This document shows positions 1 to 64,000 of a DNA stretch of 64,000 bases, in pieces. The first letter of the stretch is position 1. Each line of letters begins with the position of its first letter. Position numbers and translations under genes: made by a program. A model generated the notes under the pieces. The model had not been told where the DNA came from and searched no databases. It saw only the letters and a program-made list of their open reading frames with translations. The stretch is from contig QZLH01000069.1 in the NCBI GenBank assembly GCA_003833135.1, positions 110,419-174,418 on the forward strand, in the 5' to 3' direction. This DNA comes from Oehlia diaphana. Lineage: Eukaryota; Glomeromycota; Glomeromycetes; Glomerales; Glomeraceae.

Positions 1-219
1 TTCTGTTGAGAATTTATCCTAAAAGATCAAATGAAATTATTTAATTATTGTTACAATACATACAATACATATACAATACATATGGATATATCTAAACAAA
101 AAAGTGCATTTCGAGCAAATTACATGTTGCGACGAACTATCTTGCGTAAATTGCTTCATGAGCCCAGTCATTGGGTTAACTGGTCCGCAACTAGCGTCTT
201 CAGGAAACCACTGTGCCAT
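1..219 (-). CDS. PEX5: PEX5-like peroxisomal import receptor, N-terminus (partial)
   Basis: Only the first 38 codons lie in the window, and the gene continues off the left edge. Exon 1 is 124-219 (ATG at 219). A GT donor follows at 123-122 and an acceptor at 20-19. Exon 2 restarts in phase at 18 and reads DKFSTE. The N-terminus has a cysteine at residue 11 in the context ASCGPVNP, then a segment ending KQFTQDSSSQHDKF. Known biology: PEX5-type receptors (and fungal PEX20 co-receptors) carry a conserved N-terminal Cys, followed by an Asn-Pro and an FTQD-like stretch; this Cys is mono-ubiquitinated for receptor recycling from the peroxisomal membrane. Human PEX5 also has it at position 11. The TPR domain that would prove PEX5 is outside the window, so a PEX20-like co-receptor is the alternative. 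It lies head to head with the EME1-like gene, 231 bp between the start codons. Confidence 0.62.
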
Positions 220-450
220 TTTTTGGTAATTATACTTTGGGCAGTTAAGAAATTTTGAAGGTAAAAAAAAAAAAGGTAGATAATCCAGATAGTCTGAACA
301 TTTTTTTGATCTATTTATAATCTATTGCATGTGATAAATGTAGATCGTTGATGTAATAACTATCGGTTAAAAGCGGTTGAATCACGAATCACGTTTCTAT
401 CTCAACGCGTTTGTTATTCAAACATTCCTTATAATTTCGGAAAAGGTGTC

Positions 451-2805
451 ATGGCTGATAGTATTGAGAAACTCAAAAATGACAAAAAGCTTCAAGTCAT
501 GGCAAGTGAAGTTCAAGCTATTTGCGGGGAAAAAAGTTTAGAAGAAATCCTTGTAGACCTTTATAAAACACAAAGCGTAGAACTCACGATTAATCGTATC
601 TTTGATGGAAATGTAACTTTCTTTGCAATTTCCTTATTACAATTTTGAACTTTTATATATTTATTATATGTTTATAATTAAAAGTTCCTTGAAGGAACAC
701 GTTTAGATCCTTTGAAAGTTTCAAAAATTTCATTCCCTATCCACCTATTAAATGAGGATTACGTCACATCGACAAAAAACCGACCAATTAAAACTAATTT
801 TAATAATGAACCTTTATCAACAAATTCTGCAAAGACTAAGTAAGCGATTCGATAATTTTGGAGATTCTTGCTTTAATTCTTTAATTAATTCACGTTTTAT
901 AATAGTTCATCCACCTTTATTACTTCAGAATTTGATGATAAAGTATGTGATAACTTATATAATTAGTTTTATGTAATTTATTTTAATCTCTTACGCCAAA
1001 TTATTATTTAATATTCGAAGCCCAGTTTCAAGAGATTACCATCAGACCTGGAATCAAATTTTATATTTTCCTGTTCCATAGATGATAATATCAAACCAAT
1101 CAAAAATTCAATCTGTTCAACTGAATTTTCAAAAAATCTTTCTCATATTCAAGATAGAAAAGAAAAGTCCTCAATTAATTTGACAACGAAAAAAAACACA
1201 AACAGAAATAGTATAATCGATTTAACTGCCGAAGATGAAGATAGTGATGCGACTTTGAGATCAGAGGATTCACATGAACAAAACTTACAAAAACCAGCGT
1301 ATGAATTTCAGCCTAAAATAATATCGAATGAACATCAATCCAATGCGTTAAAGTTAAATCAAGGAGAAGATAAGAATCTCATAGAAACAACATTTGATAA
1401 TCTAAATTATGATGATTCCGTAACGCATCAGAAACGTAAACGTAAGAACGCAGTGGATCATGCTAATGTAAATCCAAAAATGACAGAAGAAGATAAATTA
1501 GCTGCTAAAAAGATTAAAGAAGCCGAAAAATTGGAGAAGGTATTATTTATACTTTTTTTAAAAATTTATCATTTTAAACTAATTTAATTTAATAACCAGA
1601 AAACTCAGAAGGAACAACAGAAATTGGAACGTAAAAGACAAAAGGAAGAACGCGAGGCCGAGAAAAAAAGGCTTAAACAAATTCAGGAAGTTAACAAAAT
1701 CAAGAGCAATAAACTAGAAATATGTCGAGAATTAATAGTTGATGTTTCAAATGATTTATCGAGTAAATCTCTAGTTGATTACTTACGGGATAATCCAAAA
1801 TATAATTATATGACTATTAACACTTTTCAGCACGATATTCCTAATATTATTAAATGGCGAAGAAAAGTTACTGCAGAATGGGACGATGAACTTTGTGCTT
1901 TCATGCCAATTCCAGAAAAGATTCAGGATGAATCGTTTATATTGATTTATTTTGACGTGTCAGAATTTATCAAACTTATTAAAGATGATAATTTAACAGA
2001 AAATATCAATAGATTACGAGAAACTTTTATCAACAAGAAATTAGTTATATTAATTGAAGGTTATGAAAATTATTGTCGCAAGAGAAAAACACAAATTAAT
2101 CGGAACTTTACCGATGCTGTTCGATTAGGTATAGAAGATCACGATTTCGAAGATATGGAAACCACTAGGGTCCCAACAAAAAAAAAGAAAAAGAATTATG
2201 AGCAAGAACCTGACCTCGAGGAAGTGGAAGAGAAGTTTTTGTGGTTGCAGATTATTGCGAAATGTCTTATTATTCACACAAAAGATTTTGAGGATACAGC
2301 AGAAACGATAGGCATTTTGTCAACTGATATTGCAACTATACCATACAAGTAAATTATCTAATATCCTTTCCAATATTCTTATAGCATTAATTTGATAATT
2401 TTCTCTTTTCATTAGGAATCGTAATTGTGATTTGAACTTTTGGGTTGAGGGACAAGTTCGTGTTGGAACAGGATCTAGTGATACTTGGCTGCGTATGTTA
2501 CAAGAGATTCAACTTGTGACTGAGCCGGTAGCCAGAGGGATTGTTAATATCTATCCAACCGTCAAATCGTTATATGATGCATATAAGAAGTGTTTAACTA
2601 GAGAAGAAGCAGAAAGTCTTTTGTCGTTTGTTGAGGTAATTCTATCTTTCAGTTGTTGATTTTACGTGATAAATTTAACGTATGTATTATTATTTTACAG
2701 ATTCCTAATACTGGTTTTGCGCAACGTCGATGTATTAATAAACCTCTATCAAAAAAGATATATGAGATATTTATGGGAACTGATCCGGATTATATAATTT
2801 CTTAA
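451..2805 (+). CDS. EME1: EME1/MMS4-like crossover junction endonuclease subunit
   Basis: Non-catalytic partner of MUS81 in the structure-selective nuclease that cuts recombination and stalled-fork intermediates in the nucleus. Supported exons: 451-612, 685-839, about 1026-1539, 1600-2348, 2416-2635, 2701-2805, all joining in phase. The N-terminal third is acidic and low in complexity and includes a SIIDLTAEDED stretch that resembles a SUMO-interacting motif. A Lys/Glu-rich coiled coil follows (residues encoded about 1490-1700). Then comes an ERCC4-type nuclease fold (ILIYFDVSEF, KLVILIEGYENY), and a C-terminal helical tail with VTEPVARGIVNIYPTVKSL and GFAQRRCINKPLSKKIYEIF, typical of EME1/MMS4. 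I see no MUS81-type ERKxxD active site, which fits the EME1 side of the dimer. The 840-1025 stretch could hold a further small exon (906-942), but its phase does not fit the next exon, so I left it out. Confidence 0.8.
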
Positions 2806-3562
2806 AAAATATTTATTATGAAGGAATTTTAATTTTATCAAAAGATAATTTTCTTTATCTCAAAGAACTTTATTCAAGATTGCTAATTTGTTAGAAAACC
2901 TTCATTAAGGTCGAAATTTATTATACCATAACTATTTGATAATTTTTATAATACTGGCTTTTTTGATAGTAATATTATATACTTATTTAGTTCTAACAGA
3001 TCAATAAAAAAAAAGAATTCTTTTGAACGAAAGTTTTATAATTAAGCTTAAAATACAAAATTTGAATTCAGTATTTATACCAAAAAATTATTTGTAAAAT
3101 AAACGTTTACGTGCAGTTCTTTTACTCCGCTCCAGACAATAAAATAACTATTTAATGGAATGTAAGAAAAATGTCAATCGTTCAGATTTTTCTTGATATA
3201 ACATGAGATTGGCTATTAACTCTTACAATAACGTAATTATAAGAGATTATGGTACACTTTCCCAAAAAAATCCGTTTTTAAATTACAAACGTCATTCAAA
3301 TGGTTGATTGTGTCGACCACAAAAAATAATTACTTTATATGTTAATAATCACGTACAAAACTTTTAATTCAAGTGATTTACCCACGATCTTATTACTGAA
3401 TACTTTAACTTCTTGTACATGCATACGAAATCTCTGTAAATGCCACAGATCAATTTTTTTTTATGATAAATACGTGGCCTGAAAAAAAATTAATGTAGAT
3501 CTACGGTTACACATATAATTACAGATAATGCATTTTCTTTTCCTCCCAACTCACTATCTACT
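2806..3562. other. Intergenic, no gene seen
   Basis: AT-rich spacer between the EME1-like and DHDDS genes. It presumably holds the EME1 3' UTR and the DHDDS promoter. I see no convincing coding frame, tRNA or repeat. Confidence 0.6.
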
Positions 3563-4662
3563 ATGTCTACCGTCTCAACGTTACATGATTCAAAAACAAC
3601 TGACAAAGAAGTATTTGATTCTACATTACCATCCTCATCAAAATCTTTATCCAAACAATTCCATGAATTCTTGATAAAAATATTAAAATATGGAAAAATC
3701 CCTCAGCACATTGGTTTTATTATGGATGGTAATAGAAGATTTGCAAGAAAAATAAATGTTCAAACAGCGGAAGGGCATTATAGAGGATTTCTTAAAATGG
3801 AAGAGGCAAGTTTTTTATTTTTTATTTTTTGCTTTTTTTTTTTATTCGATAGTATAAATATATTAAAATTGAACTTTATTTAGGTATTGGACATTTGTTT
3901 ACAGCTTGGTATTAAAGTTGTTACTGTATATGCATTTAGCATTGAGAATTTTAAGCGACCAAAAGAAGAAGTAGATGCACTTATGCAACTGGCTAAAACG
4001 AAGTTAATAGAATTGTGTCAGAGGTAATAATTACTGAATTGAATATTTACACGTATTTCTTTTTTTTTCAAAAAATTTAAAAATAACAAAAATTTTCTTC
4101 AGCAAAACCGTGAAAAAGTATGGAGTTTGTGTCAGAATATTAGGAAATATGTCTTATGTTTCACAAGATTTGAGAGAAGTTATAGAAGAAGCAGTTGAAA
4201 TGACAAAAGATAATAATCGGTAAATAATATTTTTTTTTTTTTTAAAAAAAAAAAATAAAAATAAAAATAAAAATATGAAATTATATTTAATTTTATAATA
4301 TTTATAATATTTATTTAAAAAATAATAGATCTATATTGAATGTATGTTTTTCTTATACTTCAAGAGATGAAATTACCAATTCTGTAAAATCAATTGTAAA
4401 AATGGTAGAAAATAAACAAATACAAGTAGGGGATATTAATGAAAATTTAATAGAACAATGTTTATTTACTCATGGATGTCCACCTTTAGAAATTCTTATT
4501 CGAACATCAGGTGAAATTCGATTGAGTGATTTTCTTTTATGGCAATGTCATCAAGATTGTCATATACATTTTGAAAATTGTTATTGGCCTGAGTTTTCTA
4601 TTTGGAAGATGTTACAAATCATTCTAGAATATCAACTATCAAATAAGATTACAAGAAAATAA
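3563..4662 (+). CDS. RER2: Dehydrodolichyl diphosphate synthase, catalytic subunit (cis-prenyltransferase)
   Basis: Adds isopentenyl units in cis to farnesyl diphosphate on the ER to make the dolichol precursor for N-glycosylation. Exons 3563-3805, 3884-4023, 4103-4219 and 4329-4662 join in phase to give 277 aa. Region [16 protein letters not shown] carries the catalytic Asp of the IMDGN motif. [12 protein letters not shown] and the C-terminal [18 protein letters not shown] also match the DHDDS/RER2/SRT1 family. Length is normal. The family usually works with a NUS1/NgBR partner; no such gene is visible here. Intron 1 starts with GC rather than GT (GAG followed by GCAAGT), and only this donor keeps the conserved [11 protein letters not shown] junction in frame. 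Yeast has two paralogues, RER2 and SRT1; which one this matches cannot be decided here. Confidence 0.93.
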
Positions 4663-4939
4663 TCCTTTTTTAATTTATATAAAAATAATTAATTAAATTA
4701 ACACTCATACTTAGATTTAGTTTTTTCAAGAAATATAATAATACCTTTAATTAAGAACTTTTCCAGTTAAAATAATAAATTAAACTTTATTAATTTTGTT
4801 TAGACATGTAATAAAAATATGGTAAAAATACGGGATCTTGTTGATATTATAGTTAGTATTATAGTATTATTTTAAATTAAAAAATTTTTAATGAATGGCA
4901 AAATTATTGACTATTTGGTTTACCATTCTATACCACTAG
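4663..4939. other. Intergenic, 3' flank of the DHDDS gene
   Basis: AT-rich downstream sequence. No coding frame or repeat recognised. Confidence 0.5.
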
Positions 4940-5165
4940 TACCTAAAGACACATTATACTAATATGTCTTAGTCGACTATAATGTATCAGGACAATATAG
5001 TATTAATATGTAGACTATAATGTATCAGGACATTATAGTATTAATACTATACGTAGACTATAAATTAATAGTCTACATATTAATTAATTAGATTATAATG
5101 TACCAAGTAGACTGACTATAAAGTACCAGGAGATTACAATGTATCTAAGTAGACTATAATGTGCT
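4940..5165. repeat. Degenerate direct/inverted repeat cluster
   Basis: A unit of about 38 bp built around GTAGACTATAATGTATCAGG recurs several times with substitutions and truncations (for example near 4973, 5011, 5053, 5102, 5151). Copies include TAGACTATAA on one strand and TTAATAGTCTAC on the other, so neighbouring copies can pair with each other. The same TATAATGT core appears more weakly near 5200-5240. No ORF. This could be the tail of a decayed transposon or a small satellite. Confidence 0.6.
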
Positions 5166-8100
5166 ATTGGTTTCACAATTTGGGTTTTTTGATGTTTATG
5201 TTGGACGTTATACTCTATTTGAGTCAACTAGAGTGTAATGTGTATATATAAACTATATCGTGCCAGGCGTTAGCCTGCTTTTACACCTTTGTTTCTGCGC
5301 TTAAGAAGCTTTCTGGGTTTGCCAAAAAAATCGCCTTCAGGTGGCGCTGTAAATCAGCAGTTAATTTCAGCCAGCTCTACGCTATAATTCTGTCTGATAT
5401 TTAGGATGGAATATCTTGCCTTTCAGTGATTGGATTCTTGCTTGTTAAAAAAAGTATGACGAGAACTTTTCAATAATATCAGAATTGCATGAATTGAATG
5501 GCTAGAATGCTGGATGCTGAACTATTGCGTCCCAAAGTTAGGTTGACTTCATCTGCAAGGAAGCCTGAGAAATCCCTTCATAAAATCTTCCTTCTTAACT
5601 AGAATCATCAATCTAGTTATTCGAATCACTAGACATTGTGATCTAAATAATCTTAAAAATTTCTAACAATGTTTAAACAAGATTAAATTTCTTTGTCTAC
5701 TGCCGAGCTAAACTTCTTCAGCAATTATTTGGAGAGGTTATACCTGTTACCATTAGATTCAAAATTCATTTGGTCAATATTTATTATTGAATAAAGATGA
5801 ATCTTTTCATGTTTGACTAGTCGAATAAATTATTCTTATTGTTTTTACTTTAGCAACAACTTGTTGCATTGTACTTTTAAATGTTTTTAAATCTAAGATC
5901 ATTTATTTTGAGTGCTAATGTGGTTTTGCGTTTTTTTCATCAAAGATGATCTATTAGTCTTCAGTCATGTAAACATAAGACTGCACTTGACAAGTTAATG
6001 ATGCATTTTAGGAACGACCAATCTGATAAAGGTTTGATGGCGCCTCGATGAGCAATTGTTTTTAGATACAAATACACAGAGCATTTCACAAAGATCTTAA
6101 TCGTTTCGAGGCGAATATCTTCATTCATAAAGTTGAGTACCGCCCATCATTTCAAGTGCGAGCGGTTGATACATGATACGTATATAATCTTTGAAGACGT
6201 ATGTTAGTCTACTTATTTGCCTTCCGTCTCGGGTGAACAACGATGGAGTGAGTTTTTCATAGTATACTTAGTAAAGACGAAGCAAAAAATAACATAGACG
6301 GACTTATTGAATAATGCCTGCAATGAGGCGACTTACTCAAGTAATTCCTGTTCACGGCTCGAAGTAGCGGTTGACACGGGCGGTTCGACTAAGAAATGAA
6401 TATGTTCCTTGGGAGGAAAGTATTTTCGAAATCCTTTTTATTAAAAGGAGCTCGTCCTTGTCCTGGAGTTAGAGATTGCTTAATCATCATACTAAATGTT
6501 ATAACACCAAATAATTTATCCCAAATTTCTTCTTATTAGAATTTGATATTGCCTCCAAAAATTCTTTTATTAATATAACAATAGAAGGCAAAAGCCTGGG
6601 AGACAAATTATTTTTTGCTAAAAATAAACAGCCCACATTATACCAATAATATGATTTGTATTTGCATTAGATGAAACAAATTCTTTTGTAATGATTCCAT
6701 ATTCCATTTGTATTCTTACATGTTCTAGTTTATCTGCATCTTTATGATCCTCAGTATGTGTATGTTCTTTAATTGCTGAGTTTTTTTGAAATATTTGTTA
6801 CTCCTGTAGCAAACTTATTCTTTTTTCTTACGCTGCATACATAATATACTATACAATATATTTTGATTTTTCACTCATATTGTTTATGCGGGATTTTTTA
6901 ATGTCTTTTGTTAGAATTATCTTTAATAATCGAAGTTAGTCGGCCGTTTCTACGTATTGTAACAATGACATAAAAATGCGAATTTTTTTTTTTTTTTTTT
7001 TAAAAAAAAAAATTCCATTTATTTGGCGATACAAAAAAAAAATGATCTTTTTCCACGCAAATACCCTGTCACACCAGCGACTTAAACGTAAGATATTATA
7101 ATAACCGCAATATAACTAATTGTATTTTATAATTATATGGAAGTTGGTAATACATATTTGTACACAAAAATAATGTATGAACGTAATTAATTAAATCATT
7201 TTCATATTTTATGATGATTTCACTTCATGTTATTTTCTTCTTTTTATTTTTTCGTAATAGTTAGTATCTGAAAGAATCTGAAAGAGAGTAAAAAAAAAAT
7301 TAAAAAAAAAATTATTATATTTTGATGACGACTAATGTGACTTTTTGTTCAACACAATTAGTAGTAGCGATGTCAGCTGTTAACTTTTTTTTTCAATGTA
7401 ATTGAAATTCTTTAAAAACAAAACGATTATGTTTTATTAGAATGATCACACGTCAAAATATATTGTTGTTAAACAAAAGATATATTTAAAATTACTTACA
7501 GTATTATATAATCATTTAAAAAATATGCATTTATTCCTTTCTATAGTCACAATTATAATATTACATTTTTATCAGTACATTCTGCTTGGTACTACTGCAT
7601 TTGTAGGTTGCTTACATGATACAATATTATTATACAAAATAAAATTTTAAAAAAATAAAATCTAATAAAAAAGCTTTAGTAAAGAATTTGGTTAATCTTA
7701 ACCGGGAGAAATTAACCGGTAAAATGGATTGACTTGGAATTTTCTTTTTAATTTTAGGAAATAAGAAATATATATAATAATAATTAAAATAAAAGAATAA
7801 AAAAACAATAAGAAATATATAATAAAAAGAATAAAAAACAATAAGATCTTTTATTATAATATAATATAAATAATTTAATATATACATTCCAGTGATATAT
7901 AATTGGATTGGCAGGGATTTTATGAATGGGGAAAATCCTGATCCCCGAAACCTTGTGAACAAACAAATAAAGGATCCGGTTTTTTTATATAGTTAAATAT
8001 TATTGGAAATAATAATATCTATAGATTACTTTAAGCGATTGTTAAAAATAATGATATATTCGGACGAAAAGGCTAATAATAAAGGAATTAAACCTTCCAA

Positions 8101-10117
8101 AATTATACAAATCAATGCAATAATATTATCGCAATCTGTTAGAAAAAAAGCTGTTAAAAAAAGAAAAAAAATTTTTTCCTTTTTTTTTTTACAAATAATA
8201 TATTCGGTAATATAAATCAAATGGTTTATGCTGTATAATAAAATAATGCATTATAATGCATAAACACATAATCGGCAAAAAAATTGTAATATGAACCTCC
8301 TTTCAAATTTTGAAACAATCATAAATATATATCAAATGCGTAGGAGCTGCGTGCAAGATCTGCTATGTCGTATCATTTCGTATGCATGTAAGTTTTCCAC
8401 GTTGTTAGCATATAAGGCGTTATCATAATTAATTAAAAAGATGTTACCGTTACAAAATGGTTGAATCTATAATATAAAATATTAATAACTGTAACACAAA
8501 TATTTCCATTTTTCATTATATTTATGATATATCGTATGTAAATATAAAATACACATATGGTAGCCGAAAGCTTTGTAATTTTTTTAAAAGGAGGAAAAAA
8601 CTTCCATGTGATTAAACAAGACTATTTCATAGAAAATATGGAACAAGCAATAACCGAGGAGGCGAGGACAAAATAATAATAATAAATAATAATAATAAAA
8701 ATCATGAAAGAGTCATAAAAAATAATAATTTTTTTTTTTTTTAATCTTTTATTATTATTGTGGTACTAATTTGAGTGTACAAATATAGATAAATTAAATA
8801 ATTTATTACCAGGTTTCGACATCCTTAAGTGATAAATATGGTAAAACACAAAACGCCATGTAAATAAATCGCTACCGGGTATACAATTTTCAGTTACTAA
8901 AATATATATAATTTACTTTAGAGTCGAGAACATAGTTGTACATTTTGTTGGCGGTCAAATGATCTTTTTTGTATTGATTCGAATTTTATTTATTTTTTAC
9001 AAATATTTAAAATGTATTATTATTATGCCATCCACTGACGATGTTATGACGTATTTATAATAAAGTAAATAAGTATGTTAAATGTTTTTTATATTAGTTG
9101 TGTATAAAACTGATATCCATGTTCTTATATAATCATTCAAATAATCGCCGAAGGTTGAAAGAGCTTTTTATTAGCATACAGCCATGATGCCGTTTTTTTG
9201 GAACCACATGTTAAAATATGTATGCCGAATATGGATAGGTTGTACATTTGCATTACCCGGATTCAACGGTAATACAAAATCATTATAAAGATGATCTATT
9301 TTGCCATATTTACTATATAATATGCAATCAACTTTTTATCATTTTTGCAATTTACTTCTTACGATTATTTTTTTATAATTAAATTTTAACAATCTCAAAT
9401 TAATCATAATATTTAAACATCTTTTTTTTTATTTCTTATACTATAATATATAATTTATATATTTTTGATTTACCAATTTTAGTCTAAAAATTTAGATGAT
9501 GATTAATATTAACAAAGAATTATTATTATATAATTTTTATAATTAAAAATGAAAAATAAATCAGAATCACTAATAGTAATGATAATTTACAGAAAATTTC
9601 TATCGAATATTCCGTAATACAACATATATATATATATATATATTACATAATATATATAAAGTATATTTGTATATAATACATAATATATATAATATATTAC
9701 ACATATATATATATAATATTATATTTTGTATATATATATATAATAAATAAATATATACCAGATATAAAATATATTATATTATAGTTTTATAATATAGATT
9801 GTGTCAAACTAAAAAAATTATAAATAAGCGTTGAATCAACAAAAAAAAAAAATATAAAAATCAAAAAATCAAGTAAATTCAAAATAATCAAGCAAGATCA
9901 TTTTTTTTTTAATAGTGATCAATTAACAATATTATTCATAAATATAAAGATCAAAGCCTTTTTTTTATAACGTGAGAATTTTTTGAACTTTAAAAGGAAA
10001 ATATAATTAAAACTACGAAATCTATCATTTTATATAAACCAGAATAAAAAAAAATTTGATTGTTCACAAAATTCCACGTTAAAATAATAAAAATACCAAG
10101 AGAACTTTTTTTTTAAA
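5166..10117. other. Gene-poor, repeat-rich spacer
   Basis: About 5 kb without a gene I can support. 5270-6480 is less AT-rich than its surroundings and contains short broken frames on both strands; it looks like a decayed mobile element or pseudogene, but no domain is recognisable. 6983-7012 is a perfect T(n)A(n) palindromic tract. 7600-8220 has only AT-driven ORFs. 9600-9780 is almost pure AT microsatellite. No tRNA-like clover-leaf was noticed. Confidence 0.55.
9620..9780. repeat. AT microsatellite
   Basis: Long runs of alternating A and T interrupted by single G or C bases. Simple-sequence DNA without coding potential. Confidence 0.75.
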
Positions 10118-10354
10118 ATGTCTGCACAACCACAACCACAACCACAACCACAACCACAACCACCACCACCACCACCACCAGCAGCGGCAGCGGCAATTAA
10201 TCCTCCTAATCCTCCTGTTCCGCCAATTGCTCTCGCACCTCCACCACTTGTACTCCCGCCATCTCCTGCCTTCAACTTGGTGGATGCACAAGACTATAAT
10301 AAGATATTTCATAGAAGTGAAACTTACGATTTCGGCAGGGATAGCGTATGGTAG
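10118..10354 (+). CDS. Small Pro/Gln/Ala-rich ORF, function unknown
   Basis: A 78-codon frame from an ATG in good context (AAAATGTC) to TAG. It begins MSA, then a PQ dipeptide repeat, a run of prolines, a run of alanines and further NPP/PPS motifs, and ends with a less biased tail containing NLVDAQDYNKIF and YDFGRDSVW. The two homopolymer blocks are simple CCA and GCA/GCG codon repeats, so the frame could arise from repeat expansion. The non-repetitive tail is the best sign of real coding. It could also be the first exon of a longer gene. I do not recognise the protein. Confidence 0.35.
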   Translation: MSAQPQPQPQPQPQPPPPPPPAAAAAINPPNPPVPPIALAPPPLVLPPSPAFNLVDAQDYNKIFHRSETYDFGRDSVW

Positions 10355-10436
10355 AGGAAGCGTTTTCAAAATGGTGTTTCCTATTAATCTGGTCTTTTTA
10401 GGCTACTCCATTTTGAAAACGGATCACACTTTTTTT
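10355..10436. other. Spacer between Pro-rich ORF and tandem repeat
   Basis: Contains two near-complementary copies of a GTTTTCAAAATGG-like stretch (near 10362 and 10411), able to form a short hairpin. It may be the 3' end of the small ORF's transcript. Confidence 0.3.
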
Positions 10437-10605
10437 CATTAATATTACATAATATTTCGTTAGTATCGGTTAATAACATTATTTCGTTAATAATATTTCG
10501 TTCGTTAATAATATTTCGTTCGTTAATAATATCTCGTTCGTTAATAATATTTCGTTAATACTCCTTTAATAATATTTCGTTAATGTACTAAATAATATTT
10601 CATTT
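10437..10605. repeat. Tandem repeat, unit about 18 bp
   Basis: The unit TTAATAATATTTCGTTCG and shortened or mutated forms follow each other head to tail, five to eight recognisable copies. It has no coding capacity. Confidence 0.75.
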
Positions 10606-11152
10606 TTTATTTCTCTTTACTTTATCTTTATTGATACTTCGTCTTCGTTATTATATTGCAAACACAATCGCGTCCCTTTTTTATAATATATGCGCATAGA
10701 TTATATAAATCACAAACACAAACAAATTATTATGAAATAAGAGTTTCTTTTTTTTTTTTATTTGCTATCAATATGAAAGTGTTTACTTGTCATGATCTTT
10801 GGTTAGCTAATGTAGCCAATGCTAATGACAATTTGTCATTGAATATAATAAATTAAGATATACAGTATATCACCTAAAAAAAACGCCTTCTATATTATAA
10901 ATAAATCACGACTTTTATTGCTTTGGTTAATTATAAAATATGAACTAATCATATATATTTATATAGATTTACTAATTAAATGTAATACTAAATTACTTAA
11001 AACATAAATAAACCAAATTTTTTCAATTGCTTCCCAAAAAAATATTGATGCACTGATGACGTCCTTTAAACCCCAATATTAAAATAATATTTTTTTTTTT
11101 TTTTTTCTAAATAAAAATTTTTTTGTACTATTTCTTGTAAAAAAAAAAAAAA
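10606..11152. other. Intergenic, upstream of the NSRP1-like gene
   Basis: AT-rich with T and A homopolymers directly upstream of the next start codon. The short frame at 10656-10856 shows no protein character. Confidence 0.5.
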
Positions 11153-11853
11153 ATGCAGCAAAATAAACAACTTAAGTATGGTTTAAATTTGTCTGCTAAA
11201 AAAACTTTACAACGATCTATATTTGATGAAGATGAAGATAATACTACAACAAAAGAAGTAAATTCAACAAGAAGAGTTAATAGAACTTTAATAAATAAAG
11301 ATACTTCTTTAAGTAAATCTGTACAAGAACAACATAAAGCTGCTTTAGAAGAAGATCCTACAGTATTTTCTTACGATGAAGTTTATGACGATATGAAAAA
11401 TGCTGAAAAAAAAACAATACAAGCACTTCAAGGAATAAATAGCGCTTCTTCTAATAAGGTATTTTTATTATTTTTATTTATTTTATTTTATTTTATTTTT
11501 TTTTTACTTTCTTTAAGGAAATCTATTTTTTATTTTATTTTAAATAAAGCCTAGATATGTAAATGATTTATTAAGAGCCTCAGAAATACGTAAACGTGAT
11601 TATACTCTGGCGCAAGAACGTAAAATACAAAAAGAAAGAGAAGCTGAAGGAGATGAATTTGAAAATAAAGAAAAATTTGTTACTCAAGCGTATGTAATTT
11701 TTTAAATTTTATATAAATGTTTTAAATTAATTTCATATTAATCTATTTTTTTTTAAACAATAATAGATATAAAGTACAACAAGAAGAATTGAAGAAAGCT
11801 GAAGAAGAAGAGAAAAGACGAGGTAAGTAAAATCAAAAAATTTTTTAAGTATC

Positions 11854-11892
<39 letters not shown>

Positions 11893-12563
11893 CATAGAAT
11901 ATAAATAATATTTTATTTATTAATTTACTTACCTCCTTTGCTGAAAAAATAGAAAAAGATGCAAATGGTTCAACAGATACGACAAAATTTTATCGTAATT
12001 TATTGGATCAAGCTAGTACAGCAAAAACTGCAGCGATAGAAGCAAGTAGATCAGCATTATCATCTAATAAAAAAAGGACATTTTCTGAAGATGGTGAATA
12101 TAATAAACAAAAAACTGATAAAGAACTTGCAGAAGAAGCTCGTGCATCTGGTAAAATTGTAATGTTAAATGATGACGATCAAATAGTAGATAAACGACAA
12201 TTATTATCAGCAGGGCTAAATATATCCAAAAAGAAGAATTCTAGTTATTCAAACTCATCATCTTCAAAAGATTATTATGATTCTAGATCTTATAATAGTA
12301 AAAGATTTGGCGAAAATGATAAATCAAAATATTATGAAGAAAAGCGTAGGCGTGAAAAACAAAGTCGTGAATTAGAAGAACAAATATTAAAAACTCAAAG
12401 GGAGAAGGAAGAAGAGGAAAGTAAGAAACAAGAAGAATTGGCAAAGAAATTCGCTAGAAAAGCTGATGAGAAAACAATTTCTGATGCTAAAGCGAGATAT
12501 TTGGCAAGACAAAAAGAAAAAAAAGAATTGAAGAAATTAAAAATTGAAGAGGAAGAACTATAA
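11153..12563 (+). CDS. NSRP1/CCDC55-like nuclear speckle splicing regulator
   Basis: Exons 11153-11458, 11550-11689, 11767-11822 and 11953-12563 join in phase to give about 370 aa. The N-terminus LKYGLNLS and the block DPTVFSYDEVYDDMKN, then PRYVNDLLRASEIRKRDY, ERKIQKEREAEGDEF and KFVTQAYK, are the hallmark of the NSRP1 N-terminal domain family (formerly DUF2040). These nuclear speckle proteins affect alternative splice-site choice in animals. A Lys/Glu-rich coiled coil follows the domain. The C-terminal half is Ser/Tyr/Arg-rich, then strongly charged (EKRRREKQSRELEEQ and so on), as in homologues. Role in this fungus is inferred from the family only. Confidence 0.85.
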
Positions 12564-12994
12564 TAATAATACTTCATATTTTTTTTTTTTACTAAAGATT
12601 ATTTTATAATTTTTTTTTTTTAATTCATAATCTAATTTAGGTTTATAAAGTAACAATAAAAAATTGGGACTATATAATGATCATTTTATCCGAATTTTTT
12701 TCGTTATGGGAATTTGTAAAATAAAAATAACTTTTCACGTTATCTTTGTATCAGTACACATTTCTAGTAATTCATATTCTTCGATCAACATATGCAAGTC
12801 ATGTGAACCTTTTCCGATGATCAACTCATGTTTGATTTCCCAACGAAACACTGATTAAATGTTGTCACATTGTCACAGGGTTCAGCAAATTTAGAAATCT
12901 ATTGCACTGATTGTACTACCACAGCAATGGATGAATTTTAAAGTTGGACAATTATCCACCGTCACTTTCTTAATTTCCAAAACATTTATAAAAA
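12564..12994. other. Intergenic between NSRP1-like and RPIA genes
   Basis: T-rich 3' flank followed by the promoter of the isomerase gene. An open frame at 12664-12858 has no recognisable protein features. Confidence 0.5.
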
Positions 12995-13977
12995 ATGCTC
13001 TCATTAAGTGAAGCCAAGAAGTTAGCGGCATATAAAGCAGTTGATGAAAATATTACTAGTGAAAAAAAAATTATTGGGATAGGTTCAGGAAGTACTGTAG
13101 TATATGTAATAGAAAGAATAATACAACTCAAAGATTCTTTAAATAAAGAAAATATTTATATACCTACTAGTTTTCAAAGTAGATTATTAATTACCGAAGG
13201 TGGATTAAATTTGGGTGATATTGATACGTAAATATGAGAGTTTTTTTTAAAAAAAGTGTTTTTTTCAGACATTTGAGAGAAATAATTTCTTCTTTTTTTT
13301 ATGATAATGTGAAGGTATCCAGAACTTGACGTGACAATTGATGGAGCTGATGAGGTAATGATAATTTCTTTTTAAAAGGAGGTTCTTAATTCTATTTATT
13401 AACAGTATAGAGATTTAAATACAGGGATTTGGATTCTTCTTTTGATATAATCACTTGTTAACTATAGGTCGATGAAAATTTGAATGCGATCAAAGGAGGA
13501 GGAGCATGTCATCTTCGAGAGAAGTTAGTTGCAGAAGCGGCAAAGAAATTTATAATTGTAGCAGATTATTCTAAGCGTTCAACTACGCTCGGTGAAAAAG
13601 TAAGTAAATTATTTTTTTTTTTTAAAAAAAAAAAGGTTCTACTTTTTATTTATATACGTAATTTTCTCTTCATTCCCTAGTGGAAACAAGGAGTACCAAT
13701 TGAAGTAATTCCATTTGCATATTTACGAGTAATGAACTCGTTAAAAGTATTAGGATGTGAAAATCCTATTCTACGTATGGCAAAAGCAAAAGCAGGACCC
13801 GTTATAAGTGATAATGGTAATTTTATTATTGATGCATACTTTGGATTAATTGAACAACCAAAAGAATTATTAGAAAAAATTAAATTATTAACTGGTGTGG
13901 TCGAAGTTGGATTATTTGTTAATATGGCAAAACGTGCATATTTTGGTAATGAAGATGGAAGTATTAGTATTACTTAA
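12995..13977 (+). CDS. RKI1: Ribose-5-phosphate isomerase A
   Basis: Interconverts ribose-5-phosphate and ribulose-5-phosphate in the cytosolic non-oxidative pentose phosphate pathway. Exons 12995-13227, 13315-13354, 13468-13599 and 13681-13977 give 233 aa, the usual length. Signature motifs in order: IGIGSGSTV (phosphate binding), [20 protein letters not shown] (catalytic Asp region), [19 protein letters not shown] (with the catalytic Glu), [10 protein letters not shown], and near the C-terminus [18 protein letters not shown]. All key residues seem present. The second exon is only 40 nt. It is tail to tail with the LisH-WD40 gene, with stops only 89 bp apart. Confidence 0.95.
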
Positions 13978-14066
13978 AGAGAAAGAAAAATTATATTAAA
14001 ATATGATTTATTAAATAAAGAATATAATATTTAAATTATTTTTAATCTTTCTTAAAATATATTTAA

Positions 14067-15528
14067 TTAATTGCCATTTAATTGACTATTACTATTTGAA
14101 TTCTGATTAGTAGTATCATCAACACTCCAAATTTTAACTGTTTTATCAAAACCACAAGAAATTAATAAATCCCTATCTTGATCAAACCATATATCTCTAA
14201 CAATATCTTTATGACCAATTAATTTATGTACAATAGATTTGGTGGCAACATCATAGACTCTGATAAAAGAATCTACACCAAAAGTAAAGAAATATTTTCC
14301 ATTTGGATGCCAACAATGTCTTGGATTTGTTAATTTTCTATTAGGAATCACTTCTAAATCATAAAAATTATAAATTTGTTGAGAAGAATGAGTACGAAAT
14401 AAAATTATTCTACCATTGTCATCATCAGTAGAAACCAATAAATATTTTCCCCGATTACGCGGGGATGGAGAAATATCCATTGGAGTAAATGAAACCCAAT
14501 CATCACCATTGCTATTCATATTATATTTTTTATCACTAAAATTAGTTAAATTAATATAATGAAGGTAATTATCACCACGTACTCCTACAACCAAATATTG
14601 ATTGTCAGGTAAGAAACACATGGATTCAATATTTCCACCAAATCTTATCGAATGAATTTTATTATATTTTGGTAAAGGTGTATTTGGTGTTGAAGGAGTT
14701 AATGGAGTATATGGACTTGTTGGTGAAAAAATTGGATTACTTTCATCATTTACAACCTTATAAATATTGATTGTATGATCATAAGATGCTGTTACGATCA
14801 TATTTCCATCGATTGAAAATTTTGCTCTGACAACATATTTTAAATGATCTTTAAAAGTTTGTAATACATCCAGAGTAGTAATATTTATTAATGCACATGT
14901 TGAATCCATTGATCCTGTTAATACTAAACGATGATAATTTGGATGAAAATCCATACAAAGTATTCCTCCTTTATGAATATTATTACAAACATTAAATGTA
15001 TCTCCCGTAAGTAATGATGTTAATCGAATAGATTTATCTGCTGATCCTGTGATTATAGTAGGAGTTTCTGAGAATTGATATTCTCCATCACTAAAATTTC
15101 TTATTGGAAGTGTTTGTGTGCGCACGCACAAAATATTATTATAATGAATTTGTGAAAATGATTCGCAAAGATATCGAGGAAATATATTATCCCCTGGTGT
15201 AATCAAATAATCATCGATACTTCTATTATTTGTATTCGAGAAAAAAGAAGATAAAAGAGTGTTAATAAAAGAACCTGTTTTCAAAAGTTACTTTCATTAT
15301 TTACCTTTCTAACGATATATTTTCAACATTAGATCGTAATTGATTAAATAAATAATCTTGAATAATGGTCGTTAATGGTTCATTAATTTGCTCATTATCT
15401 TGTTCTTCTTCAATAATTTCTTTTGCTTCTTGATGAAAAGCTTCTAAAGTTGAAGTATAATTATGATTCTCCAAAAATTTTAATACCAAGATATGTGTAA
15501 GTGCTTGAGGATTAGAATTCGGAGGCAT
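14067..15528 (-). CDS. LisH domain, WD40-repeat protein
   Basis: Exon 1 (15305-15528) encodes a LisH motif (ALTHILVLKFLENHNYTSTLEAF, residues about 8-32). An 82-nt intron (15304-15223) follows, and exon 2 (15222-14067) carries the WD40 blades; total 459 aa. The junction is phase 2 and reads ISLE-R-SIDDYL. Blade motifs include TIITGSADKSIRL, GGILCMDFHPN, VVRAKFSIDGNMIVTASYDHTI, PRHCWHPNGKYFFTFGVDSFIRVYD and DLLISCGFDKTVKIWSVDD. A Pro/Thr-rich insert separates the third and fourth blades. A propeller with an N-terminal LisH dimerisation motif implies a scaffold, for example in ubiquitin-ligase or transcription complexes, but I cannot place it in a named subfamily. Confidence 0.85.
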
Positions 15529-16034
15529 TTTTTTTTTCTTTTAAAGAAATGTGTTTTATAAAACAGCGAGGAACTTTTCACTGTGAGAGATAGTGAAAAA
15601 AGAAGTTTATAAGGATTTTTTTTTTTGTTTACAATTCCTAAAATATAAGTAAAAAGTGAACCTTTTATTATAATTAAGAAGATTATCAATTGTTAAATTT
15701 ATTAAATTTGTGATTGTTGCGATTTTTCCATCAATTCTTTTTTAGAAAATATAATAAAAATTTAATGTAAATGTACAATATGAGTTATCATTTGTATTAA
15801 AGTGAAATTTTACACGTAATACACTAATACGTGAAAAATAATGCTATTTTATTTTCATATGGATAATATGCATAATAGGAATATTATACCTATTATAGAA
15901 AAGTTAAAATTACTAGGCTTTAGATCTGCGTATTGCGTAATAAAATATATCCCACAATAATCAGATCAGTTTTTTCACAGCATCTCGCTGCTGTGTTCCT
16001 AACTCTTCAGCTGCTTCTTTACCATTCCAATATA
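15529..16034. other. Divergent intergenic region
   Basis: Shared 5' region of the LisH-WD40 gene (-) and the first Ras-like gene (+). Mostly A/T. A slightly less AT-rich patch at about 15960-16020 has no coding frame I trust. Confidence 0.45.
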
Positions 16035-17314
16035 ATGTTATATAAGCTTGTTTTACTCGGGGCTAACGGAGTTGGCAAGGTATTATAATCTATTTTTTAA
16101 AAAGCAAATAATATAATTTTCTCATTAGATTATTATTTTTATTTTTTCATTTAGGCTGCCCTCACAATCCATGTTCGTCTTCAATATTAGACTTTTGAAG
16201 AATTAATTTTTTTTTTTAAAGTTGTAGTTACCTATGAATTTTAATTTTTTTATTTTTATTTTTTTCCTATTTTTTACATAATAAATATTTAAACAGATAT
16301 GCCTAAATCATTACACTGGTAGGTTTTGAAAGGAATTAATATATTAAATTGATCTCATCTTATTTGTTTATTAATTCGTGAATATTTTTTATTGGTTATA
16401 GAGGTGTGTGTTTTCATCAATTAAACATTTATGAAATTCTACAGATATAGTATAAAGTTATTATTTGTTGGTCATCTAATCGATGCTATATTAATATCAG
16501 GCATACGATCCAACAATCGAAGATTCATATCGAAAGCAAGTTGTCATTGATGACCATCTCTGTATACTGGAAGTACTTCCTATAAAGGGTGCGCTATTTA
16601 ATATTTAATTGTTGATTAATTTTTTTAGTAAACTCAATAAATGAACTTTATAAGAAAAGATATATATATATATATATAATTTGATATTTTATGTAATATA
16701 TTTATAATAGTAAATATCATTCTTATTATTGACAAAGATTTCTTTTTTATCTCTTTTGATTAAAATTTAATAGGAGAGTATAATACATTACGTGATCAAT
16801 GGATTAGGTAAATTTATGTAACCATCGGGTATTGCTAATGATATAACCAATTAAATTATACATATTACTGAGGTGTCATTTATTTCAATCTTACTTTTTT
16901 CATTGAAATATTGAAATCATACTCAGAGACGGACAAGGGTTTCTTTTAGTCTATTCTATATCCGAACGTTCAACATTTGAACGGATAGAGCATTTCTGGG
17001 ATCAAATCGCTCGTGTGAAAGGCACTGTTGATAATGTTCCAATTATGCTTGTTGGTAACAAATGTGATAAAATTACTGAACGTGAAGTCTCAAGAGAAGA
17101 AGGGATGAATATGGCAAGAAGACTTAATTGTGAATTTATTGAAAGTTCGGTATTGATGTGTGTAAATGTTGAGAGAGCATTTTATACAGTAGTTAGGATG
17201 ATACGTAACAATAGAGATAAAAAAGAAAATAATGAAAATGAAGTAATTATAAAACCTGATCCTACGATTCTTTTACAAAAGAAAAAAGATCTTTTTTTCA
17301 AATTACTTAGTTAA
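16035..17314 (+). pseudogene. Ras-like small GTPase copy A, motif-damaged (pseudogene or pseudoGTPase)
   Basis: Exons: 16035-16079 (MLYKLVLLGANGVGK), 16155-16172 (AALTIH), 16297-16318 (ICLNHYT), 16501-16588 ([18 protein letters not shown]...), 16774-16807 (EYNTLRDQWIR), 16927-17314. The architecture matches fungal Ras/RSR1-like GTPases. Damage: the residue after the P-loop Gly-Lys is Ala instead of Ser/Thr. The switch-II DTAGQ motif is replaced by PIKG after loss of two codons. The SAK base-binding motif reads SSVLM. NKCD is intact. The protein ends FFKLLS without a CaaX box. The exon 3/4 junction is out of phase with any GT-AG choice I can find. The rest of the reading frame is open, including the whole last exon, so decay is recent or the product has a non-GTPase role. 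It faces copy B at 19813-21106. Confidence 0.7.
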
Positions 17315-18637
17315 TAATAGTTTTCTTTATTCAAGTTATCATTTTGAAATCTTTATTTTTTTGATCATGTATTATACAATTGAATTATTTATTTTTGTTT
17401 ATATAATTTACAAATCAAATTAAAAAAGTAATACCTAAAAAAGATTTTTTTTTTACTTATAATATATAAATAAAACAACATCCAAAACTGGCCAGAATTA
17501 CGAAATTTTCTACAACCAGGACCAACTGGTCCTATTTTGAAATTTCGAATTTCTATTTCTTCAAGGGATGAATCGGATGATCCAAAACATTCTTACATTA
17601 TATTATCCATTGTCTTTACATCCATGTTGACAAGTTTAATTTGAATTTTTAGTCATCTTTTGTGTCAAATTTTGCAATAGTTTATTTACATGTAGATATA
17701 GCTAATTTTCAAATTTCGATAAGCATTTTGAGAATCTATTATTATAATTTATTACATTTACCAAAAGTACCTCAGGGTCCTTGCATTTAATATCTTGAAA
17801 AAATCTCATTTTTTGCAAATTGGACGAGGTTCAGTTTCTTGAAGAGGCAAATAAAAGTATAAAAAATATATTTATACTTTTAAAAAAAATTTCTTCAGTA
17901 TACTTTTTGTTATATTCATTGTTCTAAATATGAAAGAAAAAGTTTCCAATGTTTGGTATGTATACGTATATGATATTTAAATAAAACACTTCCTCTCAAC
18001 ACATGGAAGTTTACCGTATTTTGCCAGCAAAATATGGTAAAAGAAAATAAATAAAAATAAAAATAACAATAAATAAAAGAAATAACATATAAACAATTAC
18101 TAAATTTGTCCATTCAGTACTTCTAAGTTCCCATTTGCCTCCCAATACAGTACTTCCTAACCCATGAAGTGCATCTGCACCTGACTAATTGAAGTGTAGT
18201 ACTTTCTGTTCACCTTCCAACTCATGGGAGTTTAGTACTGTCTACTCTTGAAGTGAATTTATTGGTTTTTTTTTTACATTTACAGATTGTTGTACTACCA
18301 TACCTTTGACATTGCGCATAAGCTTATTTCTCTTGATAGTTTTTATGTGGTTAATTATTATTACAAAAGAATTGGAGATCGAACAAAGCTGAATGATTTA
18401 ATTCTATTTTTATTTTGAATTCACAAAATGAACCGAGTTACAGTAAAAATTACCGAGCCCTACATACTAAGACCGAAAGTAATTTGTTAAACTGGTAACC
18501 AAAACACGACTGTCCCTTACGGAAATAGGGTTTATTTGAAGAAAAAGAAACAGGAGGCACCTCCTGAAGCTGAGTGATTTTAATAATCTTCCAACTATTC
18601 GTTAACTTCTTTCATTATCACGTGACTTCTATGGTCG
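17315..18637. other. Spacer between the two Ras-like copies (left part)
   Basis: No gene supported. 17490-17560 contains short inverted repeats including GGACCAACTGGTCC. 18100-18240 contains imperfect direct repeats around AGTACT and CCCATGAAGTG/CTCATGGGAGT. The minus-strand frame at 17916-18113 is AT-driven. Confidence 0.5.
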
Positions 18638-18639
18638 TA

Positions 18640-18792
18640 CAGTGACACCTCTATAAGTGTATAATTTCTCTTTAAGTGCACGGCTAACTTATAAGAGCTC
18701 TTAATATTTTACTTTCTATAAATGCACACCCTCTCTAAGTGCAAATTCTACTATTTTTTTACTATGGTCCCACAATTAGAGAGGTGTCACTG
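18640..18792. mobile_element. 153-bp MITE-like element with 13-bp perfect TIRs and TA target duplication
   Basis: The left end reads CAGTGACACCTCT and the right end is its exact reverse complement, AGAGGTGTCACTG. Homology continues imperfectly inward (CTATAAGTG against CTCTAATTG). The element is flanked on both sides by the dinucleotide TA (18638-18639 and 18793-18794), the target duplication of Tc1/mariner/pogo-type transposons. The CAGTG...CCTCT terminus resembles pogo-like ends. It encodes nothing and is too short for a transposase, so it is a non-autonomous element. Confidence 0.82.
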
Positions 18793-18794
18793 TA

Positions 18795-19812
18795 TATGAG
18801 TAATATACAGTATATATTGCAGCGTGCAGTCGTGATGATTGGTTGCATTAGTTGCATATGGTTCGTTTGCAGAATTATATTTTAATTAATTATTGTAGGA
18901 AGAGACTAATTAAATTGTTTTTGTTTGATACTGAGAATGTATGAGGAATTGATTTTCTAGAATGACGTCGGGATTGCTGAACTATCAAGTTATAGGTAGT
19001 AGTTTTTCTTTTTACCATATTCATAATCCCTATTTTTCATCCTAAGAGAATAAACATAAGAATCAAAAACATAAAAGGCCTATCCTATAATCTTCTAAGA
19101 AAAAAAGAAAAAGAATTTTTTCAGCTAACAATAATTCGATAAATTTTCTAATTAAAATATATATATATAAAATACCCCTTCTACTATATTTAAACAGCAA
19201 TATATGCAGCAATATATTATATTTATTTGTTTATTTATTTGTTTGTTTATTTATTCGCAAATCAAAGAATTTATAAATTTAAATTAAAACAAATACTAAT
19301 TTATAAATTCAAATCAGTAATCAAAGTGTATTAAAAGAATTCATCTTTATTTTAAAATTTCTAAACTCGTTAATAAATTTAATTAAATTGTAAATGATAT
19401 CGTACATTTCTACTATTAATAATAATATGTAAGAATTTAATTTCCATGAAATTAAAATGTAAAAATTATGTTAGATTATATGGCTTTCTATATATTTGAG
19501 AAGCAGGTTAAATGATTCGAATTTATAGAATTTATTATTTAAATTATATGTAACTTCCAAAATAATATTAAAGTCTATTGGCTTTTATTATAGTTTAATT
19601 TATTAAAAAGGATTTAATTCACCTAACAAGTTGCTTTTTTTTAAAAATATATATATATATATATATAAAGATTGGAATTAAATAAAAATATTAAAACAAA
19701 TTTGTTAAGTATACATAAATCAATACAAATAATAATAACACTAACACTTTTTACAGAAATCACTGGAAAATTAACGATAAATATCAAGCTGATCTTTATA
19801 CAGAAATTATAG
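18795..19812. other. Spacer between the two Ras-like copies (right part)
   Basis: AT-rich, with (AT)n tracts near 19160 and 19650 and a short TTTATTTGTTTATTTA-like simple repeat near 19222-19253. No gene seen. Confidence 0.5.
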
Positions 19813-21106
19813 TTAGCTAAGTAATCTGGAAAAATTCATTTTCTTTTTTCTTAAAAAAATTATGGGATTAGGTCTTTTAGGCGTTTTAATTCTTATGTTT
19901 ATTCTTTTTTTCTTTCTTCTATATCCTCTATATCCACCCCTATTTGCACGTATCATCCTAACTACTGTATAAAATGCTCTTTCAACATTCACACATGTCT
20001 TAGCCGAACTTTCAATAAATTCACATCTAAGTTTCCTTGCCATATTCATCCCTTCTTCTCTCGAAACTTCACGCTCAGTGATTTTGTCACATTTATTACC
20101 AACAAGCATAAGTGGAACATCTTCAGTATCTTTTACGCGACTGATTTGATCTCGAAATCGTTCTACCCGTTCAAATGTTGAACGTGAAGATATAGAATAG
20201 ACCAAAAGAAACCCTTCTCCATCTCTATAAAATAATTGAAATAAGTCACAGGTAAGTCTTGTTTGTACAATATTAGCAACTGAATATAATAACGTTTAAT
20301 AAATTACTCATTCATGAAAATGACACCTCAGTTTACGATATAATTAACCATACCATCAAATAAAACAATATTTTGGTGACAGATTCACTATAATAACTTT
20401 AACTATTTCTATTTTTATCATCTTAATAAATTACCTAATCCACTGATCTCGTAAAGCAGTATATTCCTCTATAAATTTAATTAAGAATACATACATCAAT
20501 AAATATTTATACTTAATAATTAAATATTTCAAAATATGGAAATATTATAAGATATGAACCTTGTCCAGCGGTATCCAGTACTTCTAATACACAGGGCTCG
20601 TCATCAATGACAACTTCTTTTCGATATGAATCTTCAATTGTTGGATCGTATGACTATATAAAATTATCAGTTAAATATTTTGAATATTTGAAACAAATTT
20701 AAAATGTTTGAGTGATAAAAACACATACCTCTATAAATATAAAAATAAAATTTTATGGGGATAATTATAATTTTATTAGAATTAACTAATAGACAAAATA
20801 GATCAATTGTTAAACTAACTCAATATTGTTCCCTTTTAGAAGTTTCGAACCTACCAACAAAATGATTTAGGCATAACTGTTAAATAAAGTATTATTATTA
20901 TACAAGGAAAATTTCATCATAAAAACGACTTTTTTTTAAAAAAAATTAGACAAACTTGAATTGTGAGAGCACACTAATCGATGATAATAATATTATTAAT
21001 ATTAAATTAGAATAAAATTTATCAATTTCTTTAAAAAACGAATTTCTGAATGTAATACCTTTCCAACACCACCATCGCCGAGTACAACAAGCTTATATAA
21101 CATCAT
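19813..21106 (-). CDS. Ras-like small GTPase copy B, atypical P-loop and no CaaX
   Basis: Exons on the minus strand: 21106-21059 ([16 protein letters not shown]), 20973-20956 (CALTIQ), 20876-20855 (LCLNHFV), 20653-20560 ([12 protein letters not shown] through LEVLDTAGQ), one beginning [12 protein letters not shown] (about 20470-20436), and the last ending at 19813 ([11 protein letters not shown]...). Switch II DTAGQ, NKCD and ESSAKTC are intact, so it is closer to a working GTPase than copy A. Still, the P-loop reads GDGGVGK-C, where Ser/Thr normally binds magnesium. The C-terminus is basic ([22 protein letters not shown]) with no CaaX cysteine. The exon 3/4 junction is off by two bases exactly as in copy A. 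Without that, the sequence resembles fungal RSR1/Rap-like Ras proteins, which relay polarity or growth signals at membranes. Functional status is uncertain. Confidence 0.7.
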
Positions 21107-21859
21107 CTTGATATACTCTGTCGAAATGGCTTTAACTAAGGGTTATATTGAAGGATTAATGAGGGGTTGGGTGAAAGTCCTTCGGATAGGACTGCGGAAT
21201 GTTTCAAATGAAAAACAAAAGGAGAGTATATTTGAAATATTGGGTTTGAAATAAAAAAAAAAATAATAATTAAATTTACGAAAAAACACCCAAGTACCAT
21301 CTCGACATCTACTGTGTATTTACTAATATCGCAAAGATCGGCTGGTAAATCTTTAATTGGTTCCAAATTTAATAGTGGGACATGTCATCAATTGTGATGA
21401 CTGATGACCAATTGTTTTGTTTATATAAATAAACCCTTGAAATTACCAGAGTATCTTAAATTTTATATAATACTAAATTAGAATACAATTGTACTTTAGA
21501 GCGAAATCTCAGGACAACACTTGATAATCATGTAACTGAAAAAATTTTCTGCAATATTGGGGAAGGAATTTATAATTTACAGTACATATAATGGGATGGA
21601 AATTTTAAATATAAATATAATATTATACATTTAATTTGATTTAGATATTTACGGAAGGACAAAAAATTATTATTATATCAATTTTGTAACTTCCAGTAAT
21701 TGGAGCTCGGATATTTTGAAATATGTAAATGACACATGCCAAAGATTCAGATTTCACATGAAAAATTAATAAAATTTGGCGGGAAGGTTAATTATAAGTG
21801 ACATTTTTTTTTTAAAAAAAAAAAAAAATTATAGCATTAAGATTTAACAAATAAGGATT
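21107..21859. other. Intergenic upstream of Ras-like copy B
   Basis: A minus-strand frame near 21366-21298 reads EPIKDLPADLCDISKYTVDVEM and is followed by a GT donor. It has a protein-like composition, could be an upstream exon or a gene relic, and is not identified. The remainder is AT-rich and ends in a T(n)A(n) tract at 21804-21828. Confidence 0.35.
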
Positions 21860-23137
21860 TCATTGAATGAGTAAGTCAGATATTACTGGACGATGATCGC
21901 TAATATACATGTCATCATCATAAAGGTTCGAAACCACTCCATGATTAATCACCTTGACAACTTGTGTTGAGATACTACTGTTATCAGCTAAAATATAATC
22001 AATTCTTTCTTGTTCTGTGTTCTTCGAGAATCCGGTAAAAGTATTTGAAAAACCAAATGACCCTCCCTTAAGACCACTTAACTCGTAACGGGTGTCAGCA
22101 AAAACTAAATCTTTTTGATCCTTTGAATTAATATCTTGATATTTTCCTCCTGTGATTAATTTATAAGGTTCTTCGTTTTCTTTGCAATTAAAATCGGCCG
22201 ATAAAAACAGCTTTACATCCGACGAACTCGATGATTTTAGTTGTCGAGCACGGTTTAATAACAACTTAGAACTTTCTAATCGAGATTTTTCTCCTTGATG
22301 GTCAAGATGAGTATTGATCCAAATAAATATCGAATTTGTCAATAAATCCTGAAAGCTATTAAAGAATTACAAATTTTTAAACGAATCGTTAAAAATAAAA
22401 TAATAATAATAATAATAATATTAAAGAACGAACGTTGCTTGAGTAGCGACACCTATTATTACAAAAATAACGATAAGTCCTAATAATATAATATATTGTT
22501 TTATAAAGTAGGTTTCTTACGTGTAAGTTGTGCGTCCCAACCTATACTACCGGGAACATCTGGATTCTGCAAACAAATAATAATAACATTCTGTTAAACC
22601 GGAAAAATAGTATCATATTAACAGGAAGAAATTGACCTCAGAGAGCCAAAAATGTTTAGAATCTATTAGTTTCAATCGATTTCTACGTTTATAATATTTT
22701 AGTTAGAGGAATATTATAAACTTCAGTAAGAAAAAGGAATAATGTATAACAACTTGTTATAAAAAATTGGTACAAATTCTCCTGCTTGTTCTCCATCATT
22801 TCTCCCCACTCCAATCCAATTCCAATTAGAACCAAGCAAAGACTCTAAATCATTGACTTGATTATATAAGGCTTCCTATTGAAATAAACAAAGGTTCAAT
22901 TACATAAATTTTAATTCAGGAACAAATAATTAAGAAATAAAAATAGAGTCCATGTTTTACCTGTATACCGACAAGGTCAATTTTGTGAAAAAGAATTGTA
23001 TCTACAACTTTAACCCGTCTAACATTCCACGGAGTTTCACCTTTAGTAGGTAGACCCAAGTCACCCAACGCGTCAAAACGAATATTAAAAGTTCCAACAC
23101 GAAGTATTGGCTCACTCATTGTTGTTTGGTTATACAC
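21860..23137 (-). CDS. Endonuclease/exonuclease/phosphatase (EEP) family hydrolase
   Basis: Six exons join in phase: 23137-22961, 22875-22754, 22682-22637, 22566-22521, 22452-22434 (a 19-nt microexon) and 22355-21860, giving about 301 aa (an alternative start at 23119, MSEP, is as likely). EEP motifs in order: VGTFNIRFD (metal-binding Asn), DLVGIQEAL (metal Glu), GEFVPIFYNK, FWLSENPDVPGSIGWDAQ, INTHLDHQG (catalytic His), LFLSADFNC (Asp/Asn pair), ERIDYILAD and YISDHRPVISDL (catalytic Asp-His). All catalytic residues seem present, so it should be an active Mg-dependent phosphoesterase. The substrate cannot be read from sequence. No signal peptide or membrane segment is visible. Head to head with the alpha/beta hydrolase gene. 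Confidence 0.88.
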
Positions 23138-23451
23138 TAATATACAAATTCAATTCGGAAATTTATGTTCTACACACCAACTTTATCTATAAACAATCGG
23201 AAAAATTTTATTGGCATTTAAGAGATCTGCATAAACAAAAGCTTTTTTAGCTTTTTTTGCAGCCTATTGTGTAAATTATATTGACCATTAATTAAAAAAA
23301 CGTGACACGAATTAAACACGCGGAAATGCATTGAGCCTGCATTAAAGATACCGTAATAAGGTTCAAATTGTTTGTCAAATTGTTCTCATAACTTTTTTCA
23401 GCCGCTTCACACTTTTCTTTCTTTTATATATAATACCTTATTACCAAAAAC

Positions 23452-24591
23452 ATGGTTGGAACCTCGTCTCAAAGTGATTTTTCAAATAAAGAGGATATGT
23501 ACGTACACAGTATGACTTTGAAGCAGGCAAAAAAATTATTGAATAGTCCTCGTTCTCGACAAGTTATTACACTTGCAAGCTGTGGTGGTAAAAAGGTCGG
23601 TGTAGTAGAATGCGGCGACCCAAATGGTTTTCCTGTACTTTGGTTTACGGGTCTGTATTTTATACAATGTTCATAAGAAATATTTCAAACACAATAATAA
23701 CCTTACTTTATCTATTATATAGGTAATATGGGTCCCGCTCTTTCAATTCTTTTATATCACGATATTGCCGAACGACATCGTATTCGTTTTGTTTGTGTTG
23801 ACCGCCCAGGATATAATTCTAGCGACGATATATATTCTGAACATGGAGTTCCAGATCTTTTCGAATTTGCCGATATGGTCAATGAGTTAACATTACTGTT
23901 AAGAATGTGGCAATTTGGTTTGGCAACTTTTTCTTTAGGCGCAGTTTATGGATTAGCATATTCATTAAGTTTTCCCGAGCGATTAAAAGGCCCTATATTT
24001 ATGGTTTCTCCTTGGCTTTCAGTAAAAACTCCGGGAACTTCAACAATGTATAAAGGAATTGCTAGATACGCCCCAAATTTTTTAATACGTACAACTTTGA
24101 GCACACTTCCCCATATGAGTAATTTTTTAAATATGTGGAATACATTAGGTTCCTCCCCTGTAAAAACATCAAGACGTACATCATCCTCAACTTCCTCTTC
24201 AATGTCAGCAATGTCAGATGATGATGACATTGATAATGCAAACATTGATAGTATAACATTTTCAATTGCACCTGGAAGGAGTTATATACATAATCAAATA
24301 TATAATAATGGCTTATGGAATCTTCAAAATAGAACGGGTGCCCATCTTGATGCAATGGTAGCATTAGAAAAAATAGATTGGGGTTTTACATACGAGGAAA
24401 CAACTTATCCAATAAAAGCTTTTGTTGGAGATATAGATGAGAATGTTCCAATACAAGCTTGGATGCATATGAGTAATAAAATGAATAATATTAAACTTAA
24501 TGTAATTGAAGGTGGGGGGCATTATTTATTATATAGAATGGATTTTATGGAAGATTTATTTGCACAAATTGAACGTTCCGTTTACCCTTAG
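23452..24591 (+). CDS. Alpha/beta-hydrolase fold protein
   Basis: Exons 23452-23650 and 23723-24591, phase 1, 355 aa. Features: oxyanion-region strand VLWFTGNMGPAL, FVCVDRPGYNSSD (cap entry), nucleophile elbow ATFSLGAVYG with Ser in T-F-S-L-G (the first Gly of GxSxG is replaced by Thr, which is tolerated in the fold), acid region FVGDIDENVP and catalytic His in EGGGHYLLYRM. A Ser/Asp-rich insertion (SRRTSSSTSSSMS then DDDD, around residue 190) sits in the cap. It could be an esterase, lipase or epoxide-hydrolase-like enzyme; the substrate is unknown. No secretion signal or membrane helix. Tail to tail with the UBX gene, 228 bp between stops. Confidence 0.88.
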
Positions 24592-24819
24592 AAAATTTTC
24601 AGAGGCTCAATACAGCATTTATTTATTTATTTATTTATTTCAATGCATTACTTAAACACTTATTTTGATGTTATGTAACAATCATTTATTATATATTTTC
24701 ATATTATCAAGTGAAATTTTTAGAATTTTGAATTTACTCTCATTTATTTGTTTATTTGCAACATTCTTTTACAGTAAGTCTTAACGATGCGAAATAAGTT
24801 GATGCATTATCTATCGTCC

Positions 24820-26396
24820 TTATTCCGTCGATATTAATAAGGCTGCTGATGGAACGAGATCTATAGTTAAAAACTGTATGTTAGTAAGGACGGAAGGATC
24901 TAACATAAATAAAAAATATGATATACTTACTTAATTCCTTTAAGGTTTTACCCTGTTCAGTATCCCCAAAAACTTTTCTATAAAACAACCACGGTTTAGA
25001 ATTAAAATAGATGAGATATGTTACTTTTTAACTTTGTATGGTTACCTTGGAAAAGTTGTTGACAATTTAAATGGTCCAGTGATGTACTGGCGAACAAATT
25101 CATAAACAACTTCTAAAGTATCCGTAGCTTGAAAAGTATGAGTAAGAGGAGGACCGGAAGACCGTCGAAGCTGCGGAAGGGAGAGCAAAACTTAAAGTAA
25201 ATGGTGATCACATAATAGTAAATTATTTACTGTTAAACAAACCTGTAATCGTGTTTCGGTGTAGTCTTTTGAAGCGGAAGCGGCAGTAGCGGAAGCGGCG
25301 GCTTCTTCTTTTTGTTGGATGAGAGCTGCCTGTTTAGCAGCTTCGCGCTATATATACAAATAAAGTCAGAACAATTTCAACGTACGTAAAAATATGGGAT
25401 TATATACCTTTTCTATACGTTCTCTTTTGTCTGCTTCAATTTGAGCCTTAATTTTAGCTTTAGCTATTCTTTCATCTTCTTTTTCCTTCTTTTTAGCCAA
25501 CATTAATTTTTGCATCTCTCGTTGTTCCAATTTTTCTTTTGCATCCGTTAGCTCTTTACCAGACTTTCTTCGGATCTTCTCGCGGCTTAACTCCTCTTCT
25601 TTCTCTTGAAGGAGACGCATTTCCTTTTTTTCTGCTAAAAATTTTTTCACTTCTTCTAATTTAGCTTTCTTCTCTTCCTCTGTAAGAGGCTTGATAGCAG
25701 TTGTGGATTCAGAAAAATTCTCATGACCTATATCAAATTTTATATTATTTTATCGACTTCGCAAATTGCGATGAAAACAATTGATAAAACTTACCTGATT
25801 TGCTCGCGTGACGCTCCGCAGCATTTACTAATTATGTTTCTTTTAGATAAAGCAATTATAAAATACATTAAATAAGTTAAATTTATTAATTGGCTTACCA
25901 TCGCGGAATAATTTTTTACAATCATCGCATTGTAATGACTGTGCCGTTTGTTCTCCATCCCGAATTTCTCCTTCTGAAATCATTTACAATTTCTTTAAAT
26001 CAATTTAATAAAACATAATCAATATACTTAAAAATCATAAATTACTTGCCATCTCCATCATTTGCACTTCCCGATGCTTCTCCTGAAGGTTGTTCACCTA
26101 AAGCTTGTCCACCCGCCGGCTCGTCAAGATCTCCGGGGTGAGCAATTAACCTGTTAAAAATGATAATTATTACAAAAATCAACTAAGAAACTTTACAATA
26201 AATTAAATTATAATATATTAACTTGCCAGTCCATAGCAGGCTGTAGACCTGCTCCTTTTGTTGCTTGCAAAGCTCGTGCCCTATGTTATACATAATTGTT
26301 AATTTTAAAAATCACAAAAAAATAATTTGCGAAGTTTACTTACACCTTCTCAGGTGGGAAGCCCATTTCAACTAAAGTATCATGATCCGAACCCAT
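24820..26396 (-). CDS. UBA-UBX domain protein (UBXN1-like Cdc48 cofactor)
   Basis: Ten exons in phase: 26396-26344, 26280-26227, 26150-26050, 25973-25899, 25827-25795, 25727-25408, 25347-25243, 25170-25046, 24977-24931, 24860-24820; 317 aa. The N-terminal UBA domain (LVEMGFPPEKVARALQATKG, PAMDWLIAHPGD) binds ubiquitin. A short CDDCKKLFRD motif looks like the start of a zinc finger. A long Lys/Glu coiled coil follows (residues about 115-215). The C-terminal UBX domain (ETRLQLRRSSGPPLTHTF, LEVVYEFVRQY, KLSTTFPRKVF, LVPSAALLISTE) would dock on Cdc48/p97. Introns 2 and 3 start with GC (GCAAGT in both), forced by the reading frame. Head to head with the UBE2W-like E2 gene, 150 bp between start codons; both are ubiquitin-pathway genes. 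Confidence 0.92.
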
Positions 26397-26546
26397 TTTA
26401 ATTCGAGAATTCGAAAAGAAGGTGTGAGGGGCTTTGATCAGTATTATAATATTCTTAAGTCATTGTGATACGAGACGCAGATCCCCTTTCTGCGTTATAA
26501 AAAGCAATATGTAAAAAATCCGATTGTCCGAATATCTCTCTTCAAA

Positions 26547-26993
26547 ATGTCTGCACTATTTACAAAAAGACTTTCTAAAGAATTAGTAGATCTTAAAATC
26601 AACCCACCGGTAGGAATTGAAGTAACGGAAGCAGACACATTCAAAAGTTGGAAGTTAACCCTTGACGGTGTGGATGGAACACTATATGCCGGGGAACGAT
26701 TTACTCTGGAATTTCGGTTTAGTCCAAACTATCCAATGGAGTCTCCCGAAGTTGTTTTTACGGGAAATATACCAATACATCCACACATTTATAGTAATGG
26801 ACATATATGTTTAAATGTCTTGTATAATCAGTGGAGTCCAGTCCTGAGTGTTCGGTCTGTTTGTCTTTCGATACAATCAATGTTATCGAGCTGTACGTGT
26901 AAGGAACCTCCACCGGACAATAATCATTATGTAAAGACTGCTAAAGCGTCTCCTAAACAAACTCAATGGTCCTTCCATGACGATTCCGTTTGA
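26547..26993 (+). CDS. Ubiquitin-conjugating enzyme E2, UBE2W-like
   Basis: Intron-less, 148 aa, about the length of human UBE2W. The UBC fold is clear: KRLSKELVDL, FRFSPNYPMESPEVVFTG, HPHIYSNGHICLNVL with catalytic Cys88, WSPVLSVRSVCLSIQSMLSSC, and PPDNNHYVKTAK. The HPH in place of the usual HPN motif and the disordered tail ending TQWSFHDDSV are typical of UBE2W. Known biology: UBE2W attaches ubiquitin to the N-terminal amine of substrates with flexible starts rather than to lysine. The same specificity here is inferred from sequence similarity. Confidence 0.93.
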   Translation: MSALFTKRLSKELVDLKINPPVGIEVTEADTFKSWKLTLDGVDGTLYAGERFTLEFRFSPNYPMESPEVVFTGNIPIHPHIYSNGHICLNVLYNQWSPVLSVRSVCLSIQSMLSSCTCKEPPPDNNHYVKTAKASPKQTQWSFHDDSV

Positions 26994-27364
26994 TATAAAT
27001 ATTTTTTTCTTTTAGGTATTAGAATTTGTAATTATTATTTTTTTTTTAAAAAAAAATCAATTTTTTTTGGGTACAAGACTGCATTCATAGTTACTGTTAA
27101 ATATACTAAGTATATAGTACTTTTAAACCTTTTAAAATATTTATTGTAATTAGCTCAGTTCAGTAAACTTCGTCTTGTAAGTTATTTCTTTGACGGCATG
27201 ATTACATAATCATAATTTTTGATATTATATAGACTTTGTTTTTCCTTTTATTAATCCACTTTATACAACACAATAAATACTTTTTTAATGAGACAAACTT
27301 ACAAGAAATCGAGATGAGTTATTTATTAATTCTTAAGCAAATGCGCTAAATCTACGTTCATTTA
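26994..27364. other. Convergent 3' spacer (UBE2W-like / NAGA)
   Basis: Contains a T(n)A(n) tract at about 27038-27056 just after the E2 stop. No gene seen. Confidence 0.5.
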
Positions 27365-29017
27365 CTAAGATGTACTAATTTCTTCTCCTGCGATAAAACA
27401 CTTTACAACATTGAGATCGTCATCCAAGAAGACGAAATCAGCATCTGCTCCTACGTTAAGAGTGCCTTTAAAATTTTGAATACCTAGAAGTTCAGCCGGA
27501 TGCAAAGTGGCCGCTTCAATTGCTTCAATTACACTGCACCCGGTAAACTTTTTAAAGTTTTTGACGCAAGCATCGATGGAAATCACAGATCCCGCTAATT
27601 TACCATTTTCAACCACTTCAACTTTTTCATTACCACTTTTACGTACTGATATTCCACCTAAAGTATACTCTCCTTTCAGAACATTACAATAAAAAAAAAA
27701 ATAAATGCCAGTAGAATTAAACAAAATTTATATACTGCAAAAAATTTAATACGGTAAGACCTACCGGGAGGAAGACCTAACGCTGCCATTGCATCTGTAA
27801 CTAAAATTGCACCTTTCGGATGTGAATCATAGGCGATCTTTATTGAATTTGGATGAACATGAATGCCATCACAAATAACACCATAAAATGGTCTCGTTAT
27901 ACGCGTGGTTCCCAAAAGGCCGACTATCCCAGGATCGCGATGATGAAACTACACAAAGAGCAAGGAGGTATAATATAGCACTTAAATTGAAATATAATGT
28001 GTTACGCTTCTCCAGACCATTAGATCAAATAAAAAGGCCAAATCTACCTGTTGCATAGCATTAAACAAATGTGTGATACATTTGGCCTAATATAATATTA
28101 GAATTGGATAAAAAAGTACAATAGTATAAATAGTATACAAAACCTCAATTCAAATCAGTAAAAAAAGTTACCCCTTTTTCAATTGCTGACTCAGCTTGAA
28201 ATACGGTCGCGGACGAATGACCTTAAAATTGATATCTATTATTTATGAAACAATACGGACAAGAAATAAGGATACCTATGATACCTATGCTGACAGTTAT
28301 ACCAAAATTAACCAACTCTTCCAAACTGTCTAATACACCCTCAACGTCAGGAGCCACAGTTATAATTTTTATTGGATTGTCTTTCAATTCATGCAATCCA
28401 TATATATCAACAAAATCATTAATGCCATTTGGTGCCGCACAAAGACAAGATTCTTCATGAGCGCCGAGTTGACTTGATGTAATAAAAGGTCCCTCAACAT
28501 GTACGCCCAAAACTTCTGCGCCATTATCTTTATTCCCTTTACGTGGTTTTAGTGTTGGTAGTACCTAAATCGTTGTGGAAGAATAGGTTTCACTTTTTTA
28601 TTATATAATATATTTATTGCTTTGATTCTTTACCTGATGATAAACTTCTTTATGTGAACTAACGATTGTAGGAACGAAACTTGTACATCCATATTTTACT
28701 AAACCCTTTGCAATTTTATCCAATCCTTCCTTCATTTGTTTATCGCCTTTCCAGACAGAAAAATCAACCCCGAATGCACCATTAATTTGAACATCGATGT
28801 AACCTGGAGCGATCAATAATCCTTTTGCATTAATCACGACATCGGGCAGATTTCCACACGCAAAAAAATGTTTTTGCGGATCGATAATTTTTCCATCGTG
28901 TATATAAAGTACATCATCATTAATAATCGTATGATTACGAACTATACGGCCATTAACGATTTTTATCAAACGTGAATTTCTGTTTTGACGCGTTTTCTCT
29001 GAGGATTGGAACGGCAT
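27365..29017 (-). CDS. N-acetylglucosamine-6-phosphate deacetylase
   Basis: Removes the acetyl group of GlcNAc-6-phosphate in amino-sugar catabolism (chitin recycling) in the cytosol. Six exons in phase: 29017-28634, 28564-28285, 28221-28172, 28086-28048, 27948-27765, 27672-27365; 414 aa, full length. Amidohydrolase motifs: LLIAPGYIDVQINGAFGVDF, VHVEGPFI (metal-binding Glu), GHSSATV and THLFNAMQQF (metal-binding His), GVICDGIHVHP, ILVTDAMAALGLPPG (catalytic Asp), and the composite-fold C-terminus GTLNVGADADFVFLDDDL. Two identical GGTATC donor-like sites lie 10 bp apart at the end of exon 2 (28285 and 28275); only 28285 keeps the frame. Confidence 0.94.
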
Positions 29018-29290
29018 GTTGTTTATGTTGTTTGTTTATATGTATGTGTAAATATAAATAAAATTAGAAATTGGATCTGTGTAACATAGCTATTTGTAAT
29101 CACGAACATTCACGTGTTATACTTGTTTATGTGCTTTTATAAACTTTTTTAAGATCATAAAAGTAATAAAAGTAATGGTAATCAAATGTTAACGCCAGTT
29201 GCTTATAAAATCTAATAAATAGAAATAGAAATATATATATAATCGTATCTTTTAATTCTCTTCCTCCTAAAAGTCAACATCAAAAATACA

Positions 29291-30886
29291 ATGCCACCCT
29301 TATTTTCAACTCATGTCTTCGAAGAAAAGACTTTTTCAAAACTGACTCATTGTGACTATTGCAAAAAATTGCTTTGGGGAATAGCAAAACAGGGTGTTTG
29401 TTGTCGAGGTGAATATCATGATTTTCCTTTTAAATTTCCATTATAAAATTTTATTAATAAATATATCATATCAATGAATAAAATTTAAAATTTATTATAG
29501 TATGTGGTTACGTCTCACACTTTAAATGTCAAGAAGAATTATCAAAAGCAAACGCACACTGCAAATTATCCGAAGCATCAGATTCTCATGCAGCAAGCCG
29601 CAATATTATTGCTCACAGAGAAATCGAACCTTCTTTAAATAGTACTGAATCTATAAAATCGGAACCTGTGCCGATTCAAAGACCGAAATCTTCCGCACAT
29701 GTGGTGTCCGAATCACTCCCTACAATTAAAGTAACTTTTGAGTTGGATAATAATAAAGCAGAAGAACAAAATAATAATCCCAAGGAGCTATCTGCAAAAT
29801 TGAAGCGATCGAATTCTGCTGATTCTATTACAGATTATTCTTCAAATTCTTCTAACAAGACAAAAGTTCATAGGCCTTTACAGTCTTATGCAACACTTCC
29901 AAGTCTTTATTCATCATCTAAATCAGCCAAATTTGCGGATATTGCTCCAAGGGCTGCAAAACCAATATCTCCGGTTAAGCCATCATTTGACGCCAGAACG
30001 ATTCAAGATGTACTCATTTCTTCAGCAATTAATGTTTCTAATGCATCTAAATTGCCATCAGATTCAGCTCATCCACCGTTGAATTTGAACACAACAACCA
30101 ATAATTTTCGAAAATTCGTACAAAAATGTGGCTTTATCTTTGAGCTTCAAGAGGCTGTTGAAGACATAATTATGTGGAAAAATACACCGAATACCTTATT
30201 GGCAATGGTCATCTATGTATATATTTGTATGTATATTTTCACAATTTTACCATTTTCATGAAATAATTTTTTTTTAAAAAAAAAATTTTTATTTAGGTTT
30301 ATATCCACAATTGTTGATACTTTTACCATTTGTTGGATTGTTTTCAGTTTTATTTTCATACTATCAGAAGAGATTTCCTGATGAACAATTTATGAATATA
30401 AATGGAAAAAACGGAGGAAAGAAAAGATTCAAAAGATCAAATCGTGTTGATGATCCTTATCTTCCTCCTGAAAATTCGGTTGATTATTTGAAGAATATGC
30501 AAAATATACAAAACTTGATGGGAATGATTTCGGACGGATATGATTCGTTTATTCCTTTGCTTAAACATGTGGATTGGAGCAACGAATATGAGACATTGAA
30601 AATAACGCAAATTATTATTGTTACTTTATCAATCCTTAGTTTGACAGTATGGCTTGTTCCATGGCGATACATTTTGGCTGTTGCAGGATTAAACGTTTTT
30701 ATCGCTAACACGCAATTTGTAAAAGCGTTGATCAAAGAGATAAGTCCAGTTTTAATTCAACGTGGACGAACACTTCAATCTTTAGTTTCTTCGGAAAAAG
30801 AAAAGGATAAAGAAGGCACGAATAATAATGGAGATACAGAAGTTCCAGGACGAGTTAATGTTGATCCAAATACTGCGGGCTCTTAA
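29291..30886 (+). CDS. C1 zinc-finger protein with Pex24-like membrane region
   Basis: Exons 29291-29408, 29501-30226, 30297-30886; 477 aa. Residues 1-60 form a C1 domain (HVFEEKTFSKLTHCDYCKKLLWG, then CCRVCGYVSHFKCQEEL and a terminal C) with the full His/Cys zinc set. The middle is Ser/Lys-rich and disordered. From about residue 275, LQEAVEDIIMWKNTPNTLLA runs into a hydrophobic segment ICLYPQLLILLPFVGLFSVLF; a second hydrophobic pair is IIIVTLSILSLTVWLVP and ILAVAGLNVFIAN. The W-K-x-P plus LYPQLL pattern resembles the Pex24/Pex30 integral membrane family, which shapes ER at peroxisome and lipid-droplet sites. That assignment is inference. C1 domains bind diacylglycerol or other proteins. Head to head with the NAGA gene. 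Confidence 0.78.
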
Positions 30887-31716
30887 ATCACGGTTTTGCT
30901 ATTCGGCTGAATTCTAATTGAATGGTATTAGTAAACACACCAATTATATTTTGTCGTTATGCAAAGATGTTTCTTGAATCGAATTCCGATTTTCCGTGTG
31001 AAACAACGAATAATATTAAAACCTTTATTTGGAGGGTTATTGTTGTACAATAATGGATCTGAGATAGGTCACGGATTTTTTACATAATTAAATGGTCATT
31101 TGCGGTTTCCGGGAGTATTGGTTTCTTCATGTTATTATTCTTAGTTTCATTTTACCCAATTAAGTATGACCGTCCATTATTTCCGTGATAATTCTTTTTG
31201 ATTTAAGAACTATTACTCAAAAACTCGTTTGGTTTCTAAATATAATTTTAATAAACGTAGATTTCCTAAAAATCCCGGGTTATAAAACCATTCTAACCAA
31301 TAAATTTTGATTATCTATAATCACATGAATTCTTTTTTTTGGAAAATTTTTAGCCATTTTGAGCGCTACACTATGATAAAAATAGCGTTTTTTATATCTA
31401 TTAAGTAGTTATTATATCATTCCACTCCTTTCTCTATCTTCATAATTTTTCCTTTTTAAGTAAGATAATTTATTTTTCACACGACTATTTCTTTTAACAT
31501 TCTTTTTTGACGATAAAATATTTATATTCAGTCTTAAAATAACCCATCTGCTGCAAAAAAATCGTAATTTACTTCGATGCCTTTATTATATATTTGATTG
31601 ACATTATCAAATACTTTATTTAATAGTTGAATAATATCATTACTTTTCCATTAACCTTTTTTTCATACATACTTCTTAATACATATAACATAACTCCCTC
31701 TTTTTTCTTCTAGAAA
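30887..31716. other. Intergenic before the Sel1-repeat gene
   Basis: About 830 bp of AT-rich DNA. The last 100 bp upstream of the Sel1 gene are pyrimidine-rich (CTCCCTCTTTTTTCTTCT), a common fungal promoter trait. No gene seen. Confidence 0.5.
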
Positions 31717-32986
31717 ATGTCTTCAACGCTCGCACCACCTTCGCCACTATCAGACAATAGTTCTCGGCCAACTTCAATTATTATGCCAACAGAAACACCA
31801 ATATTAGATCAGTCTCATCTTAAACCGGGCCATAAAGCCTCCTTACTTTCTCACTCACAAACTTTAGAATTGTATAGACAAAATGCTAAAAAAACAAATG
31901 ATCCCGACCTTCAGTTTGAATTCGCAGCATTTATGGTGGAAGCTTCAAGAGCTATGAACGATGAAGAAGCTAAAAAAAAAGATGACCTTGTTAAAGAAGG
32001 CTTAGCTCTCTTAAAGAAATTAGCTGACAGAGGGCACGCTAATTCACAATATTATCTTGCAGACTGTTACGCAAGCGCTATCGGTACTTCAAAAAACAAG
32101 CCTGATTTCGATAAAGCTTTTCCTTTATTTGTGCAAGCGAGTAAGCATGGTCATCCGGATGCAGCGTATCGTGCTGGTGTATGTTACGAACATGGTTGGG
32201 GCTGTCGCAAAGACTTTGCTAAAGCTTTACAATTTTTTAGGTAATTTTTTTTTGGATCAAGTTACTTCTTGGGTTTAATTTTTTTTTTATTTATTTTATT
32301 TATTTCTTAATAATAATAGAAAATCAGCATCAGCTAGTCATCCTGGAGCAATGTATAGATTGGGTATTGCGGAACTAAAGGGAGAATTAGGATTATCCAA
32401 AAATCCTCGTGACGGAGTAAAATGGCTCAAGAGAGCAGCAGAAAATGCAAATGAAGAATTTCCACATGCATTGCACGAATTGTCAGAACTTCATGAGAAA
32501 GGAGTCGATAACGTATGTTATGTAGATATAGAATATTCAGTACAATTATTAATAGAAGCAGCAAATTTAAATTATGCACCTTCAGCATTTAAATTAGGAG
32601 AATTATATGAATATGGAAAAATGGGGTGCCCACAAGATGCTGCTCTGTCAATTCACTATTATACTATTGCGGCGCAACAAGATCATAGAGAAGCTTGTTT
32701 CGCTTTAACAGCTTGGTATCTTGTAGGTAGTCCAGGTGTATTGCCGCAAAGCGATACGGAAGCTTATTTATGGGCGAAAAGGGCCGCTGAAAAAGGTTTA
32801 CCTAAAGCCGAATATGCTGTTGGATATTTTACAGAAGTTGGCATTGGTGTTAAAAAAGATCAAACAGAGGCTAATATGTGGTATCGCCGTGCTGCTGAAC
32901 ACGGCGATAAAAGAGCTCAACAAAGATTAAAAGGAGCCCCTGTTGATGAGAAGAAGCCTAAAAAAGATGATTGTGTAATTTCTTAA
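31717..32986 (+). CDS. Sel1-repeat protein with C-terminal CaaX box (Skt5/Chs4-like)
   Basis: Exons 31717-32240 and 32320-32986; 396 aa. After a Ser/Pro-rich N-terminus, about seven Sel1 (SLR) helical repeats run from residue about 65 to 380; clear ones are AAYRAGVCYEHGWGCRKDFAKALQFF, AMYRLGIAELKGELGLSKNP and AEYAVGYFTEVGIGVKKDQTEA (given here by start and end features). The protein ends CVIS, a CaaX motif predicted to be farnesylated because the last residue is Ser. Skt5/Chs4, the activator and bud-neck anchor of chitin synthase III, has the same layout of Sel1 repeats plus CaaX, so a chitin-synthase regulatory role is plausible. It is shorter than yeast Skt5, and other fungal Sel1-CaaX proteins are possible. 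Confidence 0.86.
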
Positions 32987-33635
32987 AAAAAAAACAATTT
33001 ATTCGAAAATCAAATCACTTTAGATGACATAATTGGATAATACTTAAACGTGATTATTAAATAATTATAGCTAATATGATAAAATATAATTTCATCAATA
33101 CGCAAAATATATATAAATATATAAATATATATATATTTTTTTTCGCATGTACATTATATTATAAATAAGCGTTATATTAATATTATTATAATTTATTTTA
33201 ATCTATTTTTATCTTATGTCTTATTATCTACCAATCATGGTAATAAACCAACAAACCTGTAATAATTTACATAACTAAATTTGGGTACTTGCGGAAATTT
33301 GCTGAAGCTATTTTAGATGATTTCCGGGAACATCATTATGGAAACGGAACGCCAAGGGGCCTAAATTAATTTTGATTTTTTTGGTAAATAAACGCACATT
33401 TTAATTAAAAAAAAAATCCTTGGCGAATAAAGACATCATTTTAAAAAGAGAGTTTGATTGTCGTTCCAATAAAATTATTTTATTCGATATTTTAAAAACT
33501 TTACTATTATACAATGAAACGCTATTTTTTGTAACACTTTTTAATATAAATATTGCTCTGACTTTTCTTTCTTTTTTATTTTCTTTTATTGTGGAATAAT
33601 TTAATTTTTTACTCTTGTTCTGAAGGGGCAAAAAA
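32987..33635. other. Intergenic before the GH9 gene
   Basis: AT-rich with a TATATAAATATATAAATATA tract near 33108-33135. The minus-strand frame at 33401-33631 is AT-driven and not supported. Confidence 0.5.
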
Positions 33636-35237
33636 ATGTATAAAACTATTTTATTGTTACCTATATTAGTACTTTTAATAATAAAAAAAGCATTAGCGCA
33701 GAATTATGCAATACCAGCACCGGATATAGCAGATTTTCCACAACCAAATTCTACTCAAGGAAACTACGAATACACAAAATTGTTAGCATATTCGTTATAT
33801 TTTTATGAAGCACAACGTAGTGGAAAATTACCATTAGACAATCGAGTATCTTGGAGACATGATTCTGCATTAGAAGATGGTAAAGATGTTAATTTAGATT
33901 TAACAGGAGGGTATTATGATGCAGGAGATCATTTGAAATTCTCGTTCCCGTTATCATGGTCTCTTACTTCCTTGTCATGGGGAGCTTACGAATGGTATGA
34001 TGGATATCAATCTGCTCAACAAACTACCCGAATAAGAGATATGATCAAATGGGGTACTGATTGGTTAATTAAAGCGCATTCTGATCAACAAGTCTTATAT
34101 GTTATGATCGGGGATGAGAAAGTCGATCATAATTATTGGGGACCTGATACTGGTATACCATTACCAAGACCCTCATTGAGTATAAATGGCACTAAGCTTG
34201 GAACTGATGCAGCAGCTGAAGCTGCTGCCGCGATGGCAGCGGCGTCATTATTCTTTAAGGATAAAGTACAAGACATAGATTATTCTAATACATTATATCT
34301 TCATGCTCAACAATTATATGATTTTGCGAGCATAAAACCATTTACCAAATATCAATCATCTGTTAATCAAATCGAAGGTTTATATGCATCATCAGGTTTT
34401 GCAGATGAGTTAGTGTGGAGTAGTCTTTGGTTATATAAATTAACTAAAAATGCAACATATTTTGATCTTGCAGTAAGTTATTTCAACGAGTTTAAATTAT
34501 CTGGAAGTAATAATGTCATTAATTGGGATGGTAAAGCTGGTGTTGTATATATTCTATTTGTTCAATGTGCAACAGAATTAAACAGAGATGATGTTAATAA
34601 TTGGAAGGCTGAAGCTGAGAGATATTTGGATACTATTGCTTCGCAATCTTCAAATCAATGTAAATTAACTAAAGGTGGATTATTTTATTGTGACGGAGAT
34701 AGTGATGCTGCTTCATTGAATCCCGCGTTAAATGCTGCTTTCGCATCGTTATTATATTCACCATTAAGTTCAACACCTTCAAAAAAAGATAGTTATATTA
34801 ACTTTGCCATGTCACAAATCAATTATTTATTGGGAAATAATCCGGTGAAAACACCTTATGTTATTGGTGTTCATCCAAATTCGCCTCAAAATCCTCATCA
34901 TTCAGGTGCGCAGGGGGGAAACGATATGAATGGACCAACTCTTAATATTCTCTATGGAGGCATTGTAGGTGGTCCCGATAAACATGATGATTATGAGGAC
35001 AAGAGATCTAATTATATTCAATCTGAAGTTGCTTTAGATTATAATGCTCCTTTTCAAAATTTAATGGCTTATCAAGTTATTAATTCTAAGGATGATCCTT
35101 ATTATGTTACTTTACCTCCCGGAAGACCATCTCGAACAAATGTTGCTCTTATCGTTTCATTGGTTATTGTTGCTATTGTAATTATTATTGGTATTTGTGG
35201 TTTTATTTATTGGAGGAAAACTCAAGGGCAGAAATAA
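33636..35237 (+). CDS. Glycoside hydrolase family 9 (endoglucanase-like), membrane-anchored
   Basis: A single uninterrupted exon of 533 aa, unlike most genes here. It has a signal peptide (residues 1-21, cleavage likely after ALA), then a GH9 (alpha/alpha)6-barrel: YTKLLAYSLYFYEAQRSGKLP, WRHDSALEDG, LTGGYYDAGDHLKFSFP with the catalytic DAGD at 95-98, WGTDWLIKAH, INYLLGNNP, and DKRSNYIQSEVALDYNAPF with the proton donor Glu464. A C-terminal transmembrane helix (about 505-526) and short basic tail YWRKTQGQK predict anchoring at the plasma membrane with the enzyme outside. The PHHR motif of the family reads PHHS, so the Arg that contacts substrate is missing. The substrate would be a beta-1,4-glucan by family, but activity is not certain. 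Confidence 0.92.
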   Translation: MYKTILLLPILVLLIIKKALAQNYAIPAPDIADFPQPNSTQGNYEYTKLLAYSLYFYEAQRSGKLPLDNRVSWRHDSALEDGKDVNLDLTGGYYDAGDHLKFSFPLSWSLTSLSWGAYEWYDGYQSAQQTTRIRDMIKWGTDWLIKAHSDQQVLYVMIGDEKVDHNYWGPDTGIPLPRPSLSINGTKLGTDAAAEAAAAMAAASLFFKDKVQDIDYSNTLYLHAQQLYDFASIKPFTKYQSSVNQIEGLYASSGFADELVWSSLWLYKLTKNATYFDLAVSYFNEFKLSGSNNVINWDGKAGVVYILFVQCATELNRDDVNNWKAEAERYLDTIASQSSNQCKLTKGGLFYCDGDSDAASLNPALNAAFASLLYSPLSSTPSKKDSYINFAMSQINYLLGNNPVKTPYVIGVHPNSPQNPHHSGAQGGNDMNGPTLNILYGGIVGGPDKHDDYEDKRSNYIQSEVALDYNAPFQNLMAYQVINSKDDPYYVTLPPGRPSRTNVALIVSLVIVAIVIIIGICGFIYWRKTQGQK

Positions 35238-38200
35238 TAGACAATTTATTGTTATTTACTATATTATAGAGTAAAAAAATGTAATTTAATAAATTTTATA
35301 GATTCATAATGGAGAAAATTTATTAATAATAAAATATAATGGGACTGATATTATATACGTCTATTTGGATCAAATTTCTCACTCCAATTTTTCTATTCAT
35401 ATCAATTTTTATTAAGAGGTCATTGAATTGTTAGATTAAATAAAGTTTAAGTAGCTAATATGACCCTACGATTCATATATTTTGACATCTAACAAGTAGA
35501 TATTTTTTCACTTAGTAAGCTTCAACCTAACCCAATTTTAGATGCCGACGTCACTTCTGCTACTTGCTAGAAATCAAATTAGTCGTCAAATATGTTATAA
35601 TACATGAATGCATTTCAAAGTTTCGATGTACAACTTTAAGATTTATTAAATCATTATGCAGTAATTCGTCAATCAAAATTTTTATTGTTTACATATGGGG
35701 CAAATAATTTTAGGGGTTAAATTAATTCCATAATTAGAAATCGAATTTAATAATATTACACAAACTTTACTGAATAAAAAAAATTGCTTTGAACCTATAT
35801 CTGTCCTAAATAGATATTTTACATGGATGCTTAATTATTTAAACTGTTCACGTTTTAATATCTCCTGAAATGGAATGGTTCTGCAACCGTTAGTGGATAT
35901 AGTAGATATTTTTCCATCGGTATACTTTGTTATCTTGGTGCAATCTAGTGATGCAGTTGGAACTGTCCCAATGAATTGGTGACCACAGTTATGGCAAAAC
36001 CGTGTGAAACCCAATGTGCCGTTAATGTTATTAATGCCGTAACCTTTACTGTGGTCAATGACGCCGTAGAATATAAATAGTCTATGTAGATAGCATAAAA
36101 TAGTTTAATAGTATACATAGCTTAATAGTATAAATTTTTTAAATCTCCGAATTTATAAAAATTTAAAGTTTCCATACTCGTTTAAATAACTTCTTTGATT
36201 ATAAATTTCATGGAACAAATAGTAATGAAGGAGAAAAGGAATGAATAATTAGAATGATATGATATATTATGGAGTATAAAATAAAGTATGTAAATATGTT
36301 TTTAAGGAAATTTAAATTTAATAAATATTACACACAAGTTATAGTGACTATTTACGGCACATATACCAGTTACGGCGCATTTACCAGTTCCAATTTGCCG
36401 TATCTTAAAGTAAAGAGTTATAACTAGTTATAACTCAGTTGTCATTGGGGTGGTCAGTCAACTAAGTAAATCAAAACTATACTGTATGTGGTTAACTAAC
36501 TATAAGATTTTTTTGAAACTTTGATCAACATAATATTTATATAAATTCATATATAAACGTAAAGCTTATTTTTTTAGATGCCCAGATTGAATAACAACTT
36601 CTTTCTCGGCTATTTTGGTATCAATTAATTTTTATGAACTATGACCATAAAGTTACGAAGCATTTTTTTACATTAACCATTAAATTTTCTAGTATTATAG
36701 ATTAAAAATCCATCTATATATCAAAGTTCGACTTTTCAAATTAATACCAGGTATCTTATATTAAATGTAACAAATAGCTTCGTAACTTTGTTTATATGGT
36801 TGAATTAATGATTTTCATATAGTTTTTTCTTAAGATACGAAATAGTTAAAGTTGTACATCTAATTTAACAGTAAGAAATGAGTATATAAATCATATAAAC
36901 GCCGGTTCCATTTAAAAAAAAGCAAATAAAGCACATCTTGATAAATATTGGAAAACTAATGAAAAGGCATCATCTACCAGTGAAGATGTATATTCTGTCA
37001 ATGAAGAGGTGTTTTTTTGATAAAGAAGTGTTATCTATTAATGAAGAGGCGCCTATTGATGATAAGAATCCACAAAAATCCCATTTAATATTTCAATGAT
37101 ACGAGAATTACCTGAGAAAGATATACCTCTAGCAAGAAATCTTATTTCAATTATGCGATATCCAAAAGAGCCAAATAAAGGGATGATATTTTCACCATAT
37201 TTGCAGCAAAGGCATATAGCTATCTTTCTCAAAGCTTTTATAAGTATCATTCTTCTCATCAATTTTTAAGACTCTAATTTAACAATTTACGATAATGATA
37301 TTGCTACCTACTGTATTATTACATAATCAAGGATCGACATTTCTGTTTCACAAAAAAAAATCGACAATAAGTTTAATAAGTTTTTATATGGTACTACATA
37401 TAGTTTTGATTTACTTAGTTGATGACCAGTTATCCACCAGAACTATTGGTCATGGGGCTGCCCGTGAAATTATAGATAGTGATATATTGCAACTTATTTC
37501 ACAGGTACTTGGTCAAGGGATTGTGGTTTGTGGAACCTGGAAATAACCAGACCATAACCAAAAGAAATGAGCGATAACTTTTTATACTAGAGAAATTATC
37601 TTTTTGAAAAAGAAATGTTATAGGATAACGAATATAAAGTTAATTAACAATTGTCTCATAATGTCAATATCTCTTTCGCCACTAGTACCTTTCAACTTTA
37701 ATCACATATCCTGGGTAGTAAGTCCTTCAAATGTGCACGTGGAAAGATTCTTGAAGTTCTTTGGCGCTTACAGATCTTTACCATGAGATCTTGTCTAATA
37801 ATGATAAATTATAGAAATTTAACAGAGTATATCAAAATTCTTTTCCCTGAATCCTAGTAAGCTGGATGACACCCGACGCCCAAAAAGAAATAGAATAATC
37901 CCTCCATACTAATATCGAAATGTATTACAAACTTATGTACCAATTGTGATCAATTGATTGACTATAATCTTTGGTTTGCAAGAGCTTATAAACAAATATG
38001 CTTAAAAACCACAAAATTTATGTACATAATAATTTACTAAATAAATTGAAATGGTTATAACTTTGGTTATTCGTCAAAAGAATAGAATTTACAGTAAAAC
38101 TAGGCACAATATAAAGGTGTGTCTTAAATTATGTCGAAGTCCATGGGTTACCAGTTACCACAGTCCGAAATGTTAATCGACCAAATCAATTATCTATGAA

Positions 38201-38753
38201 AAATCTTTGTAGTTTGTAAGAGCAATGCATTCCATATCAGGTAACCCACAATCAAAATAATGTGTTCCTGAACGGACTTATGCTATAGATGTGCAATTCA
38301 AGGTTCATAAGGAAGAGATATAAAGAACATTTAGTCAAAGCCAAGTTGAAACGAATTATAACAAAATATCAAAGATGGCGGAGGACACAGAAAGTCTGTT
38401 GATATTAAGATACCATTCTAGTGATACTATAACATTAAAGTCGGTGTACATGATTGATCGTATTGTCTTGGTCCCCACAAAGTTCGAAAAGTGTACTTAT
38501 TTGGTATCCGAGTTAAAATAGTGCACGAATAAGTTAATTATATTCTTAACGAGAAAGGACTTTTCGTTAATCATCAAAACAAAAAAACAAATTCGGTTAT
38601 TATAAATGTATTAATTGCTTATGTATTACATGTCTGTAATAAGTAATAACTGATTTGCAGCTTATGTAATCCATGTTATTTGATCTCTTCAATTACTAAT
38701 CGTAAAATGCTGTACATCATTTATTATCTTTCTCCAATCCAACTTAAAAAAAA
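35238..38753. other. Gene-poor, repeat-rich gap
   Basis: 3.5 kb without a supported gene. 36640-36805 holds an inverted repeat. Around 36950-37270, plus-strand frames such as DIPLARNLISIMRYPKEPNKGM and PYLQQRHIAIF read like protein but are interrupted by stops, suggesting a decayed lineage-specific gene or element. 37300-37560 has a short open frame (ending VLGQGIVVCGTWK) of similar doubtful nature. Nothing in it was identified. Confidence 0.5.
36640..36805. repeat. Imperfect inverted repeat
   Basis: Left arm ACCATAAAGTTACGAAGC (about 36647-36663, extending to TTTACATT). Right arm GCTTCGTAACTTTGTTTAT with ATGGT (about 36777-36800, preceded by AATGTAACAAATA). The loop is about 110 bp. It could be a small non-autonomous element or a hairpin-forming sequence. 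No target duplication was found. Confidence 0.5.
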
Positions 38754-39406
38754 ATGCCAGAACTTATTAATGCAAACCCAACGATTTATACTCCTTCAAA
38801 AAAATCTCATAGAGTTATAACGCCTGAAGAAGAAGACGAAAATATTGAAGATAAAATTGACTCTCGAGAAGTATTCGGTATGTTCTTTCGCACTTAGAAA
38901 ATGTTAAATATTTCCCTTTACTAATTATTAACCCGACATTAGATTTAATAAGATCAATATCAGATCCTGAACATCCACTTACTCTCGAAGAATTAAATGT
39001 AACACAACTCGAGCATGTTACAGTTGATGATAATAATGATCGTATCGTAATAGAATTTACTCCTACTATACCACATTGCTCTATGGCTACTCTTATTGGT
39101 TTATGTATTCGTGTTAGATTGCTTCGTTCTTTACCTGAACGTTTTAAAGTTGATATTAATGTTAGGAAAGGAACTCATCAATCTGAACAAGCTGGTAAGT
39201 ACAGCTTCTTTTTTTTTGTACTTGGAATATGTATATTTGCGATTTACTTATTATAAAAAACGATTGAATTGGATTGAATTTAAATAGTTAATAAACAGTT
39301 GAATGACAAAGAGCGTGTTGCTGCTGCTCTCGAAAATACTCATTTACTTGAAGTCGTAAATCAATGTTTAACAACCGCTAATGCTCGTGGTAACATTGAT
39401 AAATAA
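38754..39406 (+). CDS. CIA2: MIP18 family protein CIA2 (cytosolic Fe-S targeting)
   Basis: Exons 38754-38877, 38943-39194, 39288-39406; 164 aa, full length. Motifs: [46 protein letters not shown] with the reactive Cys of the family in [44 protein letters not shown]. Known role: CIA2 (FAM96B/Galla-2 in animals) forms the cytosolic iron-sulfur targeting complex with CIA1 and MMS19 and delivers clusters to DNA polymerases, helicases and other targets. The very short N-terminus is acidic. Both introns are short and phase 1. Confidence 0.94.
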
Positions 39407-40024
39407 ATATTCATGAGAAAGATAACCGATTAAATTTAATCTTAACTGATATGAGTTACTTAGCTATGAAACTAAGAAAGAATGTGTATGATTTTTAATT
39501 TTAATTTATTCAAATTTCAGAATGTTTAGTTCTGCATTTAATCTAAAAATTTCAATTCTATATTTTAAAATTGTTTAAGTCGGAAAAGTGATTTAAGAAA
39601 AGAATGTATAAAGTGGGATAAAAAAGTATAGGAAGTCTTATAACAAGCTTTTTTTTTTTTTAAAAAAAAAAAAATTGTCTCACAATATCTATGTAAAAAT
39701 AGTATATATTTCTTTTTTGAAGAAAAATTCTCACTATTTGATCTATTTATTAAATTCACATGAATTTAAATGTTTAAACATTATATAAAAGTTCTTATTT
39801 GCAGTATTTATTAATGTATTAAAACTTGTTATTAAATAAAAGAATGAATTTGTTATACCTGTAATCGGCTTTATCGAGTCTATCACTTTAATATCATATC
39901 GGAAATTTAAGATTGTCGATAGGGAGGATTCACCAAACTTGTTGTACTATTAAATAAAAATAAATAAAAGTGAATAAAGAAATAGTAATAATTTATTTCC
40001 AAAGCTTAGGAATTTTTCGGTTCA
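39407..40024. other. Convergent spacer (CIA2 / EFR3)
   Basis: AT-rich, with a T13A13 palindromic tract at 39649-39674. No gene seen. Confidence 0.5.
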
Positions 40025-43000
40025 TTACCTCGCAGCTTTTGGATCAATCGTTGATAAGAATGCACTTGCTTCATTTTTCGGTTTATTTTTTCTTTTGTTC
40101 TTTTTGTTATTACCAATTGGAACCATATACCCTGATTCTCTATCTGATGCAACAGAAGTTTCATGCTCTGATGAATCGTTCATCAATTGGACAGCTATTT
40201 AAACAATAATTTATGTTCATTCTTTAAAAATAAATAAAATAAATAAAAAAAAAAAAAAAACCTTTCTTTTAACATATATACCTAAGGTCTCTTTAAAATT
40301 ATCGGTCTTTACTTTAGGTGGCAAATCATCAGAACTATTTTCCAAGTTCATCATAGTAGGTTTAGGATGTGTAACAACTAATTTAAGTTTATCAGCTTCG
40401 AATATTCTAGATGATCTAATCCGACGTGCTTCATTTTTGACTTCATTAAAACCTTCTTCGGGTTTCCACTCTGTCATCAATTTTTCTCCTACATTCGTGT
40501 CATCAAAATCTAAAATTTCTTTATGTTTACAAAGTATCGAAACTATTGTTTGTCGATCAAGCCATATATTAACCGGTTGTAAAGTTTGATTATTTTTGTC
40601 TTCATCTTCAAAAGACGCTGATAAATCTACATTATCTAAATTATTTTCTGAAGGTATTACATTAATATAAGTTGACCATTGATATTTTTCTACACGTTCT
40701 TTTTGTACCTAATTAATAAATAGTAATAAATGAAGTTGTAATTTATTAATCGATTATAGGAACAATTTAAAGTTAAGTTATATAAGCTTACCATTTCTAC
40801 ATATTGCTGTAATTCTGTAATGCCTAAAACTTGAGCGATATTATAAAAATATAATGTGATAACACTAGCTATAGCTCGTTGACGAGCAAAATTATTAAGT
40901 TTTTCGTCTTTAGCTTCAGACTGTAATTTGAAAAGAACTGGAATTCCTCGAATAACTTGATCAGCTCTAAATCGTAATAATAATGAACGTAATATGAAAA
41001 GTAAAGCTACATTATCAGCAGGTTTTGAATTCTCTAATAATGCGTATTGATACAGTGACAAGTGAAGCGTATTCAGAAAGTGAATAGCAGGCTGATTGAA
41101 ATATGTGATCTAGTACAAAAAAGAATTTAATATCAAATTAGAAATGAAACTTAAAATCAATTCAGAATTACGGCCAAAACTAAAATCAATTGAATATTGA
41201 AAAGATTTACTCGGTAGATTCTTTACCTGTACTGAATCAGTTTCCTTAGATTCCTTTGATGAATCGACATTATCCAAAAATGTGGAAAGAATTTGAGCAT
41301 ACATAATTCTTACATCTATGATATCAAAGAAAAAAAAAATTAGTATAGAATAAAAAAAATTACAAGGTTACAAGATTATTTTACAGATAAAATAATTTAC
41401 TTACCAAGGTCTTCGTCCATGCATAAACCGATAGTATTGTGAAATACTTCAACAGGAACTTTACATATTGACATTTCCGATGATCTTTTTTCAGCCTTTT
41501 TATTGGTCTGTATTACTATACTCAAACATCTTAATAATGTTTTACGTAATATATTGAGAGGTATTTCTTCAGCAATAAAACTACCATTATTATCCTGTTT
41601 GGTTTCAGGATCGGTTTGTAAATTTAAATGCTTAATAATATGTTCTACAATATCACTGATCTGTTTGGCATAGTAAATATGTGTCACAAGACCACCTTTA
41701 AAAATAATATTGATTAATTTGATGAGTTTACTTATAAATTTTTTTTTAATTTCAACGATAATCTTAAAAAAAAAATTTTTATGTTTTTACCAATGCAAGC
41801 TATAAGTATCTGTACAATCATTGTTTCCAAATCTTGGGCTTTTTCAGTCATTATATTATTACCTTTAAAGTTTATACTTATTTGTTCAAATTTAATGTCA
41901 CCATTTTTCAATGAACTTAGTAAATGGCTAAGCAAACAGTCCAAAACTTCTAATACTGAAAGTCCAACAATAGTTAAATCGCTTGTTAAAATAGATATTA
42001 ACATTTCAATAAATGTAATTTTTTTGGATAAATTAGAATTGTCTGGTAAAGAATCAAGTCGTCGTATTATTTCGGAGACAAGTATATGACGGCATTGTCG
42101 CTATTAAATATAAATACAATTAACCTTTTGTGCATTAAATATAAATACTTTTAATGAACTAAAAATTAATTCTTCACCTGAATAGAAGAAAGAATAACTA
42201 AAGCTAAACTAATGGCAAATGAATTTGGCCACCAAATATCATTATCTTCCAAAAACTTAAAAACAGGTTTAAGAGAACATTGTAAATCAGAATCTGTGTT
42301 CGACACTATAAATAATTGTTTTAAGCAATCATACGCAAGATGAGTATTATCTTCAATCGAAATAATTGTATTATTAATTGAAAATCGTCGTGATTGTGAT
42401 ATGGAATGTTTTTCGTCGGCCGACTCGTTATCACTAAATAATTTTGTTAATAAAGACGCAGCATTTAACTTGAAACGCATCTTTATACTTACATTTTTTG
42501 TAAAGTTTCTAAATCGTTAGTTAAATTATGTAATATAGCAGGAACGATATATTGCAATTGAATTATAGCGTCGGTCGCGTGTAAGGCACTGGAGGTTACT
42601 ATTCCTTGAAGAACATAAAGGCCAATGGAACGGTACCTAATTTGGACGGCATTTATAATCAGTAAATTTAGTAATTATCTAATGCCAATAGAAATCCTTA
42701 CCTTCTTTCTAAACTCTGATCAGCCTCATATTTATATGTAGCATAATTAGCAAATCGTTCGATCAAATTTTCGTAAATAATAGTAAATTCCGTATCAACT
42801 CCAATCGTAGATCCATCATGATCCGCGCAAAAAGCGATGAACTATAAATACATAATAAATTTTTTATATTGATAATAATATTTGAAATAATTTAAACTGA
42901 AATAACATACCACTGAAGCAGCACGTGCGACTAAATCAATGTCATTTGTACTTAACGATGATGCGATAATTTTAACAACGTTCTTTGAAAATAAATTAAG

Positions 43001-43339
43001 ATCCTTTTTACATTCTTCGAGTAGAGATTTTATAATTTGTAAAGAAATTTCCGTATCTCTAGTTCAATAAAAGACAGTTATAAATATTAAAAAAATATTG
43101 ATTTGTCAATTTTTATAAACTTACTGCTTTCTTTTCTTTCGAATGTCAGTAACTACTCTTTTTTCCAAATAAACACCACATTTAGTCAGTTTAGCTGGCT
43201 TTGATTTAGCATAAAAAACGAGATAAGAAAGTTCGCTTGACTTCGGACGAGTCTCTTCAGGGCTCGTAGGATAACAATTATTTATAAGGGTGGCATGTTT
43301 TATCCAACCTTGACAAACTCCGGTACAAGTCATACTCAT
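40025..43339 (-). CDS. EFR3: EFR3-like plasma-membrane scaffold for PI4-kinase
   Basis: About eleven exons. Exon 1 is 43339-43125; the next begins at 43058; the last encodes AVQLMNDSSEHET through STIDPKAAR and stops at 40025. The N-terminus MSMTCTGVCQGW has two Cys, matching the palmitoylated Cys patch of animal EFR3. It is followed by HATLINNCYPTSPEETRPKSSELSYLVFYAKSKPAKL and GVYLEKRVVTDI, the conserved EFR3 start. The rest is an ARM/HEAT-like helical solenoid (for example NDIDLVARAAS, LVLSSIQ). Known role: with YPP1/TTC7, EFR3 recruits the PI4-kinase STT4 to plasma-membrane patches to make PI4P. Middle exons have weak similarity and I did not resolve every boundary. Head to head with the ZnF-UBP gene. 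Confidence 0.82.
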
Positions 43340-43775
43340 TTAAGATTTAGTTTAACAAATAGTGGTAAAGAATGTTAAAGAGTGGTGAAGAAGGAAAGGG
43401 TGGGAAATTTGTCAATTCAGACAAAAAGATTTGAAAGGAATAAACGAGCGTTGAAATAAGTTGGTAAATCAAACAGGACGCACTTTCTGGATGCGGACAA
43501 TTGTAAAGCTGTAAATTAAAGTCTATAAAAAAAAAGGTTGAAAAAGTTGAAAAAAGCTTTCAGATGTAACACTTTGTACTTGTTTGTAATATTTTACTGC
43601 ATAACGTTCAAAAAAACCTGTATTTCTAATTTTGTAAAAATATTGGATCAATCTAATGTGAACAGCGATCAAGTATTGGATCACAATTTAAAATCATTTG
43701 AAAATCGCGTGACCAGAAGATTACTATTAGATTTGGGTTTTGTAAAAATCTTCCGAATTGAATATTCCGCAAAAC

Positions 43776-44368
43776 ATGTCAACAGTTACAAATTGGCAAG
43801 CAGGTTTCCACCCGGTTACTCCTCGTACCAATTGTCCACACCTTCACGATAATATTTCTCCGAATTGGGCTGAAGTCACTGTTGACGTTAGTAAACCCTG
43901 TACCGAATGTAACGATGCCAGTGAAAATTGGCGCTGCTTAAGATGCCAAGGCGTGTATTGCAGCAGGTAATTATTTTCTTTTCAAGTTTTTTTTATTACA
44001 TTAAGCAATTTTTTTTTATTTAATATCAAATAGATACATCAATGGTCACGCTGCTGAACATCATAAGAATACTTCGCATCCAATATCTATTTCTTTTAGC
44101 GATCTTTCTATTTGGTGTTATGATTGTGACGATTATATAACTAGCCGGGTGAGTGTATATGAATGTTATAATCGTTAAAAAAATATTTACAAATTTATTT
44201 TAATTGTAGCTTCTTAACCCTATCATAACTGCTTTTTATGTCTCTAAATTCGGAGAAATGCCTCCAAATTCAAATGATATTGAAATTGCGAGTGAAGAAG
44301 ATACTACAGGAAGTGGGGAGGGTCCCAGTAATTCAGCAGGCGAGTCAGGTCCATCAAAATCTGACTAG
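43776..44368 (+). CDS. Stand-alone UBP-type zinc finger (BUZ) protein
   Basis: Exons 43776-43966, 44034-44148, 44210-44368; 154 aa. Almost the whole protein is one ZnF-UBP domain, closest to that of HDAC6: [72 protein letters not shown], then FYVSKFGEMPPNS. The Cys/His zinc ligands and the residues that hold the free C-terminal Gly-Gly of ubiquitin (Arg in YCSRYINGH; Trp and Tyr in WCYDC) are present. No deacetylase or protease domain is attached. The tail is Glu/Ser-rich. Likely a sensor for unanchored ubiquitin or similar C-termini; function inferred. The start at 43776 was chosen because the upstream frame has only a TTG. Confidence 0.88.
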
Positions 44369-44645
44369 CTTGAAAATTTGCGATTAAGATAGTCCTCGTT
44401 TTACGTATAGTAAATAATTGTTATCGCAGTATAAGCTATTCAAATAAAAACCAATTTGTATATCATACATATTTGTTCAGAATTTGAAATACACGTTCAA
44501 AAATAGAAATAGGGCTCGGATCAAACATCCGAGCTATTCCAAAAGATGGAAAGTTATATTTATTTGAACCATATCTTGAACGTATTAATAATAAAGGACA
44601 AGCTAATAAGATAATAATTACACGAACGCGATATAAGATATTATA

Positions 44646-46218
44646 TTATGCACTAAAGTGTACGTGTTTCGAAGTATTTTCGTTTTGTTCATGCGGAAGC
44701 GTTTGTACATTTTCATTAATCGTATTCTGAATTTCTCTAGTTGTAATTGAAGACGTTGTTTCCTGTTCCAAATCATCGGATGTATTAGTTCTAGCTTTAG
44801 GTGGTGTTGGAGGTCTCGGGACTGTACTACATGAAGGAACAACAGATTCATTTTCTTCTTCATCTATAATAACTTCTTCGAATTTTGTTTTGGTTTCAGT
44901 CGTTTGATCAATCTTATTTTTATTACTTTCTACTTCTACTTCAGAATGATCCAAATCGCTATGATCCGCTTCATTTGAATCATCGGATATAGCTAAAGAC
45001 GATCCACCTACATGTTTTCGATTTGAAGAGCTGAAATTAAAATCCACATTTTCACTATTCGGTGTTCCTTTAGGCGGCGTTGATACAATAAATCCGGTTG
45101 GTGGTGCGGATGAGGATAAATTTATATCAGAAGTTGCTATTGGTGCATTGACTGGAACTAGATTTTTTGATTGCTTAGGAGTCCATGCAGAAAGAGCGGC
45201 AGAAGCATTTGAAATAGCTTGTGAAGTCTTCTCCTGTCCTATTATTGTATAAAATAAGACTTTAGTATAGGAATTAAATTAATAATTTATTCTAAACTTT
45301 CTCACCTGTATAAGTTTTTCTGGGCTCATCAGGTGGTGTTGTTTCCGTTGAAATTTGCTCAACGATGTCCCTGCTGTAATTGGCTATAATTATTATTTTT
45401 TCACCAAACTCGAGAAGGGCATCCAATTGAATTAATAATGCCGTTTGTAATTTTTGCCGTTTAAAATCTTCTAAAGATGTTTCTTCTGTATATATTTAAT
45501 ATGTAAAAATATTAAAATAAATTTTAAACAAATAAATAAAAATATATAATCTTCAAATTGCCTGCAATTGTTTCTTTCTCGATTTTTTCCAATTCTGTAT
45601 GAAAATCTTTAAGTTTTTGTTCAGTTGCTTCAGAACGTTTTGAATTACTTGCTTTTCGCTCTTCCTTTTCAATTTTATTCCAAAGTGCTTCCTTCTTGAG
45701 ACGTTGATCTTTCATTGCTTCTTCACGTCCACGAATATCTTTTAAGTGTCCACGATATTGAGAATAACGATCCGCTAAATTCAATCAAATATTTCTCTGA
45801 ATTAATGAATATTTATCATATTATTTCAATTAAATTTCTTTTTTAATTAGCTTACCAAGTACACTTTCAGTTTCCGATAATTTTGTAATTAATAAACCAT
45901 ACTTTTCGGTTATGTCACTTAAATCAGCACCTTCACTTTTTCCCCAAATTGCAAGATACTTTGCAGCTTCACTTTGCTCATATGTCAAATTTTTTAGAGA
46001 ATTCCATACACCGCGTTCTGCCGCAAGTAATTTGGATAAATGCTTTGTATCATTATTTACTAGAGAAACGTAAAAAAGAAGCTTATAGTTAAATATAAGA
46101 TTTTTTGAAAAGTAATATAAAAAGGGATTAAATATTTACCAATAGCATTTATTGAGGTGAGATTACGACGAATATCTGTTGCGACGTTGTCTAAATGAAA
46201 ATTTTTGATAGCCTTCAT
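44646..46218 (-). CDS. PIL1: Eisosome component Pil1/Lsp1-like BAR protein
   Basis: Five exons in phase: 46218-46140, 46059-45856, 45774-45562, 45485-45306, 45238-44646; 422 aa. The first two thirds form a long helical BAR-type domain: NVATDIRRNLTSINAIVNND, LAAERGVWNSLKNLTYEQSEAAKYLAIWGK, SDITEKYGLLITKLSETESVL, YSQYRGHLKDIRGREEAM, ETSLEDFKRQKLQTALLIQLDALLEFGEKIIIIANYSRDIVE. This order fits Pil1/Lsp1, which assemble eisosomes on furrow-like plasma-membrane domains. The C-terminal third is acidic and Ser/Pro-rich (SCSTVPRPPTPPKA). Compared with yeast the N-terminus is short, so a further 5' exon may exist above 46218. Intron 3 appears to begin with GC (GCAATT); no GT donor is available in frame. 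Confidence 0.85.
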
Positions 46219-46894
46219 TACTACCTACATAGAAATATAACGAAAAAAGTTTGTAAACTGTAAAGATCTTTTTTATAGTAGAATTTCTTATCAAATCTTT
46301 GTTTATTATGCTTGTGTTATTTTATTTTAGTAAAATTTGAAATAAAATTTCCTATTATAGCTGAATGATAAATTGCGCCACTTGTAAGGTCCCATAATTT
46401 TCAGCTTTTTATTAATATAGAACGATAATCCGCAGCTAACCGTTTCTTCACAACGCAATTAGTTAACAATTCTATTAAAAGCACTTACTCATCAGATAAA
46501 TAAAATAAATATATTTATCAAGGACGAATAAAGTCGTCTCAGAATTGGAGAATAATTTTCGACTTTGATCTTGGGTGCGATCATTGAATTAAATGACAAT
46601 TAGTCTTCGTTACTGCTTGTTTGAATTTGGTCGCAAGGATTAATGTTACAATATATATGTTTCTAACAATTTAAATTTTCATATATTTGAAGTTAAAACA
46701 GTTTTTTAATTTATTAAACGATTTCTAATTTTCTTTACAATTTAATAAGGTGTAAAATTATTATGAATTATATTTTCTCAATTTACATGTCAAAAAAATA
46801 TATGTATAGTGTATTATTTTTTCACAATTCGAAATTATCTAAAGATATTAATAATAATAATTAATTATAAGTTTCAACTGTCTTAGTTGTTTTA
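46219..46894. other. Spacer between the Pil1-like gene and the glycosyltransferase gene
   Basis: Promoter side of the Pil1-like gene and 3' flank of the glycosyltransferase gene. Possible untranslated or short coding 5' exon of the Pil1-like gene; no clear frame. Confidence 0.45.
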
Positions 46895-48754
46895 TTAATG
46901 GTCCATGAGGTGATCAAGTGATATTTCCATATCAGGATTTTTTTCAAGTACTTTCATTTTACCAATTGCATCAATGATCGGTTTTGCAGGACAACCATCT
47001 GGTGCATAATGTACAACGAAATCACCATTTATATATCGGGATGGGAAAGTATTAAAGGTACGATCATCTTGGTCTAAAAATAACGTCTAAAATTTAAACA
47101 TTAAATTAATCTTTTTAATTACGATAATAAAATGATAAAGCAAAAATTATAATTTTCAACTTACTCCAGGTGCCCATTCTGGTTCTTGCATAAGATCCCA
47201 CATAGCACGTTGTTCATACATATGTCCCAAATAAAGATCTCTTCGCTTTTGTGTAAGTCTCAAAAAATCTCGACTCCATTCAGAATTTCTCATTATAAAT
47301 ACTCCAGCATTAATCATTTTATCGTTAACTGGTCTTGCAACAATCAAATGTTTCTTATCAAACTGTTCCCGTCCACCAGCTTTTTCAATAAATTGATCAA
47401 TAAGCTTCTCAACCGTTATAGAATAATTCATGATTACAGTATCCATATCAAGCCAAAATATCCAGTCATAATGCGGAAGTACTTTTTCAATAGCATCAAA
47501 TTTGCCCCAAACAGTTTTACGTAGTTTATAAGTTTGTTGAGCAAATTCGGCGGATCTTCCTACGAAAGAGTATCCATGTTTTTTAGCATAATCGCGTTTA
47601 TTCTCACCCGTCAAACGAGCTGCGGGAAGCATACAAAGATTATCATAAACGAAACTGCTAGTTATTACAGCAATATTTAACTTATTTGGATCATTTCTAG
47701 GATGACAAATTAAAGTTTTAGGGATGGAAAGATGCCCAAACAAATCCCTTATATCTTCTTCCAAGAATATATGACCAACAGCTATAGTTTTTTCAGTTGA
47801 AACATTTTCAACAGCGTTTGGAAATTCTATAATTCCAACGTCATCATTTACAAGATATAATCCGCTATCATCAGGATATGCTTGGTAATATTGGAAAGCT
47901 CGTGTAATCGTGTTTGTGAAGTTTGAGTCAATAACTTTAATACTATTTTTTGAGTCAATAATAGGAGCAACAGCATCACGACCAAGAATAATGGCCATGT
48001 CATCAGCATCTAACGTCATAAATGAACCCCAAACAAGTGTGCGTTTTTGAGTTTGTGTTAATATACTTCCGTGAATGGATGATTCTTCCAAGACTTGTTG
48101 GAGCTTTTCAAGATTTATAAGAGTTTTGTCATTGATAATTACGAGATAATTATAAGTAATGCCTTGTTTGCCAAGATCTTGTGCCTATAATAATTAATTG
48201 TATAATAAAAAAAAAAAAGATTTATCAATTAATAACCACGATTATTGATTATTATAATTATCAACAATTTTACGTACCCATTGGAGAATGGATTCTTGAA
48301 ATTTTTGACCGCTGATATTTGGGAATTCTTTAATGTCATCATATTCAACGAATTCGGCAGTAAAATCTCTTAACGTGCCTTTGTCTACACTTTTATACGG
48401 TTTTATTAAAAACTTATAATAAACGTTACCATCCTGGACCATACATGGTTCCAAATTATTCTTGATACCAAAAAATGCTTCTCTTAAAAACCTCCTTTGA
48501 CGTATATCACCTACTGTTGAAGTAATCGCAAACAATAAATTATAATGTCCTGAAGTGTTTGGAGCTCCGTCATCGCTACCTACGAAGGGTTTGTTCTTTT
48601 TCTCATCAGGAGAAACTTGAGAAGGTAAGTCTAAAATTTCGTCATTAAAAGTAAAGTCTTGAACTACATAGGGTGAAGACAGCAGAAAAATAAGAAATGC
48701 TATAAGAAATGCCGCTACGTATATGTTTATTTTACGAAAATGATATACGGGCAT
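46895..48754 (-). CDS. Type II membrane glycosyltransferase, GT31-like plus GT34 domains
   Basis: Exons 48754-48278, 48184-47165, 47086-46895; 562 aa. A short cytosolic N-terminus (MPVYHFRKINIY) and one transmembrane helix (about residues 12-31) mark a Golgi/ER type II enzyme. Residues about 75-280 resemble GT31 beta-1,3-transferases (NLLFAITSTVGDIRQRRFLREAFFG, VEYDDIKEFPN, YNYLVIINDKTLINLEKL, WGSFMTLDADDMAII). From about 330 on is a GT34-type alpha-galactosyl/mannosyltransferase domain: LNIAVITSSF, RDYAKKHGYSFVGRSAE, VWGKFDAIEKVLPHYDWIFWLDMDTVIMN with the DxD metal site, HLIVARPVNDKMINAGVFIMRNSEWS, AMWDLMQ, INGDFVVHYAPDG. GT34 fungal members (MNN10/11, GmaB-like) act on N-glycan or mannan branches. 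The N-terminal assignment is inference; a diverged Rossmann domain is the alternative. Confidence 0.8.
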
Positions 48755-49103
48755 CGTTACTGTCTTTATTTAACCCTATTTGATTAATTTGTTAAAAGGA
48801 AACGAGAAAGAAAAAAATATTTTTTTTAAAAAGACCGTTGTCCGAACACAGTAACTTTAAATGTTTAACTTCTTTCATTTATAAATATGCAATCCCTGCC
48901 GATGCACAACTTTATTATTTTGAGGACGTACTTAAATTAGGATTTTATTATGGTAATAAAATAATAAAAACAGAAAACGTGATAAGATCCAATAATAGAC
49001 AAGAAATAATTTGAGTTAAACGGAAAAAAGGTAATCCCGTATATACAGTAAATATAATAGTGATTATTGTATAAACAAAAAATTTAGATGTGTTTATACA
49101 GCG

Positions 49104-51255
49104 ATGGATTTTACAAATTCTAGTGTAATTATTCAACGATTAGAAAATTGTTCTAATGATCCTTTAAATAATTTAGATAATATAGTGAATCATTTGAAGC
49201 GGATTATTTCTGCAACTCAAAGTAATTTAGCGTATAGGTGATTAATTAATATCCATAAATATTAACATCGATTATTATTAATTGATATTTCGTTCCTTAG
49301 AGAGACTTTAAAACAAGAATCTCAGTTCTGGATAGTTACGACAAAGCTTTGGGATTGGACAAGCGAAAGGTTGTTAAAAGACGAACTTTCCGTTTTGCCT
49401 ATAATATCAGAGTTAGTTCGACTTTTTCGGAATATTGTAGCAGCAGTTTTAGAAAATCAAAATCTAGCCTTGTATGTCTTGCTTTCAATTTTATAATAAA
49501 AATTTATATTTAATTATTAAATTATACTTTCTCTAAGGGATCAAAAATGGAATGAAATTACAGAGAAAATTTTATGGTATTCCATGTTAAAATTTGATGA
49601 TAATAGATGTATGTATAAGAAAATAGATCAAAATTTTATTATTGGATTGACAATAATTTGAATTTGACGTATAGTCGTTCCGATATTAAGGTTTGGATCG
49701 CAAGCATTATCCAACGTTATAACAGGGAACGTTGATGCTCAGGAACTTATTTGGTCAGATTTTATGAATCGAACTGAACCTAATGATATTTTAAGGTATT
49801 GAATAAATAATCTTGTATATATCAAATAATTTCAAGAAATCTCTTATACAAGTGACTTGATTATAATATACAGTACTCTTGTTAATTGTGAAGACTGTGT
49901 TGTGTTAACGAGTGTTTTAGTCCTCGTGTATAATTGCATACATGAAAACGAATTCCGAAGGTAAAACTATAAATAAGATCTATTTCTTCATAATAAAATG
50001 GTAGCTAAAATTCTTCTTTATTCTTGAAGTAAGACTTTAATCGAGTCACATTCGGGCATACGTTTTTTAAAACTTTTATTAGAGCGCGCAGATACTCTCC
50101 TTGAAGATGAAAGTTCCCAAAATTTTGAACTAATGTATTGTCATTTTTTTTTTTTTTGAATTGCAAAAGAATTAGTATTTATGAACTCAGTTTATAAATC
50201 ATTATTATATACAGGTACGCATTAATTTCACGTTTAATAGACTTTGGTTTTTTCCCATCACTTTATGATTCATTAAATAACCCATCAATGTAAGAATCAA
50301 ATTTAATTATAATACTTTGAGAATAACAACGTTTCTTAGATCATATTTTTCTTATATTTTTAGACAGGTTCCAACACGACATCAAATTATACTTCTAAAA
50401 ATTCTTGATTCGGTTTTTTTTTCATCATCCTTAAAGATCAATGAAACTTCTATTTCCTTATGCACTCGTATCGTAAAAGGCTTCAACTCAATTTGCCCTC
50501 GAGTAATATACATAATGCAACAAGCTGAGAATAATTCCGTAGTAATGGAGAATTCTCATTTATTATATACCGCATTAGTATTATTTCTGCAATGCATTGG
50601 AAAATTGAGTCAGGAAGGAGATAGAGAAATGCGCGAATGTTTGTCTAAAGAAGGGATTATAACTTCTAGTATTTGTAAGTTTATTTATTTATATTATTTA
50701 TATAATTTTTTTTAAAAAAATTAATATAAAGTTTCTATTTTAATATTCTATTAGCACTTTTGTTTCAAGCAGACAAGACACTTCCACGTATGACTAACGC
50801 AACAACCCTTGTGACACAAACACATCAGCAGGCCTCTTCGGATTTCAAATTTGTCAAAAGAGACATTGTCAAAATAATAGGAAATATGGCTTATGAAAAC
50901 AAGATCGTTCAAGATGAAGTTCGTGAGTTAGGTGGAATTCCTTTAATATTAAATCAATGCAATATTGATGACAATAATCCATGTGAGAATCATAGTTTAG
51001 AATATTTCATTATCTTTATCTTTTAAAATTCTCATTAAACAATGTATGCACATTATAGATATTCGGGAATATGCAATCTTTGCTTTACGAAATCTTTTAA
51101 TTAATAATCCTGAGAATCAAAAACTTTTTGAACAACTTACACCAATTGAAACAGTACAACATCCGGTCCTACAAGATGTTGGTATTATGACAGAACTTGG
51201 ACAAGATGGAAAAATAAAGTTTTCGATTGACCCATCAAAAAATGGCCGAAAATAA
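49104..51255 (+). CDS. Ataxin-10 homologue (ARM-repeat protein)
   Basis: Eight or more short exons with introns of 50-75 nt. It starts at ATG 49104 (MDFTNSSVIIQRLENC) and ends at 51255. The clear diagnostic part is the C-terminal Atx10 domain: DFKFVKRDIVKIIGNMAYENKIVQDEVRELGGIPLILNQCNIDDNNP, joined across the last intron to YIREYAIFALRNLLINNPENQ (quoted in pieces; splice t|gtgag ... tatag|at). Upstream ARM-like helices include LWDWTSERLLKDEL, ISELVRLFRNIVAAVLENQNLAL and HQIILLKILDSVFFSS. The family includes human ATXN10 and yeast CTR86. Roles reported are in cytokinesis and ciliary or signalling scaffolds; the role in fungi is poorly known. Not all internal boundaries were verified. Confidence 0.85.
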
Positions 51256-51351
51256 AATTATTATATTATATATAGGATTTTGTCAAAAAAAAATGTAACA
51301 AATAACTGATTTGATATTAAATATTAGATAAAGTTACTTGATTATCAACTA

Positions 51352-51907
51352 TTATGAACTATATTGTGGTTCGTTTACTAGTTTCCCTACATATTCATAT
51401 TTTGATGCAAAATGGCTATGCCATTCTTTAAGACTATTTAATTCTTCCGAATCCAAATCTTCCAAAGTGTCGAGAGGTTGATCAATTGGAGTAAGTACAT
51501 CCATCTCAAAAGAATTTTTAGCTAATCCACGAGAAGCATCACGTCCAGCAAAATTTCCGTAAGGGCCATCTATAGAAAATCTGTTAATATCAAAATGTTT
51601 ATGAAAAATTATAAATATTGAAATTGTATATACCTGGACCATAAAAGTTGCGCCCCCTAGATACATCATAGACTTTACCACAAACGCCCATGTAAATTTT
51701 TGTTTGTGGAGTTCTTCCGTCGTATTCCCTTAGCTGTTTTGGTGTATATTCTCTGAAGATAGTTGTCTCGGGATGTTTTGCAATTGGTAATTGATAAGGT
51801 GGCGGTGTAAAATAAGAATAAACGACATAAATAAGAAAACTTGAAAGAAACCAGTTTAGAGGGTTTTCTTGAAGCTGAGTTAAAAGTGATTCAGTAAGTG
51901 TTGTCAT
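51352..51907 (-). CDS. DAP1: Membrane-associated progesterone receptor (MAPR/Dap1-like) cytochrome b5-fold protein
   Basis: Exons 51907-51634 and 51569-51352; 163 aa. One N-terminal transmembrane helix (about residues 16-33, NWFLSSFLIYVVYSYF) is followed by a cytochrome b5-like heme domain: REYTPKQLREYDGRTPQTKIYMGVCGKVYDVSRGRNFYGPG, DGPYGNFAGRDASRGLAKNSF, EELNSLKEWHSHFASKYEYVGKL (quoted in parts). The Tyr residues typical of MAPR heme ligation (in KIYMGVCGKVYDV and YGPG) are present, while b5-type His ligands are absent. Known role: Dap1/PGRMC1 binds heme and supports ER cytochrome P450 enzymes such as Erg11 in sterol synthesis. Head to head with IRE1 across about 700 bp. Confidence 0.9.
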
Positions 51908-52610
51908 TTTGCAATTTAGAAATTTAAAATTGTTTGTCTTACAAAAAGAGAAGAATAGGCAAATTTTATACTGAACAGCCAGTTTGTTAGTCAATTCATA
52001 AAATTAGTGATAAAAAAAAGATTCTAAGCAGCTAAGCCATTTATAACGATATGGATATTATGATTATTATTGATTTAAAAAAAAGGGTTAGGCTTTTGCT
52101 TTTATAGTGGTTCCTGTAACGCCCCAAGCAATAATGAAATTATTCGTCTAAATATAGCTAAGAGTTGCATATATCCACTTTTCACTATAATTGTTAGATA
52201 ATTTTTTAATTAATATTTATTATTTTCAATAAAAATACTTTTTTCTAAATTCTTTATAAAGTAAAGATAACAATTGATTTTCCTTAACAATAATTTAAAA
52301 CTATCACATTCTTGTTTATATCACTATTATATATGATAATTTTATTGAAAATCTGTGCATAAATAATATATTGACAAATTAAACATAACCCTTTACAGTT
52401 TTATATAAATATAAACAAACGTTAAAAAAAAAGAAACTCTATCGACCGTAACAATAAAGTTTTAAAATAAAAATTGGTTCCTTTTTTTTTTGTCTAAAAC
52501 TGAACTTTCAGGTCTTTTCCCGATATTTTTAGTAAAATTTATTTCCGTAATAAATTTTTTTTTTAAATCCGAATGAGACTTGCAGCCGATTAAGACTTAA
52601 AGGAAACAAT
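51908..52610. other. Divergent promoter region (MAPR / IRE1)
   Basis: 700 bp of A/T-rich DNA. No conserved element or ORF recognised. Confidence 0.45.
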
Positions 52611-55600
52611 ATGAGACTGCGCAGATTTGCTTTCACTCCTGTGTGCTCATTTTTATTGTGGGCGCTTATCATTTGCTTTTTCCTTGTTTTTCCTTATGCT
52701 AAGTCCCGGCTTGACTCTAAGGAACTTATACAACTTCGAACACCTTTTTACAAACGTATAGTTGGAGTCAATGCTCTTCCTCCTAAACTTAATCTAAGCC
52801 CCATTAATTTAGTGCTAATTTCAACACTGGATGGCAACCTGCACGGTGTCGACCGGTATACTGGTCAAGTTTTGTGGAGTCTAGAAGGTGCCGCTGACGG
52901 TTCTCTTATTAGAACGTATACGCGTTCTTCGTCTAAACAGCAAAATGTCACAAGTAATAAGGAAGAAAATACCAACATTATGGGGGATAAAGAGAATGAT
53001 GTCAATATTGACATGAGTTCTCAGAAACAGAAACAGGATCAAAATTATTCCGGGGATCTACATGACGATTCTCAACTCACAAAATTAAAGGATGATGTTG
53101 AAGAAGATGATGATTCTGATCGAGAAATTACTTACATTATTGAACCAACCAATGATGGTACATTATACTTATTTTCTCCAAAGACTGGTCTGCAGGTAAA
53201 TGAATTCCCGATAATTTTCTATTATTATTAGATCTTTACTACTTTATTTTGTTTGAACTATTTCCTGGAATACTCTTATTGTTATTTTGAAGGATATCTA
53301 AGGTTTACATTTTTATTATTAAGACATTATTATTGAATGACTGTTAATTAAACGAAAAATAGAAATTTCCATATACCGTTAAACAACTCGTTATGACTTC
53401 ACCATTTCGCTCTGCTGATGGTAAAATATTCATTGTTGGTAGTAAATCAACAAAATTCTTTGCCATTGATCCTACTACCGGAAAAATACTTCAATTTTTC
53501 AGTAGTGACGGTGATGAGAATGAATGTCCATCTATGGGGTCATTGCTTAGAGACGCTATATTTATAGGAGTTAATGGTAATTATATAACGTTATAATATA
53601 AAAACATAATAATAATTGGATTATATACAAACTTTCATGTTTAATTTATTAAATAGCGTATAAAATATCTATCTTTGAACGTGGCGTATTGAAATGGAAC
53701 ACTACTTATACCGAATATGTACCACATAGTTTTGATACAAACATCGAGCATTTGCACAAAACGTCACCCGATGGCCTTTATATTGCATCAACTCATAATG
53801 GAGAAGTTCTTTCTACGGATTCTTCTTCTGGTAATTTTCATTTAATTTCGATTTTATTTACGATTAATCTCTTTTTTTAAAAAAAATATGTCAGTTAACC
53901 GTTTATAAATAAAATTCTCTCTCTTTATAAGGTCAACATGCTTGGTATCATAAATTTCCTTCTCCGGCTGTTAATGTGTTTGACGTATTGGCATCAAAAG
54001 ATCTACCAAGTGGTTTACATATAGTAAGGCAACCACGACCTTCTGTCAAATACCATGAACATTTAAAAAAGTTACACCCTCCTCCCCAATTAGCCGCATA
54101 TATTGGTGACATTGACGGCACATTATTTGCCATGTCTGTTGAGAATTATCCATTGACACAATTCATCGCTGACTCTATATGGTTCGATTATTATAACAAA
54201 AGGATTTCTAGTGATAAAGAATCACAAGAAAATAGAGCACGTTGCCGTCCTGGATCCAGTATATATCCAGCATGTTTAATTGGGAAGCATAATTTGGTTA
54301 TTGGAGAACAACGTCCAAGCATTGAAGGCCCTCGTACCGAAAAAAGCCGTAATAATTCCATATTAGAACCAGGAGCAAGATCTATAGCACAAATTAGTTT
54401 TTCTTGGGCCTTGTTTTTTATTGTCATTGCTTGTATTATATATTGGAATAAAACACAAAAGAATGGAAATAGACCTTTCTTCGAAAAAAATTTGCTATCT
54501 TTTTTAGAGTTTAAAACACAAACCGCTAACGATGGTGTTCCTATGAATAATGGGATGAAAGAAATCTTTAACACAAAGAATAATAACAAGAAAGAAATTG
54601 GAAAGAAGAAAAAGAAAAATAATAAAAACCCAACTGTAAATACTAAAAAAGTAGAGTTAAAAGATGAGGAAAAAGGAAAAGTTTCTTCCACAAAAGTTCA
54701 ATTTGCTAAAGAGGTATTACAAAAAACAGAAGTACCTGCGGATATTCCACTTATAAATTCGTCACCAACTATAAGTGTTGTCACTTCACCTGAACAAAAT
54801 AATAATGTTATTGCCAACGCTAATGGCGAAATGAAATTGAATTCGTTGGTGGTATCTGATACAATTTTAGGTAATAATTAAGGTATTTATTAAGCTTTTT
54901 TTTTTTGTGGAGATGATTATTGACTATGTCTTTCCTATTAAATAGGATACGGGAGTCATGGTACAATTGTATATAAAGGAACATTTGAAGGGCGTGATGT
55001 TGCGGTTAAACGGTTGTTACTTGATTTTTATGATATAGCGCACCATGAAGTGTCACTTCTTCAAGAAAGTGACGATCATCCAAATGTAATTAGATATTAT
55101 TGTAAAGAACAATGTGATAGGTTTCTATACATCGCTCTTGAACTTTGTCCGGCATCATTATACGATTTAGTTGAAAGAGGCTCAACATTTCAGTATGCAG
55201 ATTTGTTGACAACATTACATCCTTCTAAAATTCTTTATCAAATTGTTGCTGGTTTACATCATTTACATTCAATGAAAATTGTACATCGAGATATAAAACC
55301 ACAGAACATTTTAATAGCACCATCAAAGCATAAAAAATTTTCCAAAAAAGATGGAGTTATTCAACAAACCTCTTCCGTGAGGGTATTAATTTCAGATTTC
55401 GGATTATGTAAAAAGTTGGAGGGAGATTCTAGTAGTTTTCATAATACAACAAACAATGCAGGTGGTACTATTGGTTGGCGAGCACCGGAATTGCTGTCAT
55501 CATCGGTTCCACCATCCCCAGATGGAAATAATAATAATATTGAATCAGTTTGGACATCTGTAGATCGATTGAATGATAATTCATTTACTTCTTCATCTAC

Positions 55601-56467
55601 AGGATCAGAATATGATAATGGACAGCCACGTAGAGTAACAAAAGCAATAGATATTTTTTCGGCAGGATGTTTATTTTACTATGTATTATCAGGAGGAGAT
55701 CATCCGTTTGGAGATCGTTATTCTAGAGAAATTAATATTTTAAAAGGAGTTTACGAATTATCAAAATTGGACGGAATGGGGGAGGAAGGTATTGAGGCGA
55801 AAGATTTAATAATGAGAATGATAGAACGAGATCCCAAAAAACGGTATGTCATTTTTAATTTAGATGTATAACAAAATAATAATTTGATAAATTTTTAAAA
55901 ATATATTTGTTTTTAGACCAAAAGCGGAAATTGTTATGTTACATCCGTATTTCTGGTCACCGTCTAAGCGTCTTGGATTTCTTCAAGACGCGTCTGATCG
56001 GTTTGAAATAGAGGAAAGAGATCCACCCTCACCATTGCTTCAACGATTAGAACAAGGTGCAGTTGATATTATAGGACCAGATTGGTATAAGCGAATTGAT
56101 AGAATAGTAGTAGAAAATTTAGGAAAATATCGAAAATATGACGGTTCAAGAGTAAGAGATTTATTAAGAGCACTAAGAAATAAGGTTTTTATAATTTGTT
56201 TATATATATAATTAATTATTTTAATTATTTTGAAAATTTACCTATATTTATTTAATATTTACTAATTCTTTACAGAAACATCATTACCAAGATCTTCCTG
56301 ATCATGTTAAAAGGTCCTTAGGTGAAATTCCGGATGGGTTTCTTTTCTATTTTACATCAAGATTTCCTCAGTTGATGCTACATGTATATTACGTGATTGC
56401 TGAATCGGAAACATTAAAAGATGAAAGCATGTTTAGACATTATTTTGAATTACCCGGAGAAGTTTAA
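52611..56467 (+). CDS. IRE1: IRE1 unfolded-protein-response kinase/endoribonuclease
   Basis: Seven exons in phase: 52611-53195, 53363-53576, 53657-53830, 53932-54870, 54946-55843, 55917-56184, 56276-56467; 1089 aa. Signal/anchor at residues about 12-29. Luminal beta-propeller-like sensor (VLISTLDGNLHGVDRYTGQVLWSLEG, FIVGSKSTKFFAIDPTTGKI, YIGDIDGTLFAMSVENYP), with an acidic Gln/Asp-rich insert in place of a compact loop. A transmembrane helix follows (FSWALFFIVIACIIYW), then a Lys-rich linker. Kinase: GYGSHGTIVYKG loop, VAVKR lysine, IVHRDIKPQNIL, SDFGLCKKL, GGTIGWRAPELL. KEN RNase domain: HPYFWSPSKRLGFLQDASDRFE, WYKRIDRIVVENLGKYRKYDGSRVRDLLRALRNKKHHYQDLP, PDGFLFYFTSRFPQLMLHVYYVI. It senses unfolded protein in the ER and splices HAC1/XBP1-type mRNA. 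All catalytic motifs are intact. Confidence 0.96.
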
Positions 56468-56766
56468 TGAATTATTTTTAGTAGAGAAAATTTTATAGCT
56501 ATTAGATACGCGATAAATTTTATTTATCGTTTAAAATTTTTGTAAAAAAAATTTTTATGTAATATATCAACCTCAAAAATATTAAAACAATAAAATCAAT
56601 TTCAAAATTAAATAATGATAAAAAATCATATTGGGTAACTTTACAAAATTCTGAAGCAAATTTAATTAGTCGTTGTTACATGAACAAATTTTTTATTTTT
56701 GACCCTTTTACCACATATATCTGAGTCCAAAGTAATTAATTAAAGAAAAGAAAAGAAAAAGATAAA

Positions 56767-57685
56767 CTAATAGAAAGTTGAAGGACGTTTGGCCAAAAAT
56801 GTAGTCTTCGATTTTTGTACACGATGAGGAAGAGGGAATTTGATATTAGGTTCAAGTAACTGTCTGATATATGGACGTCTCACCTAAAATAATAATATAA
56901 AAATTAGAAAAGAAATATATCAAAAGAATACATTGGAAAAAGTTATAGACGTTAATTACTTGGCTAGTCTTCAATTCTGCGACACGCATAATTTGAATTG
57001 AAGAAAATCGAGCACGATGACGGGCGGCCATATCTTGATCTAGTATTTTAAAAAGAAAGTAAAATTTTGTAAAGTAATCCTAAAATAAATTTATATTAAA
57101 TGTGATAAACTTACAACAGGAATGAACAGCATCAGTTCTAAATTAAAATTGAGAATAATGATATAGTTAGTATAAAAAAGATAAATTACATTTATTTATT
57201 GAATTAAAAATATATATATATAACCTGGTCAATTCCCGATATTCTTTGTACATATTATGCGTGCCAGAACGGGAATCATACCGGAGCCATATACCGAAAT
57301 TCTTAATTAGTAAAGGCTTCTTTTCAAAGATCTAAATCATATAATGTTATCTTAATCAATCGTTTAAAAAGTTTCTCTGATTTTAAAAGATAATTAGTTA
57401 ATATATACTTCATTGATGGATACAATTTCGCCAGCAGCTTTTTTCACTTTTTTGAGCTTTTTAAGAAAATACCAAAACCTACTCTTCGCAACAACTTCAT
57501 TAGGGGCGAAAAGTCTCATACGATAAAGTCTTGGAATAGTGTCCTTTACATTTGGAAGTTTACGGCCAATTACTTGATATTCGTGCAACTATTAGTAAAG
57601 AAAAAAAAAAAAAAAAAATGTAATACTCATTCCTAAATAAAATTATCGGTAAATGTTTATGTTATTATTAACTTACTCTACCCAT
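56767..57685 (-). CDS. RPL20: 60S ribosomal protein eL20 (L18a)
   Basis: Six coding exons in phase: 57685-57677, 57588-57409, 57331-57225, 57137-57115, 57039-56960, 56883-56767; 171 aa, matching the family. The first coding exon is only 9 nt (ATG GGT AGA). Sequence: [129 protein letters not shown] (quoted in part only). It is a structural protein of the large subunit. An intron right after the first codons is common in ribosomal protein genes. Head to head with the ATP synthase gamma gene, 175 bp between starts, so the two may share a promoter. Confidence 0.95.
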
Positions 57686-57860
57686 ATTAGCGATGGATAA
57701 TGGATGTAATGAAGAGAGAATCAAAAAAAAAATTTTCGATAAAAATATAATAATCACGTGAGTTAACAAAAAGATATTTGTGTAATGATGATAATCCAAA
57801 AATTCTGCTCCCATTAAAGGAATTCATTTTTTTTTTATTATTATTTATTTAAGGGACAAA

Positions 57861-59372
57861 ATGTTTACCCTTCGAGCTATTCGCCCTGTTGTGGTTAATA
57901 CCACCCAGAGGTATGCATAAGTTGTATTTTTAGTATTATTTCCTTTAAAAAGAGACGTTCAATAATGAATTGATAAGCATGAGGTCTTTTTTTTGAAAAT
58001 AAAATAAAAAAATTTAAATATTAATTAAACAAATTGGGTGGTTAAAAACATTTGCTTCAGTATTGGTTATCAAAATCGTAATTATGCTACTTTAAAAGAA
58101 AGTAAGTGTGATATTACTAAATTTTTCTTTAAAAACAATTTACGAATAAATGATTAATTTAAGGTATTTGATTAGTTCAATTACGGTTAAAATCGATTAA
58201 CAGTATTGCAAAGGTCTCTCTCTTTTTTACTCAACAAAATTAAAAATCTCATGTTTGCATTGAAATTTGAATTTGATATTTAATATTTGAATTTGAACTA
58301 AAATTAGATTACAAAATCTATGAAAATGATTGCATCGACAAAAATGACTCGGTATGTTTTCGAGTTTTCGAAGTGATTTATTGAAAAGTGTGCTCCATAT
58401 ATGTTTATTTATTCAATTATATTAAATTTTAAGAGCTCAAAAGGCAATGGAAATTGCAAGAGTATTTGGCACTACTCAAACTGGTGAGTATCTGTATCTT
58501 TTATATTTTACTTTTACATTATAAAATTTTAAAATTAAACTAATTTAGTTTAATTTTATAGGACTTTTCACTTATGCCGATACGAAACCAACAGAAGGAG
58601 GAAATACTTTGGTTATTACAGTTTCATCAGATAGAGGACTTTGTGGTGGCATTCATAGTAGCGTGTCAAAACGATCAAAAAAATTTATTGAAGAGAATCC
58701 AAGTTCTCAGATAATTGTTTTAGGTGATAAGGCAAAAGGTCAACTTCAACGTACTGTACGCGAAAATATCAAACTTTCTTTTAATCAAATTGGGAGATCT
58801 ATTCCAACTTATAATGAAGCAAGTTCTATTGCTGATACTGTTTTGAAAGAAAAAATTGATTTTGATCAAGCTGCTATTATATATAATTATTTTATTTCCG
58901 TTATATCTTATGAAGCGAAAATTATTCCTGCTTTTTCTGTATCAACATTTGCGAAATCTGGTAAGACTTCAGAGTTTGCTAATCTGTTTACAAGATTTTC
59001 TTTTTTTTTAAAAAAAATGAAATTTTTTTTTTGCAGGCAATTTTGATTCTTATGAAGTCGAAGATGATGTTTTAGAACATTTACAAGAATTTGCTTTTGC
59101 AAACTCAATTTATTGGGGTCTTGTTGAGGGTCATGCTGCTGAAATGGCTTCGAAACGAAGTGCTATGGAAAATGCTACCAAGAACGCTGGTGAAATCATT
59201 GAAAAACTTACAATGACTTATAATCGTGGTCGTCAAGCCGCTATTACTAATGAATTAGGTAAATATAGAAATGATTATTTATCTGCACTTCTTTTTATTA
59301 ATCCACAAATTTATACAAAATTTTCATTAATGCCTTTTAGTCGATATCATAACTGGAGCGTCTGCTCTTTGA
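57861..59372 (+). CDS. ATP3: Mitochondrial ATP synthase F1 gamma subunit
   Basis: Rotor stalk of the F1Fo ATP synthase. About eight exons: the mitochondrial presequence MFTLRAIRPVVVNTTQRSIG (57861-57910 and from 58061), LKESIQLRLKSINSIAK, ITKSMKMIASTKMTR, RAQKAMEIARVFGTTQTG, then the long exon with LVITVSSDRGLCGGIHSSVSKRSKKF (58562 on), SGNFDSYEVEDDVLEHLQEF, and the invariant C-terminus MASKRSAMENATKNAGEIIEKLTMTYNRGRQAAITNEL joined by the last intron (59259-59340) to VDIITGASAL, stop at 59370-59372. The open frame that reads through that donor to 59410 is not the real end. Two-helix coiled-coil ends and length are normal. Confidence 0.94.
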
Positions 59373-59520
59373 TGAATCTATGGATTAATAATATATTAGA
59401 GATTTTGTAATACAATAAATCTTTTTTTTTTTGTTTTTAAAAAAAAATACAATTGGAGTTGTATTAGTTGTATTCTAATTGTAATGAAATTATTTACGCC
59501 ATCATAATTATTATTAAATT

Positions 59521-61191
59521 TTAAAGCCATTCGTTTAAAGGAATCCCTTCTTGAGATCTAAGAAAACATTCATATTGGGAAGTTAGATATTCCTCCCTCT
59601 CTTTTTCATATCTTTCTCTGTCCTTTTTCGCTATATCTTCCCATATTTTCCTCTCAGAAAAAATCATTTGCTTCCATCTATCATTAATACTTTTGGTTAG
59701 TTCTGTTTGTCGAGTTTGAGAACTATGTTTATTCTTTCCATCAAATTTGACTGTCTTCCTGTAGTGTTCACATGCAGTTATGCAAGGCACAGGTACTTTG
59801 AGACCATATATTTCTAGTTGAAATTGTTGCGTGCTACGAGATTTATAAGAATTCGGTTCATTATGGTTCGCATTATTTACATTATTACGTGGTTGAAGCG
59901 GTGTGGTTGATTTTGATTTATTGTCCTTTTTATTTTCATGAACGTATAAATTCTCATTTTCCTTGCTATAAGATGTAATAAAGAATTGAGTTTCAAGAGG
60001 TTTATTATGTTGCTTATCTAGTCGATCGGTTAGTATGTTTTCTTGAGGTGATGGCGTATCCAATTGTGTATCCAGAACTATTTTTTCACTAACCGAAAGA
60101 TCCCTTTGGAACATAACTTCACTTTGACGTTGTGGAGTATCATTCGAAGATATTAGAGTCAATTTCTCATTCTCAATACTCTTTTCATCCTCTTTAGGTG
60201 GTTGTTTATAAGGTTCGCTATGGAAATATGAAGGAGTATGAGTCGATTCAATATATTGCGATTTTTTATGATTATTGTATGTGTGCATTAATCCTTGAAG
60301 ATAACATTGATTTGATTCGTCTACTTCGGAATCATCAGTATTCAACAAAAAATCGTAGTCAGATGAACTATTATTATATTCAGTATTAGAAATAGAATTT
60401 TCATTGCTCTGAATATAACTTTCATGATCTTGTTCAACAATTTTTTCTGACATGTTATTCCAATCATTGAATAACCCTTTTTTAATGCTTTCAGGGACCG
60501 TTTTAGGATAATATTGCAACATTTTTGGTGTGTTATCAATAATATGATGTGCAAGTTCAGATGTGAATTGTTCAGGTAGGTTGTTTGACGCTGTAGAAGG
60601 AGAATTAGTATATGAATCATATTTATATGATTTTTTTGTACAAATATTTCGATCATCTATTTCTGACACTTCTTCATCGCTATCTTGTTCATCATAATCG
60701 CTTTCACTATAATATGAAAGGTGCCTTGATTTTTTGTGTTGGCGATCATTTATCTCGGAATTTTCACGACGGGTCCCTTTCAATTTATTAGCTAACTCTT
60801 TTATGTGTTCAAGATGCGCGTTCTTTTCGTACTTTTTTGATAAAACGCGGGACTTTAATATAAACGGGTGAATAATATAAACTTTTAAAATACTATCTAA
60901 CCTCGCTGAGACACTTCCAATTCAATTCTTTTGCTCTTTCGGCATATTCATTTTTCTTTTCCTAAATAAAGTTAGCGTTAGTATGTGAAACATGAAATAA
61001 AATATAAATAAACATACCTCAGAAAAACTTTTCCAACTATTAGTAATGGTTATGGAAAGTTCCTTCGCAGATATATTAGGACACTTTTCCAAAATTTCAA
61101 GCCTTTGCTCGTCATTGTGAAGTAAATAACCATAGACTGGTCTTTCTACGGTTTCTTCATAAGTAAGAGCAGAAGTTTCAGACAAATCCAT
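59521..61191 (-). CDS. Two-HMG-box protein
   Basis: Exons 61191-61018, 60961-60902 and 60852-59521, all phase 0; 521 aa. HMG box 1 at residues about 17-80: RPVYGYLLHNDEQRLEILEK, NISAKELSITITNSWKSFSEEKKNEYAERAKEL. HMG box 2 near the C-terminus (about 425-500): VPVPCITACEHYRKTVKFDG, RQTELTKSINDRWKQMIFSERKIWEDIAKKDRERYEKEREEYL. The 340-residue middle is Ser/Asp/Asn-rich and probably disordered. HMG boxes bend DNA; the widely spaced pair suggests a chromatin or transcription role, otherwise unknown. Both boxes are diverged. Tail to tail with ATP3, 148 bp between stops. Confidence 0.82.
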
Positions 61192-61597
61192 TAAAGAGAT
61201 AAAAGGAAAAAAACGAAAAATTATTTGCGTGCACCAAAGACTTTATATACATTATAAAATATACGGCCGATCATCGCGTTAAAACTTACGCGTTTTTTTA
61301 ACACGTGTGTAATAAATTTGGCCCGATATAAAATGATAACGTCACGAGTTCACATAAGCGAACAACTGAAAATTGAAACAGACAGACTTGTTCACTTGGG
61401 ACAGGATAACTTAAATTATTTATACACTTTAATTCGAATAAAAAATACAAATTATTATCTGCATTCTTATATAACTTTAGTGGGTAAGTTTCTTATGTAG
61501 AATACAACAATACAACCGAATATCAAAGGTATTTAACGAAAAAAGTTTCATTAATACTACGCCTACAATTAAACTTATATATTCCTTGTCAAACCTC
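61192..61597. other. Upstream flank of the HMG gene and boundary of the transposon relic
   Basis: AT-rich. A plus-strand frame (61318-61500) has no recognisable features. If the relic at 61598-62930 carried a guide RNA, its right-end/omega RNA sequence would be expected just below 61598. Confidence 0.35.
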
Positions 61598-62420
61598 TCA
61601 TTTTTGATCATTTCCATAAGGAAATAACATGTTCTGCAAGGATCAAGATCCCAGGGGTAGGTCCCAGCGTTTGACTTTTAATTTTGTTTGGATTGTAACA
61701 GGGTAAGATAGCAAAGAAGTATATTGCGAGCCCCATTGACGTCTCGATCAAGCTCAGTTGAACAGCTGGGGCAACAGAATCCGCCCAATTTTTGATGAAT
61801 ATATATGGATATATCCACAGTGCTCGCAAGTTTTGCTAGTATACTCCTCAGTACATAGAATTACTTGACACCATGGATGCTCACGAACCTTATGTAGAAG
61901 ATATTGGCGGAATCAGAAGTGTAACCATGTTAGCATCTCTGTGCAGTCTTAGATCGAATCTGTCGTTTTCCACGCATAACCATTCCTTTTGTCTTAAACT
62001 CAGGTAATAAAATAATACGATAATTTTGGCACAACCCATTTGGCAAGTTTATGGTGGCAATCATTAATAAGACAACGGAATTTTTTATGTATACGAAGCA
62101 TGACCCTGCGAAGCTTGTAGCATTTTCGTTTGTGTACTTTTCCATGAAAAGTGTCATGCTTGCTTTGAATTTTATCATATATGTGAGAAGCTGATATTTT
62201 AGGAAGAAGTGTATACACTCCTTTAGATCTATCCCAATGTTTTGATAAAATTGTGATAGATTGTTGTTGATCTTTCTTGAATAAATGACTACTTTTTCGC
62301 AGCAAATTTTGATAGATGTACTTTTAGTAAATCATTCATTGCTTCGTCACAAATATCATAGGGAGTTTTAAGGACCCATTTAAATTCAGTGTTTTTAGTG
62401 TTTTTGAAGTTTTTGGCATT
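61598..62420 (-). pseudogene. TnpB/Fanzor-like RNA-guided nuclease, decayed
   Basis: Fragments in three shifting frames, in correct family order from high to low coordinate: EFKWVLKTPYDICDEAMNDLLK (about 62390-62325), KKDQQQSITILSKHWDRSKGVYTLLPK (about 62280-62200), SKHDTFHGKVHKRKCYKLRR..LRIHKKFRCLINDCHHKLAKW (about 62170-62030), NYRIILLPEFKT with the RuvC-II Glu (about 62015), FRQYLLHKVREHPWCQVILC (about 61910-61850), EYTSKTCEHCGYIH and CCPSC zinc ribbon, and DRDVNGARNILL with the RuvC-III Asp (about 61755-61725). It ends LQNMLFPYGNDQK then TGA at 61600-61598. At least two frameshifts and one stop break the frame. The segment between YTLLPK and SKHDTFHG, which should hold the RuvC-I Asp (D-P-G), is missing, so it cannot be active. 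IS607-associated TnpB/Fanzor1 family by motif pattern; not tested by search. Confidence 0.8.
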
Positions 62421-62617
62421 AAGACATTTGCCTGCAGATCTTTTTTGTTGATGCCCTTTTTTTTGACTGCAGTAAGACATCGGTTGTAAGTCCATTGGAC
62501 TGTTCCATTTTCTGAGTTTTAATTGCTCTTCTTGTGTAGATACGGTGTGTCTTGCCTGCTGGAATCTTGGAAATTTTGATCTTTTGGGTTTGGATAGCTT
62601 CTTGTCTTCTTCAGTTT

Positions 62618-62930
62618 GCAGCAAAGCATAATCCATTATGTCTTGCTATAAATATCATGATGATTGAGATTAAGTTTTCTGCGAGTTCTCCTACTTTATT
62701 GCTTTACGCACTGACATCTGTACCAAATATCATGAGCTGAATGCCATTCTTTTCAAAGATCAATTCCATAAGCTTAAATCCAAAATGATATAATTGATCC
62801 TTTTGGGTAACCACCACTTTCTTAATTCCCTTCTTGTGTATTTGTTTCAGAAGGGCAACAAAACCCATATGTTTCCAGTTGAGTTCTAAATCAATATTGC
62901 TGATGATTTTATATTCTGGGTAATATTATT
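62618..62930 (-). pseudogene. IS607-like serine recombinase (TnpA), decayed
   Basis: Read downward, the frame gives YYPEYKIISNIDLELNWKHMG, FVALLKQIHKKGIKKVVVTQKDQLYHFGFKLMELIFEKNGIQL, DVSA, stop (62706-62704), SNKVGELAENLISIIMIFIARHNGL. This matches the core of small serine recombinases of IS607 TnpA type: the IGSGLNWKR-like block, the KDRLxRFGF-like block, and the ELxEDLxSIIxxFSAR helix. The N-terminal part with the catalytic Ser (YARVSS-like) should lie at about 62935-63000, but that stretch has several stops and only faint similarity (KVSR). An internal TAA and the lost N-terminus make it a relic. It sits directly upstream of the TnpB-like relic, the order of autonomous IS607 elements. Confidence 0.75.
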
Positions 62931-64000
62931 AGAGATTTGTGATCTATTGTTTAAGGAGAATTCTGCTTACTTATAATAAAAGTTACTGTCCTTTTATTAA
63001 TGATTTTTACCTTACTTTTTTCTCTAAAATTTCCTGATCTGCAAAGAAATTTATATGATTTTTACTTTAAACCTGGGGTGATCTATTTTATAAGTAAGTG
63101 GGGTTCTGTTTAAGGTCATTTTGCTGATACTTTAAACTGATTTTGGTATAATAGATCTTGATCTTTTGTATATTAGTGATTAAATATAGGCGTTTTCTAC
63201 CAGATGTTTTATTGTTTTTAACAATAGCAATCTTTTTATAATTATTCTTATAAAGTTTCAACTGAGATGTCATATGTTTCTTGAATTTTACTTGTGCTTT
63301 TGTAAGTATCCAATTGTAAAAAAAGGCGGCTTTGTTAAAAAACAAGAGCTACCTGATAGAATTAAATCACTTTTCCTTATATTGATAATAAAACATGGCG
63401 ATTTGCACAAAACTGTATTAATAATCAAGTAATTTATTTGTAATATGTAAGGTTGCTTGCCTAAACCTCTCCAAAATCTTATGATTAGTTTCTCGGCAAG
63501 GTTTCAGCAGTTTCAGCATTTATAATAAGTTTGTCGGGTTTCGCTTTTCTCCAGAGTTTTGCCAACTTTTTAAAAAAATTTCATATAGTTTTGGCAAAGT
63601 ATTGCTATTTTGGCATTTCTCCAACTTGCAAAATCCTCTAGTTTCTCCAGCAACCTTAGTAATATGAAAATTGTGGTTTATTCTAGATTTGATTTTTTGT
63701 ACCACAGTATGAGATAATGGAGATATTAAATCAACATGCTTAGTAGGTAGGTCACCTGAATTAATCAAAGAATTTATAATTCTTCTGGTAATTGTCGCGT
63801 TGTGTAGATGAATCAAGGGCTCACTAAGCTGATTCACGTTCATTAGATTCTAACCAATTTCTGGATTCTTTATAATAAAACCGATCAACCTAGACAAATA
63901 CTTGGAAAATTTAATAGTATTCTTCAAAATTTCCATTGATTTCATTCATCCCACCAAGTCGCCTTGCAGCCTTAACATCAGATGAGCCCGCAATTCACCT
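62931..64000. other. Unassigned flank with lineage-specific frames
   Basis: Two minus-strand frames, 63345-63088 (Lys-rich; FNKAAFFYNWILTKAQVKF) and 63843-63520 (NVNQLSEPLIHLHNATITRR, HVDLISPLSHTVVQ), are longer than expected by chance in such AT-rich DNA, but I do not recognise them. The first could be a displaced piece of the TnpB N-terminus; the second could be part of a decayed gene running off the right edge. Both are low confidence and no other feature is seen. Confidence 0.3.

Follow-up and report, generated by a model that had tools for sequence, protein, structure and literature searches.

A decayed IS607-type element with a Fanzor2 relic in Oehlia diaphana and an apparently selected overlap of tnpA and tnpB in its clade

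The minus strand of the window (the whole 64,000-nucleotide stretch of Oehlia diaphana DNA analysed here) carries a decayed IS607-type element, in which a TnpA relic is followed by a frameshifted TnpB/Fanzor2 relic. We put the probability that this locus is a dead, decaying copy of a Glomeromycotina IS607-type DNA transposon at roughly 93%. The original prediction of an IS607-type relic (serine recombinase plus TnpB/Fanzor-like nuclease) in a fungal genome holds for families, decay and host alike; the span it gave, 61598..62930, located the element correctly and fell slightly short of the relic, which extends over ~61,621-62,963 when aligned to relatives. The element is dead and belongs to an already known kind, and the part most deserving specialist attention is a deep, apparently selected overlap of its two genes.

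Transposase and nuclease remains at the locus

The TnpA relic (62635..62925, minus strand) comprises part of the catalytic domain and the C-terminal part of an IS607-type serine recombinase, with one in-frame stop. The translation of 62704-62925(-) matched NF033518 (transpos_IS607, NCBIfam) over positions 89-152 of 187 (E 3.2e-12), a fragment match scoring 46.4 bits where the cut-off for the complete protein is 110, and reading through the single stop extended it to profile positions 87-179 (window 62635-62922). The same piece matched solved IS607-type serine recombinases, the best being 3lhf (E 7.1e-8). These matches bear out the predicted recombinase; Pfam PF00239 alone gave a non-significant E of 0.22 at the locus. 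No match to the HTH and catalytic serine (NF033518 profile 1-86) was found there, and the N-terminal half of TnpA has, by this measure, been lost from the window copy; copies on contigs C81, C576, C187 and C267 do match the HTH/N-terminal part.

Aligned to relatives, the TnpB relic spans 62951 to ~61654 on the minus strand in three frames with many stops. Its N-terminal segment lies over the TnpA relic in the +1 frame (62601..62951), matching a Rhizophagus clarus protein (P0114) at 52% over 118 residues (E 2e-32), and 62951-62283 as a whole aligns with P0114 residues 58-242 (E 4e-46). The N-terminal helical part (RKW, KTPYDICDEAMNDLLK) follows in two frames at 62283..62645 (ORF 62289-62645), where residues 9-120 of another relative, P0003, correspond to 62603-62283 (E 3e-20). 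Alignment with P0003 likewise places the middle part (QQSITILSKHW; HIYDKIQSKHDT...HHKLAKW) at 62000..62323. P0003 residues 236-363 correspond to 62188-61805 (E 3e-55) and its residues ~159-235 have no window counterpart, ~77 codons including RuvC-I (DPG aspartate) being deleted at ~62,188. The RuvC-II stretch (LCQNYRIILLPEFKT...) occupies 61930..62046, with P0003 aligning from its residue 283 at 62046 and P0114 residues 412-430 at 62034-61978. The TNB (target-nucleic-acid-binding) domain is split across two frames, the first half (TSKTCEHCGYIH) at 61754..61912 and the second, with RuvC-III (CCPSC, DRDVNGARNI), at 61678..61860, both on the minus strand; each half exceeds the Pfam cut-off for PF07282 (E 6e-6 and 4e-7, respectively), and PF01385 was not significant in the TnpB relic (E 0.38).

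Significant profile matches (NF033518, PF07282) to both predicted families are therefore present on the minus strand at 61.6-62.9 kb, and the motifs named beforehand are all there: the CEHC/CCPSC zinc ribbon halves, DRDVNGARNI, LLPEFKT and the recombinase core helix. The window copy thereby retains the TNB zinc ribbon and the RuvC-III RD motif of Fanzor2, in two frames. The looser label "Fanzor-type" can be refined: judged by the RuvC-I DPG of its closest listed relatives (P0001-P0004), which is also carried by genome copies C66 and C576, the relic is of Fanzor2 type, and it groups with eukaryotic Fanzor2 proteins in the tree described below. Counting against this identity, the window copy itself has neither the DPG stretch that defines Fanzor2 nor the catalytic serine of TnpA. 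A further Fanzor2 trait, an alternative position of the RuvC glutamate (Ealt), is named in PMC10711439.

Homology continues past the TnpB stop at 61621..61677 (minus strand), the alignment with P0013 running to residue 493 of that protein and to 61621 of the window; this stretch is common to the C-terminus of a Diversispora gene model and is probably the start of the right end. No folding signal was obtained for the window right end (61560-61790; z -0.55), and the left end and crossover dinucleotide of this copy were looked for and not found. IS607 elements lack terminal inverted repeats and insert where a dinucleotide matches.

Homology, gene order, overlap, decay and relatives were observed directly, and we infer the activities of a living element from its family. 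Its TnpA, a serine recombinase bearing an HTH at the N-terminus, would mobilise the element in the form of double-stranded DNA, and its Fanzor2 nuclease, guided by a right-end RNA, would cut matching DNA; the N-terminus of that nuclease would be translated in the +1 frame from within tnpA. Later decay has removed the N-terminal half of TnpA and the RuvC-I block and added frameshifts and stops, so that the window copy should be unable to move or cut.

Relatives and other copies in the genome

At E <= 1e-3 we found 371 relatives of the TnpB relic, the best 120 of which were listed. Among the 120 are proteins of Diversispora, Gigaspora, Scutellospora, Rhizophagus and Lipomyces, together with uninterrupted metagenomic relatives of 406-452 residues that match at 73-78% over about half of the query. 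P0001-P0004, likewise uninterrupted, carry DPG, LLPEF or LLPKF, and the zinc ribbon. Scans of viral contigs and genome contigs with single sequences gave no relative; an alignment of relatives used as query succeeded where these had failed and recovered 29 viral-contig loci. A tree of 129 rows placed the window copy in a 10-row set (support 99) together with proteins from Diversispora and from metagenomes; neither this set nor the next (25 rows, support 97) includes any viral row. The majority of viral rows group in a single set, with L061/L065 and L059 apart. Since the tree was built by a quick method with a midpoint root and has several long branches, it leaves the element's origin undecided.

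P0011, which is more distantly related (58% over 47% of the query), was predicted to fold with a mean pLDDT of 84.6. Its residues ~24-78 are predicted to be folded (block means 65-93), and the best solved match to the predicted fold is the Mimivirus Fanzor2 complex 9b0l (E 1e-24, TM 0.65 and 0.73). Two observations concern the contigs on which relatives were found. L088 (CAIRAF010000105.1), a 3.5 kb contig from an uncultured bacterium bin, has uninterrupted TnpA and TnpB and falls among the metagenomic rows in the tree; it may be misbinned eukaryotic sequence. At L078, L079, L080 and L085, a terminase-like ORF (6439-7158, minus strand) lies near the IS607 pair, and those IMG/VR contigs may for this reason be phages rather than giant viruses.

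It had been expected that intact relatives might exist elsewhere in the genome. Across 108.8 Mb in 1672 contigs (the window lies on C69), we found broken TnpB-type copies on at least 23 contigs at E <= 0.01, using the TNB profile and two TnpB pieces as queries; the TNB profile alone gave 16 matches on 14 contigs at the same threshold. TnpA matches occur on 11 contigs, those on C1012 (E 0.003) and C94 (E 0.02) being weak. None of the 15 NF033518 matches exceeds the cut-off and no complete copy is present among the matches listed; the uninterrupted relatives are those of metagenomes. TnpA and TnpB occur together on one strand on seven contigs (C576, C69 with the window, C81, C66, C187, C28 and C813), with tnpA upstream of tnpB in the window and the six others. 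On C267 (L049), a TnpA HTH piece on the minus strand adjoins a TnpB piece on the plus strand, perhaps an inverted copy.

DNA comparison separates the copies into C482/C81/C7/C28/C813/C73/C66, C545/C3/C202/C267, C576/C187, and the window with C35; the C576/C187 lineage is also linked to the C482/C81 lineage at ~67%. IS607/Fanzor2 elements are hence documented in an arbuscular mycorrhizal fungus, in several lineages within one genome. Aligning the copies, which had been proposed for finding element ends and a conserved right-end RNA, yielded a shared right terminus and structure in a lineage other than that of the window. Four of six C482/C81-lineage copies inspected end in CAATCCATCC, C73 has CAATCAATCC and C7 an altered form. 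The five copies that could be cut at the terminus (C482, C81, C66, C73 and C813; L021, L022, L030, L023 and L029) share a hairpin-rich consensus that starts within the TnpB coding end (GCTCGGGG..CTCCGGGC). Its consensus structure scored -12.46, compared with -0.54 (sd 0.94) in column-shuffled alignments, a lenient control, none of 200 being as low. We regard this structure as a candidate guide-RNA scaffold.

A TnpB segment apparently encoded within tnpA

Gene order at the locus is as predicted, TnpA and then TnpB; the two relics do not lie side by side, since the genes overlap. An N-terminal TnpB segment, PFW...LWLP...SWFS, lies in the +1 frame within tnpA in the window relic and in its relatives. 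In the window it reads PF*N...WWLP...SS*Y, the tryptophans of PFW and SWY having turned into stops, and a strict pattern found the motif in 4 of 12 genome copies scanned (C81, C28, C576 and C187), each time over the copy's own TnpA match. Among 22 distinct rows from viral contigs and L088, TnpA was identified by pattern in 20 (the exceptions are L059 and L084); each of these 20 has its TnpB frame at +1 with respect to tnpA, and the frame stays open far into that gene. At least 90 residues precede the first helix motif in 33 of the 120 listed relatives; PFW occurs in 21 of these 33, a SWFS-like motif in 18 and both in 15.

This openness exceeds what tnpA coding would give by itself. In all 18 elements compared (17 viral loci and L088, leaving out duplicates, L059, L078, L083 and L084; L068 is close to L066, and tnpA of L060 is only a 183-base fragment), the open run in the TnpB frame covers 60-206 codons and is matched by 0-5.2% of 1000 synonymous-codon shuffles, and openness in the +2 frame falls below 5% in one of the 18 (L072). 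Residue conservation in the TnpB frame of 17 elements (the openness set minus L060 and L068, plus L089) was 0.646 vs -0.076 (sd 0.025) in 200 shuffles, with peaks at PYWN, LWLPT and SWFS. The +2 frame gave 0.134 vs -0.266 (sd 0.033); relatedness of the elements or carried-over third-base constraint must account for part of this excess.

Third bases at four-fold sites of tnpA were compared in 18 elements, the 17 just described and L084. They agree in 806 of 1329 comparisons (61%) over the PYW..SWFS stretch and in 303 of 1001 (30%) over the HTH part, with 241/665 between the two and 142/291 after the segment. Agreement was higher in the overlap than upstream in 139 of 153 element pairs, lower in 13 and tied in 1; these pairs are non-independent, and random disjoint pairings average 8.2 of 9 with the overlap higher. 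Ten other bacterial IS607 elements were fetched from 40 listed rows, and excess tnpA openness was absent from all nine with readable TnpA (DLG at RuvC-I was read in three of the nine; no TnpB was found in L095, L097 and L098, and that of L100 is doubtful). Their four-fold agreement was 32/137 (23%) in the segment, 63/224 in the HTH part, 29/145 between and 8/32 after. The DPG TnpB of the cyanobacterium Trichormus has a 150-codon overlap run that 0 of 500 shuffles reach. In this element (L089, Trichormus variabilis ATCC 29413 plasmid A), TnpB is annotated from 1765 and its frame is open from 1237; the upstream part holds PYWN...NSWFS, which is absent from the annotation.

Openness, residue conservation and four-fold conservation together speak for dual coding under selection within the DPG (Fanzor2/pro-Fanzor) clade. 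We consider it probable that throughout this clade (cyanobacterial, viral-contig and fungal) a segment of ~55 residues with a predicted fold is encoded in the +1 frame within tnpA, is selected in both frames and is a working part of the nuclease, that transposase and nuclease are thereby tied physically to one another, and that the true TnpB start has been missed in at least one bacterial annotation, that of Trichormus. The alternative for the overlap is that PFW...LWLP...SWFS is a wrong-frame by-product of TnpA conservation and the real TnpB begins downstream. P0001-P0004, the closest listed relatives and known as predicted proteins, do begin only after the segment, and so does the Trichormus TnpB as annotated; only the 33 listed relatives noted above have enough residues ahead of the first helix motif, and the +2 frame is also above its shuffles. 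Against this, synonymous shuffles of tnpA fail to yield the openness or the motif, four-fold third bases are conserved over the segment without comparable constraint in upstream tnpA, and the nine other bacterial elements have neither openness excess nor third-base conservation. Moreover, L059 retains SPYW..NSWFTV although its three forward frames over 2400-3300 yield no readable TnpA, and the Mimivirus protein has a part similar to LWLP...SWFS. We therefore think a by-product unlikely, and under the favoured reading of selected dual coding the retention where no TnpA is readable is why the segment would be a working part of the nuclease. Fanzor2 and pro-Fanzor constructs made from the downstream start may miss this conserved segment, and so deep an overlap would account for the joint travel of both genes in the DPG clade, whereas other IS607 genes are only adjacent.

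Known systems and the origin of the copy

In the Fanzor2 elements carried by eukaryotes and by giant viruses (Bao and Jurka 2013, PMC3627910), an IS607-type TnpA likewise stands beside a TnpB-like protein, and Mimivirus Fanzor2 (PDB 9b0l) is linked to the present family by the fold and the motif described above; unlike known Fanzor2 elements, the window copy is broken and lies in a Glomeromycotina tree group. Table 1 of PMC3627910 lists Fanzor2 in some yeasts and not in Glomeromycotina. A passage of PMC10432273 reports that Fz2 occurs broadly in fungi, so fungal Fanzor2 as such is not new. The DPG RuvC-I and the IS607 TnpA are shared with the pro-Fanzor IS607 elements, most of which come from cyanobacteria (Yoon et al. 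2023, PMC10711439), and the Trichormus plasmid element shares both and the deep overlap; it differs in its bacterial host and in a TnpB ~29% identical to P0118, a relative used as query. In other bacterial IS607 elements (10 plasmid loci), tnpA again precedes tnpB on a single strand wherever the two are annotated, but their annotated TnpB starts at most 23 bases inside tnpA or after it. Frequent overlap of IS607 genes is already in print. We found no published description of the conserved segment PFW...LWLP...SWFS, and the word "overlap" is absent from the main texts of PMC10711439 and PMC3627910. No paper was found on Fanzor in Glomeromycotina or Gigaspora or on IS607 in arbuscular mycorrhizal fungi, although supplementary tables may list Glomeromycotina Fanzors; a single review came up for Fanzor together with Rhizophagus and another single one for TnpB in Rhizophagus irregularis, and the main text of a R. 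irregularis transposon paper (PMC11075540) has no IS607 or TnpB.

The locus is represented in the public record by P0087, hypothetical protein C1646_668209 [Rhizophagus diaphanus], which consists of pieces that, by eye, are letter-identical to window translations; the host is accordingly this arbuscular mycorrhizal fungus or one very closely related to it. Its gene model (window 62289-62925, minus strand) fuses relic pieces in the TnpA and TnpB frames, and this public R. diaphanus gene model is accordingly a fusion of transposon relics. As the model joins the pieces by predicted introns and could be expressed, its presence in the record would fit domestication of an IS607 element into a host gene; with the TnpB relic in three frames with many stops, and RuvC-I and the N-terminal half of TnpA lost, we regard domestication as very unlikely. 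Arrival of the copy within an integrated giant-virus genome, as part of an endogenous viral region, would agree with the 29 loci in viral contigs and with the predicted match of the P0011 fold to giant-virus transposases. The window neighbours, an ATP synthase fragment and an HMG-box gene, are instead of fungal type, and the window TnpB sits in the two supported sets without a viral row (in the quick, midpoint-rooted tree), which makes such an arrival very unlikely. The earlier suggestion of entry from prokaryotes or large DNA viruses gains no support here as regards a virus as direct donor, because such relatives as were found in viral contigs stand further from the copy than the fungal ones do. 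A dead Glomeromycotina transposon copy is thus the reading we retain.

Elsewhere in the window, an uninterrupted 533-residue ORF on the plus strand (33636-35237) shows a match spanning the entire glycosyl hydrolase family 9 domain (PF00759, E 5e-131). Arbuscular mycorrhizal fungi are poor in plant-cell-wall-degrading enzymes, and a full-length GH9 gene may be of interest for that reason.
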